A DNA stretch of 64,000 nt from Roseospirillum parvum. GTDB taxonomy: Bacteria > Pseudomonadota > Alphaproteobacteria > Rhodospirillales > Rhodospirillaceae. This document shows, piece by piece, positions 1 to 64,000 of this stretch (positions within the stretch are counted from its first letter, which is position 1; every line of letters begins with the position of its first letter). Where the stretch lies: contig NZ_FNCV01000003.1 of the NCBI RefSeq assembly GCF_900100455.1, forward strand, positions 124,001-188,000. Direction: 5' to 3'. The notes beneath the pieces were generated by a model. That model did not search any database, had not been told where the DNA came from, and saw only the letters and a list, made by a program, of their open reading frames with translations. The position numbers were made by a program, and so were the translations under genes.

Positions 1-429
1 GAGGCGGCCGACGAGGCCGAGGAGAAGGCCGAGGAAGCGCCCGAGGACAAGATCGCCGGTCTCATCGGGGTGATGAAGACGGCCCTCGGCGAGGCGGTGA
101 AGGAGGTCCGCGCCTCCGAGCGGCTGCGCGAAAGCCCGGTCTGCCTGAGCAGCGACATGGACGGCATGAGCCTGCACCTGCAACGCCTGCTCAAGGCCCA
201 CAATGCCGACGCCCCGGAGACCCCGCGGGTGCTCGAGATCAACCCCCGCCACCCGATCATCAAGGCCCTGGCCGAGCGCGCCGAGGCCACCGCCAACGAC
301 GCCGAGGTGGGCGAGGTGGCCCACCTGCTGCTCGATCAGGCGCGCATCGTCGAGGGGGAGGCGGTGCCCGACCCGGCGGCCTTCGCTCGGCGCCTGTCCA
401 AGGCCCTGGAGCAGGGCCTGCTGGGCTGA
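1..429 (+). CDS. htpG: HtpG (Hsp90 family chaperone), C-terminal fragment
   Basis: The frame is open from the first base and ends at TGA 427-429, so only the last 142 residues of the protein are present. HtpG is a cytosolic ATP-dependent chaperone dimer, and this piece is its C-terminal dimerisation region. The conserved stretch reads RLRESPVCL, then a Met-rich segment ending in LHLQRLLKA, then LEINPRHPIIKAL, which is the typical HtpG C-terminus. The N-terminal ATPase and middle domains lie upstream of the window. A strong hairpin terminator follows 44 bp after the stop and is shared with the convergent folD gene. Identification rests on family-typical motifs and is firm despite truncation. 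Confidence 0.93.
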   Translation, partial: EAADEAEEKAEEAPEDKIAGLIGVMKTALGEAVKEVRASERLRESPVCLSSDMDGMSLHLQRLLKAHNADAPETPRVLEINPRHPIIKALAERAEATANDAEVGEVAHLLLDQARIVEGEAVPDPAAFARRLSKALEQGLLG

Positions 430-472
430 TCGCCCCACCGCGCGCCGGCGCCGGGCGGCGGAAAACAAGGAA

Positions 473-503
473 AAGGCCCGGTCGCGCCGACCGGGCCTTT
501 TTT
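473..503. terminator. Bidirectional terminator between htpG and folD
   Basis: An 11-bp stem (473-483 with 489-499, beginning AAGGCCCGGTC) with a 5-nt loop is followed by a T-run on the plus strand and preceded by an A-rich run (AACAAGGAAAA). It can therefore terminate both htpG (plus) and folD (minus). Confidence 0.85.
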
Positions 504-527
504 GCGCAAGCCGTCAGGGGGGATGCC

Positions 528-1457
528 CTAAACGTCGTCGAGGTCCAGCGTCAGGCCGCGCTGGCGGGCGCAGGCGATCAGGGTGTTGCGCAACAGCACG
601 GCGATGGTCATCGGGCCGACGCCGCCGGGCACCGGGGTGATGGCGCCGACCACCGGCAGGGCGCTCTCGTAGTCCACGTCGCCGACCAGCCGGGTCTTGC
701 CCGGCTCGGCGTCCGGGCGGTCGTCGGGGATGCGGTTGATGCCGACATCGATCACCGTCGCCCCGGGCTTGAGCCACTCGGCGCCGACCATGCGCGGACG
801 GCCCACGGCGGCGACCAGGATGTCGGCGCGGCGGGCCACCGCCGGCAGGTCGCGGGTCCGCGAATGGGCCACGGTGACGGTGGCGTTGGCCCCCAGCAGC
901 AACTGGGCCATCGGTTTGCCGACGATGTTGGAACGTCCCAGGACCACGGCCTCCAGGCCGTCCAGCTTGCCCAGGCGGTCCTTCAGCAGCATCAGGCAGC
1001 CGAGCGGCGTGCACGGCACCAGGGCCTCCATGCCACTGGCCAGCCGGCCGGCGTTGACCGGGTGGAAGCCGTCCACGTCCTTGGCCGGGTCGATGGCCAG
1101 CAGGATGCGCTCGGCCCGGATGTGGCCGGGCAGGGGAAGCTGGACCAGGATGCCATGCACCGCCGGGTCCTGGTTCAGACGCTCGACCAGGGCCAGCAGG
1201 TCGGCCTCGGTGGTCGCCTCGGGCAGGGTGTGGTGGAACGAGGCCATGCCCGCTTCCTCGGCCTGCTTGCGCTTGTTGCGTACATAGACCTGGCTCGCCG
1301 GGTCCTCGCCGACCAGCACCACGGCAAGGCCGGGGCGCACGCCGTGCCGGCGTTCCAGGTCGGCCGTGGCGGCGCCGACCCGGGTTCGCAAGGCGGCGGC
1401 GAAGGCCTTGCCATCGATGCGCTTGCCGGTGTCGTCCGGGGTGTCGGCCTGGCTCAT
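528..1457 (-). CDS. folD: Bifunctional methylenetetrahydrofolate dehydrogenase / methenyl-THF cyclohydrolase FolD
   Basis: FolD interconverts 5,10-methylene-THF and 10-formyl-THF using NADP in cytosolic one-carbon metabolism. The 309-residue length fits the family. Visible motifs are [22 protein letters not shown] (part of the folate/catalytic region, with the Y-x-x-x-K pair), GILVQLPLP, the glycine-rich nucleotide-binding segment [17 protein letters not shown], and [17 protein letters not shown] near the C-terminus. Its ATG overlaps the stop of the upstream DUF167 gene by 4 nt, so the two are translationally coupled in an operon yggT-DUF167-folD read on the minus strand. Confidence 0.96.
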
Positions 1458-1780
1458 CGGCGGTCCTTTCCAAGCAGGGGGGGCAGGCGGCGCATCAACT
1501 CCTCTGGCGCGCCGGCCAGATGCAGGGTCTTCAGGCGGTCGCTCTGCCCGGCGGTGATGGTGATCGCCGACTTGGGCAGATCAAGGCTCTTGGCCAGCAG
1601 GCGGACCAGGGCGGCGTTGGCGGCGCCATCGGCCGGCGGCGCGGTGACGCTGCATTTCAGCAGGGCCCGGCCGTCGGCGTCGGCGGCGATGGCGCCCAGG
1701 GCGTTGCGCGAGGCCCGCGGGGCCAGCTTGACGCGCAGCCGGACGCCGTCCCCGGCCGGGCTGATCGGCAGATCGTCCAC
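1454..1780 (-). CDS. DUF167 (YggU-type) small protein
   Basis: This 108-residue protein belongs to the DUF167/YggU family, whose biochemical role is not established. Family-typical segments are [17 protein letters not shown] near the N-terminus and [29 protein letters not shown] followed by [11 protein letters not shown]. The only plausible start is GTG at 1778-1780, because the frame upstream has no ATG before it runs into the yggT coding region. It lies 11 bp downstream of the yggT stop and overlaps the folD start by 4 nt. The yggT-DUF167 pairing recurs in many proteobacteria, which supports the call. Confidence 0.87.
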
Positions 1781-1791
1781 CAGAGGTCGTC

Positions 1792-2091
1792 TTACATCAT
1801 CGCGTAGTGGATGTTGGCCAGGATGCCGCGCACGAAGACGATGGCCAGCAGCAGCACGATGGGCGACAGGTCCACCCCGCCCATGACCGGCACCACCCGG
1901 CGGATCGGCCGGAGCAGCGGCTCGGTGATGCGCCACAGCACGTTGCCCACGCTGGCCACGAACTGGTTGCGCGGGTTGATCACGTTGAAGGCGACCAGCC
2001 AGCTCAGGATGGCCGAGATGATCACCGCCCACATCAGAAGGTTCAGGGCGATGTCGAGCACCATGAAAAGCGGGCCGACGACGATGTCCAT
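1792..2091 (-). CDS. YggT family integral membrane protein
   Basis: This is a 99-residue very hydrophobic protein with membrane segments at about residues 5-30 and 72-94. Between them is the polar motif ITEPLLRPIRRVVP, the hallmark of the YggT family (loop consensus TEPxLxPxRR). The function is not settled; family members sit in the inner membrane and have been linked to osmotic stress and cell-division phenotypes. The ATG at 2089-2091 is chosen because it begins immediately before the first hydrophobic segment and has a purine-rich AGGCTTCCC-type upstream region only weakly resembling a Shine-Dalgarno site. It is the first gene of the yggT-DUF167-folD operon. Confidence 0.9.
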   Translation of the reverse strand: MDIVVGPLFMVLDIALNLLMWAVIISAILSWLVAFNVINPRNQFVASVGNVLWRITEPLLRPIRRVVPVMGGVDLSPIVLLLAIVFVRGILANIHYAMM

Positions 2092-2274
2092 GGGGAAGCC
2101 TCCGCGAAGGGAAAACCGGGTCAGGCGAGAAGCCCCGCAACTTACGGCGCGGTGCCCGGGCTGGCAAGAGCCGGCCGGGGGGCAGAAGGGGGGTGCCGCC
2201 GGCCTTGACAGGGGCACGGCCGGTGAGCAATATCCCCCTCCCGCGCCGCCCCGGGGAAGGGGCGGCGTTGCCAT

Positions 2275-2350
2275 GGGGCTGTAGCTCAGTTGGGAGAGCG
2301 CATCGTTCGCAATGATGAGGTCAGGGGTTCGATTCCCCTCAGCTCCACCA
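2275..2350 (+). tRNA. tRNA-Ala (anticodon CGC)
   Basis: The 76-nt sequence folds into a complete cloverleaf with encoded CCA (2348-2350). The acceptor stem GGGGCTG/CAGCTCC contains the G3:U70 pair that is the identity element for alanyl-tRNA synthetase. The D arm is GCTC...GAGC, the anticodon loop is TTCGCAA giving CGC, and the T arm carries GGTTCGATT. CGC decodes the GCG codon. Confidence 0.97.
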
Positions 2351-2360
2351 GATTTCCGGG

Positions 2361-2393
2361 AAAACCCCTCGCCGCGACCCGGCGAGGGGTTTT
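2361..2393 (+). terminator. Terminator after tRNA-Ala
   Basis: A perfect 14-bp stem (2361-2374 with 2380-2393; AAAACCCCTCGCCG and its complement) with a 5-nt loop starts 11 nt after the tRNA CCA end. The A/T-flanked stem works in either orientation. Confidence 0.85.
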
Positions 2394-2406
2394 GCTTTGA
2401 GGGCCA

Positions 2407-2452
2407 CCCCCCTGGCGCCCCCCTGGCGCCCCCCTGGCGCCCCCCTGGCGCC
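2407..2452. repeat. Four-copy 11-bp tandem repeat upstream of uvrB
   Basis: CTGG recurs at 2412, 2423, 2434 and 2445, giving four near-perfect copies of an 11-bp unit (CCCCCTGGCGC) between the tRNA terminator and the uvrB start at 2482. It occupies the place where the uvrB promoter or leader would be expected. Confidence 0.85.
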
Positions 2453-2481
2453 GACGCCCCCAGCGCCCTATCCTTGGCCCC

Positions 2482-4644
2482 ATGAGCGCCGCCCCGACCA
2501 CCGCCCCGTTGTTGCTGCCCGATGTGGCCCGGCCCCCCGCCGGGCCGCCGGCGCCGTTTCGGCTGGCCAGCGACTACCAGCCGGCCGGCGACCAGCCCGC
2601 CGCCATCGCCGAGCTGACCGCCGGGGTGGCCGAGAACACGCGCGATCAGGTGCTGCTCGGCGTCACCGGCTCGGGCAAGACCTTCACCATGGCGCACGTC
2701 ATCGCCAACAGCGGCCGGCCGACCCTGATCATGGCCCCCAACAAGACGCTGGCGGCCCAGCTTTACGGCGAGATGAAGTCCTTCTTCCCCGACAACGCGG
2801 TGGAGTACTTCGTTTCCTTCTACGACTACTACCAGCCCGAGGCCTACATCCCGCGCTCGGACACCTACATCGAGAAGGACTCGGCGATCAACGAGCAGAT
2901 CGACCGCATGCGCCACGCCGCCACGCGCTCGCTGCTGGAGCGCCGCGACACCATCATCGTCGCCTCGGTCAGCTGCATCTACGGCATCGGCGCCGTGGAG
3001 AGCTACGCCCGCATGACCATCGCCTTGGAGGTCGGCCAGGAGATCGACCGCAAGGTCCTGTTGAAGGGGCTGGTGGAACTGCAATACGCCCGCAACGACA
3101 ACAATTTCGTGCGCGGCGCCTTCCGGGTGCGCGGCGACGTGGTGGAAATCTTCCCGGCCCACCTGGAGGACCGCGCCTGGCGGGTCAGCCTGTTCGGCGA
3201 CGAGATCGAGCGCATCGACGAGTTCGACCCGCTGACCGGCGAGCGCACCCTGTCCTACCGCCAGATCACCCTTTACCCGAACAGCCACTACGTCACCCCC
3301 AAGCCCGCCCTGTCCCAGGCCATCAAGGACATCAAGGTCGAACTTAAGGCAAGGCTTGAAGATCTTCAGGCCAACGGCCGCCTGCTCGAGGCACAGCGCC
3401 TGGAGGAGCGCACCCGCTTCGATCTGGAGATGCTGGAGACCACCGGCTTCTGCAAGGGCATCGAGAACTACTCGCGCTACCTGACCGGCCGTCGCCCCGG
3501 CGAGGCGCCGCCCACCCTGTTCGAGTACCTGCCCGAGGACGCCCTTTTGATCGTCGACGAGAGCCACGTCGCGGTGCCGCAGATCGGCGGCATGTTCAAG
3601 GGCGACTACAACCGCAAGAGCACCCTGGCCGAGTTCGGCTTCCGCCTGCCCTCGTGCGTCGACAACCGCCCCTTGCGGTTCGAGGAATGGGAGGCCATGC
3701 GCCCCTTGAGCGTCTTCGTCTCGGCCACCCCCGGCGACTGGGAGATGGAGCGCACCCAGGGCGTGTTCGCCGAGCAGGTGATCCGCCCCACCGGTCTGAT
3801 CGACCCGGTATGCATCGTGCGCCCGGTCGAGCATCAGGTCGACGACCTGCTGGCCGAGGCCCGCGACTGCGCCGCCAAGGGGCAGCGGGTGCTGGTCACC
3901 GTGCTCACCAAGCGGATGGCCGAGGATTTGACCGAGTACCTGGGCGAGCACGGCCTGAAGGTGCGCTACATGCATTCGGACATCGACACCCTGGAGCGCA
4001 TCGAGATCATCCGCGACCTGAGGACCGGGGTGTTCGACGTGCTGGTCGGCATCAACCTGTTGCGCGAGGGGCTGGATATTCCCGAATGCGCCCTGGTCGC
4101 CATCCTCGATGCCGACAAGGAGGGCTTCCTGCGCTCCAAGACCTCGCTGGTCCAGACCATCGGCCGCGCCGCCCGCAACATCGATGGCCGGGTCCTGCTC
4201 TACGCCGACCGGATGACCGAAAGCCTGACCTACGCCATCGACGAGACCAACCGCCGGCGCGAGAAACAGCAGGCCTACAACGCCGCCAACGGCATCACCC
4301 CGCAAAGCATCAAGGGCCGCATCGCCGACATCCTGGGCGAGGTGGCCGAGCACGACTACGTCACCGTTTCCATCGGTGGCGGCGCGGACGACCCGGCCCA
4401 TCTGGTCGGGCACAACCTGCGGGCCCACGTGGCCGAGCTGGAAAAGCGCATGAAGGCGGCCGCCGCCGACCTGGAGTTCGAGGAGGCGGCCCGCCTGCGC
4501 GACGAGATCCGACGCCTGGAATCGCGCGAACTGGAACTGCCGGCCGGCGAGGCCGGGCGCGCCTGGGGGGCCACCGCCGGGTCGGTGGCGGCCGGCAAGG
4601 GGCGGCGCGGCAAGCACGACAAGGGGGCGCGGAAGCGGCGCTGA
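2482..4644 (+). CDS. uvrB: UvrABC system protein B (excinuclease subunit)
   Basis: UvrB is the damage-verifying helicase-like subunit of nucleotide excision repair; it receives DNA from UvrA and recruits UvrC. The 720-residue protein has Walker A GVTGSGKT at residues 60-67 and the beta-hairpin region ([20 protein letters not shown]) that clamps DNA. The helicase motifs include LLIVDESHV and the QTIGRAARN region. A C-terminal UVR coiled-coil that binds UvrC lies at about residues 648-682. The N-terminal 25 residues are a Pro/Ala-rich extension before the conserved [14 protein letters not shown]. The C-terminus ends in a Lys/Arg/Gly-rich tail. Confidence 0.97.
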
Positions 4645-4681
4645 GGCGGCGGCTGGGGCTGGTGGGTTGCTTTTGTCCTGG

Positions 4682-4687
4682 TATAAT
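4682..4687 (+). promoter_or_regulatory. Possible -10 element for the diguanylate cyclase gene
   Basis: A perfect TATAAT hexamer lies in the 57-bp gap after uvrB. No convincing -35 hexamer sits 16-18 bp upstream (the nearest TTGCTT is only 9 bp away), so this is a weak candidate. Confidence 0.3.
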
Positions 4688-4701
4688 AATGCCCGCACCG
4701 T

Positions 4702-6831
<2,130 letters not shown>

Positions 6832-6842
6832 GACCGAGAGCG

Positions 6843-6876
6843 AAAAATCGGGAACCACTTGGGGGTTCCCGATTTT
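6843..6876 (+). terminator. Terminator after diguanylate cyclase gene
   Basis: A 13-bp stem (6843/6844-6855 with 6864-6876, AAAATCGGGAACC and complement) is followed by CTCGTTT. It lies 12 bp after the stop codon. Confidence 0.82.
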
Positions 6877-6905
6877 CTCGTTTAGATCGGCTCTACACCT
6901 AAAAT

Positions 6906-6968
6906 CTAGAGCAGATCGTGCGAAATCTGAAGCGCTCCGCGATTCACATTTCGCACGATCTGCTCTAG
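6906..6968. repeat. Perfect 21-bp inverted repeat beginning with CTAGAGCA
   Basis: The arms at 6906-6926 and 6948-6968 are perfectly complementary and enclose a 21-nt loop containing GATTCAC. The right arm overlaps the stop codon of the minus-strand AEC transporter (TAG at 6967-6965), so the element supplies the stop. The same TAGAGCA start and GATTCAC loop recur after the hook gene at 9392-9508, marking these as members of one dispersed palindromic family. Confidence 0.85.
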
Positions 6969-7942
6969 CCGGCCAGGGCCAGGACCAAACCGGCCACCAG
7001 CGGCATGGAGAGCGCCGCCAGCAGGGTCTGGGCCGAGATCAGGCGCGCCGTCAGCGGCCCGTTGCCGCCCATCTGGCGGGCCAGGATGTAGGCCGAGGCG
7101 GCGCAGGGCAGGCCGCCATAGATGGCGACGGCGACCAGCGCCTCGCCCCGAAGTCCCAGGATCAGGGCCAGGAGCAGCGCGATCAGCGGGCTGAGGATCA
7201 GCTTCAGGGTCGCCGACAGGCCCAGGGCGGGCAGCAGCGCGGAGTCCGGGCGAGGTTCCTCGGGGGCCACCGCCAGCCCGGCGCCGACCGCCATCAGGCC
7301 CAGCGGCAGGGCGGCCCGGCCGATCACCTCCAGCGTTGGCCCGATCACCGGCGGCAGGCCCAGCCCGGACACGTTGAGGGCAATGCCGACGATACAGGCC
7401 AGGATCAGCGGGTTGGTGACGATGCCGACCAGGGTGCGGCGCAGGGCGGCCCGGCGGTCGCCGCCCGGGCCGGGTCGGGTGAGCGACAGCACGGCGACGC
7501 ACAGCACGTTGACCATGGGCACCACCACCGCCACGCAGAGGGCGGTCAGGGTAATGCCGGCGGGGCCCAGCAGGCCCCCGGCGGCGGCCAGCCCGACAAA
7601 GGTGTTGGGCCGGATGGCAGCCTGGAACAGCGCCCCCCGGGCCGGTCCGTCGAGCCGTCGGCCGGGCAGCGGCGGTTCCCCCCAGCGGCGGCCCAGAATC
7701 CAGGCCAGGGCGGCGATGGCCAGGGTGGTCAGGGCGACCGCCAGGCCGACCCGCTGCCACGGCAGGCCGGCCAGATCGGCCCCGGCCAGGTTGGAGATCA
7801 GCAGGGCCGGGAAGGTCACGATGTAGGTCAGCCGCTCCATGGGCGACCACAGGGCGGCCTCGACCAGGGCGGCCTTGCGCAACACGAAGCCGAGCAGAAT
7901 GACCAGGAAGACCGGCGCGATGGCCAGGGTGATGTTCGCCAT
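6965..7942 (-). CDS. AEC family (auxin efflux carrier type) transporter
   Basis: This 325-residue protein has about ten hydrophobic membrane segments and the AEC/malonate-permease pattern. A first half ends in a polar loop, and the second half begins at about residue 170 with the conserved NPLILACIVGIALN helix. Substrates in this family are organic acids or small anions and cannot be predicted here. The ATG at 7942 (MANITLAIAPVFLVILLGFVLRKA) fits the usual AEC N-terminus; a longer reading to 8011 adds a basic, non-conserved stretch. The stop codon is created inside the palindromic repeat. No co-directional neighbour suggests a pathway. Confidence 0.85.
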   Translation of the reverse strand: MANITLAIAPVFLVILLGFVLRKAALVEAALWSPMERLTYIVTFPALLISNLAGADLAGLPWQRVGLAVALTTLAIAALAWILGRRWGEPPLPGRRLDGPARGALFQAAIRPNTFVGLAAAGGLLGPAGITLTALCVAVVVPMVNVLCVAVLSLTRPGPGGDRRAALRRTLVGIVTNPLILACIVGIALNVSGLGLPPVIGPTLEVIGRAALPLGLMAVGAGLAVAPEEPRPDSALLPALGLSATLKLILSPLIALLLALILGLRGEALVAVAIYGGLPCAASAYILARQMGGNGPLTARLISAQTLLAALSMPLVAGLVLALAG

Positions 7943-8106
7943 GGCGGCGATCCTACACCGTGTCGTGGGGATTTGTCGCGGCCTCTGGTGGTTCCGCCGT
8001 GGGGCCGGCACAAACTGCCGGGCGGCGCCGGATGGGGCGGCAAGGATGGCCGGGTCGGGCCTTCCGCGCCAGTCCTAACCCATTGATCCGAAAGGGTGGT
8101 GGGGGC

Positions 8107-8122
8107 TGGCATGGGGTTTGCT
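8107..8122 (+). promoter_or_regulatory. Sigma54-type (-24/-12) promoter for the hook gene
   Basis: TGGCAT-N5-TTGCT (8107-8122) matches the RpoN consensus TGGCAC-N5-TTGCA, with GG and GC exactly 10 nt apart. Transcription would start near 8133, about 38 bp before the hook gene ATG. Sigma54 control of hook and rod genes is well known in several alphaproteobacteria. Confidence 0.65.
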
Positions 8123-8170
8123 GCCCGCTCTGGCGGATAACCTTGTCCCGTTCAGTCGGAGCCCACCGCC

Positions 8171-9394
8171 ATGACCATCTGGGGTGCCTTTGCCAACGCC
8201 TCCATGGGGATGCAGGCCCAGAGCCACGCCCTGGGGCAGATCAGCACCAACGTGGCCAACATGAACACCACCGGCTACAAGAAGACCGAGACCCACTTCC
8301 AGACGGTGCTCTCGGAAAGCACCGGGGGTGGTCGGTTCGACATCTACTCGGCGCAGACCAAGGACTATCGCCGGGTCAGCTACCAGGGGCAGATCCTGGC
8401 CACCAACAGCGCCAAGGACGTGGCCCTCAACGGGCGCGGCATGCTGGTCGTCAACGACGCCTTCGACGGCAGCGGACAGACCTACTACACCCGCGACGGG
8501 GCCTTCTACGAACAGGAAATCGACGGCGATTCCTACCTGATGCAGGGCAACGGCCTGTACGTCATGGGCTGGAGCGCCGACGCCGACGGGGTGATCGACG
8601 CCACCGGCAACCTGGGGGCCATCCGCACCAACACCTTCGATCAGTTGCCCGGCCAGGCGACCTCCAACGTGCGCCTGCAGGCCAACATCGATTCCGGGGC
8701 GACCAAGGCCCAGAACTTCAGCTTCGGGGTCTACGACGACCAGGGCAACGAACAGTCGCTCACCCTGACCTGGACCCCAACCCCCGACGTGCCCAACGAA
8801 TGGACGCTGGAGTTCAGCGCCGCCAACGGCACGGTCAGCGCGCCGACGGCACCGAGCCTGCCGGTGCTCACCTTCGACGGCAACGCCCAGTTGCCCGACA
8901 CGACCGCCCCGGTGACGGTGTCCATCACCTGGGCCGGGGGCGGGTCCAGTTCCATCGCGGTGGATCTGGACGACATGACCCAGTACTCGGGCAAGACGGT
9001 CATCGACGTCATCGAATCGGACGGCTACGCCACCGGTCTGCTGCGCCAGACCCGGTTCGACAACGACGGCGTGCTGTACGGCATCTACAGCAACAACCAG
9101 GCCATTCCCATCGCCCAGTTGGCGGCCGCCAACTTCACCAATCCGGACGGCCTGGAAGCGACCAACGGCAACATGTTCCTGGAAAGCGAATGGTCGGGCG
9201 AGGCCGAGCTGTTCCAGCCCGGCGGCACCGGCCGGCTGGCCTCCATCGAGCCGGCCTCGCTGGAGCAGTCGAACGTCGATCTGGCCGACGAGTTCAGCCG
9301 CATGATCCTGACCCAGAACGCCTATTCGTCGAACGCCACGGTGTTCCGGACGAGCGACGAAATGGTCCAGGAAGCGGCCCAGCTGAAGCGATAG
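8171..9394 (+). CDS. Flagellar hook protein FlgE-like
   Basis: This is a 407-residue axial flagellar protein of the FlgE/FlgF/FlgG family. The N-terminal rod/hook signature (MGMQAQSHALGQISTNVANMNTTGYKKTET) sits at residues 12-41. The C-terminal coiled segment SNVDLADEFSRMILTQNAYSSNATVF is characteristic of hook protein. The length is close to FlgE (about 400 aa) and longer than FlgF/FlgG. Unusually, it stands alone: there is no flgD, flgK or flgL nearby, and the neighbours are an AEC transporter and tyrS. A sigma54-type promoter precedes it and a palindromic element begins at its stop codon. It could be a second hook protein or the sole one located away from the main flagellar cluster. Confidence 0.88.
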   Translation: MTIWGAFANASMGMQAQSHALGQISTNVANMNTTGYKKTETHFQTVLSESTGGGRFDIYSAQTKDYRRVSYQGQILATNSAKDVALNGRGMLVVNDAFDGSGQTYYTRDGAFYEQEIDGDSYLMQGNGLYVMGWSADADGVIDATGNLGAIRTNTFDQLPGQATSNVRLQANIDSGATKAQNFSFGVYDDQGNEQSLTLTWTPTPDVPNEWTLEFSAANGTVSAPTAPSLPVLTFDGNAQLPDTTAPVTVSITWAGGGSSSIAVDLDDMTQYSGKTVIDVIESDGYATGLLRQTRFDNDGVLYGIYSNNQAIPIAQLAAANFTNPDGLEATNGNMFLESEWSGEAELFQPGGTGRLASIEPASLEQSNVDLADEFSRMILTQNAYSSNATVFRTSDEMVQEAAQLKR

Positions 9395-9508
9395 AGCAAA
9401 TCCCGAGCGATCCGGAGCTGATCGGCCAAACCGGATTGCGACGACGATTTGCTTCAATATCAAGAGTCTGGAGCGTGTTGGGTGATTCACAAATCACGCA
9501 ACACGCTC
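9392..9508. repeat. Double-hairpin palindromic element starting at the hook gene stop codon
   Basis: The element starts with the TAG stop of the hook gene (9392-9394). Hairpin one pairs AGCAAATC (9395-9402) with GATTTGCT (9446-9453), with an inner ATCCGG/CCGGAT pair (9410-9415, 9431-9436). Hairpin two pairs GAGCGTGTTG (9471-9480) with CAACACGCTC (9499-9508), with an inner GTGATT/AATCAC. The right half of hairpin two aligns with the right half of the inverted repeat at 6906-6968 through the shared GATTCAC. It may act as a terminator for both hook gene and tyrS. Confidence 0.7.
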
Positions 9509-9528
9509 TTAAGGATTCGCCGCCGGGA

Positions 9529-10812
9529 CTACGCCGGAATCACCAGGGCGTGGCGCTTCTTGCCGGCCGACAGCTTGATCTGGCCGGCCGCGTCCAGGTC
9601 CTCGATGGTGATCGGCCGGTTGGCGTCCTCGATCAGGGCGCCGTTCAGGCGCCCGCCGCCGCCGGCGATCAGCCGCCGGGCCTCCTTGTTCGAGCCGGCC
9701 AGTCCGGCGGTGACCATCAGCGCATAGGCCGGGATGCCGGCGCCCAGTTCGGCGCGCGGCACCGGCACGGTGGGCAGGGCCTCGCCGCTGCCCCCCTGCT
9801 CGAAGGTGGTTTCGGCGGTGTGGCGCGCCTCGGCGGCCGCCTCGGCGCCGTGGCACAGGGTGGTGGCGTGGTCGGCCAGCAGCTTCTTGGCCTGATTGAT
9901 CTCGGCCCCGGGCAGGCTTTCCAGGCGGCCGATCTCGTCCTCCGGCAGGTCGGTGAACAGGCGCAGGAAGCGGCCCACGTCGGCGTCCTCGGTGTTGCGC
10001 CAGTACTGCCAGTAGTCGTAGGGCGAAAGGCTCTCGGGGTTCAGCCAGACGGCGCCCTGGGCGGTCTTGCCCATCTTGGCGCCCGAGGCGGTGGTGAGCA
10101 GCGGCGAGGTGACGCCGAACAGCTCCAACCCCTGGGTGCGGCGCCCCAGCTCGACCCCGTTGACGATGTTCCCCCACTGGTCCGAGCCGCCCATCTGCAC
10201 CGAGCAGCCATGGCGCCGGGCCAGCTCGACGAAGTCGTAGGCCTGGAGGATCATGTAGTTGAACTCAAGGAAGGTCAGCGGCTGTTCGCGCTCCAGGCGC
10301 AGGCGTACCGAGTCGAAGCTGAGCATGCGGTTGATGGTGAAATGGCGGCCGTAATCGCGCAGGAAGGGGATGTAGGCCAGCTCGTCCAGCCAGTCGGCGT
10401 TGTTGACCATGATCGCGTCGGTTGGGCCGTCGCCGAAGGTCAGGAAACGCTCGAAGACCCGCCGGATGCCGGCCATGTTGCGCTCGATGGTGGCGTCGTC
10501 GAGCAGCGGCCGGCTGTCGTCGCGGAACGACGGGTCGCCGATGCGGGTGGTGCCGCCGCCCATCAGCACGATGGGCTTCTGCCCGCACTGCTGCCAGTGG
10601 CGCAGCAGCATGATCTGGATCAGGCTGCCGACGTGCAGGCTTTCGGCCGTGCAATCGAAGCCGATGTAGGCGATCAGCGGTGCCCGCTGGCCCTTTTCCA
10701 CCTCGACCAGACGGGCGTCCAGGGCGGTCAGGTCGGTCCCCTGATTGAGATAGCCGCGCTCGACCAGGCGTCCGAGGAAGGCGGAGGCGGGGGTGAAGGC
10801 GGGCTCGGTCAT
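9529..10812 (-). CDS. tyrS: Tyrosyl-tRNA synthetase
   Basis: TyrS is the class I enzyme that charges tRNA-Tyr in the cytosol. The 427-residue protein has the HIGH-like motif HVGS at residues 60-63 and the tyrosine-pocket segments [11 protein letters not shown] and [24 protein letters not shown]. The KMSKS-like loop reads KMGKT. A C-terminal S4-type RNA-binding domain ([16 protein letters not shown]) ends the protein. The ATG at 10812 starts MTEPAF; the frame continues upstream without a better start. It is divergent from anmK with a 162-bp intergenic region. Confidence 0.97.
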
Positions 10813-10974
10813 CGGGGCGGTCCGTTGGGCTGGGGGGATTCGGAGCAGGGGAGGTAGCACAGCCGCCGGGCGGCGGCAACGTTGTGGGCCTTGCGGGGGC
10901 TTGACCGGCCGGGGAGGGCGCGCCAAGCAGGAAGGCCGTGCCCGTTCCATCTTCCCTTTCGCGGAGCCCCCGCC

Positions 10975-12060
10975 ATGCCCCCATGCCCGCCGCTGAAAGC
11001 CCTCGGCCTGATGAGCGGCACCTCGCTCGACGGGGTCGATGCCGCCATCGTTGAAACCGACGGGACACGGGTGCTGGCCCTCGGCCCCAGCCTGACCCAA
11101 CCCTATCCGGCCGATCTGGCCGACGACCTGCGGGCCGCCCTGGGCAGCGGCCCGCCCGATGACTCCCTGGCCGATGTGGAGCGCCGGCTGACCCTGTTCC
11201 AGGCGGCGGTGGCGAGCGGGCTGATCGATCAGGCCGGGCCGGTCGAGGTGGTCGGTTTCCACGGCCAGACCGTCAACCACCGCCCGCAGGACGGCTGGAC
11301 CTGGCAGTTGGGCGATGGCGCCCTGATGGCCGCCCGCCTGGGGGTGCCGGTGGTCAGTCGCTTCCGCGACGCCGACGTGGCCGCCGGCGGCGAGGGGGCG
11401 CCGCTGGCCCCGGCCTGGCATCGCGCCCTGGCGGCTGACCTGGAACGCCCGCTGGCGGTGCTCAATCTGGGCGGGGTGGGCAACGTCACCTGGATCGGCC
11501 CCGGCGACGACGACCTGATCGCCTTCGACACCGGGCCGGGCAACGCGCTGCTCGACGACTGGGTGCGCGCCGCCACCGGGCAGCCGTGCGACCGGGATGG
11601 CGCCCTGGCCCGCGCCGGGCGGGTCGAGGGGGCCGTGCTGGGGGCGCTGATGGATCACCCCTATTTCGCCCGCCCGTGGCCCAAGTCGCTGGACCGCAAC
11701 GCCTTTTCCCTGGCGCCCTTGGCGGGGATGGAGCTTGCCGACGGGGCCGCCACCCTGGCCGCCTTCACCGCCCAGGCGGTGGCCCGGGCGGTGCTCCTGT
11801 TGCCTCAGGCGCCACGGCGCTGGCTGATCACTGGCGGCGGGCGGCACAACCCGGCCCTGATGGCCGAGCTGGCGGCGCGGCTGGCCGTGCCGGTCGAGCC
11901 GGTGGAGGTGGTGGGCTGGGATGGCGACGCCCTGGAGGCCCAGGCCTTCGCCTATCTGGCGGCGCGCGCGCTGGCCGGGCTGGCGCTGTCCTTTCCCGGC
12001 ACCACCGGGGTGGCCCGGCCGCTGCCCGGGGGGCGGATCAGCCGGCCGCCGCCGGGCTGA
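10975..12060 (+). CDS. anmK: Anhydro-N-acetylmuramic acid kinase
   Basis: AnmK phosphorylates and opens 1,6-anhydro-MurNAc released during peptidoglycan turnover, giving MurNAc-6-phosphate for recycling. The 361-residue length is typical. The N-terminal phosphate-binding motif [14 protein letters not shown], the central [10 protein letters not shown] and [13 protein letters not shown] segments, and the C-terminal [10 protein letters not shown] are all family hallmarks. The start ATG 10975 is preceded by GCGGAG. An upstream in-frame reading would begin in the intergenic region. The last 23 bp overlap the 3' end of the convergent hydrolase gene. No murQ etherase gene lies nearby. Confidence 0.95.
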
Positions 12061-12703
12061 GGTCGTCGGCCAGGGCCTGATCGAGATAGGCGTCGATGCG
12101 CCCGGTCAGGATCTCCATGTGCTCGGCGAAGAAGTGGTTGGCGCCCTCGATCACGCTGTAGTCCACGGCGATGTTCTTCTGGCTGGCCAGCTTGGCGGCC
12201 AGCTTGGCGACCGCCGCCTCGGGCACCAGGGTGTCGCGGTCGCCGTGGATGATCAGCCCCGAGGACGGGCAGGGGGCGAGGAAGCTGAAGTCGTGCTGGC
12301 TGGCCGGCGGGGCGATCGAAATGAAGCCGTTGATCTCCGGGCGGCGCATCAGGAGCTGCATGCCGATCCAGGCCCCGAACGAGAAGCCGGCGATCCAGCA
12401 GGCGCTGGCGTTGGGGTTGATGGTCTGCATCCAGTCGAGCGCCGAGGCGGCGTCGGACAACTCGCCCTGGCCCTGGTCGTAGCTGCCCTGGGAGCGTCCC
12501 ACCCCCCGGAAATTGAAGCGCAGCACCGAGAAACCCCGGCGCACGAACAGGTGGTACAGGTTGTAGGCCACCTTGTTGTTCATGGTGCCGCCGCGGTTGG
12601 GATCCGGGTGCAGGATCAGGGCGAGCGGGGCGTTGTCGGTGGGGCCGTGATGATAGCGGCCTTCCAGGCGGCCTTCCGGGCCGTTGAAAATCACTTCGGG
12701 CAT
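12038..12703 (-). CDS. Alpha/beta hydrolase of the COG2945 type
   Basis: This is a 221-residue cytosolic alpha/beta hydrolase fold protein with no signal peptide. The nucleophile elbow is GFSFG with Ser108; the likely acid is Asp155 or Asp157 in HGDRDTLVP, and the likely base is His190 in GANHFF. The N-terminal [14 protein letters not shown] and the FRGVGRSQG turn are typical of this compact family of predicted esterases of unknown substrate. The start ATG 12703 begins [11 protein letters not shown]; an upstream extension to 12826 runs through tandem repeats and is unlikely to be coding. It ends inside the last codons of anmK on the opposite strand. Confidence 0.85.
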
Positions 12704-12730
12704 GATGCGGTGGCGGGCTTTCGTTTTCTG

Positions 12731-12771
12731 GGTCGAAGCTGGTGCGGGTCGAAACTGGTGCGGGTCGAAAC
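12731..12771. repeat. 16-bp tandem repeat (2.5 copies)
   Basis: The unit GGTCGAARCTGGTGCG occupies 12731-12746 and 12747-12762, with a 9-bp third partial copy. A separate 13-bp unit, TCAATTCAACCGG, is duplicated at 12823-12848. Both lie in the intergenic region between the hydrolase and the cysE promoter. Confidence 0.8.
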
Positions 12772-12877
12772 GGGTGTTTTGGGGGTCCGTGGCGAGGTGG
12801 CTTCCGAGGGCGGTTTGCTCTTTCAATTCAACCGGTCAATTCAACCGGGAGTGTCCGACCGAATGGGTCAGTTTTAT

Positions 12878-12906
12878 TGACCCCCCGAGGCGGACCCCGT
12901 ATAGTC
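12878..12906 (+). promoter_or_regulatory. Sigma70-type promoter upstream of cysE leader
   Basis: TTGACC (12878-12883) and TATAGT (12901-12906) are separated by exactly 17 bp. This is the best housekeeping-type promoter match in the window. Transcription would begin near 12913, about 350 nt before the cysE ATG. Confidence 0.72.
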
Positions 12907-12912
12907 GCTTCC

Positions 12913-13264
12913 GCCCGCGCCCGCCAGTCGGGCCGTGATCGCCTGGGGCGTCCGTAAGGTTTCCGGAAGGGGTTCCGGCAGACCTTGTGGACACGACAGC
13001 CCAGGTTGGACACGCCAGTCCAGGGGTGGGCCGTGACCGTTGAAGGGCGGCTCCCGAACCGCCACGGAACCGGACGTCAAGCGCCGGACACGGTGCGGAG
13101 CGGGGGACCTCCGGATCAGGGCCCGGCCCATGGTCCGGGGCCCTTCGGACCCGGCCAGACCTTTCCAGGTAGGCGCCGTATCGGCGGCCCTGGCGGGGTG
13201 TGGCCGAGAGGTGAAGAAGCCCGGTGACGACGGGGCGCGGCAGTGTAGCACAGGTCGGCCTATC
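12913..13264 (+). other. Long structured leader or small RNA ahead of cysE
   Basis: No convincing protein gene fits in this stretch. Several hairpins are visible: AAGGT/ACCTT (12957-12961 with 12983-12987) enclosing CCGGAA-GGGG-TTCCGG, GGCGG/CCGCC around 13050, and GGTCCG/CGGACC (13134-13152). The last overlaps an alternative GGGCCCGG/CCGGGGCCC pairing, so the two folds would exclude each other. A 14-bp direct repeat CACGNCAGNCCAGG occurs at 12993-13006 and 13012-13025. I recognise no RNase P, tmRNA, SRP, 6S or known riboswitch signature. It could be a cis-regulatory leader of cysE or an independent small RNA. Confidence 0.4.
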
Positions 13265-14026
13265 ATGTTCAAGCGCCTGAACGAAGACATCCGCACCATC
13301 CTCGACCACGACCCGGCGGCCCGGACGTGGCTCGAGGTGCTTTTGTGTTATCCCGGGTTGCACGCCATCATCTATCACCGTCTGGCCCATGGGCTGTGGC
13401 GGCGCGGTTTCCGGCTGGCCGCCCGCCTGGTGGCGCACATCGGCAAGATGCTGACCGCGGTCGAGATTCACCCGGCGGCGCGGGTCGGCCGGCGGGTCTT
13501 CATCGACCACGCCACCGGCGTGGTGATCGGCGAGACAGCCGTGGTGGGTGACGATGTCACCCTCTATCAGGGGGTCACCCTGGGTGGCACCTCGCTCGAC
13601 AAGGGCAAGCGCCACCCGACCCTTGAGAACGGGGTGATCGTCGGCTCCGGGGCGCAGATCCTGGGCCCGCACGTGATCGGCGAGGGGGCCCGGGTGGGCG
13701 CCAACGCGGTGGTCCTGGCCGATGTGCCGGCGGGCATGACGGTGGTCGGCATCCCGGCCCGGGTGGTCATGCGCAAGAAGGCCAGCGACGAGGACTTCTG
13801 CGCCTATGGCACGCCGGTGGAGGGGATCAAGGACCCGGTGGCCCGCACCGTGCGCACCCTGCACCATCAGATGCGCGAGATGCTGGAACGCATCGACCAT
13901 CTGGAGTCGCGGCTTGCCACCTACGAGGACCCGGCCGCCAGGGCGGGCGACGAGGCCCCCCAGCGGCCCCGCCTGATGGCCACCGGAACCTCGGACGCCC
14001 CCCGCCACGCGGCGGGGGAACGATGA
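13265..14026 (+). CDS. cysE: Serine O-acetyltransferase
   Basis: CysE transfers acetyl from acetyl-CoA to L-serine, the first step of cysteine synthesis. The 253-residue protein has the alpha-helical N-terminal part ([32 protein letters not shown]) and a C-terminal left-handed beta-helix of hexapeptide repeats. The active-site stretch is [29 protein letters not shown]. The tail ends in a Pro/Ala-rich segment after the helix. The start at ATG 13265 gives the usual [10 protein letters not shown]-terminus. It is followed 160 bp later by iscR, a common alphaproteobacterial neighbour pairing cysteine supply with iron-sulfur regulation. Confidence 0.95.
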
Positions 14027-14034
14027 GATACGGC

Positions 14035-14094
14035 GTTCACGCAAACGGGGCCCAAGACCCCGACGTTCAGCAAAACGGGGCGGCAGACCCCGGA
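14035..14094. repeat. Two-copy 30-bp tandem repeat with G4/C4 hairpins between cysE and iscR
   Basis: GTTCA recurs at 14035 and 14065, giving two imperfect 30-bp copies. Each contains ACGGGGC-N3-5-GACCCCG, which can form a small hairpin. They lie about 95-150 bp upstream of the iscR start, in the position of its promoter or operator. Confidence 0.7.
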
Positions 14095-14186
14095 GAACAC
14101 GAAACCACGCGGCTGCTTTCCATGGGCCGGGACGCACTGAAGGGATATCAATCAGCCACCCAACAGCCGGCTAGGGAGGAACTGCC

Positions 14187-14696
14187 GTGAGGTTGAGCAC
14201 CAAGGGACGTTACGCGGTGATGGCCATGGCCGATCTGGCCCATGCCTCGGTCAATCGCCCGGTCGCCCTGGCCGACATTGCCCAGCGCCAGGAGATTTCG
14301 CTGTCCTACCTGGAACAACTGTTCGGCAAGCTGCGCAAGGGCGGGCTGGTGCGCAGTGTGCGCGGCCCCGGCGGCGGCTACCTGCTGTCGCGCGATGCCG
14401 GCGAGATGCGCATTTCCGACATCATCCTGGCGGTCGACGAACCGATCCAGACCACCCGCTGTTCCCCCGGCTCGCCGGCCGGCTGCCACAACAACAAGGG
14501 CCGCTGCCTGACCCACGACCTGTGGGAGGAGTTGGGCAATCAGATCTATCTCTATCTCAGCTCGGTCACCCTGGATGACGTGTGCAAGCGCAAGGTGCTG
14601 GGCACCAGCGGCATCGTCGATCACGCCCCCGGCGACGTGCCGGAAGGGCTGGGCGGCTGTGGCGGCGGCGTGGATGACGGCGCGGCGGTGAACTGA
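14187..14696 (+). CDS. iscR: Rrf2-family iron-sulfur regulator IscR
   Basis: IscR is a [2Fe-2S]-binding transcriptional regulator of iron-sulfur cluster assembly genes. The 169-residue protein has an N-terminal winged helix (MRLSTKGRYAVMAMADLA, LSYLEQLFGKLRKGGLVRSVRGPGGGY). The three cluster ligands Cys92, Cys100 and Cys107 and the nearby His110 match the IscR pattern. The GTG start at 14187 is set by a strong AGGGAGGA site 7 bp upstream. No iscS, iscU or suf genes follow; the next gene is recG on the other strand, so the regulator is separated from its usual targets. Confidence 0.92.
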   Translation: MRLSTKGRYAVMAMADLAHASVNRPVALADIAQRQEISLSYLEQLFGKLRKGGLVRSVRGPGGGYLLSRDAGEMRISDIILAVDEPIQTTRCSPGSPAGCHNNKGRCLTHDLWEELGNQIYLYLSSVTLDDVCKRKVLGTSGIVDHAPGDVPEGLGGCGGGVDDGAAVN

Positions 14697-14730
14697 ACCG
14701 GCCCGCCGGGGCGGGTTCCCGATGGGGGGC

Positions 14731-16833
14731 TCAGCCGCCGCGCAGGGTTCGGGTGGCGCTGTCGCGGTCGAACAGATAAAGCAGTACCCGCAAGGCCTTG
14801 CCGCGCGGTCCTTCAAGCTGTGGGTCAACTTCCACCAGATAGCTGGCCTCGCGCCGGGCCTGATCGAGCAGGGCGGTGTCCCGGCCCAGGTCGGCCAGCC
14901 GGAAGGCCGGCAGGCCGCTCTGGCGGGTGCCCAGCACCTCGCCGCCGCCGCGCAGGGCAAGGTCGGTTTCGGCGATCTCGAAGCCGTCGTCGCTGCGGCG
15001 CAGGGTTTCCAGACGCACCCGGCCGCTGTCGGTCAGGCTGTCGCCGTAGACCAGAAGGCAGGTGGCGGCCCGCTTGCCGCGCCCGACCCGGCCGCGCAAC
15101 TGGTGCAACTGGGCCAGCCCGAAGCGCTCCGCCTGCTCGACCACCATCACCGTGGCGGTGGGCACGTTGACCCCGACCTCGATCACCGTGGTGGCGACCA
15201 GCACGTCGAGTCCGTCGCCGGCGAAGTCGGCCATCACCCGGTCCTTGTCCTCGCCCTTCATCTGGCCGTGGACCAGCCCGACCCGAAGCCCGCTGCGCGC
15301 CTTGAGGTCGGCCGCCCGCTGCTCGACGGCGGCGGTGCCGGAAAGCCCGTCGCCGTCGATCGCCGGACACACCCAATAGACCTTGTCGCCGCGATTGACC
15401 GCCCGGCCGATGGCGGCGACCACCTCGCCCAGGCGGCGGGCGCCGATGATCCGGGTATCCACCTTCTGGCGCCCGGGCGGCTTCTCGTCGAGTCTTGAAA
15501 CATCCATGTCGCCGTAGGCGGTCAGGGTCAGGGTGCGCGGGATGGGGGTGGCGGTCATCACCAGCACGTCGGGATGATGGCCGCTGGCCGCCGTCCCCTT
15601 GGCCGACAACTGAACCCGTTGATGGACCCCGAAGCGGTGCTGCTCGTCGATCACCGCCAACCCCAGGTCGCGGAAGGTGACCCCGGGCTGGAACAGGGCG
15701 TGGGTGCCCAGGATGATGTCGATGTCGCCGGCCGCCAGGGCGGCCAGGGTGGCCTCGCGGTCGGCCGCCGTGGCCCGCCCGGTGAGCAGCCCCAGACGCA
15801 CCCCGGCCGCCTTGGCCAGCGGCTCCAGGGTGGCCAGATGCTGGCGGGCCAGGATCTCGGTCGGCGCCATCAGGGCGCCCTGGGTGCCGCAGGCCACCGC
15901 CCGCACCAGGGCCAGGAAGGCGACCACCGTCTTGCCGCTGCCCACGTCGCCCTGAAGCAGGCGCAACATGCGCTCCGGGCTGGCCATGTCGGCGGCGATC
16001 TCGGCACCCACCCGCTGCTGGGCCGAGGTCAGCGGGAAGGGCAGGGCGGCCAGCACCTTGTCCACCGCCGCGTCGCCGCCCGCGAGGGCGCGCCCGGCCC
16101 GGCGGCGCAGGTTGCGCCGGACCAGCATCAGGGCCAGTTGGTTGGCCAGAAGCTCGTCATAGGCCAGCCGCTGGCGGGCCGGGGTGGTGGGCTCCAGGTC
16201 TTCGGGCACGACCGGGGCATGGACCGCCCGCACCGCCGCCTCCCAGGCCGGCCAGCCGAGGCGTTCCCGGCTTGTCGGATCGAGCCACTCGGGCAGCTCC
16301 GGGCAGCGTTTCAGGGCCCCGGCCAGGGCCTTGCCCAGCACTTTCGGGGTAATTCCACCGCCCAGGCCATAGATCGGCTCGATGCGGCGCACGCTGTCGG
16401 CCTGGTCGGGCGCCACGATGTGGTCGGGGTGGGTCATCTGGGCCCGCCCCTGATAGACATCGACCCGCCCGCTGACCACCACCTGGCGGCCCACCGGCAG
16501 GGTCTCGGTGATCCATTTGCGCGACGCCCGGAAGAACACCAGATCGAGGCTCGCGGTGTCGTCGGCCACCTTCACCCGCCACGGGCTGCGCGGGCTGTTG
16601 GGGGCCGGCGAATGATGGCTTTCCACCTTCACCTCGACGGTCACCACGGTCCCCGGCACGGCGTCGGTCAGGGCCGGCGACAGGCGCCGGTCGACCACCC
16701 CGTGCGGCAGGTGCCACAGAAGGTCGCGCACCGTCTCCCCGGTCAGACGGACAAAGGCCGGCTTCAGGCGTGGCCCCACCCCGGGCAGGGAGTCGATGGG
16801 GGCGAACAGGGGGTTGAGGACCTCGGGGCGCAT
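14731..16833 (-). CDS. recG: ATP-dependent DNA helicase RecG
   Basis: RecG is a branch-migrating helicase that regresses stalled replication forks and processes Holliday junctions. The 700-residue protein has an N-terminal wedge/OB-fold region (WRVKVADDTASLDLVFF, VSGRVDVYQGRAQMTHPDH). The SF2 helicase core has Walker A GDVGSGKT at residues 295-302 and the DEQH box (VIDEQHRFGV). Motif III is VMTATPIPRTL and motif VI is QLRGRVGRGK. The C-terminal helical TRG motif region (RQSGLPAFRLADLGRD) is intact. It is divergent from sdhE-mfd, an arrangement frequent in alphaproteobacteria. Confidence 0.96.
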   Translation of the reverse strand: MRPEVLNPLFAPIDSLPGVGPRLKPAFVRLTGETVRDLLWHLPHGVVDRRLSPALTDAVPGTVVTVEVKVESHHSPAPNSPRSPWRVKVADDTASLDLVFFRASRKWITETLPVGRQVVVSGRVDVYQGRAQMTHPDHIVAPDQADSVRRIEPIYGLGGGITPKVLGKALAGALKRCPELPEWLDPTSRERLGWPAWEAAVRAVHAPVVPEDLEPTTPARQRLAYDELLANQLALMLVRRNLRRRAGRALAGGDAAVDKVLAALPFPLTSAQQRVGAEIAADMASPERMLRLLQGDVGSGKTVVAFLALVRAVACGTQGALMAPTEILARQHLATLEPLAKAAGVRLGLLTGRATAADREATLAALAAGDIDIILGTHALFQPGVTFRDLGLAVIDEQHRFGVHQRVQLSAKGTAASGHHPDVLVMTATPIPRTLTLTAYGDMDVSRLDEKPPGRQKVDTRIIGARRLGEVVAAIGRAVNRGDKVYWVCPAIDGDGLSGTAAVEQRAADLKARSGLRVGLVHGQMKGEDKDRVMADFAGDGLDVLVATTVIEVGVNVPTATVMVVEQAERFGLAQLHQLRGRVGRGKRAATCLLVYGDSLTDSGRVRLETLRRSDDGFEIAETDLALRGGGEVLGTRQSGLPAFRLADLGRDTALLDQARREASYLVEVDPQLEGPRGKALRVLLYLFDRDSATRTLRGG

Positions 16834-16950
16834 GGATGGGGAACCGGGCGTGTGATCGGGGCTGGCCTGGAGGCGCTCCAGGTTTTATATCTCAGCGCCC
16901 CGGGGCCGGCCAGCCGCCCCCGCACCTCTTTATCCAACCGCCACTGCCCG

Positions 16951-17217
16951 ATGCCCGACGCCGATCCCGACACCCGCCGCCGCCGTCTGCGTTACCGCGC
17001 CCTGCACCGGGGCAGCCGCGAGGCCGACCTGCTGATCGGCGGCTTCGTCACCGCCCACCTGGACAGCCTCGGCGCGGCCGAACTGGACACGCTGGAAACC
17101 CTGCTCGACGAGCTGGACGCCGACATCCTGGACTGGGTGCTCGGCCACCGCTCGCCGCCGGCCCATCTGGACACCCCCCTGTTCGCCCGCCTGAAGGCGC
17201 ATCGGGTGACCCGGTGA
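16951..17217 (+). CDS. sdhE: Succinate dehydrogenase assembly factor SdhE
   Basis: This small 88-residue soluble protein of the SdhE/YgfY family promotes covalent flavinylation of SdhA and FrdA. The essential RGxxExD motif is present as RGSREAD at residues 20-26, followed by the family-typical FVTAHLDSL and LLDELDADILDWV. The ATG at 16951 begins MPDADPDTRRRRLRYRALH. Its stop overlaps the GTG start of mfd by 4 nt, so the two are translationally coupled. Succinate dehydrogenase genes themselves are not in the window. Confidence 0.92.
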   Translation: MPDADPDTRRRRLRYRALHRGSREADLLIGGFVTAHLDSLGAAELDTLETLLDELDADILDWVLGHRSPPAHLDTPLFARLKAHRVTR

Positions 17218-20200
17218 GCGGTCTTGACGCCGCCCATCTGCTGAGCCGCGCCGCCGCCCCCGGGCGGCAGACCCTGGCCGGATTGCCGGTCGGGCATGAC
17301 GTGGCGGTGCTCGCCGCCCTGGCCCGCGCCGCGAAGGCGGGCCAGGACATCCTGGTGCTGGTGCGCGATGACGTGCGTCTGGCGGCGCTCTCCGACGGGT
17401 TGGCGGTGGTCGCCCCGGAGGTCCCGGTGCTGCCCTTCCCGGCCTGGGACTGCCTGCCCTACGACCGCGCCGGGCCGCATCCGGAGATCGTCGCCAGCCG
17501 GCTCGACACCCTGGCCCGGCTGGCCCGCCCGGCCGGCGACGGCCCGGCCCGGCTGGTCATCGCCACCGTCAACGCGGCCCTGCAACGGGTGCCGCGCCGC
17601 GACCTGATGGCCACCCTGGGGCAGGTGCTGAAGGTGGGCGACACGGTGGCGGTGGACGATCTGCTGGCCCGTCTGACCGATGCCGGCTATCTGCGCACCG
17701 ATCAGGTCATGGAGCCGGGCGAGGTGGCGGTGCGCGGCGGCCTGATCGACCTTTTCCCGCCCGGTGCGGAAAGCCCGGTGCGGCTCGACCTGTTCGGCGA
17801 CGAGATCGAAAGCATCCGCCGCTTCGACGCCGTCTCCCAGCGGACCAGCGGCAAGCTCACGGAAATCCACCTCGGCCCGTCCAGCGAGGTGATGCTCGAC
17901 AAGGCGGCGATATCGCGCTTCCGCTCGGCCTACCGCGAGCTGTTCGGCGGCGCCCTGGCCGGCGATCCGCTCTACGAGGCGCTGAGCGAAGGGGCCCGCC
18001 CGCCCGGCCTGGAACACTGGCTGCCGCTGTTTCACGACGGCCTCGACACCCTGTTCGACTATGTGCCACCAGAGCGCCCGGTGATCCTCGACCATCAGGC
18101 CGAGGAGGTGCGCGACAGCCGTCTGGAGCAGATCGCCGAGTATCATCAGGCCCGGCTCGACGCCCTGGCCCAGAAGCTGGACCCGGAGCGCCCCTACCGC
18201 CCGGTACCGCCGGACCGCCTGTTCCTCGATGCCGCCGAATGGAACCGGGTGCTGGCCACCCGGCCGGTACTGATCGCCTCGCCCTTCGGGGCCACCGACC
18301 TGGGCGACGCGGCGCTGGATGCCGGCGGCCGCCCGGGGCGCGACTTCGCCGACATCCGGGCGCGGCCCGACGACAACCTGTTCGAGGCGGTGCTCGACCA
18401 CCTGAAGCGGCTGGGCCGCGATGGGTATGCGGTGGTCCTGACCGCCGCCAGCAAGCCGGGGCGCCATCGTCTGGCCACCCTGCTGGCCGACCACGGGGCC
18501 GAGGCGGCGCCCAAGGTGGACGATTGGCCGGCCGCCCTGGTTGCCGCCGAGGATGGGGCCTGGCCGGTGGTGGTGGCGCCTTTCGCCCGGGGCTTCGTGG
18601 CCCACGGGCTGGCCGTCATCACCGAGCAGGACATCCTGGGCGACCGGCTGGCCCGCCAGCCGCGCCGCAAGCGCCAGGCCGAGCGCTTCATCGCCGATGT
18701 CTCGACCCTCTCGGAAGGCGATCTGGTGGTCCATGTGGATCATGGCATCGGCTGCTACGAAGGGCTGGAGACGGTGCGCGCCGGCGGCGCGCCGCACGAT
18801 TGTCTGCGCCTGCGCTACGACGGCGGGGACAAGCTGTTCGTGCCGGTGGAGAACATCGAGACCTTGTCGCGCTACGGCTCCGAACAGGCCGGGGCGCAGC
18901 TCGACAAGCTGGGCGGGGTGGCCTGGCAGGCCCGCAAGGCGCGCCTCAAGCAGCGCATCCGCGAGATGGCCGACGAGCTGATCCGCATCGCCGCCGCCCG
19001 CCATCTGCGCCCGGGGCAGCGCCTCAGCCCGCCGGAGGGACTGTACGAGGAATTCGCCGCCCGCTTCCCGTTCGAGGAAACCGACGATCAGTTGAAGGCC
19101 ATTTCCGATACCTTGTCGGACATGGCCTCGGGCCAGCCCATGGACCGCCTGATCTGCGGCGACGTCGGCTTCGGCAAGACCGAGGTCGCCCTGCGCGCCG
19201 CCTTCGTGGCCGCCTTCTCGGGGGCCCAGGTGGCGGTGGTGGTGCCGACCACGCTGCTCGCCCGGCAGCATTTCCGCACCTTCCAGGAGCGCTTCGCCGG
19301 CCTGCCGGTGAGGGTGGCCCAGGTGTCGCGCATGGTCGGCGCGCGCGAGGTGAAGAAGGTCAAGGAGGGGCTGGCCGAGGGGACCATCGACATCGTCATC
19401 GGCACCCACGCCCTGCTCGCCGACAGCGTGCGCTTCAAGCGCCTGGGACTGGTGGTGGTCGACGAGGAGCAGCACTTCGGCGTCGCCCACAAGGAGCGCC
19501 TGAAGCGCCTGAAGGCCGACCTGCACGTGCTCACCCTGACCGCCACCCCCATTCCCCGCACCCTGCAAATGGCCCTGACCGGGGTGCGCGAGCTGTCGAT
19601 CATCGCCACCCCGCCGGTCGATCGGCTGGCGGTGCGCACCTTCATCTCGCCGTTCGATCCGGTGGTGGTGCGCGAGGCCATCCTGCGCGAGCGCAACCGG
19701 AGCGGCCAGACTTTCGTCGTCTGCCCGCGGGTCGCCGACATCCCCAAGGTGGCCGAGCGGCTGGAAAAGCTGATCCCCGAGGTGCGCCTTGCCATCGCCC
19801 ACGGCCAGTTGACGCCAAGCCGTCTGGAAACCGTCATGGCCGCCTTCACCGAGGGCGAGGCCGACGTGTTGCTGGCCACCAACATCATCGAGTCGGGCCT
19901 GGACATGCCTGGGGTGAACACCATCCTGGTCTACCGCGCCGATATGTTCGGGCTGGCCCAGCTTTACCAGTTGCGGGGCCGGGTGGGGCGTGGCAAGGCG
20001 CGCGGCTACGCCTATCTGACCGTGCCCCCGGACCGCAAGCTGAGCGGCACCGCCGAGCGCCGGCTTCAGGTGATGCAGACCCTGGACAGCCTGGGCGCCG
20101 GCTTCTCGCTGGCCAGCCACGATCTGGACATCCGGGGCGCCGGCAACCTTCTGGGCGACGAGCAGTCCGGCCACATCAAGGAGGTCGGCATCGAGCTTTA

Positions 20201-20723
20201 CCAGCACCTGCTGGAAGAGGCGGTGGCCGCCGCCCGCCGGGGCGAGGGCATGGAGGTGGAGGAGGAGACCTTCTCGCCGCAGATCGGCCTGGGGGCGCCG
20301 GTGCTGATTCCGGAAACCTACGTGCCCGACCTGTCGCTGCGGCTGTCCCTGTACCGCCGGCTGGCCGACCTCACCGAGGAGGCGGAAATCGAGGACCTTG
20401 CCGGCGAGTTGGAAGATCGCTTCGGCCCCCGGCCGCCGGAGGTCGACAACCTGCTGGCCGTGGTTGGCCTGAAGGCCCTGTGCCGCAAGGCCAACGTGGA
20501 GAAGGTCGAGGCCGGGCCCAAGGGCGCCGTGCTGACCTTCCGCGAGCGGCGCTTCCCCAACCCGGCCGGGCTGGTCGCCTACATCTCGCAGCAGGCGGGC
20601 AGCGTGAAGGTGCGGCCCGACCATTCCCTGGTGGTGATGCGCCTGTGGGAAAGCCCGGCCGACCGCCTGGCCGGCGCCCGCCGGGTGCTGGAAACCCTGG
20701 CCCGCGTGGCCGCGGAGGGCTGA
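17214..20723 (+). CDS. mfd: Transcription-repair coupling factor Mfd
   Basis: Mfd removes RNA polymerase stalled at DNA lesions and recruits UvrA for excision repair. The 1169-residue protein shows the UvrB-homology N-terminal region and the CarD-like RNA-polymerase interaction domain (EGDLVVHVDHGIGCYEGLETV). The RecG-like helicase core has Walker A GDVGFGKT at residues 649-656 and the VVDEEQHFGV box, and the TRCF C-terminal domain follows. The GTG at 17214 lies inside the sdhE stop (GTGA overlap). Earlier in-frame starts would run through sdhE. uvrB, the other excision-repair gene here, is 12 kb away. Confidence 0.96.
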   Translation: MSGLDAAHLLSRAAAPGRQTLAGLPVGHDVAVLAALARAAKAGQDILVLVRDDVRLAALSDGLAVVAPEVPVLPFPAWDCLPYDRAGPHPEIVASRLDTLARLARPAGDGPARLVIATVNAALQRVPRRDLMATLGQVLKVGDTVAVDDLLARLTDAGYLRTDQVMEPGEVAVRGGLIDLFPPGAESPVRLDLFGDEIESIRRFDAVSQRTSGKLTEIHLGPSSEVMLDKAAISRFRSAYRELFGGALAGDPLYEALSEGARPPGLEHWLPLFHDGLDTLFDYVPPERPVILDHQAEEVRDSRLEQIAEYHQARLDALAQKLDPERPYRPVPPDRLFLDAAEWNRVLATRPVLIASPFGATDLGDAALDAGGRPGRDFADIRARPDDNLFEAVLDHLKRLGRDGYAVVLTAASKPGRHRLATLLADHGAEAAPKVDDWPAALVAAEDGAWPVVVAPFARGFVAHGLAVITEQDILGDRLARQPRRKRQAERFIADVSTLSEGDLVVHVDHGIGCYEGLETVRAGGAPHDCLRLRYDGGDKLFVPVENIETLSRYGSEQAGAQLDKLGGVAWQARKARLKQRIREMADELIRIAAARHLRPGQRLSPPEGLYEEFAARFPFEETDDQLKAISDTLSDMASGQPMDRLICGDVGFGKTEVALRAAFVAAFSGAQVAVVVPTTLLARQHFRTFQERFAGLPVRVAQVSRMVGAREVKKVKEGLAEGTIDIVIGTHALLADSVRFKRLGLVVVDEEQHFGVAHKERLKRLKADLHVLTLTATPIPRTLQMALTGVRELSIIATPPVDRLAVRTFISPFDPVVVREAILRERNRSGQTFVVCPRVADIPKVAERLEKLIPEVRLAIAHGQLTPSRLETVMAAFTEGEADVLLATNIIESGLDMPGVNTILVYRADMFGLAQLYQLRGRVGRGKARGYAYLTVPPDRKLSGTAERRLQVMQTLDSLGAGFSLASHDLDIRGAGNLLGDEQSGHIKEVGIELYQHLLEEAVAAARRGEGMEVEEETFSPQIGLGAPVLIPETYVPDLSLRLSLYRRLADLTEEAEIEDLAGELEDRFGPRPPEVDNLLAVVGLKALCRKANVEKVEAGPKGAVLTFRERRFPNPAGLVAYISQQAGSVKVRPDHSLVVMRLWESPADRLAGARRVLETLARVAAEG

Positions 20724-20794
20724 GCCAAAGGGGCGCTGCCCCTTTGAACCCCGCTGGGGGACCCAGGGGGTCCCCCAGACCCCCGCCATGAGTC

Positions 20795-20836
20795 AAAACC
20801 ACCCGGAGGGGGGCAAGCCCCCCTCCGGGTGGTTTT
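20795..20836 (+). terminator. Strong terminator in a hairpin cluster after mfd
   Basis: A perfect 19-bp stem (20795-20813 with 20818-20836; starts AAAACCACCC, ends GGTGGTTTT) with a CAAG loop. It is the central member of several GC-rich hairpins between 20725 and 20900, including AAAGGGGC/GCCCCTTT at 20727-20745 and a CCCCTT/AAGGGG pairing near 20883-20900. The cluster separates mfd from a convergent gene. Confidence 0.85.
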
Positions 20837-20908
20837 AAGTCGTGGAGGGGTCCGGGGAAGCCCTGCTTCCCCGGCGGGGGTCAAGGGGGCGGCGCCCCCT
20901 TGCCAGCC

Positions 20909-21289
20909 CTACCGCTGGCCACTGGCCGGGGTGTAGACCGGGGTGCCGACCAGTTGGCGCGAGGACACGTAGGGGTCCGGCCGTTCGAAGCAGGTGACGT
21001 CGCCGAGCGATCGGTAGCAGTACATTTCCTGCGGCGGCGGCGGGGTGTAGCGGTCGTGCTCGATGCAGTAGGGCCCGCCGTAGTAGGCGCGCACGGTCGA
21101 GCAGTCCTTGCCCCGGTAGAACGACATGGCGTGGTCGCCCATGGTCTTGTCGGTGTTGATCAGCGACACCGTGTCCCAGGCCAGCAGGGTGGGTGTCATG
21201 CCACCATCGACGCAACCGGCCAGCGGCGTCATCAGGGCCAGGGCGCAGGCGATCCGGGGCAACAGGGACGGCGGGGACATGGAGGGCAT
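20909..21289 (-). CDS. Small predicted lipoprotein of unknown function
   Basis: I do not recognise a characterised family. The protein begins with a short hydrophobic signal (SLLPRIACALALMTPLAGC) ending in a lipobox LAGC, so it should be lipidated. The mature part is about 100 residues and is rich in Tyr, Asp and Cys (AWDTVSLINTDKTMGDHAMSF, YRGKDCSTVRAYYGGPYC, YCYRSLGDVTCFERPDPY). Five mature-chain cysteines besides the lipidated one suggest a disulfide-bonded periplasmic or outer-membrane domain. ATG 21289 and ATG 21280 are both possible starts. It is convergent with mfd and divergent from the next gene. Similar proteins of unknown function are familiar from alphaproteobacteria, but this is a general impression, not a search result. 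Confidence 0.7.
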   Translation of the reverse strand: MPSMSPPSLLPRIACALALMTPLAGCVDGGMTPTLLAWDTVSLINTDKTMGDHAMSFYRGKDCSTVRAYYGGPYCIEHDRYTPPPPQEMYCYRSLGDVTCFERPDPYVSSRQLVGTPVYTPASGQR

Positions 21290-21483
21290 CCGCAAGGCAG
21301 GGGAAGGGCCGGCAGTCCGGGTCAGGCTGATCATCGCCGGCGGCGGTAAACAAACGCTTACCAATCCAGGCGGGCCAATCCAGGCGGGTGCACGGCTTGA
21401 CGGGCCGGTTCGCGGCCCCGACCTATAGTCATCCGCTTGCCGACCGGCGAGCCTTCCGTTGCCTCTTGCGAAGGAGAACCCGA

Positions 21484-22038
21484 ATGGCGGTCGAAACCCC
21501 GATCTGCGACTTCGGCTGGCCGGCGCCGGATTTCTCGTTGCCCGGTGTCGATGGCGAAACCCACACCCTTCAGTCGGTGCGCGGCAGCCGTGGCACCCTG
21601 ATCGTCTTCATCTGCAACCACTGCCCCTACGTGAAGGCGGTGATCGACCGGCTGGTGCGCGACGCCGGGGAGTTGCAGGAGCTGGGCATCGGGGTGGCGG
21701 CGATCAGCGCCAACGATGTGGACCAGTACCCGGAAGATTCCTTCGACAACATGAAGGAATTCGCCCGCCAGCGCGGCTTCACCTTCCCCTATCTGTACGA
21801 CGCGACGCAGCAGGTGGCGCGCGCCTACGGGGCCGTCTGCACGCCCGATTTCTTCGGCTTCGACAAGGACCTGGGGCTCCAGTACCGGGGCCGCCTGGAT
21901 GCCTCGCGCAAGGAGGCCGGGCCGCCCGACCTCAGGCGCGAGTTGTTCGAGGCCATGCAGCAGGTGGCGGAAACCGGCGAGGGGCCGCCCGATCAGGTGG
22001 CTTCCATGGGCTGTTCCATCAAGTGGAAGGCGGCCTGA
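21484..22038 (+). CDS. Thioredoxin-fold AhpC/TSA (peroxiredoxin-like) protein
   Basis: This is a 184-residue cytosolic thioredoxin-fold protein. The N-terminus WPAPDFSLPGVDGETHTL is typical of the AhpC/TSA superfamily. The redox-site segment is FICNHCPYVKAVIDRL, which places a CxxC motif (CNHC) at the first helix, and the cis-proline loop region is near AVCTPDFFGFD. This subfamily (NHCPYV) is widespread and of uncertain substrate; thiol-disulfide or peroxide reduction is expected. The start ATG 21484 follows a clear GAAGGAG site. A TATAGT hexamer at 21424-21429 may be its -10, but its best -35 match is 21 bp away. Confidence 0.83.
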   Translation: MAVETPICDFGWPAPDFSLPGVDGETHTLQSVRGSRGTLIVFICNHCPYVKAVIDRLVRDAGELQELGIGVAAISANDVDQYPEDSFDNMKEFARQRGFTFPYLYDATQQVARAYGAVCTPDFFGFDKDLGLQYRGRLDASRKEAGPPDLRRELFEAMQQVAETGEGPPDQVASMGCSIKWKAA

Positions 22039-22048
22039 AGATACGGCC

Positions 22049-22140
22049 ATGGCGGCCGCTGCCGCAAATTACCTTGGGCAGGGCGGCTGCCGCCGCAAAT
22101 CACCTTGAGCATGGCGGCTGCCGCCGCACATTGCCTTGCC
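22049..22140. repeat. Three-copy ~31-bp tandem repeat
   Basis: Three imperfect copies of a unit containing GGCGGCTGCCGCCGCAAAT followed by ACCTTG begin near 22051, 22082 and 22113, with a fourth truncated GGCGGC at 22143. Each unit can fold GGCGGC against GCCGCC. They fill the gap between the peroxiredoxin-like gene and yfgM. Confidence 0.82.
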
Positions 22141-22199
22141 CGGGCGGCGACGATATGGTGAGGCCCGGATTTCCCACGCCCCGCAAGGAGCCCCCGCCC

Positions 22200-22970
22200 G
22201 TGAGCAAAGCGCCGAAAGGCAAGGCCGCGAAAAACGCCCCGCCGGCCCCCGCCGACGATCCCCGTGACGCCGCCCAGGAAGCCCTGTTCCGCGAGGTCGA
22301 CGAGGACCTGCGGCACGACCAACTGCACCGCCTGTGGCAGCGCTACGGCCGCCATGCCATTGGCGCGGCGGTGCTGCTGGTGGTCGGGGTGGCCGGCTGG
22401 CAGGGCTATTCGGCCTACGAGCGCAACCAGGCCATCGCCCAGGCCGAGGCCTACGAGGCCGGGCTCGAGGCGCTGCCCGGCGACCCGGCCCTGGCGGCGA
22501 CCCGCTTCGCCGAATTGGAGGGGCAGGGCGGTTCGGGCTATCCCGAACTGGCTGACCTGCAACGCGCGGCGGCGCTGATCGAGGCCGGCGACCGGCAGGC
22601 CGCCCTCGGCGTCTACCGCGATCTGGCCGACGACGATGCGGCCGATCCGGCGCTGCGCGATCTGGCCCAGGTGCTGCTGGTCCTGCATCAGGTGGACGAT
22701 GGCCCGCCGGAGGCCCTCTCGGCCCAGCTCGACCCCCTGACCGACCCGGCCGGCGCGTGGCGCCACAGCGCGCTGGAACTTCAGGCCCTGCTCAAGCTGA
22801 AAGCCGGAGAGCCCGAGGAAGCGGCCCGCCGCTTCGCCGATCTGACCCGCGACAGCGAAACCCCGAGCGGCGTGCGCGAGCGGGCCCGGGCCCTGCTCGA
22901 TGCCCTGGGCGGCGACCCCGATGCCGGCGCCACGCCGGCCGGGGACGACGCCCCGGCCGACCAGGGGTAG
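22200..22970 (+). CDS. YfgM-like membrane-anchored tetratricopeptide protein
   Basis: This 256-residue protein has a basic cytoplasmic N-terminus, a single membrane segment at about residues 52-74 (IGAAVLLVVGVAGWQGYSAY) and an alpha-helical periplasmic domain with TPR-like repeats (DLQRAAALIEAGDRQAALGVYRDLA). This matches YfgM, an ancillary partner of the SecYEG translocon and periplasmic chaperone network. The GTG start at 22200 is fixed by AAGGAG at 22185-22190. It is followed after 5 bp by a bamB-like gene and then der, the conserved yfgM-bamB-der order, which strengthens the assignment. Confidence 0.85.
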   Translation: MSKAPKGKAAKNAPPAPADDPRDAAQEALFREVDEDLRHDQLHRLWQRYGRHAIGAAVLLVVGVAGWQGYSAYERNQAIAQAEAYEAGLEALPGDPALAATRFAELEGQGGSGYPELADLQRAAALIEAGDRQAALGVYRDLADDDAADPALRDLAQVLLVLHQVDDGPPEALSAQLDPLTDPAGAWRHSALELQALLKLKAGEPEEAARRFADLTRDSETPSGVRERARALLDALGGDPDAGATPAGDDAPADQG

Positions 22971-22975
22971 GGCCG

Positions 22976-24322
22976 ATGGCTGGCTTGCACCTTTCCAACT
23001 TGCGCGTGCTGCCGCTGCTCGCCCTGTTGCTGCTCGGTGGCTGCGAGAGTCTGGGCATCGATGATTGGCTGGGCGGCGACGAGGCGCCACCGCTGCCCGG
23101 CAAGCGCATCTCGGTGCTGGCCCATGAGCAACAGTTGAATCCCGCCGCCTCGGCCGACGAGCCGATCCTGCTGCCGCCGCCCGAGCCCAACGGGACGTGG
23201 CCGCAGGCCGGCGGGCTGGCCCATCACGCCATGCATCACATGGTTTTGCCGGATCAGCTCCACGAAGCATGGTCGCGCGACATCGGCGAGGGCAGCGGCA
23301 AGCGCGAGCGCCTGCTCGCCCAACCGGTGGTGGCCGACGGCCGGGTCTTCGCCATCGACGCCGAGGCAGTGGTCAGCGCCTATGACACCGCCTCCGGCGA
23401 GCGGCTGTGGGAAGTCGATCTGCCCGACGAGTACGAGGAAGACGGCGCCGTTCTGGGTGGCGGTCTGGCCTACGAGAATGGCCGCCTGTTCGTCACCACC
23501 GGCTTTGCGGCGGTGATGGCGCTGGACGCCGCCACCGGCCAGGGGCTGTGGAAGCAGACCGTGGGCGCACCCATGCGCGCCGCGCCAACGGTCAACGGCG
23601 GCCGCCTGTTCCTGTTGACGGTGGACAACAAGACCCTGGCCCTGGCGGCCAGCGACGGCCGCCTGTTGTGGACCCACGCCGGGCCGCCGGAAGGCACCGC
23701 CTTCCTGGGCGGCGCCGCGCCGGCGGTCGATGCCGGGGTGGTGGTCTCGGCCTACTCGACCGGCGAGTTGGTCGCCCTTCGGGTCGATACCGGGGCCGAG
23801 CTGTGGTCCGATCAGGTGGTCGCCCTCAGGCGCACCGACGCCGCGGCCAGTCTGGCCGACATCGCCGCCTGGCCGGTGATCGACCAGGGCAAGGTCTTCG
23901 CGGTTGGCCATTCGGGGCTGATGGTGGCCATCGATCTGCGCACCGGGCGCCGCCTGTGGGAGGTCGAGGTGGCTGGCCTGCAGCCCCCCTGGGTGGCCGG
24001 CAACTACCTGTTCGTGCTGACCATCGAGGCGGAACTGGTGGCCATCGACGGGCGCGACGGCCGGGTGCTGTGGATCCGCCCCTTGCAGCAGTGGGACGAC
24101 CCCGAGGACCGCACCGGACGGCTGGTCTGGTCGGGGCCGCTGCTGGGGGGTGATCGCCTGATCGTCGCCGCCTCGCACGGCTGGGCCTATGCGGTTTCAC
24201 CCTACACCGGGGCCCTTTTGGGGCGCCAGAAGATGCCGGCCGGGGTGACCATTCCCCCGGCAGTGGCCGGCGGCACCTTGTACTTCCTGACCGACGACGC
24301 CGACCTCGTCGCCTATCGCTGA
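22976..24322 (+). CDS. bamB: Outer membrane assembly lipoprotein BamB-like (PQQ beta-propeller)
   Basis: BamB is the beta-propeller lipoprotein of the BAM complex that inserts outer-membrane beta-barrels. The 448-residue protein has a signal peptide ending in the lipobox LLGGC at about residue 22. A short Pro-rich linker follows, then repeated PQQ-like blades recognisable by motifs such as [48 protein letters not shown] and [15 protein letters not shown]. It lies between yfgM and der. The spacing (5 bp before, 10 bp after) indicates one operon. The assignment comes from propeller repeats plus synteny. Confidence 0.9.
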
Positions 24323-24332
24323 GCGTGGCGTC

Positions 24333-25817
24333 ATGACCCTGACCGTGGCCATCATTGGCCGCCCCAATGTGGGCAAATCGACCCTCTTCAACCGGCTGGC
24401 CGGGCGCCGGCTGGCCATCGTTCATGACCTGCCCGGGGTCACCCGCGACATCCGCGAGGCGCCGGCCAGTCTGGCCGGGGTGCCCTTCCGGCTGCTCGAC
24501 ACGGCCGGCCTGGAGGATGCCAGCGACGACAGCCTGCCCGGGCGCATGCGCCGCCAGACCGAGGCCGCCCTGGCCGGCTGCGACGTCGCCCTGATGCTGA
24601 TCGACGCCCGCGCCGGGGTGACGCCGCTCGACGCCCAGTTCGCCGACCTTCTGCGCAAGGGGCCGACGCCGGTCATCCTGGTCGCCAACAAGTGCGAGGG
24701 CAACGCCGGGCGGCCGGGCCTTTATGAGTCCTATTCCATGGGCCTCGGCGACCCGGTCCCCGTCTCGGCCGAGCACGGCGAGGGACTGGGCGACCTGTTC
24801 GACGCCTTGAGGCCCCACTTCGAGGCCGCCGGGGTGCTCGATGCCGACGGCCGCCTGACCGAGGCCGCCGAGAGCATCACCGCCGAGGCAGCCGGCGATC
24901 TCGACCCGGAATGGGACGAGGAGGAACTGGAAAGCCTCGAGGTCGATCTCGAGGAAGACGAAATCGCCCCGGTGATCGACCCCGAACGGCCGATCCAGTT
25001 GGCCATCGTCGGGCGCCCCAACACCGGCAAGTCGACCCTGGTCAACAGCCTGCTTGGCCGCGAGCGCATGCTGACCGGGCCCGAGGCCGGGGTGACCCGG
25101 GACGCCATCGAGGTCGACTGGAGCTTCGAGGGACGCCGCTTCCGGCTGGTCGACACCGCCGGGCTGCGCCGCAAGGCGCGCATCGAGGACCCGGTCGAGA
25201 AGCTCTCCGCCGCCGACACCCTGAACGCCATCCGTCTGGCCGAGGTGGTGGTGCTTCTGCTCGACGGCTCGCAAGGGGTGGGCGGGGTGCTCGACAAGCA
25301 GGAGCTGACCATCGCCCGCCGGGTCATCGAGGAAGGCCGGGCCCTGGTCATCGCGGTCAACAAGTGGGACATCGCCGATGATCGGGAAACCGTCCTCCGG
25401 CGCCTGTCCGACCGTCTGGAAACCTCGCTGACCCAGGTCAAGGGCATCCCCACGGTCAGTGTCTCGGCGCTCACCGGCAAGGGGCTGGACAAGCTGATGC
25501 GCCGGGTGCTGGACATCCATGCCCAGTGGAACCGCCGCCTGCCCACGGGGCGCCTGAACCGCTGGCTGGAGGGCATGTTGTCGCACCATCCGCCGCCCAT
25601 GGGGCGGCTCGGGCGCCGGGTGCGGCTGCGCTTCATCACCCAGCCCAAGGCGCGCCCGCCCACCTTCGCCCTGTTCACCTCGCGGCCCGAGGACCTACCC
25701 GATTCCTACAGCCGCTTCCTGATCAACGGCCTGCGCGAGGATTTCGGGCTGGTCGGCGTGCCCATCCGGCTGTGGCTGCGCCGCCGTCGCAACCCCTACG
25801 CGGACGGCGGACGGTGA
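24333..25817 (+). CDS. der: Ribosome-associated GTPase Der (EngA)
   Basis: Der is an essential double-GTPase acting in late 50S ribosomal subunit assembly. The 494-residue protein carries two tandem G domains: P-loop GRPNVGKS at residues 9-16 with DTAGL and NKCE, and GRPNTGKS at residues 227-234 with DTAGL and NKWD. The C-terminal KH-like domain includes [16 protein letters not shown]. An acidic linker ([20 protein letters not shown]) joins the two G domains. It overlaps the downstream protease gene by 4 nt. Confidence 0.97.
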
Positions 25818-26845
25818 GGCGACGGCTGCGCGCCCTGGCCCTGGTGGCGCTGCCGGCCCTCATGCTGGCCGCATCGCCGCTGTTGGCCGAGGCGCCGAGC
25901 TATCCCCTCTACACCCCCAAGCGCGGCATCAAGGGCAGCGACGACCGCCTGATGCTGGAGGCCGCCGACTACCCGTTCAGCGCCATCGGGCGGGTCAACA
26001 ACAGCCAGGGGTCCCACTGCACCGGCGCCCTGATCGGCCCGGCCACCGTGCTGACCGCGGCCCACTGCGTCTACAACACGCGCACCCGCGACTGGATGCC
26101 GGCCGAGGCCCTGAAGTTCGTCGCCGGCTACCAGCGCGGGGAATGGCTGACCTTCAGCCCGGCCACCAGGGTCACGGTGGCCCCCGACTACCGGCCGCCC
26201 GACCCGGCCGGGCCGCCGCGCGGGGTGGACAACAGCGCGCATGACTGGGCGGTGCTGACCCTGGCCGAGCCGATCGGCCAGCAGGTCGGCTGGCTGGGCG
26301 TGCTGGCCCTTAAGGCCACCACCAACTTCGCCCAGCCGCCGGTGATGGTCCAGGTGGGCTACAGCGCCGACCGCCGACACGTGCAGACGGCCCATGTCGG
26401 CTGCCCGGTGGACGGTTTCATCAAGGAAGGTCTGCTGATCCATCAGTGCGACGCCACCCGGGGCGATTCCGGCTCGCCGATCCTGGTCTGGAACGGCCAG
26501 GGGCCGCAGGTGGCGGCAATCCATGTCAGTACCTTGCGCTGGCACGACGACTCGGGCGGTGGGGTGCGCGGCGGGGCCGTCCCTGGCAGCCGCTTCTTCG
26601 CCGCCGCCCGTAAGGCCGGGGCCACCGAGCGCGGCGATCAGGCCGGCGGGCGGGCGCCCGAGGCGACCATCCGCCAGTGGCTGACGGAACTGGGCTACGC
26701 CCCCGGCCCGATGGGAGACTCGGAAAGTCTGGCGCGGGAGGTCAGCCGCTTCGCCGGCCGGCACCCGGGGGCCACCACCACCCCCTCGGCGACCCTGCTC
26801 GGGCCGCTGGCCCGGGCCCTGGCCAAGGCGCGGGACGACGACTGA
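25814..26845 (+). CDS. Secreted trypsin-like serine protease
   Basis: This 343-residue protein has an N-terminal signal peptide ([24 protein letters not shown]) and an S1 trypsin-fold domain with the full triad: His84 in TAAHC, Asp144 in HDWAVL and Ser219 in GDSGSP. It is therefore expected to be an active periplasmic or exported endopeptidase. The C-terminal ~70 residues form an Ala/Arg-rich extension containing [15 protein letters not shown], which may be a peptidoglycan-binding-like helix pair but is too short to call. The GTG start overlaps the der stop (GTGA). Coupling of a protease to the bamB-der operon is unusual, though consistent with an envelope role. Confidence 0.85.
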
Positions 26846-26853
26846 GCGGGGGC

Positions 26854-27318
26854 TCAACGAGCCGGCTGACGCACCCCGGCGGCCTTGTTGAGGCGGCGGA
26901 TGAGCAGCCCCAGGCCGGGCAGACGGCCGTGGAAATGCTGGCTGGCGTCCCAGTGGTCGATGTGGGCGGTGACCTGCCCCTGATCGTTCAGGTGAACCTC
27001 GCTCATGCCGGTGATGGCCCAGTGGCCGAGCACCGGAATGCGCCCCTCGAAGGTCCAGCGGATCAGGCCCAGATCGCCATCCAGCGCCTTGTGGGTGACC
27101 GTGAAGCGCGGCTCGCGCACGGTCTTCAGGGTGTGCGCGACCAGGGCCCGCAGGGCCGCCTTGCCCCTGAGGTCGTTGAACGGATCGACGAAGCGCACAT
27201 CGTCGCTGACCAGCGCGTCGGCCCCCTCGGGCGCGACCTCGGGGAAGCGGGTGAAGAAGGCGCACCAGGCCTCGAGGCCGGCGCGGCGGCGCGCCTCGGC
27301 GCTGTCGGGTTGGCTCAT
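26854..27318 (-). CDS. SnoaL / nuclear transport factor 2-like protein
   Basis: This 154-residue cone-shaped NTF2-like fold protein has typical segments VAPEGADALVSDDVRFVDPFND, GKAALRALVAHTL, WTFEGRIP and GMSEVHLNDQGQVTAHIDHWD. Such proteins bind or isomerise small hydrophobic ligands; the substrate here is unknown. Its start overlaps the stop of the upstream SDR gene by 4 nt. SDR plus SnoaL-like pairs are known members of RpoE-ChrR singlet-oxygen operons in alphaproteobacteria, and this operon carries the matching promoter. I therefore infer a role in the oxidative lipid response rather than in polyketide chemistry. Confidence 0.82.
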   Translation of the reverse strand: MSQPDSAEARRRAGLEAWCAFFTRFPEVAPEGADALVSDDVRFVDPFNDLRGKAALRALVAHTLKTVREPRFTVTHKALDGDLGLIRWTFEGRIPVLGHWAITGMSEVHLNDQGQVTAHIDHWDASQHFHGRLPGLGLLIRRLNKAAGVRQPAR

Positions 27319-28073
27319 CTTTTCACGATTCCCTTGCGGACCAGGAACAGGAACCAGCGCCGGGGCAGCACCTGGGCGATGGCGAAGACGGCCAGCATGG
27401 GCCACGGGAAGACGATCTCGAAGCGCCCCTTGTCCAAGCCGTCGACGATGTGCCGCGCCGCCGCCTCGGCCTCGATCAGGAAGGGCATGGGGAAGTCGTT
27501 GCGGTCGGTCAGCGGCGTCTTCACGAAACCCGGGTTGATCACCGACAGGCCGACCCCATCGGCCGCCAGCTCCGGGGCGAGGCTTTCGGCGAGCGCGATC
27601 ACGGCGGCCTTGCTGGGGGCGTAGGCGGCCGCCGTGGGCAGGCCGCGATAGCCGGCCACCGAGGCGACCAGCCCGATGCGTCCCCGTCCGCGCTTGCGCA
27701 TGGCGGCCATCACCGGGGCCAGCGAGTTGGCCGTGCCTTGGTAGTTGAGGCCCATCACCCGGGCCGCCACGGCGGGGTCGTAGTCGGCGGCGCCCATCGG
27801 CTGGTGGGTGCCGGCGTTGAGGATGGCCAGCTCGATCGGGCCGTGCGCCTCCTCGATGCCGGCCACTGCCCGGGCGCAGGCCTCGGGGTCGGTGACGTCG
27901 AGCCGCCAGGGCACCACGTTCGGGGTCTCGGCGGCCAGTTTTTCGAGCCCCTCGGCGCCGCGTGCCGAGGCGATCACGGTCCAGCCCTGGGCGGCCAGCC
28001 GTCGGGCGACGGCGCGGCCGATGCCGGTGCTGGCGCCGGTGATCCAGGCCAGGGAGGGGCGGTGTTGGGTCAA
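27315..28073 (-). CDS. Short-chain dehydrogenase/reductase
   Basis: This 252-residue classical SDR has the cofactor motif TGASTGIG at residues 12-19, the structural motif LNAG, the catalytic Ser in LVASVAGYRG, and the YAPSK Tyr/Lys pair. The C-terminal segment is hydrophobic with a basic end (FPWPMLAVFAIAQVLPRRWFLFLVRKGIVKR), suggesting peripheral or monotopic membrane attachment and a lipid-like substrate. It overlaps both flanking genes by 4 nt in a tightly coupled DUF6134-SDR-SnoaL operon behind an RpoE-type promoter. Confidence 0.88.
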   Translation of the reverse strand: MTQHRPSLAWITGASTGIGRAVARRLAAQGWTVIASARGAEGLEKLAAETPNVVPWRLDVTDPEACARAVAGIEEAHGPIELAILNAGTHQPMGAADYDPAVAARVMGLNYQGTANSLAPVMAAMRKRGRGRIGLVASVAGYRGLPTAAAYAPSKAAVIALAESLAPELAADGVGLSVINPGFVKTPLTDRNDFPMPFLIEAEAAARHIVDGLDKGRFEIVFPWPMLAVFAIAQVLPRRWFLFLVRKGIVKR

Positions 28074-28825
28074 GGTCGGGCCTCCGGGGGTTCGGGGGGC
28101 AGGGGGGGATCAGGGGGCAGGGTGGCCAGACTGTCCGGGCGACAGGACTGGCAGACATAGTCGATGCGCGAGCCGTCGCGGGCCGAGAAGCTCATGCCCA
28201 GCCAGCGACCGGCCCGGTCGTAGAACACCTTGGCGGCGAAATCGCCCTCGTAGCGCCATGCCTCGGCGGGGCAGGTGGTGCCACCACAGGGGACGCTGGC
28301 CTCGCCGAGGCGGGTCAGGGTGATCTCGGCGCGCTTGCCGTTCAGGGTGTTGATCAGCGCCGGCGGGGAGTCGGCGACCACCTGGGGGTTCCAGTGGTTG
28401 GTCGGATAGGCCGGGTCGCCGGCCCGCCAGACGCCGTTCGGGCCGCGCACCTCCAGTTGGCCGTCGCTGTCGCGGCGGGCCTCCACCTGGCGGAGGTCGC
28501 CGTCGTCGTCGGTGCGGCTCATCATCTCGATCAACTGGCCGTCGCGCCACAGGGCGTTGGACACATACTGGAAGCGGTACAGGGTCAGGCCGAACACCCC
28601 GACGTCGATGTCGGTTTCCGCCTTTACCCGAAGGCCGCCATCCTCGACCCGGCTGAAGTGAACCACATGGCGGCCGATGGGGGTTCCTTCGCGCACCACC
28701 TGATAGACGGCGCGATCACCATAGGTGCCCAGCGGATCGCGGGCGGCGGCCAGTTGCGGCTCGGCGGCGGCGGGCAAGGCGGGCAGCAGAAGGGCGGCCG
28801 CCAGAAGGATCGGGATGGGGCGCAT
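28070..28825 (-). CDS. DUF6134-type exported protein
   Basis: This 251-residue protein has a clear signal peptide (MRPIPILLAAALLLPALPAAA) and a periplasmic beta-rich domain. Segments such as GTPIGRHVVHFSR, FQYVSNALWRDGQLIEMMSRTDDDGD and PTNHWNPQVV resemble the DUF6134 family, for which I know no function. A C-terminal pair of CxxC-like motifs (CGGTTC at about 184-189, CQSC near 228) is notable. The tail is Pro-rich. It is the first gene of the operon and lies about 50 bp downstream of a TGATCC-N18-TATACG promoter, so it should be induced with the RpoE-ChrR system. The family name is from memory and should be checked. Confidence 0.72.
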   Translation of the reverse strand: MRPIPILLAAALLLPALPAAAEPQLAAARDPLGTYGDRAVYQVVREGTPIGRHVVHFSRVEDGGLRVKAETDIDVGVFGLTLYRFQYVSNALWRDGQLIEMMSRTDDDGDLRQVEARRDSDGQLEVRGPNGVWRAGDPAYPTNHWNPQVVADSPPALINTLNGKRAEITLTRLGEASVPCGGTTCPAEAWRYEGDFAAKVFYDRAGRWLGMSFSARDGSRIDYVCQSCRPDSLATLPPDPPLPPEPPEARP

Positions 28826-28873
28826 GGTGGTGTCGGCTCCGTTGGAAGACGGGCGAGAGGTGGGGCTTGTGAG

Positions 28874-28903
28874 CGTATACGCAAGGGGGCGGGCGGTGGA
28901 TCA
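28874..28903 (-). promoter_or_regulatory. RpoE (ECF11)-type promoter of the DUF6134-SDR-SnoaL operon
   Basis: On the minus strand TGATCC (28903-28898) is followed after exactly 18 nt by TATACG (28879-28874). Sequence and spacing match the promoters of rpoE and of the divergent lipid operon at 42.1-42.3 kb. Confidence 0.7.
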
Positions 28904-29273
28904 TCTCCCGAGTCGACCGCCCGGCGGAGCGGCCCGCCGGCGCGCCAGACCACATCGGCGGCATTTTCTGCACATCATATGGGCAATCTGCGCAATCTCA
29001 TTTCAGATGCCAATTTTCAGGGCAGGTATGTTTCGGTTGGCGTTGCCGGCACCGATCCCCTGTCCTACCTTAGCGGGGTGGCCGCCCGTGAGCGGATCGT
29101 GCCAAACCTGGAAATCGCGCCGCGTTTCAGACTTGGCAGGTCAGGCCGTTCCACCCGAAATGGGTGGGTCAAGGGCGGGAAACCGGGACCCATGACGTGG
29201 TTCGATTGATCGCCCCCGGCTTTGCGGCCGTGCCGAAATCATCCACTGGCCCTGCTTGAACGGCATTCCGAAT
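28904..29273 (+). other. nifA upstream region without a recognisable gene
   Basis: This 370-bp stretch separates the RpoE-type promoter from nifA. It is locally less GC-rich near 28970-29045. I find no credible open frame, no -24/-12 promoter with correct GG-N10-GC spacing, and no TGT-N10-ACA enhancer here, so nifA transcription probably uses another promoter class. The exact site is not evident. Confidence 0.5.
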
Positions 29274-31166
<1,893 letters not shown>

Positions 31167-31188
31167 TCCAGCGACGGCCGGCTGCCTC

Positions 31189-31244
31189 CTGTCGGACGGC
31201 AACTGTCGGACGACAACTGGCGGCCGACAACTGGCGCCCGACAA
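31189..31244 (+). repeat. Four 14-bp tandem repeats upstream of nifB
   Basis: Four copies of CTGKCGGMCGRCAA-like units lie at 31189-31202, 31203-31216, 31217-31230 and 31231-31244. Each ends in the trinucleotide CAA, and three contain CGACAA. The array starts 22 bp after nifA and ends 45 bp before the NifA enhancer site. Confidence 0.85.
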
Positions 31245-31288
31245 CGGAGGCCCGCGGCTGTGGGAATATGTCGGGAAGCGACCATGGG

Positions 31289-31304
31289 TGTCGGGGATGC
31301 GACA
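31289..31304 (+). promoter_or_regulatory. NifA upstream activating sequence for nifB
   Basis: TGT (31289-31291), ten bases, ACA (31302-31304) is an exact TGT-N10-ACA NifA binding site. A near copy, TGT-N10-CCA with similar internal bases, lies 20 bp upstream at 31269-31284. The distance to the predicted transcription start is about 75-80 bp. Confidence 0.8.
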
Positions 31305-31348
31305 TCGCAAATGGGCGACAAGCTGTTGAAATAGAAAGTTTTTAAATC

Positions 31349-31364
31349 TGGCACGGGGCTTGCT
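31349..31364 (+). promoter_or_regulatory. Sigma54 (-24/-12) promoter of the nifB operon
   Basis: TGGCAC-N5-TTGCT (31349-31364) matches the RpoN consensus with correct GG-N10-GC spacing. It lies 44 bp before the nifB GTG start and downstream of a NifA site. Confidence 0.92.
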
Positions 31365-31407
31365 GATTGGTCGGGGACCCTTCCTCGATGGCCCAGGGAG
31401 TTGCCCC

Positions 31408-32844
31408 GTGTCCGACATCTCGCCCCGCCGCCTGTCGCTGGCCAGCCTGACCACGTCGGCCAAGGCGCGTCCCAGCCAGCCCAGCAACCCGGAAACCCGG
31501 GATCACCCCTGCTACAGTGCCGAGGCGCACCACCACTTCGCCCGCCTGCATCTGGCCGTGGCGCCGGGGTGCAACATCCAGTGCAACTACTGCAACCGCA
31601 AATACGACTGCGCCAACGAAAGCCGCCCCGGCGTGGTCTCCGAACGCCTGACCCCGGAGCAGGGTCTGCGCAAGGCGGTGGCGGTGGCCAACCGGGTGCC
31701 GGAACTGTCGGTGCTCGGCATCGCCGGGCCGGGCGACGCCCTGCACGACTGGCGGCGCACCTTCCGCACCCTGGAGCTGATCAGGCAGGAGCTGCCCCAT
31801 CTCACCCTGTGTCTGGCCACCAACGGCCTCAGCCTGCCGGATCATGTGGACGGGCTGATCGAGCTGGGGGTCAAGCACGTCACCATCACCATCAACGCCA
31901 TCGACCCCGAGGTGGGCGCCGCCATCCACCCCTGGGTGGCCTTCGGCGGACGCCGCCACAGCGGGCGGGCCGGGGCCGAGATCCTGATCGAGCGCCAGTT
32001 GGCCGGGCTTGATGCCCTGGTTGCCCAGGGGGCGCTGGTCAAGGTCAACTCGGTGCTGGTGCCGGGGATCAACGATCAGCACCTGAGCGCCGTCAACGCC
32101 GAGGTGCGCGGGCGCGGCGCCTTCCTGCACAACGTCATGCCGCTGATCAGCGACCCGGCCCATGGCACCCACTTCGGGCTGACCGGCCAGCGCGGCCCGA
32201 CCAACGCCGAGTTGGCCGAGGTGCGCGATCGTCTGGGCGAGGACGCCCGGCTGATGCGCCATTGCCGCCAGTGCCGGGCCGACGCGGTGGGCCGTCTGGG
32301 CGAGGACCGGGGGGCCGAGTTCGCCCTCGACAGCCTGCCCGAGACGCCGGAAACCTTCGACCCGTCGCCGGCCGAGGCGTACCGCGCGGTGGTCGCCGAG
32401 GAGCGCGCCGAGCAGAGCGCCGCCGCCGCCGATGCCGACCGCCAGGTGGCCAAGGTGGCTGCCCTGGCCGACGGCGTGCCGCGCACGGTGGCCGTCTGCA
32501 CGCGCGGCGGCGGGCGGGTCAACCAGCACTTCGGTCACGCCCGCGAGTTCCACATCTACCGCGTCGACGGCGACGGGGTGCGCTTCAAGGGCCTGACCCG
32601 GGCCGACAACTACTGCCTGGGCGGCTCCGGCGACGGCGACGCCTGGCCGGGGATTCTCGGTGCCCTTCAGGGGGTGGACGTGGTGCTGTGCGGGCGGATC
32701 GGTGAGCGGCCGCGCGCCGTGCTGGCCGAAAACGGCATTGCCGCCGACGACAGCCGGGCCTATCACCACATCGAGGCGGCCATCACCGCCTGGTATGTGG
32801 AGCAGGCCGAAGCCCTGTCCTCCCAGGCCGTCCGTCCGGCCTGA
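31408..32844 (+). CDS. nifB: NifB, FeMo-cofactor precursor (NifB-co) synthase
   Basis: NifB is a radical SAM enzyme that fuses [4Fe-4S] units and inserts the central carbide to form NifB-co, the precursor of the nitrogenase iron-molybdenum cofactor. The 478-residue protein has the radical SAM motif with Cys55, Cys59 and Cys62 (CNIQCNYC) and further conserved cysteines. A C-terminal NifX-like domain (from about residue 365, TVAVCTRGGGRVNQHFGHAREF) is fused, as in most proteobacterial NifB. The GTG start has GGGAG 8 bp upstream. It heads the operon nifB-ferredoxin-nifZ-nifT. Confidence 0.97.
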   Translation: MSDISPRRLSLASLTTSAKARPSQPSNPETRDHPCYSAEAHHHFARLHLAVAPGCNIQCNYCNRKYDCANESRPGVVSERLTPEQGLRKAVAVANRVPELSVLGIAGPGDALHDWRRTFRTLELIRQELPHLTLCLATNGLSLPDHVDGLIELGVKHVTITINAIDPEVGAAIHPWVAFGGRRHSGRAGAEILIERQLAGLDALVAQGALVKVNSVLVPGINDQHLSAVNAEVRGRGAFLHNVMPLISDPAHGTHFGLTGQRGPTNAELAEVRDRLGEDARLMRHCRQCRADAVGRLGEDRGAEFALDSLPETPETFDPSPAEAYRAVVAEERAEQSAAAADADRQVAKVAALADGVPRTVAVCTRGGGRVNQHFGHAREFHIYRVDGDGVRFKGLTRADNYCLGGSGDGDAWPGILGALQGVDVVLCGRIGERPRAVLAENGIAADDSRAYHHIEAAITAWYVEQAEALSSQAVRPA

Positions 32845-32882
32845 TCCTGTCCCATCCAAGCTAACGGAGAGCGAAGCCCATC

Positions 32883-33077
32883 ATGGCCTATCAGATCCTG
32901 GTTGACGAGTGCACCGTCTGCGGTGCCTGCGAGTTCGAATGCCCCAACGGCGCCATCTCGATGAAGGGCGACAGCTACGTCATCGACGCCGCGGCTTGCA
33001 ACGAGTGCGAGGGCGTCTCCGACGTGCCGCAGTGCGAAACCGCCTGCCCGGTGCCCGGCGTCATCGTCCCCGCCTGA
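32883..33077 (+). CDS. fdxN: 2[4Fe-4S] ferredoxin, FdxN type
   Basis: This is a 64-residue bacterial ferredoxin with Cys10, 13, 16 and 20 ([11 protein letters not shown]) and Cys39, 42, 51 and 55. The second motif has an 8-residue insertion between its second and third cysteines, as in nif-linked ferredoxins. It probably donates electrons to NifB or nitrogenase. It lies 38 bp after nifB with a GGAGAG ribosome site. The symbol is by position and type. Confidence 0.92.
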
Positions 33078-33097
33078 GTGATCGGAAACCCCACCCC

Positions 33098-33379
33098 ATG
33101 GACGACATCGAAATCTACCAGCCGCCGGCCTTCGAGTACGGGACCCGGGTGCGGGCCCTGACCCAGATCCGCAACGACGGCACCTTTCCCGGTGCTGATC
33201 GCGGGCAGGTGCTGGTCGAGGCCGGCGAGGAAGGGTACGTGCGTTCGCTCGGCACCTTCCTGCAGACGGCCTATGTCTATGGGGTGGACTTCATCGACAG
33301 CGGCCGGGTGGTCGGCATGCGGGCCCACGAACTGGCCGCCGTCGACCCCGCCCAACCCGAGGAGACCCCCGCTTCATGA
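33098..33379 (+). CDS. nifZ: NifZ family protein
   Basis: This 93-residue small protein is of the NifZ type, which assists maturation of the nitrogenase MoFe protein P-clusters. Recognisable segments are FEYGTRVRALTQIRNDGTFPG, EEGYVRSLGTFLQTAYVYGVDFIDSGRVVGMRAHEL, closely following the NifZ pattern (RNDGT, GYVRxxGTFLQ, GRxVGxRxxEL). The ATG at 33098 comes 20 bp after the ferredoxin stop. Its end overlaps the nifT start by 4 nt. Confidence 0.93.
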   Translation: MDDIEIYQPPAFEYGTRVRALTQIRNDGTFPGADRGQVLVEAGEEGYVRSLGTFLQTAYVYGVDFIDSGRVVGMRAHELAAVDPAQPEETPAS

Positions 33380-33585
33380 AAGTGACCCTGCGCAAGACTG
33401 CCAAGGGCTATGAGATCTACGTCCCCAAGAAGGACCTGGAAGAGCCCGTGGTGGCCATGGAAAACGAGGCGCCGTGGGGCGGTTGGATCGAGATCGGCAA
33501 CGGCTGGCGCTTCCAGATGCCCGAGATGCCGGCCGACACCCCGCTGCCGCTGACCGTCGAGGCCCGCCGCCTGAGCGCCGACTGA
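33376..33585 (+). CDS. nifT: NifT/FixU family protein
   Basis: This is a 69-residue protein with the NifT/FixU signature MKVTLRK...YEIYVPKKDLEE and WGGWIEIGNGWRFQMPEM. NifT is conserved in nif operons but dispensable, and its molecular role is not known. It overlaps nifZ by 4 nt (ATGA) and is the last gene of the operon, followed 50 bp later by a perfect hairpin. Confidence 0.93.
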   Translation: MKVTLRKTAKGYEIYVPKKDLEEPVVAMENEAPWGGWIEIGNGWRFQMPEMPADTPLPLTVEARRLSAD

Positions 33586-33637
33586 ACGCCGACTGGAAAC
33601 CTCGCGCCAAGGCCGGGAGCCTGGCCCCCTGACCTGT

Positions 33638-33667
33638 TACGGCCGACGTGATCGCACGTCGGCCGTA
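33638..33667 (+). terminator. Hairpin at the end of the nifB operon
   Basis: A perfect 13-bp stem (33638-33650 with 33655-33667, TACGGCCGACGTG and complement) with loop ATCG. The following sequence is only weakly T-rich, so termination may be Rho-assisted. Confidence 0.65.
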
Positions 33668-33846
33668 TGTGCTTTGGCCGCCGCCAAAAAAGGCCGGCCA
33701 GATTGGTGGGGGCCAGTTCGTCGAAGCCGGCTCCCCCCAAGGGTCGCCATCACCGCGATCATGGGAAAGCCCATCGTCCTGGCAAACGCACGCGTCAAGG
33801 CCGGGCGTGCCTGGATGCCAAGACACGCTTGATCAACACGGATAAT

Positions 33847-34254
33847 CTAGCCTGGAAGACCATCCAGTTTCGGAATGTCTTCCAGGCCCTCGTACCACGC
33901 CGCTCTGCTTGCAAAACAGATATGCGCGCTTGGTGGGGTGTCGATCACCCCATCAATACTCCCGGCCGGGACGACCAGCAGGCTGCCTTCTGATTGAACA
34001 CTCGGAAGAGCGGACCCGCATTTTATGCAAAAGCTTTTCTGGTGTCGGGTCTCCGGAAGCCGATAGGTCTGGATACTGTCAATGCCAGACAGCCAATCAA
34101 CCGTGGCTGTCGATGAAAACAAATTTGCCGCATGCGCGGACCCCGTGTCTTTTCGACAGCGCTTGCAGTGGCAAAGAAAAAACCCCTCAAAATCACCTGA
34201 GATCTGAAATTTAACGGTGCCACATAAACAGGAACCGGATGTGATTGGGGTCAT
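33847..34254 (-). CDS. GFA family (CENP-V type) zinc-binding protein
   Basis: This 135-residue protein has the GFA/CENP-V fold, with zinc-ligand cysteines Cys9, 11, 28, 30, 33, 76 and 79 (CLCG, CHCKRC, CIKCGS). Members include glutathione-dependent formaldehyde-activating enzyme, but most have no demonstrated activity. The ATG at 34254 gives the family N-terminus MTPITSGSCLCGTVKFQ. The gene and its flanks are clearly AT-richer than the surrounding DNA and use codons such as AAA, TTT and ATT that neighbours avoid, suggesting recent horizontal acquisition between the nif operon and tamB. Confidence 0.87.
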   Translation of the reverse strand: MTPITSGSCLCGTVKFQISGDFEGFFLCHCKRCRKDTGSAHAANLFSSTATVDWLSGIDSIQTYRLPETRHQKSFCIKCGSALPSVQSEGSLLVVPAGSIDGVIDTPPSAHICFASRAAWYEGLEDIPKLDGLPG

Positions 34255-34329
34255 GACGGCATGCTCATGATTTTTTGGATGCGGAATCGTGATGGTGATT
34301 GGCGCCTGCCAGAACAATGGGTCCCGAGC

Positions 34330-37300
34330 TTAATAGTCATAGCTCCAGTTGATGCCCACCTCACCGCTGGCGTCGGCGCCGGCCTTGGTCTCCACCGACA
34401 GGGTGTCGGTCAACTCGACCTCCACGGTGGCCTCGCTGCTCGTGGCGTCGGCTCCCTGGGCGACCCCCACATAGACGCTGTCCGACAGGTAGGTGCCGGC
34501 CTCCACGGTGGGGCCGTCGGCGCCGCCGCCGACCGACAGGCGGTCCAGGCCCAGCGCTCCCCTCAGGCCGCCGATCACATCCAGGCCGCCGCCGGTGCCG
34601 TCGTCGGTCAGCTCCGAAATGGCGGTCGCCACCTGGATCGCCTCGGCCTGCGACAACTGGCTGACTTTCTTGCCGAACAGGATGCGCGCCAGCACCTCGT
34701 CCTGGGGCAGGGGCGGGTTGGCGGTCAGCGCCAGATCGAAGTCCGAGGCCGGGCCGGAGACCGCCACGATGCCGGTGAAACTGCCCGCCGGATGCTCGGC
34801 CCGCACGTCGAGCAGCGGGTCGATGGGCTGGCCGCCGTGGAACTCGATCAACCCCTTGGCCAGCTCGAAGCGTTTGCCGGCCAGCACGAACTCGCCGCGC
34901 ACCACGTTGATGGCGCCGGTCACCCGGGGTGCGGCGGCGCTGCCGGTGACGTGCAGGTCGCCGGCCCATTCCGACTCCAGCCCCCGCCCGCGCACCATGA
35001 TCCGGCGCGGCAGGTGGACCCGCACATCGAGCCCGATGCCCGGGTCCTGGCTGGCGGCGGCCGTCCGCGCCGGGGCGCTGTCGCGGCGGTCCGGGTGGTT
35101 GACCTCGATCACGTCCAGCTCTGGCGGGCTGCCGGCCGGCGGGGCGATCAGCCGCACCTCGACCGGGGTGACGGTCAGATCGCCGGTCACCTGACCATCG
35201 GTGGGGGCCCCCCCGAAGGCCACATGGCCGGCCACGGTGGCCTCGATCTCGTCGCGGCGGATCAGGGTGGCCTGATCCAGGGTGACCTTGGCATCGATGG
35301 CCGGCGCGCCGCCCTCGGGCAGATCGACCCGGCCGGTCAGGGCCAGGCGACCATCGCCGCCATCCTGGGCGTTGCCCTCCAGGGTGAACTGGCGGCCGGC
35401 GCGGGCGGCCAGGGTGAAGGCGCCGTTGGTCAGCACGGTGCCGGTCATCAGGTTCTCGTAGGCGAACTCGCTCAGCGTCACCTGCCCCGAGGGGCGCGGT
35501 TGGCCGACCGAGCCATCCACCGACAGGTTCACATCAACCGCGCCGGACATCCGGTGCTCGGGCAGCGGGACCAGGGCGGTCAGCGCCTGAAGGGGGCCCT
35601 GCCAACGGGCGGTGGCGGCCAGCGGCCCGTCGCCCGGCACCGAAAGGGCCGGGGCGCGGCCGCTCAGCGGCAGGGCAAAGGTGGCGGCCAGCGGTTCCTC
35701 GCCCAGGCCGCCGAGATCGGCCCGCCCGGACAGGCGCTGCCCGTTCCAGGTGGCCTCGCCGGTCAGGCCCAGGCTGGGGCTGTTGTCGATCTCGGCCAGG
35801 GTGACGCTGTCGGCGGAAATGCTGGCCCGGGCGCTTGTGGGTTCCACGTGGGCCTGGGCGTTGAGGGTGCCGCCGGCCAGCCGGTTGAGGCCGGCCAGCC
35901 GGTCGACCCAGGCCAGATCGAGGCCGGACAGGGCCACATCGGCCCGCGTTTCCTGGTCGCCGAGCGCGGCATCCAGGGTCAGGCGGGCCGGGCCCAGGCC
36001 CAGGTCGAGGCCGCTGACCGTGGTTTCGCCGCCATCCAGGGTCACCGTCGCCGGGCCGTTCAGGGCCAGCGCCGCCTGGGCCAGATCGCCGGAAAGGTCG
36101 GACAGCACGAGGCGGGTCGGCGGGCCGGCCAACTCGGCCCGACCCCCGGCCTTCAGGCTGGCCAGCCGGCGGCCGTCGGCGGCCACGTCGGTCAGCCCCA
36201 GGGTCCAGGCCAGATCGGCCAGACTGCCGCTGGCCCCGGCGCGGACCGCCTGCCAGCCCACCCCCGGGCCTTGGCCGGGCCCCAGGGCCAGCTCGGCGTT
36301 CAGGCTGGGGGTGGCGAACAGGCTGGCGGCCCGGGCGTCGAGGCGCAGGTCGTTCACGCTCACCCCATCGTCGGGCAGGGCGAGGTCGCCGGCCAGGGTC
36401 AGTTCGGCGGTCTGGCCGTTGTCCGGCGACAGGGTGAGGTCGAGATCGAGGCGGCCACCGCCCCGGCGGCCGGCCAGCGGCGCCAGGGCGGCCATGTCGA
36501 GGCCCCCGTCGAGGCGGCCGGAAAGGCGCGGCCCGGACAGGTCGGCGGCCACGTTCCCGGCCAGACGACTGCCGGCGCCTTCAAGGATGAAGTCATTCAT
36601 GTCAAGCTTCTGGCCAGCGAACCTTATGTCGCTCGACAGGTTGACCGCTTGCCCCCGGGGCGCCGCGCGGGCTTCCAGCCGGGCCTCGATGGCGGCGCCG
36701 AGGACCGCCGACAGGTCAAGTCGGGGATCGCCCAGCGGCGTCCCGGCCAGGGCCACCCGCTGGCCGCTCAGGTTGGCGGCGATGGCCGGTTCGGCCAGCG
36801 GCCCCTGGGCCATCAGGTCGAGGCCAAGGGCGCCGGCCATCTCCATCCCCAGGCCGGGGCCGAGCGGGGCGAGGGCGGGAATCTTGAGCCCGAGCGCCCC
36901 ATCAACTCGGGAAAAGCCATTGTCCAGGGTCACCGCCCCGTGGCCGGAGAGCCCGGCGGCGGCCAGTTTCAGGCCCTCCAGGCGGGCCGTTCCGGTGGCA
37001 AGGTCGGCGCTCACCCGGCTGGTCAGGTGGGGGGTCGGGCCGAGCAGTGCCGGGCCCGGGGCGGGCAGGCCGCGCACCCCCTGGCCCCACAGGGTGAGGT
37101 CGGCCGTGGCCCCCTCCAGGCTGGCCTCAAGGTGCGACAGGTCGGCGTCCAGCCGGCCGGCCAGGGGCAGCCCGGTCAGCCCTTTCAGGGCCGCCAGATC
37201 GACCACCGCCGCGCCCAGACGGCCGCGCGCCGTCAGGCTGGCGAGGTCCACCTCGAGGTGGCCGCCAGCGGCCACGGCGCCGCTGCCGATCCTGAGATTG

Positions 37301-38754
37301 TCCACGGTCAGGCCCTGGGCGGCGTCATCGAGGGCGAGGTCGGCGGTCAGGGCGGTTTGCGGGCCGAGCAGGCCGTCCAGCGAGGGCAGGCCGTGCGGTC
37401 CCTGGGCCCTCAAGTCCAGGGCGCCGGCCAGCAACGGTCCGCCGCCGCTGTTCAGGGTGCCGTCGAAGGCCAGGTGCAGCGGCCCGGCGCCGATGCCGCC
37501 GCCGGCCGCCCGGGCGGCGCCGAGGTTCACGGACAGCGGGGCCCCCTGGGCCGGGTCGCCGGACAACCCGGCCTCCAGCACCACTTGGCGCAGCTCCACG
37601 GCATCCCCCAGGCCCAGCGGGGCGGCGTCGGCCAGTCGGGCGCCGAGACGGGCCGACAGGCCGCCGCCCTCGGCCAGCGCGGCATCGGCATCGACCGCCA
37701 GTCCGTCGCCGGCCACGGCCAGCGAGGCCAAAAGGTCGCCGCCGGCCAGCCCCGCCGACAGCCCCAGATCGATGGGGTTGGCGAGCAGCGGCGGACCGAG
37801 GGCGGCCAGTTCCGGTCCCGGAACGATACGCCCATCAAGGCCGATCTCGGGCCCCTCGGCCCAGGCGGCGGAGAGGTCGGCGGCCAGGGCGGCAAAGCCC
37901 TCCGCCGAGGCTTCCAGGCGCCCCCGCCAGTCGGCCGCCGGGCCGCTGCCCTTCAGCGACAGGGCCAGCGCCGGGGCGCCGGGCAGGCCGGACAGCCGCG
38001 CCGCCAGACCGCCGGCCGGGCCGCTGAAGGCCAGATCAAGGTCGAGCCGGCTGGCGTCGGCCGGCAGGGCCAGATCGGCGCTCAGCGAATCCCCCGGGGC
38101 GTCGGTGCGCCGGACCATCAGATGACCGCGCAGCACGCCGGCGCCGTCCACGCTCAGGTGCCCCTCGGCGCCCAGGACGAGGGCCAGCCCGGCCACCGCC
38201 TCGCCCAGTTCCAGACGGTCGATGGCCAGCCTGTCCAGGCGCAGGGTGAGGGGCGGCGGTGACGGCGGGCCGGCCGGCAGGTCGACCGGCTCGGGCTCGG
38301 CCGACGGCGGCGCCGGCGCGAAGGCGGGCAGGCGGTGCAGGCGCGGCTGGTCGGCGGCCAGGGTGGCCACATGCAGGCGGCCGCCGAGCAGGGCCAGCGG
38401 TCGCCAGGCCAGGGTCAGGCCGTCGGCCTCGAACCACGGGCCGTCGGCATCGGCCAGGGCGATGTCGCGCAGGGTGAAATCGATCGGCAGCAGGCCGTCC
38501 ACGGCGCCGATGCGAATGGACGACAGGGCCGGATCGTCGACCGCCGCCACCACCTGGTCCATCACCCAGTCGCGCCCGGCCCGGGTGTTGAGGCCGGCCA
38601 TGACCAGGACGAGGATGAGCACCAGCAGGCCAGCCAGCCCGGCCACGGCGACGCCGCCGGCGAGCAGCAGGCGCCGTCCCCGGCGCTCGGCCTTCAGCGG
38701 CGCCAGTTTTTTCAGCCCTTCCAGGCTGCGCAGGAAATTTGGCGGCGAGGCCAT
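34330..38754 (-). CDS. tamB: TamB (translocation and assembly module, DUF490 protein)
   Basis: TamB is a very long inner-membrane-anchored periplasmic protein that spans to TamA in the outer membrane and is implicated in barrel-protein insertion and phospholipid transport. The 1474-residue protein has a single N-terminal membrane segment at about residues 29-53. A long beta-helical body of amphipathic repeats rich in Leu/Gly/Asp follows, and then the conserved DUF490 C-terminus (PPLPQDEVLARILFGKKVSQLSQAEAIQVATAI, GVAQGADATSSEATVEVEL). It begins 1 bp after the tamA stop, confirming an operon. The length is a little above typical TamB. Confidence 0.93.
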   Translation of the reverse strand: MASPPNFLRSLEGLKKLAPLKAERRGRRLLLAGGVAVAGLAGLLVLILVLVMAGLNTRAGRDWVMDQVVAAVDDPALSSIRIGAVDGLLPIDFTLRDIALADADGPWFEADGLTLAWRPLALLGGRLHVATLAADQPRLHRLPAFAPAPPSAEPEPVDLPAGPPSPPPLTLRLDRLAIDRLELGEAVAGLALVLGAEGHLSVDGAGVLRGHLMVRRTDAPGDSLSADLALPADASRLDLDLAFSGPAGGLAARLSGLPGAPALALSLKGSGPAADWRGRLEASAEGFAALAADLSAAWAEGPEIGLDGRIVPGPELAALGPPLLANPIDLGLSAGLAGGDLLASLAVAGDGLAVDADAALAEGGGLSARLGARLADAAPLGLGDAVELRQVVLEAGLSGDPAQGAPLSVNLGAARAAGGGIGAGPLHLAFDGTLNSGGGPLLAGALDLRAQGPHGLPSLDGLLGPQTALTADLALDDAAQGLTVDNLRIGSGAVAAGGHLEVDLASLTARGRLGAAVVDLAALKGLTGLPLAGRLDADLSHLEASLEGATADLTLWGQGVRGLPAPGPALLGPTPHLTSRVSADLATGTARLEGLKLAAAGLSGHGAVTLDNGFSRVDGALGLKIPALAPLGPGLGMEMAGALGLDLMAQGPLAEPAIAANLSGQRVALAGTPLGDPRLDLSAVLGAAIEARLEARAAPRGQAVNLSSDIRFAGQKLDMNDFILEGAGSRLAGNVAADLSGPRLSGRLDGGLDMAALAPLAGRRGGGRLDLDLTLSPDNGQTAELTLAGDLALPDDGVSVNDLRLDARAASLFATPSLNAELALGPGQGPGVGWQAVRAGASGSLADLAWTLGLTDVAADGRRLASLKAGGRAELAGPPTRLVLSDLSGDLAQAALALNGPATVTLDGGETTVSGLDLGLGPARLTLDAALGDQETRADVALSGLDLAWVDRLAGLNRLAGGTLNAQAHVEPTSARASISADSVTLAEIDNSPSLGLTGEATWNGQRLSGRADLGGLGEEPLAATFALPLSGRAPALSVPGDGPLAATARWQGPLQALTALVPLPEHRMSGAVDVNLSVDGSVGQPRPSGQVTLSEFAYENLMTGTVLTNGAFTLAARAGRQFTLEGNAQDGGDGRLALTGRVDLPEGGAPAIDAKVTLDQATLIRRDEIEATVAGHVAFGGAPTDGQVTGDLTVTPVEVRLIAPPAGSPPELDVIEVNHPDRRDSAPARTAAASQDPGIGLDVRVHLPRRIMVRGRGLESEWAGDLHVTGSAAAPRVTGAINVVRGEFVLAGKRFELAKGLIEFHGGQPIDPLLDVRAEHPAGSFTGIVAVSGPASDFDLALTANPPLPQDEVLARILFGKKVSQLSQAEAIQVATAISELTDDGTGGGLDVIGGLRGALGLDRLSVGGGADGPTVEAGTYLSDSVYVGVAQGADATSSEATVEVELTDTLSVETKAGADASGEVGINWSYDY

Positions 38755-38755
38755 G

Positions 38756-40570
38756 TCAGAATGCCTGACCCAGGCTGATGTAGATCTGATAGGCGTCGTC
38801 GATGTCCTTGCGGCGGTCCAGCGGCATCGCCACGTCGAGCCGCAAGGGGCCGATCGGGGTGTAGTAGCGGGCCCCCAGGCCGGCCCCCCAGTACCACGTC
38901 TCGTCGAACGGCGGGGTGGCTTCGTCGCTCAGGGCGCCGCCTTCGAGGAAGGGCACGATGCCGATCGATTCGGTGATCTTGATGCGCATTTCCAGGCCCA
39001 CCTCGGCCAGCCCGCGGCCGCCGGTGGGGTCGTTCTCCCGGTCGAGCGGCCCGATCAGCTGGTGGCCGTAACCGCGCACCGAGCCGCCGCCGCCCGCGTA
39101 GAGTCGTTTCGAATGCGGAACACCCCGGGTCGAGGCGCCGACGATGCTGCCCAGCCGGCTGCGCGCCGCGGCGACGAAGCGGCCGTTCTCGTCCAGCCGC
39201 TGGTAGATCGAGCCCGACACGCTGCCCACGACAAAGGCGGTGGGGCCATCCAGGAAGCCGGCATAGGGGGTGGCCTCGATTTCCAGCCGCGACCCCTCGG
39301 TCGGGTCGAGCAGGCTGTCGGTGGTGTCGCGTTTCAGCCGCGCTGGCAGGCCGGCGAGGTAGGTCATCTCGGAGATGCCGTCCTTGCCGGTGGTGTCGGT
39401 AATATCCAGCGACACCCCCAGGGCGCCGCTCCAGGTATCGTTGAAGCGACGCTCGACCCCCAGGGAGCTGCCCAGGCGGGTTTCCCGATAGGCCTCGTAG
39501 TCGACCCGCTCCAGGGTGAGGCCGGCCAGCAGGTCCTGGTCCTGGGCCAGCAGCCAGGGTTTGCGCAGGTTGAGGTCGATGCCCTGGCGGGCCAGGGCGG
39601 CGGTGCCGGTGATGCGGAAGGTCTCGCCCCAGCCGAACAGGTTGCGGTCCTCCCAGTAGGCCTTCACCCCCGGCCCCTGGCTGGAGGAATAGCTGGCCCC
39701 GGTGCCGATGGTGCGCTGCTTGGCCTCCTTGACGGCGCCGGTGATGGCCACCCGGCCGTCCGGCCCGGGCTGGCCGACCGCCACCTGGACCGAATCGAAC
39801 AGCCCGCTTTCCCGCAGGCGGCGGCGCCAGGTGTCGACCCGGCGCTGGTCATAGGTCATGCCCTCGCGCCAGGGGGCGAGGATGCGCAGGAAGTCGGGCG
39901 CGGTGCGTTCGAGGCCGCGCACCCTGAGCTGCCCGAAGCCGGCCTGCCCGGCCGGGTGCAGCACCAGACGGACCATCATCTCGCGCCGGGCGTGATCGAC
40001 CCGGACCGTGCGCTGGCCGGCCTCGGCGTGGGGGTAGCCGGCGTTCCGGGCCATTTCGACCAGCGCCGCCTCGGCATCGAGCACCGTCTGGGCCAGGGCC
40101 GGGCGGCCGCTGACCAGCCCCACCTCGGCGGCGTTGGCGGGCAGGCCCTGGGGCACCCCCAGGGCGCCGCCATCGGGCGTCTCGTAGACCACGTCGGCGC
40201 CGGCCAGGAAATAGCGTGGCCCCGGGGTGACGGCGATGCTGACCTGATGTTTGTCCTCGCCCTCGGGCGTGATGTCGAGGGCCAACTCGGCGGCGTAATA
40301 GCCCTGGGCGCGCAGCACCTTGTCGAGGGTTTCGAGATCGCCCTCGGCGCGCCGCCGCAGCCCGGCCAGGGTGGCCGGAGGCTTGTCCTGCATGGCCTTC
40401 AGGGTGGAACTGCCGACCAGGGCGCTTTCCAGCCCCTCCACCTCGCTTTCACCGCTCAGGGAGATGCGGGTTTCATAGTCGGCGTCGGCCGCCGCCGGAG
40501 CGGCGACGGACAACAACAGACCCACCGCGAGGCAGGCCAGCCAGAGGGAAGGGCGAAGGGGGATTGCCAC
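38756..40570 (-). CDS. tamA: TamA (Omp85-family outer membrane protein)
   Basis: TamA is the outer-membrane Omp85 barrel partner of TamB. The 604-residue protein has a signal peptide (LWLACLAVGLLLSVAAPAAA) and three periplasmic POTRA-like domains to about residue 270. A C-terminal 16-strand barrel follows, with Omp85 motifs such as LYAGGGGSVRGYGHQLIGP and the terminal YQIYISLGQAF ending in Phe. The GTG at 40570 is chosen because it starts directly before the signal peptide; a longer frame upstream lacks features. It is transcribed ahead of tamB. Confidence 0.92.
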   Translation of the reverse strand: MAIPLRPSLWLACLAVGLLLSVAAPAAADADYETRISLSGESEVEGLESALVGSSTLKAMQDKPPATLAGLRRRAEGDLETLDKVLRAQGYYAAELALDITPEGEDKHQVSIAVTPGPRYFLAGADVVYETPDGGALGVPQGLPANAAEVGLVSGRPALAQTVLDAEAALVEMARNAGYPHAEAGQRTVRVDHARREMMVRLVLHPAGQAGFGQLRVRGLERTAPDFLRILAPWREGMTYDQRRVDTWRRRLRESGLFDSVQVAVGQPGPDGRVAITGAVKEAKQRTIGTGASYSSSQGPGVKAYWEDRNLFGWGETFRITGTAALARQGIDLNLRKPWLLAQDQDLLAGLTLERVDYEAYRETRLGSSLGVERRFNDTWSGALGVSLDITDTTGKDGISEMTYLAGLPARLKRDTTDSLLDPTEGSRLEIEATPYAGFLDGPTAFVVGSVSGSIYQRLDENGRFVAAARSRLGSIVGASTRGVPHSKRLYAGGGGSVRGYGHQLIGPLDRENDPTGGRGLAEVGLEMRIKITESIGIVPFLEGGALSDEATPPFDETWYWGAGLGARYYTPIGPLRLDVAMPLDRRKDIDDAYQIYISLGQAF

Positions 40571-40681
40571 GGGCGCGCCGACTCTGTTGCTCGGGAACTC
40601 ACACCCCCCGACTGTAGGCAGGCGCACCCCGGGACACAAGCACCCCGGGGTGAAACCGGGCCCGGCGCGCGGGGCCGGCGC

Positions 40682-41365
40682 TCAGAAGCCGATCAGCGGC
40701 TGGGTCAGGCGGCCGACCAGCCCGGAGAAGCGGGTCGGTTGCTCGTTGGCGATCAGGCACAGGCAGGGGTGGTTGCCCTCGGCCACCGGCTGGTGCGGGG
40801 TGTCCGGCTCCAACTCGGCCACGTCGCCGGTCTGGTAGAGGGCGCGTTCGTCATGGAAGGCGCCGTCCAGCACGCAGGTCAGCTCCAGGCCGCCGTGGTC
40901 GTGGTGGGGCAGGGTGGTGCCGGGGGCGATGCTGAGCAGGCGCGCCGTGCCGCCGCCCCGGGTGCGCCGCATGACCGACAACTGACGCACCCCCGGGGCG
41001 AGCCAGCGCCAACCCAGGGAACGCCGCGCCTGGGCCGCCCAGGAGGGGCCATGCAGGGCATTCATCTGACGGGCCAGCGGGGCCGGCATCCAGGCCGGGG
41101 CGTTACCGTCGGTGGCCGGCGGCGGGGGCGGTTCCGGCTCGTCGAGGCGGGCCATCATGCGGCTCAGGGCATCATCGGCCAGCGGCGCCGGTTGGCTGGA
41201 ATCGAGCAGGGCGCCGCCGATCATCTCGCCCTCGGCGACCAGGGCCCGGCAGGCCGGGCAACTGACCAGATGGCAGGAGACGACCAGGGCCAGCCCCTCG
41301 TCCAGGGCGCCGGCGGCAAAGGCCATCAGGGTGGCTTCGCTGGGGTGGTGGCGGGTGTCGGTCAT
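40682..41365 (-). CDS. chrR: ChrR, zinc-binding cupin anti-sigma factor
   Basis: ChrR holds RpoE inactive until singlet oxygen or organic peroxide releases it. The 227-residue protein has the N-terminal anti-sigma domain with zinc ligands His6 or His7, His32, Cys36 and Cys39 (CHLVSCPAC). The C-terminal cupin has His155, His157, Glu161 and His191, with the same spacing as the four metal ligands known in Rhodobacter sphaeroides ChrR. All residues needed for the singlet-oxygen response are therefore present. It lies 35 bp downstream of rpoE and is expected to be co-transcribed. Confidence 0.95.
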   Translation of the reverse strand: MTDTRHHPSEATLMAFAAGALDEGLALVVSCHLVSCPACRALVAEGEMIGGALLDSSQPAPLADDALSRMMARLDEPEPPPPPATDGNAPAWMPAPLARQMNALHGPSWAAQARRSLGWRWLAPGVRQLSVMRRTRGGGTARLLSIAPGTTLPHHDHGGLELTCVLDGAFHDERALYQTGDVAELEPDTPHQPVAEGNHPCLCLIANEQPTRFSGLVGRLTQPLIGF

Positions 41366-41400
41366 GGTGGCGTTTCCGAAAAGTGAGGCAACGACAAGGA

Positions 41401-42045
41401 TCAGGCGCCGGTTGGCGGGGGGTCGGGCAGGGTCTCCTCGGCCAACGTATCCTTGCCAAACGTATCCTTGCCCAACCCTTGGCGGATGCGTTTCATGGCC
41501 AGCCTCAGGCGCGACTTGACGGTGCCCAGGGGCACATCCAGGTGGTCGGCGATGGCGCCGTGGGCCATCTCCTGGAAGAACGACAGGTGCACCACCTGGG
41601 CCTGTTCCGGCGGCAGGGTGGCGATGGCCCGGCGCACCTGCTCGGCCTGCCGGGTCTGGTCCAGCCGCTCGTCGGGCAGCGGGGTCTCGTCCACCGGGTC
41701 GGGCAGGTTGTCCTCCCAGGGCAGCGAGGCCGCCGGGCCGCCCCGGCCGTCGCGCCGCAACAGGTCGATGCGCCGGTTGCGGGCGATGGTGAACAGCCAA
41801 GTCGCCGCCTCGGCCCGCTGGGGGTCGAACAGATGGGCCTTGCGCCAGACCATCAGCATGGCTTCCTGCACCACATCCTCCGCCTGGTTGGGCTGGGCTC
41901 CCAGCCGCATCAGGTAGCTTTTCAGGCGTGGCCCGAAATGGGCGAACAGCCGGGCGAAGGCGGCGCGGTCACGCCGCTGCCCGACGGCCACCAAAAGGGC
42001 CGACCAGTCGCTTCCGGCATCACCGGCCGGGTCAGGCTGGCTCAC
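41401..42045 (-). CDS. rpoE: RpoE, ECF11-type sigma factor of the singlet-oxygen response
   Basis: This 214-residue ECF sigma factor has region 2 (FARLFAHFGPRLKSYLMRLG, VVQEAMLMVWRKAHLFDP, ATWLFTIARNRRIDLLRR) and region 4 (IATLPPEQAQVVHLSFFQEMAHGAIADHLDVPLGTVKSRLRLAMKRIRQ). Pairing with ChrR defines it as the ECF11 type. The C-terminus has a short DTFGKDTLAEET duplication-like tail. The GTG at 42045 is only about 5 nt below the start predicted from its own promoter, so translation may begin later, for example at GTG 41991. It is autoregulated if the promoter at 42057-42086 is real. Confidence 0.94.
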   Translation of the reverse strand: MSQPDPAGDAGSDWSALLVAVGQRRDRAAFARLFAHFGPRLKSYLMRLGAQPNQAEDVVQEAMLMVWRKAHLFDPQRAEAATWLFTIARNRRIDLLRRDGRGGPAASLPWEDNLPDPVDETPLPDERLDQTRQAEQVRRAIATLPPEQAQVVHLSFFQEMAHGAIADHLDVPLGTVKSRLRLAMKRIRQGLGKDTFGKDTLAEETLPDPPPTGA

Positions 42046-42056
42046 GTCTCAAGCCT

Positions 42057-42086
42057 CCCCTACGCTGCGGGTGTGCGGGTGGATCA
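42057..42086 (-). promoter_or_regulatory. RpoE-dependent autoregulatory promoter of rpoE-chrR
   Basis: On the minus strand TGATCC (42086-42081), 18 nt, TAGGGG (42062-42057). It fits the RpoE consensus known from Rhodobacter (TGATC -35, TA-rich -10, 18-nt spacer). Confidence 0.8.
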
Positions 42087-42224
42087 CCCCGCACACTGGG
42101 GTTGGACGAATTTTCCTCACCGTTTGGTTCATATCCCCACGCTCGATGTTACCATTGCGCTCCACCAGGGTCCGTTCGCGGCCCATTTAACGCCTTTTGC
42201 CCGGGGTGGCGCAATCGGGGGGAG

Positions 42225-42254
42225 TGATCCAGCCGGCGCCAATGGGCGTAGGGA
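42225..42254 (+). promoter_or_regulatory. RpoE-dependent promoter of the flavoprotein-DUF1365-cfa operon
   Basis: On the plus strand TGATCC (42225-42230), 18 nt, TAGGGA (42249-42254). It mirrors the divergent rpoE promoter with the same elements and spacing and lies 70 bp before the flavoprotein ATG. Confidence 0.8.
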
Positions 42255-42323
42255 TTGTCAGGGATCGCGGCGACGCGGCGGCTCGACCGCGCGCCGGCCA
42301 GACAGAGGGACGAAAGACAAGGG

Positions 42324-43724
42324 ATGAGTCACATCAGCGCACACCCGGGGGGCGGCCTGGACATTGCCGTGGTCGGCTCGGGGATCGGCGGGCTGTCCGC
42401 CGCCTGGCTTCTGTCGCAAGGCCATCGGGTGACCCTGTACGAGGCCGAGCCCCGCCTCGGCGGCCACACCAACACGGTCGAGGTGCCCGACGGCCGCGAC
42501 CCGGCGAAAAGCTTCGCCGTGGATACCGGGTTCATCGTCTACAACATGCGCAGCTATCCCAATCTGGTCGCCCTGTTCGACCATCTGGGGGTGGAGACCA
42601 CCGCCACCGACATGAGCTTCGCCGTGTCGCTCAACGGCGGTGGGCTGGAGTACAAGGGCGGCGACAGCCTGCTCGATCTGTTCGCCCAGCCGACCAACGC
42701 CCTGAAACCCCGCTTCTGGCGCATGATCGTCGACCTGCTGCGCTTCTACCGCGAGGCGCCCAAGCTTCTGGAAAGTGATCCCCAGGGTACCCTGTCGCTG
42801 GGCGACTACCTGAAGCGGGAAAACTACTCGGCCGCCTTTGTCGAGGACCACCTGCTGCCCATGGGGGCGGCCATCTGGTCGTGCCCGATGGAGGAAATGG
42901 CCCGCCACCCGGCGGTCGCCTTCATCCGTTTCTGCGACAATCACGGGCTGCTTCAGGTCAACAACCGGCCGGTCTGGCGCACCGTGGTCGGCGGGGCGCG
43001 CAACTATGTCGAGCGGTTGACCGGCGATCTGGCGGCGGTGCGCGTCGGGGCCGCCATCCAGGCCATCCGGCGTGATGATGAGGGCGTCACCCTGACCGAC
43101 GCCAAGGGCCACCAGGCCCGCCACGACCACGTGGTGATCGCCGCCCATGGCGATCAGGCGCTGGCCATGCTGGCCGATCCCAGCGACGCGGAAACCCGGC
43201 TGCTCGGCCACTTCGCCTACCAGCCCAACGTGGCCTACCTGCATCGGGATGTCTCGCTGATGCCCAAGCGCCGCCGGGCCTGGGCGAGCTGGGTCTATCT
43301 GGGCGAGGTGAGTGGGAACGCAAGCGGCCTGAACAAGCGCGATCTGGCGGTCAGCTACTGGATGAACTCGCTGCAGCCGCTGCCCGATCCGACGCCGCTG
43401 ATGGTGACGCTTAATCCGCCCTCTCCGCCGGCCGCCGACAAGACCTTGCAAACCTTCAATTATGCCCATCCGTTGCTGGATGGCCCGGCGGTCGCCGCCC
43501 AATCGGAGTTGTGGCGCCTTCAGGGGGCACGGCGGACCTGGTTCTGCGGCGCCTGGTTCGGGGCCGGTTTCCACGAGGACGGCCTGCAATCGGGCCTCGC
43601 GGTGGCCGAGGCGCTGGGCGGCCGGCCCCGCCCGTGGACGGTGGACAACCCCTCAGGACGCATCCATCTGGCTCCCCATGGCACCATGAGCGCCACCCCC
43701 CTTGCCGCGGAGACCACCCCATGA
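42324..43724 (+). CDS. FAD-dependent amine-oxidase-like flavoprotein (UfaD-like)
   Basis: This 466-residue flavoprotein has an N-terminal FAD-binding dinucleotide fold: VVGSGIGG at residues 17-24, then the E-x-x-x-R-x-G-G-H motif (EAEPRLGGH). A C-terminal FAD motif, FCGAWFGAGFHEDGLQSG, is also present. It resembles the amine-oxidase/desaturase-like proteins that accompany DUF1365 and Cfa-like genes in RpoE-ChrR regulons. In Rhodobacter sphaeroides such genes (called ufa) take part in furan-fatty-acid formation from methylated unsaturated acyl chains; that role is inferred here. It is first in the operon, 70 bp below an RpoE promoter, and overlaps the DUF1365 gene by 4 nt. Confidence 0.88.
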   Translation: MSHISAHPGGGLDIAVVGSGIGGLSAAWLLSQGHRVTLYEAEPRLGGHTNTVEVPDGRDPAKSFAVDTGFIVYNMRSYPNLVALFDHLGVETTATDMSFAVSLNGGGLEYKGGDSLLDLFAQPTNALKPRFWRMIVDLLRFYREAPKLLESDPQGTLSLGDYLKRENYSAAFVEDHLLPMGAAIWSCPMEEMARHPAVAFIRFCDNHGLLQVNNRPVWRTVVGGARNYVERLTGDLAAVRVGAAIQAIRRDDEGVTLTDAKGHQARHDHVVIAAHGDQALAMLADPSDAETRLLGHFAYQPNVAYLHRDVSLMPKRRRAWASWVYLGEVSGNASGLNKRDLAVSYWMNSLQPLPDPTPLMVTLNPPSPPAADKTLQTFNYAHPLLDGPAVAAQSELWRLQGARRTWFCGAWFGAGFHEDGLQSGLAVAEALGGRPRPWTVDNPSGRIHLAPHGTMSATPLAAETTP

Positions 43725-44524
43725 ACGACGCCCCCCTGGTCAGCGGCCTGTACGAGGCCAAGGTGATGCACCGCCGCCTGAAGCCGGCCCGCCATCGCCT
43801 GGACTACCGCATGGTCACCTTTCTGCTCGACCTCGACGAGCTGCCCGAACTGGACCGCCGGATGCGCCTGTTCGGCTTCGATCGCCCCGGTGTGGTCAGC
43901 TTCAGGAGCGCCGATCAGGCCGACGGCCAGACCCCCTTGCGGGAATGGATCGAGGCCCGGCTGGACGAGGTGGGCCTGGGCATCGACGGCGGGCCGGTGC
44001 GCATCCTGTGCCTGCCCCGGGTCATGGGCTACGCCTTCAATCCCTTGAGTGTGTGGTTCTGCTACCACCGTGACGGCACCCTGAAAGCCCTTCTGCACGA
44101 GGTCCACAACACCTTCGGCGAGCGCCACGCCTACCTGATCCCGGCCCCGGAGCCCGATGCCAAGGGGATCATCCGCCAAAGCTGCGACAAGGATTTCTTC
44201 GTCTCGCCGTTCATGGACATGCAGATGCGCTACCACTTCCGCATCCGCCCGCCGACCGGGGCCGAGGGCGAGACGGTGGTGGTGGCCATCCACCAGACCG
44301 ACCCCGAGGGGCCGATCCTCCATGCCTCGCTGGTCGGCGAGCGCCAGCCGCTGACCGACCGCACCCTGGCCCTGGCCCTGCTGCGCCATCCCCTGGTCAC
44401 CTTGAAGGTGATCGCCGGCATCCACTGGGAGGCCCTGCACCTGTGGCGCAAGGGCCTGAAACTGCGCGACCGCCCCAAGCCGCCCCCCCTGATCACCGTG
44501 GTCGGCCCGGCTGGCGCCGGCTGA
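43721..44524 (+). CDS. DUF1365 family protein
   Basis: This 267-residue member of DUF1365 is not a characterised enzyme in isolation. Conserved segments are GLYEAKVMHRRLKPARHRLDYRMVTFLLDLDEL, VRILCLPRVMGYAFNPLSVWFCYH and EVHNTFGERHAYL, followed by KDFFVSPFMDMQMRYHF. Cysteines and histidines in these blocks could bind metal. DUF1365 genes almost always sit between an amine-oxidase-like flavoprotein and a Cfa-like methyltransferase, exactly as here, which implies action on acyl chains. Stop and start overlap the preceding gene (ATGA). Confidence 0.9.
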   Translation: MNDAPLVSGLYEAKVMHRRLKPARHRLDYRMVTFLLDLDELPELDRRMRLFGFDRPGVVSFRSADQADGQTPLREWIEARLDEVGLGIDGGPVRILCLPRVMGYAFNPLSVWFCYHRDGTLKALLHEVHNTFGERHAYLIPAPEPDAKGIIRQSCDKDFFVSPFMDMQMRYHFRIRPPTGAEGETVVVAIHQTDPEGPILHASLVGERQPLTDRTLALALLRHPLVTLKVIAGIHWEALHLWRKGLKLRDRPKPPPLITVVGPAGAG

Positions 44525-44579
44525 CCCGCGCTCGTTCCGTTCTCCTCTCCCTTTAGACCAGTCGAAGAGCGTAGCTGCC

Positions 44580-45869
44580 ATGACCGAGACTTCCTCCCGT
44601 TCGTTGACCGCGCCCTCCCTGGAAGCCGCCGCGCTCGAGGCCGCCCTGCCGCCCGAGTTGACCGATGGCGGGCTCACAGGCCGCCTGCTGGGTGGTCTGT
44701 TGCGCCGCTGGCGGGTCGGTTCCCTGAGTGTCACCACCCCCGGCGGCCGCACCCTGAGCGTGCGCGGCGCGGTGCATCCACAGCGGCACGCCCATCTCGA
44801 CATCCACCGCTGGCGGGCCATCCGCCGGCTGGTTCTGGGCGGCGACCTGGGGCTGGCCGAGGCCTACATCGATGGCGACTGGTCGAGCCCCGATCTGGCC
44901 GGCATGCTGACCCTGGGGCTGGCCAACCGCAACGCCCTGGACGGCGCCCTGGAGCCGCCGGCGCCCTTGCGCCTGTGGCGGCTGATCCGCCATCGCCTGA
45001 ACGCCAACTCGAAGACCGGCAGCCGGCGCAACATCGCCGCCCACTACGACCTGGGCAACGACTTCTACCGCCCCTGGCTGGACGCCGGGATGCAGTATTC
45101 CTCGGCCTTGTATCGCCACCAGGAGGACGACCTGGAAACCGCCCAGGCGGCCAAGCTGGCCGAGATCCGGCGCCGTCTCGATGTCTCTCCCGGGGCCAAG
45201 GTGCTGGAAATCGGTTGCGGCTGGGGGGCGGTGGCCGAGGCGCTGACCCGCGACGGCGCCGAGGTGGTCGGCCTGACCCTTTCGAGGGAGCAGTTGGCCT
45301 TCGCCCGCCAGCGCCTTGAGCGGGCCGGACTGGCCGGACGGGCCGACTTGAGGCTTCAGGACTACCGGGACGCGGACGGCCAGTACGACGCCATCGTGTC
45401 CATCGAAATGATCGAGGCAGTGGGCGAGGAACACTGGCCGACCTACTTCCGGGTCCTGGCCGAGCGCCTGAAACCCGGGGCCAGCGCCCTGATCCAGGCG
45501 ATCACCATCCGCGACGACGAGTTCGAGGCCTATCGCTCCAGCCCCGATTTCATCCAGCGCCACGTCTTCCCCGGCGGCATGTTGCCCAGCCCCGGCATCC
45601 TCAAGGCCCAGGCCGAGGCGGCCGGGCTGGGCGTGGCGGAGCCCTTGCTGTTCGGCCCCTCCTACGCCCGCACCCTGGCCGACTGGGACCGCCGCTTCCA
45701 GGCCGCCTGGCCCAAGCTCGACGGCCTGGCCCCGCGCAACGGGCGCGGCCGGCCGTTGGACACCGCTTTCAAGCGGCTGTGGGAGTACTATTTCGCTTAC
45801 TGCATCGCCGGCTTCAGCGAAGGCACCATCGACGTCGGCCTGTGGCGTTTCACCCGACCGGCCGACTGA
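44580..45869 (+). CDS. Cyclopropane-fatty-acid synthase family methyltransferase
   Basis: This 429-residue SAM-dependent methyltransferase acts on unsaturated acyl chains of membrane phospholipids. It has the SAM motif I VLEIGCGWG at residues 208-216 and the family block NIAAHYDLGNDFYRPWLD (151-168) shared by Cfa, mycolic-acid cyclopropane synthases and furan-fatty-acid UfaM. Further motifs are EMIEAVGEEHW and RHVFPGGMLPSP. The N-terminal domain (residues 1-145) fits full-length CfaA-type enzymes. Whether it makes a cyclopropane ring or a methyl branch for a furan lipid cannot be read from sequence. Context favours protection of lipids from singlet oxygen. Confidence 0.92.
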   Translation: MTETSSRSLTAPSLEAAALEAALPPELTDGGLTGRLLGGLLRRWRVGSLSVTTPGGRTLSVRGAVHPQRHAHLDIHRWRAIRRLVLGGDLGLAEAYIDGDWSSPDLAGMLTLGLANRNALDGALEPPAPLRLWRLIRHRLNANSKTGSRRNIAAHYDLGNDFYRPWLDAGMQYSSALYRHQEDDLETAQAAKLAEIRRRLDVSPGAKVLEIGCGWGAVAEALTRDGAEVVGLTLSREQLAFARQRLERAGLAGRADLRLQDYRDADGQYDAIVSIEMIEAVGEEHWPTYFRVLAERLKPGASALIQAITIRDDEFEAYRSSPDFIQRHVFPGGMLPSPGILKAQAEAAGLGVAEPLLFGPSYARTLADWDRRFQAAWPKLDGLAPRNGRGRPLDTAFKRLWEYYFAYCIAGFSEGTIDVGLWRFTRPAD

Positions 45870-47158
45870 TGAGCTTAAGCCGCCGCGCCCTAATCGCCTA
45901 TGCCCTGCCGGCGGCGCCGCTGGCCCTGCCGACCATTCCGGTGCTGGTCATGCTGCCGGCGCTGTATGGTCAGAACCTGGGGGTGGCGGTGGGCGCCATC
46001 GGCGGCGCCCTGCTGCTGGCCCGGGTGCTCGACGCGCTGAGCGATCCCGTCGCCGGCTTCCTGAGCGACCGCCTGACCACCCGTTTCGGCCGCCGCAAGC
46101 CGTGGATGGCCCTGGGTGGGATCATCGCCGGCATCGCCCTGGTCCACCTGCTGGACCCGCCGGCGGGGGCTGGGGCCGGGCATCTCGCCCTGTGGGCCAG
46201 CCTGCTGTTCATCGGCTGGACCCTGGTCCAGGTGCCCTATCTGGCCTGGGGGGCGGAGATGGCGACCACGGCGCGCGACCGCACCCGGGTGACGGCGGCC
46301 CGCGAGACCCTGACCCTGGTCGGCATGGTCGCCGCCGCCGCCTTGCCGGTGGCGGTGGAAAGCTATGGCCTGGACCGCCCCGCCGCCCTGGCCGTTACCG
46401 CCTGGGTGGCGGTGGGGGCGGGGGCACTGGCCCTGGGAGGGCTGCTTTTTGCCGCCCGCGAGCCGGCACCGGCCAGCCATGCCACCCCGCTGGCCCTGTC
46501 GCCACGCCGGGTCTTCGGCCGCCTGCTCGCCGACCGACCGTTCCGCCTGCTGCTCGCCGCCTGGATGGTCAACGGGCTGGCGACCGGCATTCCGGCCAGC
46601 CTGTTCTCGCTGTACGTGAGCCATGTGCTGGCTGCCGACGGGCTGACCAACGCCTGGCTGGTGCTGCTCTACTTCGCCTGCGGGGTGCTCGGGATGCCGC
46701 TGTGGGTGGCCTTGAGCCACCGCCGGGGCGCGGGCTTTGCCTGGATCGCCGCCATGCTGCTGGCTGCCGCCGCCTTTGTCTGGGCGCCCCTGCTGGGGCC
46801 CGGCGACGTGGCCCCGTTCATCGGCGTCTGCGTCGTCACCGGGCTGGCCCTGGGGGCCGATCTGGCCCTGCCGCCGGCCATGCAGGCCGAGGTCATCCAG
46901 CGCGCCGCCGAGGCCGACCCCGGCGGCACCCGGGCGGCCAGCGCCTTTGCCCTGTGGAACCTGGGCACCAAGCTCAGCCTGGGGCTGGCCGCCGGAATCG
47001 CGCTGGGCGGGGTGGGGCTGTTCGGCTTCAACGCCGAGGCGGCCGACAACCCGCCCCGGGCGCTGCTCGCCCTGGCGGTGATCTACGCCGGCGCCCCCAT
47101 CGTACTGAAGGGCATCACCGCCCTTTTGGTCCGCCGTTTCGCGCGGGCCATGGGGTGA
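45869..47158 (+). CDS. MFS transporter (GPH-like) of the RpoE operon
   Basis: This is a 429-residue integral membrane protein with about twelve membrane segments. The loop motif RLTTRFGRRKPW between segments 2 and 3 and the early DALSDPVAGFLSDR are typical of the glycoside-pentoside-hexuronide branch of the major facilitator superfamily. The start overlaps the cfa stop (TGATG), so it is part of the operon. MFS genes of this kind accompany RpoE-ChrR lipid operons; export or flipping of a lipid product is possible but unproven. Confidence 0.87.
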   Translation: MSLSRRALIAYALPAAPLALPTIPVLVMLPALYGQNLGVAVGAIGGALLLARVLDALSDPVAGFLSDRLTTRFGRRKPWMALGGIIAGIALVHLLDPPAGAGAGHLALWASLLFIGWTLVQVPYLAWGAEMATTARDRTRVTAARETLTLVGMVAAAALPVAVESYGLDRPAALAVTAWVAVGAGALALGGLLFAAREPAPASHATPLALSPRRVFGRLLADRPFRLLLAAWMVNGLATGIPASLFSLYVSHVLAADGLTNAWLVLLYFACGVLGMPLWVALSHRRGAGFAWIAAMLLAAAAFVWAPLLGPGDVAPFIGVCVVTGLALGADLALPPAMQAEVIQRAAEADPGGTRAASAFALWNLGTKLSLGLAAGIALGGVGLFGFNAEAADNPPRALLALAVIYAGAPIVLKGITALLVRRFARAMG

Positions 47159-47200
47159 TCCCAGAGAACCTTCCAACCGACACGCGGAGAGCCGCTTGCC

Positions 47201-47791
47201 ATGAGACGTCTGCCTGGGGCCCGTCCGGCCCGCAGCCTGCTTGCCCTCATCCTCCTCATTCCCTTTATCGCGGGGTGCAGCGACATGAAGATCGAAGACT
47301 TCAGGAACGGAACCCCGAAGCTCGAGCTGGCCGACTACTTCGCCGGCCAAACCGTGGCCCACGGCCTGTTCGAGGACCGCTTCGGCACCATCCGCCGCCA
47401 GTTCACCGTGGACATCCAGGGTGAAATGGACGGCGACACCCTGGTCCTGACCGAGGACTTCCAGTACGCCGACGGCGAGACCGACCAGCGCATCTGGCGG
47501 ATCACCAAGACCGGCGAGAACACCTACGAAGGCCGGGCCGGCGACATCATCGGGGTGGCCCAGGGCCGGGCCATGGGCAATGCCCTGAACTGGCAATACG
47601 ACCTGGATCTGCCGGTCGGCGACTCCACCTGGCGGGTGCACTTCAACGACTGGATGCTGTTGCAGCCCGGCGGGGTGATGCTGAACCGGGCCAAGGTCAG
47701 CAAGTGGGGCTTCGAGATCGGCTCGGTGACGCTGTCGTTCCACAAGCCGGCCGAGGCTGACCAGTCCACGGCGCCGAACGCCGCGGACTGA
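47201..47791 (+). CDS. DUF3833 lipoprotein
   Basis: This 196-residue protein has a signal peptide and lipobox IAGC at about residues 23-26, and a lipocalin-like beta-barrel body (LELADYFAGQTVAHGLFEDRFGTIRRQFTVDIQGE, WQYDLDLPVGDSTWRVHFNDWML, SKWGFEIGSVTLSF). This is the DUF3833 pattern. DUF3833 lipoproteins recur in RpoE-ChrR operons and are plausible carriers of lipids across the periplasm. It lies 42 bp after the MFS gene with a GGAGAG site and ends the operon. Confidence 0.88.
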   Translation: MRRLPGARPARSLLALILLIPFIAGCSDMKIEDFRNGTPKLELADYFAGQTVAHGLFEDRFGTIRRQFTVDIQGEMDGDTLVLTEDFQYADGETDQRIWRITKTGENTYEGRAGDIIGVAQGRAMGNALNWQYDLDLPVGDSTWRVHFNDWMLLQPGGVMLNRAKVSKWGFEIGSVTLSFHKPAEADQSTAPNAAD

Positions 47792-47843
47792 TCGCGGGGC
47801 CCGCTTCAGGACCTTCTTCAGAACCCTGGAGTCCGAAGGTCAC

Positions 47844-47878
47844 GCCGCAGCCGGTTCGTCACGCCGACCGGCTGCGGC
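47844..47878. terminator. Hairpin between the DUF3833 gene and convergent dctM
   Basis: A perfect 12-bp stem (47844-47855 with 47867-47878, GCCGCAGCCGGT and complement) with an 11-nt loop, positioned between two convergent operons. No T-run follows. Confidence 0.6.
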
Positions 47879-47892
47879 ACCCTTGGGGCCGA

Positions 47893-49485
47893 TCAGCCGA
47901 AGATCACCCCGGGCAGCCAGGTGGCCAACTCCGGGAAGGCGGCCAGGATGCCAAGGCCAATCAACTGGATGATCACGAAGGGCAGCACACCACGATAGAT
48001 GTGCATGGTGCTGATCGCCCTCGGCGCCACCCCGCGCAGATAGAACAGGGCAAAGCCGAAGGGCGGGGTGAGGAAGCTGGTCTGCAGGTTCATCGCCATC
48101 ATCACCCCCAGCCACACCGGGTCGACGTCCATCTTGAGCAGGATCGGCCCGACGATGGGCACCACCACGAAGACGATCTCGATGAAGTCGAGGAAGAAGC
48201 CCAGCACGAACATCACCACCATGACCAGCAGCATGGCGGCGAAAGTGCCGCCGGGCAGGCTGGTCAGGAACTCGTGCACCATGTCGTCGCCGCCGAAGCC
48301 CCGAAAGACCAGCGAGAACAATCCGGCGCCGACGATGATGATGAAGACCATCGAGGAAATCTGGGTGGTCGCCCGGTTGACCTCGACCAGCACCCCGGCC
48401 CGGTGCACCCGCAGCAGGCTGACCAACAGGCCCCAGGCCAGCCCCAGGCAGGCCAGCCCGGCCACGACGATGGCGACCATGTCGCCGGTCGGGATTTCCT
48501 GGCGCAGGACCCGCAGATCGAAGATGCGGATGAGGACCAGCATCAAGGCCAGCGAGGCGAAGGCGGTGATGGTCGGCCACGGCTTCTGGCCCGGCTCGGC
48601 GAGGCGCACCCCGGCCAGCAGGATGGAGCCGACGGCCCCCACCGCCGCCGCCTCGGTGGGAGTGGCCACGCCGGTCAGGATCGAGCCCAGCACGGCGACG
48701 ATCAGCACCACCGGCGGGATCAGCGCCTTGCTGATCATCGCCGCGGTTTCGCCGAAGGACAGATGGCCGGTTTCCTCGGCCGGGATGGGCGGCGCGGCCT
48801 TGGGGCGGAAGATGGCCACCCCGATGACGTAAAGGATGTACAGGCCGACCAGCCCCAGGCCGGGGATCAGGGCCCCGGCGAACAGGTCGCCGACGCTGAC
48901 CGGCTCGGGCGACCAGTTGCCCAACGCCCGCTGGGCATCGGTATAGGCGTTGGAAATCTGGTCGCCGAGCAGGACCAGGACGATCGACGGCGGGATGATC
49001 TGCCCCAGGGTGCCCGAGGCGCAGATGGTGCCGCAGGTCAGCGACGGCGAATAGCCCCGGCGCAGCATGGTCGGCAGGCTGAGCAGGCCCATGGTGACCA
49101 CGGTGGCGCCGACAATGCCGGTGGAGGCGGCGAGCAGCGCCCCCACCACGCACACCGAAATGCCCAGGCCGCCGCGCAGCGGGCCGAACAGCCGGCCCAT
49201 GTTCTCCAGCAACTCCTCGGCCACCTTGGAGCGCTCGAGCATCACCCCCATGAACACGAACAGCGGCACCGCGATCAGCACCTCGTTGGTCATGGTGCCG
49301 AAGATGCGCTGCGGCATGGCGGCCACGAAGGCCATGTCGAAAACGCCGAGGAACCAGCCAACGATGCCGAACAGAAAGGCCGAGCCACCCAGGGTGAAGG
49401 CCACCGGGAAGCCCAGCAGCAGGAAGCCGCAGGTGCCGGCGAACATCAACAGGGCCATCACCTCGGCGAGCAGGGAGGGGCTCAT
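47893..49485 (-). CDS. dctM: TRAP transporter large permease DctM
   Basis: DctM is the sodium-coupled translocating subunit of a tripartite ATP-independent periplasmic transporter. The 530-residue protein has about twelve to fourteen membrane segments. Family motifs include FVFMGVMLERSKVAEELLENMGRLFG, CGTICASGTLGQIIPPSIVLV and TPTEAAAVGAVGSI. It is longer than minimal DctM (about 430 aa) because of an expanded central loop, as seen in alpha-keto-acid type systems. Its start overlaps the dctQ stop by 4 nt. Confidence 0.93.
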   Translation of the reverse strand: MSPSLLAEVMALLMFAGTCGFLLLGFPVAFTLGGSAFLFGIVGWFLGVFDMAFVAAMPQRIFGTMTNEVLIAVPLFVFMGVMLERSKVAEELLENMGRLFGPLRGGLGISVCVVGALLAASTGIVGATVVTMGLLSLPTMLRRGYSPSLTCGTICASGTLGQIIPPSIVLVLLGDQISNAYTDAQRALGNWSPEPVSVGDLFAGALIPGLGLVGLYILYVIGVAIFRPKAAPPIPAEETGHLSFGETAAMISKALIPPVVLIVAVLGSILTGVATPTEAAAVGAVGSILLAGVRLAEPGQKPWPTITAFASLALMLVLIRIFDLRVLRQEIPTGDMVAIVVAGLACLGLAWGLLVSLLRVHRAGVLVEVNRATTQISSMVFIIIVGAGLFSLVFRGFGGDDMVHEFLTSLPGGTFAAMLLVMVVMFVLGFFLDFIEIVFVVVPIVGPILLKMDVDPVWLGVMMAMNLQTSFLTPPFGFALFYLRGVAPRAISTMHIYRGVLPFVIIQLIGLGILAAFPELATWLPGVIFG

Positions 49486-50045
49486 CGGTCGTCCTCCCCG
49501 TCGTCGTTGCCGTCGTCGTCGCCGGTCACCGAGGGCACCGTCACCCCGGCCAGCCGGAGGCCGGCGCGCGCGACCATCGACAGGGCCTGCAAAACGACCA
49601 ACCCGGCGAACACCAGGATCACCGTTTTCAACAGGAATACCGCCTGGATGCCGCTGGTTTCCTTCGACCCCTCGAAGACCCGCCAGCTATTGGCCACATA
49701 GGGGTAGCTGACCCAGGCGATGAGGGCGCAGAAGGGAATGAGGAAGGCCAGCGCGCCGAACAGGTCCACCATCGCCTTGAAGCGCGGCGAGGCGGTTCGA
49801 TAGAACACGTCGACCCGGACGTGACCCTCGGTCAAAAGGGTGAAGCCGGCGCCGACCATGAAGATCAGGCCGTGCATGTAGACGATGGACTCCTGGGCCC
49901 AGATGAAGCCCAGGCCGAAGATGTAGCGCAGCACGACCACGGCGAACTGGACCAGGACCATGATCAGGGCCAACCAGGCGACGGTGCGGCCAATCCAGAG
50001 GTTGGTCCGGTCAACGGCAAGCGCGAAGCGGGAAAGGGGGGTCAC
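49482..50045 (-). CDS. dctQ: TRAP transporter small permease DctQ
   Basis: This 187-residue protein has four membrane segments (around residues 15-37, 49-70, 88-110 and 128-150), matching the DctQ family (IVYMHGLIFMVGAGFTLLTEGHVRVDVFYR). It anchors the large permease and completes the membrane part of the TRAP system. The C-terminus is an acidic Asp/Gly tail (GDDDGNDDGEDD). It overlaps dctM by 4 nt and is 107 bp downstream of dctP. Confidence 0.92.
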   Translation of the reverse strand: MTPLSRFALAVDRTNLWIGRTVAWLALIMVLVQFAVVVLRYIFGLGFIWAQESIVYMHGLIFMVGAGFTLLTEGHVRVDVFYRTASPRFKAMVDLFGALAFLIPFCALIAWVSYPYVANSWRVFEGSKETSGIQAVFLLKTVILVFAGLVVLQALSMVARAGLRLAGVTVPSVTGDDDGNDDGEDDR

Positions 50046-50100
50046 GGGGGCCGTCCTTCACAGGCGGATCAGGCGGGAAAGGCTTCGTGAAACGGGAACA

Positions 50101-50129
50101 GGCCCCGGAGCGTCACGGGCTCCGGGGCC
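50101..50129 (-). terminator. Hairpin between dctP and dctQ
   Basis: An 11-bp stem (50101-50111 with 50119-50129, GGCCCCGGAGC and complement) sits 23 bp after the dctP stop and 55 bp before the dctQ start. Such hairpins commonly stabilise or partially terminate the transcript, giving more binding protein than permease. Confidence 0.65.
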
Positions 50130-50152
50130 GTTCCGGCCAAGGCCTGGGGGCC

Positions 50153-51256
50153 TCAGCCGCCGTAGTTGAAGGGCAGCAGGCGGGCGTTCCAGTAGGCCTG
50201 GTCGGCCAGCTTGGACCAGCTGATGGCCATCTTGCGGAACTTCACGAAGCTGTCGTAGACGCGCCCGGTCATGGCGTCGCCGGCGGCGGCCTCGGCGACC
50301 ACCTCGCCCGAGGCCTGGCCGATCGCCTTCATGACGTCGTCGGAGAACTTGCGCAGCTCAACCCCGTGCTGGTTGATCAGGGTGTTCAGCGCATCACCGT
50401 TGCGGGCCGTGAACTCGGCCAGGGTGAAGTTGTTCTCGGCGATCATGGCGTCCTCGACCAGGGCCTTCTCGTCGGCGCTGAAGCTGTTCCAGACGTCGAG
50501 GTTGATGCCGCAGGACAGGCCGGTGCCGGGCTCGTGGAAGCCGGGGTAGTAGTAGAACTTGGCCACCTTGTAGAAGCCGAAGGCCAGATCGTTCCACGGG
50601 CCGACCCACTCGGTGGCATCGATGGCGCCCGACTGCAGGGCCGGGAAGATCTCGCCGCCGGGCAGGCTGACGGCGGCGGCACCGATCCGGCGCAGCACCT
50701 CGCCCCCCAGGCCGGGCATCCGGATCTTCAAGCCCTTGTAGTCTTCCAGGCTGTTGATTTCCTTGTTGAACCAACCGCCCATCTGGACCCCGGTGTTGCC
50801 CGACAGGAAGGGCTTCAGCTTGAAGTCGGCGGCCAACTCGTCCCACAGCTCCTGACCCCCGCCGTAGTAGACCCAGGCGTTCAGCTCGGTGGCGGTCAGG
50901 CCGAAGGGCACGGCGGCGAAGAAGTTGAAGGCCTTCGACTTGCCCTGCCAGTAGTACTCGGCCCCGTGGTAGAGGTCGGCGGTGCCGTTGGAAACGGCGT
51001 CGAAGGACTCAAAAGGCGGCACCAGCTCGCCGGCGGCGAACACCTTCACGGTCAGCTTGCCGCCGCTGGCGTCGGTGATCCGCTTGGCCACGCGCTCGGC
51101 GCCGGTGCCCAGGCCGGGGAAGTTCTTCGGCCAGGTGGTGACCATCTTCAACTCGCGCATGCCCTGGGCGATGGCCGGAGCGGGGAAGGCGCTGGCCGCG
51201 GCCACCGCGCCGGCACCGGCGAAAGCGCTGCCCTTCAGGAAATCACGACGTTTCAT
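50153..51256 (-). CDS. dctP: TRAP transporter substrate-binding protein DctP (TakP-like)
   Basis: This 367-residue periplasmic solute-binding protein is the first gene of the operon. The N-terminus has a twin-arginine signal (RRDFLKG, then a hydrophobic stretch ending PAIAQG). The mature part begins with ELKMVTTWPKNFPGLG, and the segment ATEWVGPWNDLAFGFYKVA resembles the alpha-keto-acid binding TakP and lactate-binding relatives. A monocarboxylate or 2-keto-acid ligand is therefore likely but inferred. It is transcribed toward dctQ-dctM. Confidence 0.9.
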   Translation of the reverse strand: MKRRDFLKGSAFAGAGAVAAASAFPAPAIAQGMRELKMVTTWPKNFPGLGTGAERVAKRITDASGGKLTVKVFAAGELVPPFESFDAVSNGTADLYHGAEYYWQGKSKAFNFFAAVPFGLTATELNAWVYYGGGQELWDELAADFKLKPFLSGNTGVQMGGWFNKEINSLEDYKGLKIRMPGLGGEVLRRIGAAAVSLPGGEIFPALQSGAIDATEWVGPWNDLAFGFYKVAKFYYYPGFHEPGTGLSCGINLDVWNSFSADEKALVEDAMIAENNFTLAEFTARNGDALNTLINQHGVELRKFSDDVMKAIGQASGEVVAEAAAGDAMTGRVYDSFVKFRKMAISWSKLADQAYWNARLLPFNYGG

Positions 51257-51377
51257 CCTCTACCTCCCGGGTCGGTCATGGTTTTGTTTGGAACGCAATC
51301 AGATGGACCCCATCACGGCCCGGGCCGTCCGGGCCGATTATGAGTGAAGGGAAAGCATAGAGCCTTTCAGTCCGGAA

Positions 51378-52217
51378 TCAACAAATGCCTTGGCCCATGA
51401 AGGGCTTGACCATGCCGGCGGAGGCATCCTCCAGGTTCTGGCGCGAGCTTCGGGTGAGATGGTCCGCTTCGTTGAGGGAGCTCCGTTCGGCCGTCGCGTC
51501 GAGCCGGCCCCAGCCGACCGCCGGCCGGTAGGCCTCAAGCGGCTGGAAGCGCTCCTTGTAGGACATCTTCGGGCTCTGGGCGATCCAGAAGCCCAGGTAG
51601 ACGTAGGGCAGGCCCAGGGCCCGGGCGTGCTCGATCAGCCACAGCACGGTGTGGGTGCCCAGGCTGCGCTCGGTCTGCTCCGGGTCGTAGAAGCTGTAGA
51701 CGGCGGACAGTCCGTCGTCCATGTGGTCGGCCAGACAGACCGCGATCAGCCGTTCGGCCGGATCGCGGAACTCGTAGAGGCAGGTCTCGATGGGGCTGTC
51801 CTCGATCATCGAGCGGTATTCGTAGTAGCCCATCAGGGCCATGTCGCTGCCGGCGTGGCGCCGCCGCTGGTACTCGGTGAACAGCCGGTAGTGCTCGGCC
51901 TGGGCGCGCGCCGGCAGGCGGCGCACGGTCAAATCGGCGTTGCGCTTGAAGGTGCGGGCAAGGGTGCGCCGGCGGGCGAACGCATCGACCACCACGCGCA
52001 CCGGGACGCAGGCCCGGCAGGTCGGGCAGGCCGGGGCATAGGCAATGCCGTGGCTGCGCCGGAAGCCGGCCCGGGAAAGCTGGTTGTGCAGCGGCTCGGC
52101 CTGGGTGCCGGTCAGCTCGGTCAGCACCTTGCGCTCCAGCCGTCCGGGCAGGTACGGGCAAGGCATGGGCGCGGTGCTGAAAAAGAACCGCGGCCGGGCC
52201 GGTTGGCGTTGATCCAT
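51378..52217 (-). CDS. bpt: Aspartate/glutamate leucyltransferase Bpt
   Basis: Bpt transfers leucine from Leu-tRNA to proteins with N-terminal Asp or Glu, feeding the bacterial N-end-rule pathway for ClpS-ClpAP degradation. The 279-residue protein shows the ATE/Bpt pattern CPYLPGR, then HGIAYAPACPTCRACVPVR, and YRRRH-like YQRRRHAGSDM. The C-terminal GNAT-like half contains YSFYDPEQTERSLGTHTVLWLIEHA and YVYLGFWIAQSPKMSYKERFQPLE. The start ATG 52217 matches the usual N-terminus; upstream sequence up to 52274 is poor in features. No clpS or clpA is adjacent. Confidence 0.93.
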   Translation of the reverse strand: MDQRQPARPRFFFSTAPMPCPYLPGRLERKVLTELTGTQAEPLHNQLSRAGFRRSHGIAYAPACPTCRACVPVRVVVDAFARRRTLARTFKRNADLTVRRLPARAQAEHYRLFTEYQRRRHAGSDMALMGYYEYRSMIEDSPIETCLYEFRDPAERLIAVCLADHMDDGLSAVYSFYDPEQTERSLGTHTVLWLIEHARALGLPYVYLGFWIAQSPKMSYKERFQPLEAYRPAVGWGRLDATAERSSLNEADHLTRSSRQNLEDASAGMVKPFMGQGIC

Positions 52218-52408
52218 GGCTGCGAACGGTCTCCCCGAAGACCACCCCGGCGACCGGCGTTGGCTTGCCGCCAAGCTTGGAGCCTGTTTTGTTGAAAACG
52301 GGCCGGGGACGGGTCTTGCGTGATCTATCCCTGCTCGGTCCTGTCTAACACAGGGTGAGGGGGCCCGGCACCCCTAAAAGTGGGCTGACTGGAATGGTTC
52401 CACACAGC

Positions 52409-53392
52409 CTATTCCAGGATGCTGGGCATGGGACCTTCGTCCGGGGCGGCGCTGGCGGCGGTCGGCGGGGGATCGCGCAGCAGGATGATGCTCACCCGCC
52501 GGTTGCGGGGATCGTTGGGGTTGTCGGGGAACAGCGGGTCGTTGGCGGCCTGCCCGCCGACCCGGTTGATCCGGCCGTCCTCGACCCCGCTTTCGACCAG
52601 CACGCGCCGGCTGGCCAGGGCCCGGTCGGCCGACAGCTCCCAGTTGGAATAGCCACCGGGGGCGCCAAATCCCGCCGAGTCGGTGTGTCCGGAGATGGCC
52701 AGGTTCTTGTTCAGGTTGGAGACGATGCGCCCGACGATCTCCAGCAGCTTGCGGGTGTGCGGGTACATCGCCGCGCTGCCCGGCGGGAACATCGACTTGC
52801 CGTCCTGGTCGACGATCTGGATGCGCAGGCCTTCCGGGGTGTTGTCGATCAGCAGCGACTCTTGAAGCTCCTGAAGGTCCGGGGCGCTCTGCATGGCCTG
52901 ACGCAGGGTCTCGGCGGCTTCCTCGAACTGCTCCTGCTCGCGCTTGGCGGCGGCCTCGGCGGCGGCCATGGCGAGGTCTTCCTCGCTCGGCTCCACCTGA
53001 TCCTCCCCCGGCGCCTCGTTGGGATCGGTGACATCGGCCCCGCCCTGGCCGATGGACGGCGGCGGCAGCGACATCGGGATGGCCGGCGAGGAGCTGTCGG
53101 ACGAGGCGGCGCCTTCCCCGACCACCTGACCGCCCAGCATGCCGCCGGCCCCACTGGTCGAGCTGGAAAGCGCGGTCGGCGCGAAATAGTCCGAAATGCC
53201 CTGGAGCTGTTCCTCGGTCACCGAGTTGAGCAGCCACAAGAGCAGGAAGAAGGCCATCATGGCGGTCACGAAGTCGGCGTAGGCCACCTTCCAGGCGCCG
53301 CCATGGTGGGCGTGGCCGCCCTTCTTGACCCGCTTGATGATGGTGACGCCACCCTCGGCGCCATGGGCTTCGCCGTTTTCTTCCTCGGCCAT
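52409..53392 (-). CDS. motB: Flagellar stator protein MotB
   Basis: MotB anchors the MotAB proton-driven stator to peptidoglycan. The 327-residue protein has one membrane segment at about residues 38-58 with the proton-carrying Asp40 (YADFVTAMMAFFLLLW). An acidic Gln/Glu-rich linker follows, then a C-terminal OmpA-like domain (LAISGHTDSAGFGAPGGYSNWELSADRA, RRVSI). The N-terminal His/Lys-rich tail precedes the plug region. It lies 22 bp downstream of motA. Confidence 0.95.
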   Translation of the reverse strand: MAEEENGEAHGAEGGVTIIKRVKKGGHAHHGGAWKVAYADFVTAMMAFFLLLWLLNSVTEEQLQGISDYFAPTALSSSTSGAGGMLGGQVVGEGAASSDSSSPAIPMSLPPPSIGQGGADVTDPNEAPGEDQVEPSEEDLAMAAAEAAAKREQEQFEEAAETLRQAMQSAPDLQELQESLLIDNTPEGLRIQIVDQDGKSMFPPGSAAMYPHTRKLLEIVGRIVSNLNKNLAISGHTDSAGFGAPGGYSNWELSADRALASRRVLVESGVEDGRINRVGGQAANDPLFPDNPNDPRNRRVSIILLRDPPPTAASAAPDEGPMPSILE

Positions 53393-53414
53393 GGCAGCCT
53401 CTCCCGTCCAGTCC

Positions 53415-54275
53415 TCAGTCGGCGGTCAGGTTGGTCACCGTCTCTTCCACTTCCTGGAAGGAGGGGCGCACCGTGCCGGGCAGGATCTTGCGGGCGAACT
53501 CGATGGAAACCTGGGGCGCGTAGCCCTGCATGTGGGCCAGGAGGGCGGCTTTGATGCAGCGCAGGTATTCGGTTTCGGCGTCGTAGGCGACGGCGATTGC
53601 CCGCGCGAAGGGGGCGAAGAAGGCGTAGGAGAACAGCACGCCCGAGAAGGTGCCGACCAGGGCGGCGCCGATCAGGTGGCCCAGCACTTCCGGCGGCTCG
53701 GTGATGGCGCCCATGGTGTGGATGATGCCCAGCACGGCAGCCACGATACCCAGCGCCGGCATGGCGTCGGCCACGGTGCTGACGGCCTCCGCCACGGCGT
53801 GGTGTTCCTTGTGGTGGGCCTCGATTTCCTCGTCGATGATGGCTTCCATTTCGTGGGCGTTGTTGGTGCCCAGGGTGAGAAGCCTGAGGTAATCGCACAG
53901 GAAGGTCAGGGTGTGGTGGTCCTTGGCGAAGCCCGGGAACTTCTGGAACAGCGGGCTTTCGTCGGGCTTTTCCACATGGCTTTCAAGGGCCAGGTCGCCC
54001 TTGGTCTTGGCCAGCTTGAACAGCGAGTAGAGGCACGACAGAAGCTCGAGATAGCTTTTCTTGTTGTGCCTGGGGCCCTTCATCATCGGGCCGATGGCCT
54101 TCATGGTGCCCTTGATCACCGAGGTCGGCGAGCCAATGATGAAGCTGCCGATGGCCGCGCCGAAGATGATGACGAACTCGAAGGGCTGCCACAGGACGTC
54201 AAGGTGGCCGCCGGCCCCCAGGTAGCCGCCGATCACCGAGGCGATGACGACCAGCATGCCAATGATGATCAGCAT
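53415..54275 (-). CDS. motA: Flagellar stator protein MotA
   Basis: MotA forms the torque-generating membrane channel with MotB. The 286-residue protein has four membrane segments (about residues 2-22, 32-50, 170-190 and 203-223) and a large cytoplasmic loop. Conserved motifs are GGYLGAGGHLDVLWQPFEFVIIFGAAIG, the loop charge region, and VAAVLGIIHTMGAITEPPEVLGHLIGAALVGTF. No flagellar cluster adjoins it. A hook-like gene lies 45 kb away in the same window. Confidence 0.96.
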   Translation of the reverse strand: MLIIIGMLVVIASVIGGYLGAGGHLDVLWQPFEFVIIFGAAIGSFIIGSPTSVIKGTMKAIGPMMKGPRHNKKSYLELLSCLYSLFKLAKTKGDLALESHVEKPDESPLFQKFPGFAKDHHTLTFLCDYLRLLTLGTNNAHEMEAIIDEEIEAHHKEHHAVAEAVSTVADAMPALGIVAAVLGIIHTMGAITEPPEVLGHLIGAALVGTFSGVLFSYAFFAPFARAIAVAYDAETEYLRCIKAALLAHMQGYAPQVSIEFARKILPGTVRPSFQEVEETVTNLTAD

Positions 54276-54466
54276 CGGGCGGCCTCCCCGTCACGGCCAG
54301 CCGGCAACCAAGGCCGGCCGGCGGCCTCGACACATCGCTGTGAAGGAAAGGCGCGCACCGAAACTGCAACTCCCGAAAAGGGCGACCCGCGCGGCCCCAC
54401 CCAAAGGGGGAAGGGCACCCCCCACTTAGACAACCCCTGGCCCGAAAAATCAACCGTATCGGCATC

Positions 54467-54495
54467 ACCGGGGGGCACGGATGGGCCCCCCGGGT
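54467..54495 (-). terminator. Probable terminator after the aldehyde dehydrogenase gene
   Basis: A 9-10-bp GC-rich stem (54467-54476 with 54485-54495, ACCGGGGGGC and its near complement) lies just downstream of the stop at 54509 on the minus strand. The AT-richer stretch at 54440-54460 follows it. Confidence 0.5.
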
Positions 54496-54508
54496 CGGCC
54501 GATCATCC

Positions 54509-55996
54509 TCAGCCCATGTTGAGGATGATGGTCTTCTTGTGGGTGTAGTGCTCCAGCATGGCTTCCAGCGAGGCTTCCTTGCCGACCCCGCTGCTCTTGA
54601 TGCCGCCGTAGGACAGGTTGGCCTGCACCACCAGGTTCTGGTTGACCTGCACGAAGCCGGCCTCCAGCCGGTGGCTGGCGTCGAGCGCCGTCTTCAGGTC
54701 GCGGGTCCAGATGGTGGCGGCCAGGCCGTACTCGCTGTCGTTGGCCCGGGCCAGGGCGTCCTCATAGTCGGTGAAGCGGAAGATGCAGGTGACTGGGCCG
54801 AAGATTTCCTCGCGCGCCGGGGGGGCGTCGGGGGCGATGTCGGTGAAGATCACCGGCTGCACGAACAGACCCTTCTTCAGGGCCGGATCGTCGGGCAGCT
54901 TGGCGCAGCGGTTGGCCGTGCCGCCGGCCTTCTCGCCGGCCTCGATGTAGGCCTTCACCTTCTCCAACTGCTGCGGGCTGATGATGGTGCCGATGTCGGT
55001 CTTCTCGTCCAGCGGGTCGCCCATCACCATGTCGTTGACCGCCGCCTTCAGGCGCGCGACGAAGGCATCGTGGATGTCGGCGTGGACGAAGATGCGGCTG
55101 GCCGCGGTGCAGCTCTGCCCCTGGCGGGTGAAGCGCATGCCGCCCAGGGCGCCGGCGATGGCCTTGTCCATGTCGGCGTCGGCCATGACGATCATCGGGC
55201 TCTTGCCGCCCAACTCCAGGGTCACCGGGATCAGCTTGTCGGCCGCGGTGCGGGTGACGATGCGCCCGGTCTCCACCGAGCCGGTGAAGGTCACCTTGCC
55301 GACATCCGGGTGGGCGACCAGCGGACCGCCACACTCCGGCCCGTAGCCCGACAGGATGTTGAGGATGCCGGCCGGCAGAACCTGGTTCATGATCTGCACC
55401 ACGCGCAGCACGGTCAGCGGCGCTTCCTCGGCCGACTTGACCACCACCGCGTTGCCGGCCACCAGGGCCGGGGCGATCTTCAGCGCCATCAGCAGCATCG
55501 GCACGTTCCAGGGGATGATGGCGCCGACCACGCCGATCGGCTGGCGGATGGTCATGGTCAGCATGTCGGGGCGGAAGGGCACGGTCTCGCCCTTCAACTC
55601 CGAGGCCAGGCCGCCGTAGAACAGGAACATGTCGGCCAGCACCGAGGCCTCGACCCGGCTTTCCGTGCGCAGCGCCTTGCCGGTTTCCAGGGCGATCAGC
55701 CGGCCCAGTTCCTCGACATGATCGGACAGCCGGCGGCCGCACTCGGTGATCAGCTTGCCGCGCTCGCGGGCGGGCAGGGCGGCCCACTCCTTCTGGGCCC
55801 TTTTGGCGGCCTTGACGGCGGCATCGACGTCGTCGGCGTCACCCTCGGCGGCGCTGCCGATGACGCTGCCGGTGGCCGGGTTGACCACGTTGAACACCGC
55901 CCCCGAGGCGGCCGGCCTGAGCGCGCCATCGATCATGTGCCGGCCGGAAATCTCGTCGGCCAGGGCATAGGGGTCGGTGTTGGGGGTAATGGACAT
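54509..55996 (-). CDS. NAD(P)-dependent aldehyde dehydrogenase
   Basis: This 495-residue ALDH superfamily enzyme oxidises an aldehyde to the acid. Cys296 in GQSCTAASR is the catalytic nucleophile and Glu261 in LELGGK the general base. FTGSVETG and IIPWNVP are cofactor-site motifs. The substrate is not predictable from sequence. It lies 94 bp downstream of a GntR/FadR-type regulator in the same direction, and the regulator has an operator-like palindrome upstream, so the ALDH is probably its target. Confidence 0.9.
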   Translation of the reverse strand: MSITPNTDPYALADEISGRHMIDGALRPAASGAVFNVVNPATGSVIGSAAEGDADDVDAAVKAAKRAQKEWAALPARERGKLITECGRRLSDHVEELGRLIALETGKALRTESRVEASVLADMFLFYGGLASELKGETVPFRPDMLTMTIRQPIGVVGAIIPWNVPMLLMALKIAPALVAGNAVVVKSAEEAPLTVLRVVQIMNQVLPAGILNILSGYGPECGGPLVAHPDVGKVTFTGSVETGRIVTRTAADKLIPVTLELGGKSPMIVMADADMDKAIAGALGGMRFTRQGQSCTAASRIFVHADIHDAFVARLKAAVNDMVMGDPLDEKTDIGTIISPQQLEKVKAYIEAGEKAGGTANRCAKLPDDPALKKGLFVQPVIFTDIAPDAPPAREEIFGPVTCIFRFTDYEDALARANDSEYGLAATIWTRDLKTALDASHRLEAGFVQVNQNLVVQANLSYGGIKSSGVGKEASLEAMLEHYTHKKTIILNMG

Positions 55997-56090
55997 GGAT
56001 CGGCCTCTCGTGGATGGGGTGGCGGAAGTGCTTGGTGGGCGGACGTTTCGTCCCGTTGGGGGCGGGTGTGTTTCCAGCCTGTTGTTGGGG

Positions 56091-56915
56091 TTATTGCGCC
56101 GCCTCTTCTGGCAAGGTGGCGAGGAAGGCGGCGAACACGTCGCCCTGGACGGTGACATGGGCCCGCATGGCCTTTTCGGCGTCCTCGGCCCGCCCTTCGA
56201 GGATCGCCATCACCACCGAGCGGTGCTCGGCCAGCGAACTGTCGATGCGATCCTCGCGGGCATACAGCTGGTAGCGCCGGTAGGGGGCGGTCTGGTTGCG
56301 CAGCGACACCGCCATGCCGGCCAGATAGGCGTTGTGGGCCCCGGCATAGATGATGTCGTGAAACACCTTGTTGGCCTCGTAGTAGGCTTCGCGGTTGGCC
56401 TGGGTGTGCTCCACGGCGCAGGCCGCCAGGGCCTGTTCCAGCGCCGCGTGTTCGTCGGGGCCCATGCGCTGGGCGGCGAGGCGGGCGCACAGGGCTTCCA
56501 GTTCGGCCATCACCTCGAACATCTCGGCCAGCCGGTCGACGGTGATCACCCGCACCACGGCGCCCAGGCGCGGCCGCACCTCGACCAGCCCGGAGGACGA
56601 CAACTGGCGCAGCGCCTCGCGCACCGGGGTGCGCGACACATTGAAACGGCGGGCCAGCGAGATTTCGTCCAGGCGGTCGCCGGGTTTCAGCCGGCCCTGG
56701 AAGATCTCTTCCTCCAGGGACCGGCGCAGGCGTTCGGCCCGGGTCGGGCGGCTGCGCGCCGGGCGCCCCGGGCCGGCCCCGGACTTCGCCGCCTCGCCGC
56801 CCGTTTCCCGGGCAGCCGCGACGGCCGGCGTGGTGGCGGGTACCACGGCATCGGAGGCGTCGGCTGGGGGTGGGGGGGTGCGGGCACTCACGGGCGGTCG
56901 GATCAGCCTGCTCAT
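56091..56915 (-). CDS. GntR family regulator, FadR/FCD type
   Basis: This 274-residue transcription factor has an N-terminal winged helix (LRRSLEEEIFQGRLKPGDRLDEISLARRFNVSRTPVREALRQLSSSGLVEVRPRLGAVV) and a C-terminal FCD ligand-binding domain. The latter has the metal-ligand pattern H-D (FHDIIYAGAHN) and the second His block (LAEHRSVVMAILEGRAEDAEKAMRAHV). FCD domains sense carboxylic acids or sugars, often with a bound metal. A ~55-residue Ala/Pro-rich tail precedes the winged helix. Start ATG 56915 is supported by the position of the palindrome at 56987-56996. It likely represses itself and the ALDH. Confidence 0.92.
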   Translation of the reverse strand: MSRLIRPPVSARTPPPPADASDAVVPATTPAVAAARETGGEAAKSGAGPGRPARSRPTRAERLRRSLEEEIFQGRLKPGDRLDEISLARRFNVSRTPVREALRQLSSSGLVEVRPRLGAVVRVITVDRLAEMFEVMAELEALCARLAAQRMGPDEHAALEQALAACAVEHTQANREAYYEANKVFHDIIYAGAHNAYLAGMAVSLRNQTAPYRRYQLYAREDRIDSSLAEHRSVVMAILEGRAEDAEKAMRAHVTVQGDVFAAFLATLPEEAAQ

Positions 56916-56986
56916 GAAGAAGGGACGGGCCGCCGAAGCGCCTTGGGGCCGACGGAAAGGCCGAGCCCGGCACCTGGGCATCTTTC

Positions 56987-56996
56987 TTGTATACAA
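56987..56996. promoter_or_regulatory. Putative GntR operator TTGTATACAA
   Basis: This is a perfect 10-bp palindrome in an otherwise GC-rich stretch, 72 bp upstream of the gntR start and about 260 bp upstream of the divergent hydrolase. It matches the core (T-x-GTATAC-x-A) recognised by many FCD-type GntR repressors, and GTATAC-centred sequence could also overlap a -10 element. Confidence 0.7.
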
Positions 56997-57212
56997 TAGC
57001 CGACAGGGACGCGCCAAGGCGCTTTGTCGCACCGAGTCCCGCGCTGCGTTTGCACGCCGCGCGACGTCAGCCCGCGCCAAAGGGTGGAACAACTCCGGTT
57101 TTCCTCGCCTCGACCCTTGTCAGCGCCCGAGACCTGGCGCACCATGCCGGGAGGGTCCGCGCCCCCAACCCGCCGAGGTGGCGCCGGGCCATGCCCAATC
57201 CCGACAGTCCGC

Positions 57213-57240
57213 CCATGGACAGCGAGCCATGGACAGCGAG
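57213..57240 (+). repeat. 14-bp direct duplication containing ATG
   Basis: CCATGGACAGCGAG is exactly duplicated at 57213-57226 and 57227-57240. The second copy places an ATG (57229) in frame with the downstream hydrolase, while the first is out of frame. Confidence 0.85.
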
Positions 57241-57255
57241 CCAGGGAGTGCCGTC

Positions 57256-58143
57256 ATGGTGACCAGTCCCGACAGCCAATCCGCCCCCTTCAGCCAGCGC
57301 TGGGTCAAGGTGCTGCGCCCCGAGGGATTCCGCGACATGGCCTATACCCAGTGGGGCGACCCCCACGGCAAACGGGTCTGCCTGTGCGTTCACGGGCTGA
57401 CCCGCAACGGGCGCGACTTCGACGACCTCGCCGCCGCCCTGTCCGGCGACCCCGAGGTGCCGCGCCGGGTCCTCTGCCCGGATGTCCTGGGGCGCGGCAA
57501 GAGCGACTGGCTGGTCGATTCGACGGGCTACGATCTGGCCGCCTACGCCGCCGACATGGCCACCCTGATCGCCCGCTCCGGGGCCGAGGAGGTGGATTGG
57601 GTGGGCACTTCCATGGGCGGCCTGATCGGCATGCTGATCGCCGCCAGCCCGGGCACGCCGATCCGCCGTCTGGTGCTCAACGACGTCGGGGCCTTCATCC
57701 CCAAGGCGGCGCTGGAGCGCATTTCCGAGTACGTCAGCCGGCCGCCGGTGTTCGACGACCTGAAGGACCTGGAGGCCTACCTGCGCGACATCCACCGCAG
57801 CTTCGGCCCGCTGTCCGACGCCGCCTGGGCGCGGGTCGCCGAGCACTCCCACCGGATCGATGAGAACGGGCGCATCGCCATGCACTACGACCGCCGCATC
57901 GCCGCCTCGATCGCCCAGCTGGAGACCCTGGAGGATGTCGACCTGTGGCCGGTCTGGGAGGCCATCCGGGTGCCGACCCTGGTCGTGCGCGGCGCCGAAA
58001 GCGACCTTCTGACCGCCGCCACGGCGCAGCGCATGACCCACAGCGGTCCCCAGGCCAAACTGCTGGAAATCCCCGGTGTCGGGCACGCCCCGTGGCTGGC
58101 CTCGGCGGACCAGATCCAGCCCATCGTCGACTTCCTGGCCTGA
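57256..58143 (+). CDS. Alpha/beta-fold hydrolase
   Basis: This 295-residue soluble alpha/beta hydrolase has the nucleophile elbow GTSMG with Ser119. The oxyanion block is CVHGLTRNGRDFDDLA, the likely Asp is in GAESDLL, and the likely His is in GVGHAPWL. It resembles lysophospholipase/esterase-type enzymes of unknown substrate. ATG 57256 is chosen for its AGGGAG site 7 bp upstream; ATG 57229 is an in-frame alternative created by a duplication. It diverges from the GntR-ALDH operon and might share its operator region. Confidence 0.87.
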   Translation: MVTSPDSQSAPFSQRWVKVLRPEGFRDMAYTQWGDPHGKRVCLCVHGLTRNGRDFDDLAAALSGDPEVPRRVLCPDVLGRGKSDWLVDSTGYDLAAYAADMATLIARSGAEEVDWVGTSMGGLIGMLIAASPGTPIRRLVLNDVGAFIPKAALERISEYVSRPPVFDDLKDLEAYLRDIHRSFGPLSDAAWARVAEHSHRIDENGRIAMHYDRRIAASIAQLETLEDVDLWPVWEAIRVPTLVVRGAESDLLTAATAQRMTHSGPQAKLLEIPGVGHAPWLASADQIQPIVDFLA

Positions 58144-58157
58144 GCCCCCTCGGGGCC

Positions 58158-59021
58158 TCAGCCGCCGGCCGTGCCGGCCACGTCCTGGATGAACTGCCAG
58201 GCGACACGGCCCGAGCGCGAGCCCCGGGTGATCGCCCATTCGTTGGCCTGGCGGTGCAGGGTGTCGCGGTCGATGCCAAGCTTGAGGTCGTCGGCGTAGG
58301 CGTCGACGATGTCAAGGAAGGTGGCCTGATCGATGTTGTGGAAGCCCAGCCACAGCCCGAAGCGGTCGGACAGGCTGACCTTCTCCTCCACCGCCTCGCC
58401 GGCGTGCAGGGCGGTCGAGCGCTCGTTCTCGATCATCTCGCGCGACAGCAGGTGGCGGCGGTTGGAGGTGGCGTAGAACAGCACGTTCTCCGGCCGTCCC
58501 TCGATGCCGCCCTCAAGGATCGCCTTGAGCGACTTGTAGCTGGTGTCGTCGGCGTCGAACGACAGATCGTCGCAGAACACCACGAAACGCCGCCGGCTGG
58601 CCTTTAGCACCTTCAACAGGCGGGGCAGGGCGGGAATGTCCTCGCGGTGGATCTCGACCAGGGCCAGGGCGCCCGGCCGCTGCTCCGGGCGCTCGGCGTT
58701 GAGGCTGGCGTGCACCGCCTTGACCAGCGAGCTCTTGCCGGTGCCGCGCGCCCCCCACAGCAGGGCGTTGTTGGCCGGCCGCCCCGCGACGAAGCGCCGG
58801 GTGTTGTCGAGCAGGCGGACCCGCTGCGCCTCGATCCCCTTGAGCAGGGCGAGGTCGACCCGGTTGACCTCGGCCACCGGGTCGAGCCGGCCGCTGTCGG
58901 CCTGCCAGACGAAGGCGTCGGCGGCCTCGAGGTCGTTGGTCGGCGGCGGCGGCGGGGCCAGACGCTCCAACGCCTCGGCGATGCGGGTCAGGACAGGGAG
59001 CAGGGGGGTGGGATCGGGCAT
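58158..59021 (-). CDS. DUF815 family P-loop ATPase
   Basis: This is a 287-residue AAA-like ATPase of the DUF815 family, of unknown role. It has Walker A GARGTGKSS, Walker B VVFCDDLSFD, and sensor-like FYATSNRRHLL. The N-terminus contains a Pro-run (APPPPPTNDL). The family is conserved in alphaproteobacteria near yajC-secDF, the arrangement found here. The start at 59021 is the first good ATG; the frame extends to 59093 but without features. It is divergent from yajC with a 149-bp spacer. Confidence 0.88.
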   Translation of the reverse strand: MPDPTPLLPVLTRIAEALERLAPPPPPTNDLEAADAFVWQADSGRLDPVAEVNRVDLALLKGIEAQRVRLLDNTRRFVAGRPANNALLWGARGTGKSSLVKAVHASLNAERPEQRPGALALVEIHREDIPALPRLLKVLKASRRRFVVFCDDLSFDADDTSYKSLKAILEGGIEGRPENVLFYATSNRRHLLSREMIENERSTALHAGEAVEEKVSLSDRFGLWLGFHNIDQATFLDIVDAYADDLKLGIDRDTLHRQANEWAITRGSRSGRVAWQFIQDVAGTAGG

Positions 59022-59087
59022 GGCTCTGTCACGGCTCGGAGTGGTGGGGGTGGTCGGGGCGGCGACGGTAGCCGGGCCGGATTGCGT

Positions 59088-59115
59088 TTGCAACTGACGC
59101 CAAGGTCGCTATAGT
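59088..59115 (+). promoter_or_regulatory. Sigma70-type promoter of yajC-secDF
   Basis: TTGCAA (59088-59093), 16-bp spacer, TATAGT (59110-59115). It lies 55 bp before the yajC ATG and uses the same TATAGT -10 as the cysE promoter. Confidence 0.6.
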
Positions 59116-59170
59116 CCGCCCCACTTTTCCCACACGCCATTTCCCATCCAAACTCGGCGAGGTTAGAGAC

Positions 59171-59569
59171 ATGCTGGTTTCCGCGGCCCACGCCCAGGCC
59201 GCCGGTGCCGCTCCGGCGGCCGGCGGGCTTGAGGCGTTCATTCCCCTGATCCTGATCTTCATCGTCTTCTACTTCCTGCTGATCCGCCCGCAGCAGAAAA
59301 AGATGAAGCAGCACAAGGAGATGTTGTCCCAGGTTCGGCGCGGCGACAAGATCGTCACCAACGGCGGCCTGATCGGCAAGGTGGTCAAGGCGGCCGATGA
59401 CGAGCTTGAGGTGGAGATCGCCGAGAACGTCAAGGTCAAGGTGGTGCGCGAGATGATCGCCACCGTGGTCTCCAAGACCGAGCCCGTGGCCGGCGACAAG
59501 TCCGGCGACAAGCCGGCCGAAGGCGGCAAGGCCGAGGGGCTGAAGGGCATGCTGTCGGGCAAGAAGTAG
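59171..59569 (+). CDS. yajC: Sec translocon accessory protein YajC
   Basis: YajC is a 132-residue single-span protein that associates with SecDF and the Sec translocon. The membrane segment is at about residues 23-42 (FIPLILIFIVFYFLLIRPQQKKMK). The basic cytoplasmic domain has the typical EMLSQVRRGDKIVTNGGLIGKV. A Gly/Lys-rich tail follows. It is the first gene of yajC-secD-secF-Mth938-like. Confidence 0.96.
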   Translation: MLVSAAHAQAAGAAPAAGGLEAFIPLILIFIVFYFLLIRPQQKKMKQHKEMLSQVRRGDKIVTNGGLIGKVVKAADDELEVEIAENVKVKVVREMIATVVSKTEPVAGDKSGDKPAEGGKAEGLKGMLSGKK

Positions 59570-59623
59570 GCCGGGGCGCCCCCTCCTGCTTAGGCCCGGC
59601 TCTGAACAACCCAGGTCAATGAT

Positions 59624-61219
59624 ATGAAAACGCTCGATTTCCCACTCTGGAAGGTCGTCCTCGTTCTGGCGGTGACAGGGCTTGGGGTGGTCTTCGCCCT
59701 GCCCAACCTGATGCCCCGCTCGACCCTTGATGCGGCGCCCGCGTGGTGGCAGCCGGTGAACCTGGGGCTCGACCTGCAGGGCGGCTCCTACCTGCTGCTC
59801 GAGGTGGAGATCGGCTCGGTGGTCGAGGAGCAGCTCGAGGCGGCGGTGGAAGGCCTGCGGGCCGGCCTCGGCCGCGAGCGCATCCAGGCCGGCGACGAGC
59901 GCATCATGTACCGCGACCTGGGGGTGCGCGACGGGGTGGTCTCGGTGCGCATCATCGAGCCGGCCCAACTGCCGGCGGCGCGCCAGGTGATCGAGGAGAT
60001 CGATCCGGCGCTCGAGGTGGAAGAGGGGGCCGAGGGCCGCTTCACCCTGACCATGCGCCCCGAGGCGATCGAGGAACGGCGCAGCCAGGTGGTCGATCAG
60101 TCGATCGAGATCGTCCGCCGACGCATCGACGAGTTGGGCACCCGCGAGCCGACCATCCAGCGCCAGGGCGATTCCCGGATCATCGTCGAGGTCCCGGGCA
60201 TCGACGATCCGGCCCAGTTGAAACGCACCCTGGGCAAGACCGCCAAGATGGCCTTCCATCTGCTCGACCCCAACGTCGGGCCGGCCGATCTGGCGGCCGG
60301 GCGGGTGCCCCCGGGCACCATGCTGCTGCCGGCCGCCAATCCGGAGCCGGGGCGCCCCTTCCAGTACGCCGTGCGGCGCAAGGTGGAGGTTTCGGGCGAC
60401 CATCTGGTGGACAGCCAGCCGACCTTCCAGGACAACCTGCCGGTCGTCTCGTTCCGCTTCGACACCGCCGGCGGCCGGCGCTTCTGCACCACCACCCAGC
60501 AGAACGTGGGGCGCAATCTGGCCATCGTGCTGGACGACGAGGTGATCAGCGCGCCCGAGATCAAGGGCGCCATCTGCGGCGGCAACGGGGTGATCGAGGG
60601 CGGCTTCACCGTGCAGTCGGCCAACCAGTTGGCCCTGCTGCTGCGCGCCGGCGCCCTGCCGGCGCCGCTGACCATCCTTGAGGAGCGCACCGTGGGCCCC
60701 GGGCTGGGCGAGGATTCGATCCGCGCCGGCGCCTTCGCCAGCGCCCTGGGGCTGCTGCTGGTGGTGGTCTTCATGCTTGGCGCCTACGGCATGTTCGGCG
60801 CCTTCGCCACCCTGGCCCTGGCCGGCAACCTGTCGATCCTGCTTGGCGTGCTGTCCGGTCTGGGGGCCACCCTGACCCTGCCCGGCATCGCCGGCATCGT
60901 GCTTACCGTGGGCATGGCGGTCGATGCCAACGTGCTGATCTTCGAGCGCATGAAGGAGGAGATGCGCGGCGGGCGCAGCGTGATGAGCGCCGTCGACGCC
61001 GGCTTCCGACATGCCTTCAAGGCGATCATCGACGCCAACATCACCACCCTGGTGGCGGCCCTGCTGCTGTTCCAGTTCGGCAGCGGCCCGGTGCGCGGCT
61101 TCGCGGTGACCCTGGGGGTCGGCGTGCTGACCTCGATGTTCACCGCCATCATGCTGACCCGTCTGATGGTCGTGGTGTGGCTGAAGCGGCGCAAGCCGAA
61201 GATCCTGCCCATCGGCTGA
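59624..61219 (+). CDS. secD: Protein translocase subunit SecD
   Basis: SecD works with SecF to drive late preprotein export using the proton motive force. The 531-residue protein has an N-terminal membrane segment, a large periplasmic P1 domain (LDLQGGSYLLLEVE; VVDQSIEIVRRRIDELGTREPTIQRQG), and five C-terminal membrane segments. The RND-type motifs include LRAGALPAPLTILEERTVGPGLGEDSI and GMAVDANVLIFERMKEE. It ends 39 bp before secF. Confidence 0.96.
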   Translation: MKTLDFPLWKVVLVLAVTGLGVVFALPNLMPRSTLDAAPAWWQPVNLGLDLQGGSYLLLEVEIGSVVEEQLEAAVEGLRAGLGRERIQAGDERIMYRDLGVRDGVVSVRIIEPAQLPAARQVIEEIDPALEVEEGAEGRFTLTMRPEAIEERRSQVVDQSIEIVRRRIDELGTREPTIQRQGDSRIIVEVPGIDDPAQLKRTLGKTAKMAFHLLDPNVGPADLAAGRVPPGTMLLPAANPEPGRPFQYAVRRKVEVSGDHLVDSQPTFQDNLPVVSFRFDTAGGRRFCTTTQQNVGRNLAIVLDDEVISAPEIKGAICGGNGVIEGGFTVQSANQLALLLRAGALPAPLTILEERTVGPGLGEDSIRAGAFASALGLLLVVVFMLGAYGMFGAFATLALAGNLSILLGVLSGLGATLTLPGIAGIVLTVGMAVDANVLIFERMKEEMRGGRSVMSAVDAGFRHAFKAIIDANITTLVAALLLFQFGSGPVRGFAVTLGVGVLTSMFTAIMLTRLMVVVWLKRRKPKILPIG

Positions 61220-61258
61220 GCCCCTTTTTCGAACCGAGCGTAAGCGAGACCCTGACCC

Positions 61259-62368
61259 ATGTGGCGCGGCTTCAACATTCTGCCCCATGACACCAAGCTG
61301 GACTTCGTCGGCAAGCGGCGCATCGCCGCCATTGCCTCGGCGATCTTTCTGCTCGCCTCGGTGGGCTCCCTGTTCACGCAGGGGCTGAACCTGGGGGTGG
61401 ACTTCGCCGGCGGCCTGCTGCTGGAGGTGCGCACCGAAGGCCCGGCCGACGTCGGCCAACTGCGCGACAAGCTGGGTGGCCTGGGCCTGGGCGACGTGGC
61501 GATCAGCAGCGTTGGCGACAGCGGGCGCGACGTGCTGATCCGGGTCGCCCGCCAGGGCGGCGGCGACGGCGCCCAGACGGCGGCGCTCGAGCTGGTCCGC
61601 CAGGCCCTGGGCGAGGAGGTGGAGTACCGCCGCACCGAGCTGGTCGGCCCCAAGGTGGGCGACGAGCTGAAGGAAGACGGGGCGATGGCCATCGGCTTCG
61701 CCCTGCTGGCCATCGCCGCCTACATCTGGTTCCGCTTCGAATGGCAGTTCGCCCTGGGCGCCCTGATCGCCTTGATTCACGACGTCATCGCCACCCTGGG
61801 CCTGTTCTCGCTGCTGCAGGTCGAGTTCAACCTGACCACCGTCGCCGCGCTGCTGACCATCGCCGGCTATTCGGTCAATGACACCGTCATCGTCTACGAC
61901 CGGGTGCGCGAGGAATTGCGCCGCTACAAGGCGATGGATCTGCCCGATCTGGTCAACATGGCCATGAACCGGGTGCTGTCGCGCACCATCCTGACCTCCG
62001 GCACCACCCTGCTCGCCGTGCTCGCCATCTTCATTTTCGGCGGCGACGTGTTGCGCGGCTTCGCCTTCGCCCTGATCTGGGGGGTGGTCGTCGGCACCTA
62101 TTCGTCGATCTATGTGGCGACGCCGCTGCTCATCCAGTTCAACCTGCGGCGCGGCACCGACGAGGAAGAGGAAGGCGACGTGCCGGCCCGCTTCACCGAC
62201 AGCGGGCGGGCCGGAAGCTCGGCCGCGCCAGGGGATTTCGGGGCCGGCATGGATGCCAACAAGCCGGCCCAGAAGCTGGCCGCCGAACGCCTCGCCCAGG
62301 CCAAGGAGCAGGCCCGCGCCGAGGGTAAGGCACCGCCCCCCAAGGACCGTGGCAAGGGGCGGCGCTGA
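61259..62368 (+). CDS. secF: Protein translocase subunit SecF
   Basis: This is the 369-residue partner of SecD. It has the first membrane segment (about residues 26-46), a short periplasmic domain (LNLGVDFAGGLLLEVRT), and five C-terminal segments with the SecF motifs GYSVNDTVIVYDRVREELRRYK and LSRTILTSGTTLLAVLAIFIFGG. The C-terminal 60 residues are a long charged Glu/Ala/Lys-rich tail (QAKEQARAEGKAPPPKDRGKGRR), longer than in many SecF proteins. It is followed 25 bp later by the Mth938-like gene. Confidence 0.96.
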   Translation: MWRGFNILPHDTKLDFVGKRRIAAIASAIFLLASVGSLFTQGLNLGVDFAGGLLLEVRTEGPADVGQLRDKLGGLGLGDVAISSVGDSGRDVLIRVARQGGGDGAQTAALELVRQALGEEVEYRRTELVGPKVGDELKEDGAMAIGFALLAIAAYIWFRFEWQFALGALIALIHDVIATLGLFSLLQVEFNLTTVAALLTIAGYSVNDTVIVYDRVREELRRYKAMDLPDLVNMAMNRVLSRTILTSGTTLLAVLAIFIFGGDVLRGFAFALIWGVVVGTYSSIYVATPLLIQFNLRRGTDEEEEGDVPARFTDSGRAGSSAAPGDFGAGMDANKPAQKLAAERLAQAKEQARAEGKAPPPKDRGKGRR

Positions 62369-62393
62369 CCCGACACCAAAAAGGGGTCGACCG

Positions 62394-62786
62394 ATGGAGA
62401 TCACCCCCGTTGCCCCGAGCGGCCGGCAGGTCATCCAGGCCTATGGTGACGGCGGCTTCCGCATCGCCGGCACCGACCACGTGGGCTCGGTGGTGGTGCT
62501 GGCCGAGCGCACCCTGGCCTGGCCGGTGATCGCCCCCGATGCCATTCGGGCGGCCGAGCTGGTCTCCCTTCTGAAAACCGGCCTTCTGAAAACCGGCGGT
62601 GTGCTGGATGTGCTGTTGCTTGGCACCGGGCCGCGTCTGGTCCGCCCGGCGCCCGGGGTGACCGCCGAGCTCAAGGCGGCCCTGGGCTGTGGCCTGGAGG
62701 TGATGGACAGCGCCGCGGCGGCGCGCACCTTCAATGTGCTGCTGGGCGAGGGGCGGCCGGCCGCCGCCGCCCTGATCGCGGTCTGA
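62394..62786 (+). CDS. Mth938-like (DUF498/NDUFAF3-type) protein
   Basis: This 130-residue protein has the Mth938-like fold related to the mitochondrial complex I assembly factor NDUFAF3. Typical segments are VIQAYGDGGFRIAG, GSVVVLAERTLAWPV, VLDVLLLGTGPRLVRPAP, and NVLLGEGRPAAAALIAV. Adjacency to secF is a conserved alphaproteobacterial arrangement, and the function is likely in membrane-complex assembly. A 5-residue duplication LLKTG-LLKTG at about residues 59-68 comes from a perfect 15-bp repeat. A strong AAAAAGGGG-type purine run precedes the ATG. Confidence 0.9.
   Translation: MEITPVAPSGRQVIQAYGDGGFRIAGTDHVGSVVVLAERTLAWPVIAPDAIRAAELVSLLKTGLLKTGGVLDVLLLGTGPRLVRPAPGVTAELKAALGCGLEVMDSAAAARTFNVLLGEGRPAAAALIAV
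62568..62597 (+). repeat. 15-bp tandem duplication in the Mth938-like gene
   Basis: CTTCTGAAAACCGGC is repeated exactly at 62568-62582 and 62583-62597. A third copy (with final T) lies outside the gene at 62800-62814, 14 bp after its stop codon. Confidence 0.9.
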
Positions 62787-63172
62787 TCCCGCCACCCTGC
62801 TTCTGAAAACCGGTCTGGGCCGGAAAATCGGTCCTGGAACGTGAAACAGCCGCCGAAGCGCTGGGCTTCGGCGGCTGCTCGGGCGGGCCCGCGGGCGGGC
62901 TCGCCGCGGCGTGGCGCCTGCCCCCCGGCGGCGCCGCGCCTTTGCTTTCTGGACCATCCCCGTCATCGACCGTTCGCGCGGTCTTGTCGCGGGGGCTTCC
63001 TCCCTGTTCGACCCGAGCCGGGTTTCCCTGCCCGGTAAGCTACGCATTCATGGCAAGTCTGTCACGCATTTTTTGCAGGGCTTTGTTACCACACGCGGAG
63101 TGGCTCCAAGCCTTTGTTAACCTGGGGTTTGGCAGACTGCTCCGGCACGCTGGCGAGCCGGGAGCCCCCTCC
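62787..63172 (+). other. Intergenic region with a perfect 13-bp hairpin
   Basis: The hairpin (62847-62859 with 62865-62877, CAGCCGCCGAAGC and complement, loop GCTGG) probably terminates the sec operon, though no T-run follows. A locally AT-richer stretch at about 63045-63125, including TTTTTTGCAGG and GTTAAC, may contain the promoter of the next gene. No -10/-35 pair was convincing and no other gene is visible. Confidence 0.5.
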
Positions 63173-63682
63173 ATGCCCATGATGCGACATCCGTTGAGTG
63201 CCCTGACGACGTCGAGTCTGGCCACGTCGATGAGTCTTGCCACGCTGCTACTGGGGGCGCCCCCGGTGCTGGCCGAGCCGCCGGTCTTCCAGCCCGACGC
63301 CGAGACCTGCCGGGTGCTGCGGGCCCGCTTTCCGGAAACGGCAACCGTCCCCGCCGAGACGGTGCCCGACGCCACCTACCGGCCGGGGGTGGATGCCTAC
63401 GGGCGCGCGGTGGTGCCGGCCGAGGGGCCGGGCGGCGCCGACCCGCTGACCGAGTCCCTGAGCGGCCCCTTGCGCTTTCCCCTGACCGTCGATCCGCTGG
63501 CCTGGCAGGCGGCGCTGGGGGCGACCATTCCGCCGGGGCTCGAGGGGCAATTGGCCCTCGGCACCCTGGTTCTCGACCCCACCGACGGGGCGCTGACCCT
63601 GAACGGGGAGCCGCTCAACGCGGCGGCCCGGCAGCGCCTGTTGGCCGCCTGCCGCAAGGGGGACGCGCCCGGGCCCGAGTAG
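63173..63682 (+). CDS. Small secreted protein of unknown function
   Basis: This is a 169-residue protein with a signal-like N-terminus ([19 protein letters not shown]) and a short mature domain containing [33 protein letters not shown] and a C-terminal [31 protein letters not shown]. Two cysteines in the mature part could form one disulfide. I do not recognise the family. The ATG at 63173 has CGGGAG about 9 bp upstream. It lies between the sec operon and proS, with no evident pathway link. Confidence 0.68.
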
Positions 63683-63704
63683 GGGCCGGGACCGATGGGC
63701 GTCG

Positions 63705-63733
63705 TTGCCAGCCGGGGCGCACTCCCGTACAGT
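63705..63733 (+). promoter_or_regulatory. Sigma70-type promoter of proS
   Basis: TTGCCA (63705-63710), 17-bp spacer, TACAGT (63728-63733). The leader to the proS ATG would be about 90 nt. Confidence 0.6.
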
Positions 63734-63828
63734 GCGGCCACCGCCCGGCGGGCCTTCCGCCGGCGTCTCCCATGCCGAGTCGGCCAATTCCCGGCCGCAC
63801 TTTCCCAGCTCCCAGAGGACCCCGCCCC

Positions 63829-64000
63829 ATGCGCCGCTCGCGCTACTTCCTGCCCACCCTGAAGGAAACCCCGGCCGAGGCCCAGATCGTCTCGCACCGC
63901 CTGATGTTGCGCGCCGGGCTGGTTCGCCAGCACGCCGCCGGCATCTACAACTGGCTGCCCATGGGCTATCGGGTGCTCGACAACATCAAGCGCATCGTCG
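63829..64000 (+). CDS. proS: Prolyl-tRNA synthetase, N-terminal fragment
   Basis: This fragment covers the first 57 residues of a class II synthetase that charges tRNA-Pro. The N-terminus [50 protein letters not shown] is the standard bacterial ProRS beginning with motif 1 region. The frame runs off the window end. An AGAGGAC ribosome site precedes the ATG. Confidence 0.95.

Follow-up and report, generated by a model that had tools for sequence, protein, structure and literature searches.

Two double hairpins at the ends of genes

The window analyzed here, a 64,000-nucleotide stretch of the Roseospirillum parvum genome, contains two small palindromic elements, designated A and B after the repeat families to which they belong, that abut a GGEDEF-type gene, an AEC transporter gene and flgE. 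The relevant features, in window coordinates, are as follows.

4822-6831, plus strand: GGEDEF-type gene; its TAG stop (6829-6831) lies at the other end of the A element
6829-6830: TA target-site copy; with the next G it forms the TAG stop of the GGEDEF-type gene
6831-6965, minus strand: family A element, two hairpins; 135 bp between TA copies, with the IS630-left-like end at 6965
6831-6895, minus strand: hairpin 2 of the A element
6906-6968, minus strand: hairpin 1 of the A element, containing a 21-bp palindrome
6941-6945: GANTC site (GATTC) of the A element, at index 22 from TA, a register conserved in IS630 left ends
6966-6967: second TA target-site copy, within the TAG stop (6967-6965) of the AEC transporter gene
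6965-7942, minus strand: AEC/auxin-efflux-carrier family transporter gene; matches TIGR00946 to position 334 of 336, with its natural C-terminus at the element
8171-9394, plus strand: flgE (flagellar hook protein); residues 1-407 match PRK05682.2-2 profile positions 1-420 of 420, with the natural C-terminus at the element
9392-9393: TA target-site copy; with the next G it forms the flgE TAG stop (9392-9394)
9394-9508, minus strand: family B element, two hairpins (hairpin 2, 9394-9453; linker; hairpin 1, 9471-9508); matches the family B query at 81%
9484-9488: GANTC site (GATTC) of the B element, at index 22 from the hairpin 1 side end
9509-9510: second target dinucleotide position of the B element; reads TT

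A previous examination of the letters alone (the sequence-only reading) had described 6906-6968 as a perfect 21-bp inverted repeat and 9392-9508 as a double hairpin, and both structures are real. The 30-nt arms of the former match at 93%, and no shuffled sequence folds as well as its RNA (z ~ -9); the alignment of genomic copies reveals that it is one half of a longer double hairpin (6829-6967), the window copy of which spans 141 bp including flanking bases and matches its family query at 94%. Both hairpins of the B element hold as well (fold z ~ -7), and the TT at 9509-9510 is probably a decayed TA copy. The same reading had noted exact stops of two genes on opposite strands and a GATTCAC motif common to both, and these observations stand: the stops are those of the AEC transporter gene (minus strand, 6967-6965) and flgE (plus strand, 9392-9394), and the motif lies in both loops (6941-6947 and 9484-9490). 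The single A element closes two convergent genes, the GGEDEF-type and the AEC transporter genes, one at each end. Removing the element from 6815-6982 yields a reconstructed empty site, TGGCCCTGGCCGGC-TA-GCTGGCCAGGGCCC, that is an 11/12 palindrome.

Three families of dispersed elements

The window has five copies of the heptamer TAGAGCA where 1.15 would be expected, and a genome-wide search for the palindrome pattern returned 19+19 matches, with none for the reversed control. The proposal of a small dispersed mobile element is sustained by about 93 family segments in the 3.5-Mb genome. These belong to three related families, A (~139 bp), B (~107 bp) and C (~142 bp), which share the layout TA-GAGC-hairpin 1-GCTC-linker-hairpin 2-GCTC-TA and include many truncated copies and some that are nested or in tandem. 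Family B relatives differ in the sequence of the hairpin 2 inner stem yet preserve its pairing, 90% of inner pairs being paired, versus 75% when the halves are mixed between copies. Units of this hairpin also form head-to-tail arrays of at least two copies (L206 1520-1694; L214 1515-1733; L103/L111), suggesting local amplification. An Rfam search gave no match except a tRNA. A further dispersed palindromic repeat (GGTATGAAAGGGGCTTTGCCCCTTTGAAACCCCACCGGGGG... and relatives; L036, L063 (L011), L017, L314 and L316-L318) frequently lies close to contig ends, and other insertions are nested within it.

Target sites, filled and empty

At the ends of the elements the target bases read TA in 39/56 left and 53/66 right ends, with an outer C in 41/56 and an outer G in 44/66, so that most sites correspond to CTAG. 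Among two-ended copies, 25/43 have TA on both sides and 2/43 have GA on both sides, and in 16/43 the target dinucleotides no longer match each other. A nested insertion is informative in this regard: a copy of the genome's own IS630 transposon (see below) lies within a C element at ATGATT-[TA]IS[TA]-GAGCACGG, and the C element is uninterrupted elsewhere. A preference for palindromic targets did not reach overall significance (254/2000 permutations at 12 bp). Individually, the window site (11/12) and the empty site at L214, a 10/12 palindrome, are striking, and the site of the own IS630 at C30/C8 is also palindromic.

The sequence-only reading had called for a comparison with orthologous gene ends devoid of the element. 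Orthologous synteny through TyrS provided no locus close enough for empty sites, and the comparisons that follow concern rhizobial RIME elements, with the same ends and layout, rather than the sites of this genome. At a ROK-family gene of R. leguminosarum, strain A1 (L259) presents the empty site GTGC-TA-GCCGAG and strain BIHB 1217 (L250) the filled one, GTAC-[TA]GAGC...GCTC[TA]-GCCGAG, and the open reading frame is 1203 bp long in filled and empty strains alike. In Rhizobium sp. BT04 (L253 20086) the treY frame measures 2610 bp with the element and the same in its empty relatives; this is the only case seen in which the stop codon differs between states (TGA empty, TAG filled), and the empty sites read CA instead of TA, which indicates that the insertion was not a clean TA duplication. 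The comparison therefore bears out TA duplication at the ROK site only and reveals no change in frame length at either locus. Given a duplicated TA and unchanged frame lengths, the stop must pre-exist, and the tip G of the element re-makes TAG on either side.

Stop codons and the rarity of CTAG

Stop codons coincide exactly with the element tip at 27 intact ends, in 26 of the 79 elements having an intact end, as judged from a home-made codon-usage caller trained on the window rather than from a published gene finder; stops 1-20 bp outside the ends number only seven. This placement is well above the 12.6% obtained for non-coding TA sites (P=2e-6). In some 460 kb of the genome, coding sequence (408 kb) contains four CTAGs and intergenic sequence 16, a further nine are TAG stops, and 15 fall within elements. 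Stops thus make up 9/25 (36%) of non-coding CTAGs, a proportion that, though based on 25 sites only, the observed 26/79 fits (P 0.75 binomial, 0.81 Fisher). The stop bias of the elements can therefore be ascribed to the distribution of CTAG, which coding sequence all but lacks and which, outside it, is a TAG stop in about one case in three. The tabulation thus upholds the claim that the element is found at gene ends far above random TA sites, but a special preference for stops beyond that for CTAG is not needed. Since the CTAG estimate derives from 25 sites, and family B is also found at TA contexts other than CTAG, a modest additional preference for stops may exist on top of it.

Strong hairpins directly 3' of stops would also be expected of functional terminators or mRNA 3'-end stabilizers selected at gene ends, and the element had been suggested to double as a terminator. 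Sites with a GC stem followed by a T tract, however, are not enriched over shuffled sequences (two terminator-like matches in the region versus 1.4 expected), which lends the suggestion no specific support, and 45/122 intact element ends face the 5' ends of genes. The CTAG distribution, moreover, accounts for the stop bias without selection for function, and we consider a terminator or stabilizer role unlikely.

The sequence-only reading had further proposed that the element supplies or creates the stops, truncating or re-ending genes. The exact coincidence of stop and tip at 27 ends agrees with this, as does treY, whose stop is TGA where the element is missing and TAG where it is present. Against it, ten proteins with stop overlap were scanned, and wherever the family model was clear the protein reached the model C-terminus or stopped a few residues from it:

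nifK, 516/516
TolB, 418/418
PurU, 280/280
FlgE, 420/420
acetoacetyl-CoA reductase, 242/242
RelA/SpoT protein, 702/702

As these proteins end at or near the C-terminus of their family, the element did not shorten them, and the ROK and treY frames are equally long in empty strains. The creation of gene ends by the element is therefore very unlikely and already largely refuted. In this probable nitrogen fixer, the end of the nifK gene lies at a C element tip (L001, C5).

IS630 transposons with the same ends

IS630 transposons with identical TAGAGC ends are present across the Alphaproteobacteria and, as contig-end fragments, in the genome under study. In 7/30 loci of order-level relatives, PF13358 transposase genes lie between TAGAGC ends spaced 1050-1069 bp, as compared to 1.6% of shuffled loci, and a class-wide protein search contributed 20 further well-defined copies. 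Named members of this kind are ISRm2011-2, ISRel6 and ISAzs37. In the genome itself IS630 ends were located at nine places, almost all of them contig ends: four contigs (C35, C30, C23 and C14) carry a left end at their edge and five (C8, C7, C12, C26 and C27) a right end; the right end encodes a typical C-terminus (LGDICDLYTPDECWNYLKHAGYASD). Neither PF13358 nor PF13340 was detected in the readable sequence of the genome, but for IS630 this negative is misleading, because the transposon body lies where short contigs read N and the edges of contigs carry its ends. The own IS630 is consequently known from its ends, which share only TAGAGC and the register of the GANTC site with the hairpin elements. 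Several of the IS630 transposases (L284-L287, L296, L306, L307) are encoded in two overlapping frames with the break at an A run (...YKKN / ...KKTLMASE), suggesting programmed frameshifting.

The hairpins display the attributes of miniature inverted-repeat elements (MITEs) of such a transposon. TA target-site duplication is seen in the ROK filled and empty sites, in the IS630 nested within a C element and in the dinucleotide counts; TAGAGC at both ends and GANTC at index 22 are common with IS630, and one B-type end, TAGAGCGTGTTGCGT, is matched by that of the IS630 in L284; and the elements, 103-140 bp long, harbor no transposase gene. An IS5-like element with GGTTCTG ends was also considered as a mobilizer and rejected, since its ends differ and it merely uses the same CTAG sites. 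This element (TIR GGTTCTGNAC.CATAA; L001 1-98, L223 1-82, L219 1-115 and L224-L229) inserts at CTAG, with several copies at the CTAG of a palindrome, and the target supplies the TAG stop of its transposase frame (...STRLWMRDYESRT).

Dispersed short extragenic palindromes, some of them in tandem units, are also reminiscent of the REP/RAYT type, moved by a Y1 transposase. Palindromes of that type, however, carry a GTAG or CGTC tag at one end and generate no target duplication, whereas the elements described here duplicate TA, have symmetric TAGAGC ends that match those of IS630 and bear no such tag; an origin of this sort is extremely improbable.

We consider it highly likely, instead, that the hairpins are non-autonomous IS630-type MITEs of 103-140 bp, delimited by GAGC...GCTC and a duplicated TA, which insert preferably at CTAG and whose insertion into stop codons is silent. 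They would be moved in trans by an IS630 transposase. The element enters a TA, preferably within CTAG, and the target TA is duplicated at both ends; the tip G together with the duplicated TA then always spells TAG, and insertion at the TA of a stop codon (TAG or TAA, or, as at 6829-6967, a CTAG common to convergent genes) leaves the protein intact. Target choice and survival place about a third of insertions at stops.

GANTC at a fixed register in the left end

The sequence GANTC is the target of the cell-cycle methylase CcrM, and it is contained in the loop motif GATTCAC. Counting from the T of TA, GANTC starts at index 22 in 8/8 IS630 left ends at the order level, the own genome's included, and, in the class-wide draw, in 20/22 left ends and 0/22 right ends, the two exceptions looking like spurious or mis-paired ends. 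ISRm2011-2, ISRel6, ISAzs37 and other alphaproteobacterial copies agree on this register, which 48/56 intact left ends of MITEs keep, as does the ROK element of rhizobia (GAATC). Most IS630 left ends carry two more sites, near 34 and 56, and GANTC density amounts to 25.7/kb in the first 100 bp versus 0.4/kb in the rest. The GATTCAC shared by both window elements is, accordingly, a GANTC methylation site that derives from the IS630 end.

Among the proteins encoded in this genome is one that resembles CcrM and has a RAMA domain, and it seems reasonable to postulate, as an addition to the MITE interpretation, that the site at index 22 is regulatory and that CcrM methylation gates the IS630 left end to the hemimethylated state that follows replication. 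Methylation of the transposase promoter and left terminal repeat would gate transposase expression or end activity, and MITEs would keep GANTC 22 as part of the end. The fixed register, its absence from right ends, its retention in MITEs and the crowding of sites in the first 100 bp all favor such gating. So does the comparison outside the class: no GANTC was found in the left 80 bp of gammaproteobacterial Azotobacter copies of the same subfamily, which have TAGAGC ends, whereas two to four are present in the first 80 bp of four alphaproteobacterial copies whose transposases are 68-70% identical to theirs. On the other hand, within the Alphaproteobacteria the same picture could arise from a transposase contact whose sequence happened to be GANTC, and the control outside them is limited to one genus, Azotobacter, which is not known to carry CcrM. 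We therefore hold gating at index 22 to be evenly poised. By analogy with Dam and IS10, methylation would time transposition to replication. The broader proposition is that the cell cycle gates a whole alphaproteobacterial IS630 subfamily together with its RIME/CIR-like MITEs, CcrM sites at 22, ~34 and ~56 of the transposase-side end coupling transposition to the passing replication fork, with CTAG targeting and the tip G providing for silent stop insertion; it is more tentative and falls slightly short of an even chance.

Relationship to known elements

RIME, the Rhizobium intergenic mosaic element (Osteras et al. 1995, cited in PMC2873474), resembles the elements reported here in having two palindromes and a linker, TAGAGC...GCTCTA ends and an intergenic location, and the window families match its description (~108 bp, two palindromes, intergenic). 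The RIME copies examined here present TA duplication (ROK) and stop overlap (ROK and treY). They differ, however, in internal sequence, and the present host lies outside the rhizobia. With the family B query, blastn against a plasmid collection returned no RIME, only ends and layout being in agreement. A query that we take to be the RIME sequence matched 499 rhizobial-type plasmid records.

The CIR repeats, known from Caulobacter and Brucella (Chen and Shapiro 2003, described in PMC2229807), are likewise ~110 bp long and intergenic, with two stem-loops, a linker, GANTC at the terminal loop and TA ends, all features of the elements reported here; CIR were compared by this description only. RIME and CIR are old orphan repeats, and the same review accounts neither for their movement nor for the origin of the GANTC of CIR, stating for CIR that more is needed to ascertain how it moves. 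No link of RIME or CIR to IS630 was found in the searchable literature. The present results offer a testable answer to both questions, in that such repeats look like IS630 MITEs and their GANTC like the IS630 left end at its fixed register. The elements are thus IS630-type MITEs of the RIME/CIR kind, filed as members of neither named family, and they illustrate how, by combining a rare CTAG target with one terminal base, a transposon may occupy stop codons harmlessly.

The association of a MITE with IS630 is also known from RUP of Streptococcus pneumoniae, a MITE of IS630-Spn1 (PMC2229807) that is ~107 bp long and has IS630-like ends and TA targets, but whose account in that review includes neither a double hairpin with linker nor GANTC. 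ISRm2011-2, ISRel6 and ISAzs37 share with our elements the TAGAGC left ends, the TA target and GANTC at index 22; unlike the MITEs, they are autonomous, ~1.05 kb long and encode a transposase. Finally, the regulation of IS10 by Dam methylation is established (Roberts et al. 1985, cited in PMC10073500), and it too involves a host adenine-methylation site in a transposon end adjoining the transposase gene. The methylase (acting at GATC) and the transposase family are different in that case, and for IS630 and CcrM regulation is only inferred, but the elements described here make it possible to test directly, in a system other than Dam, whether methylation times transposition.
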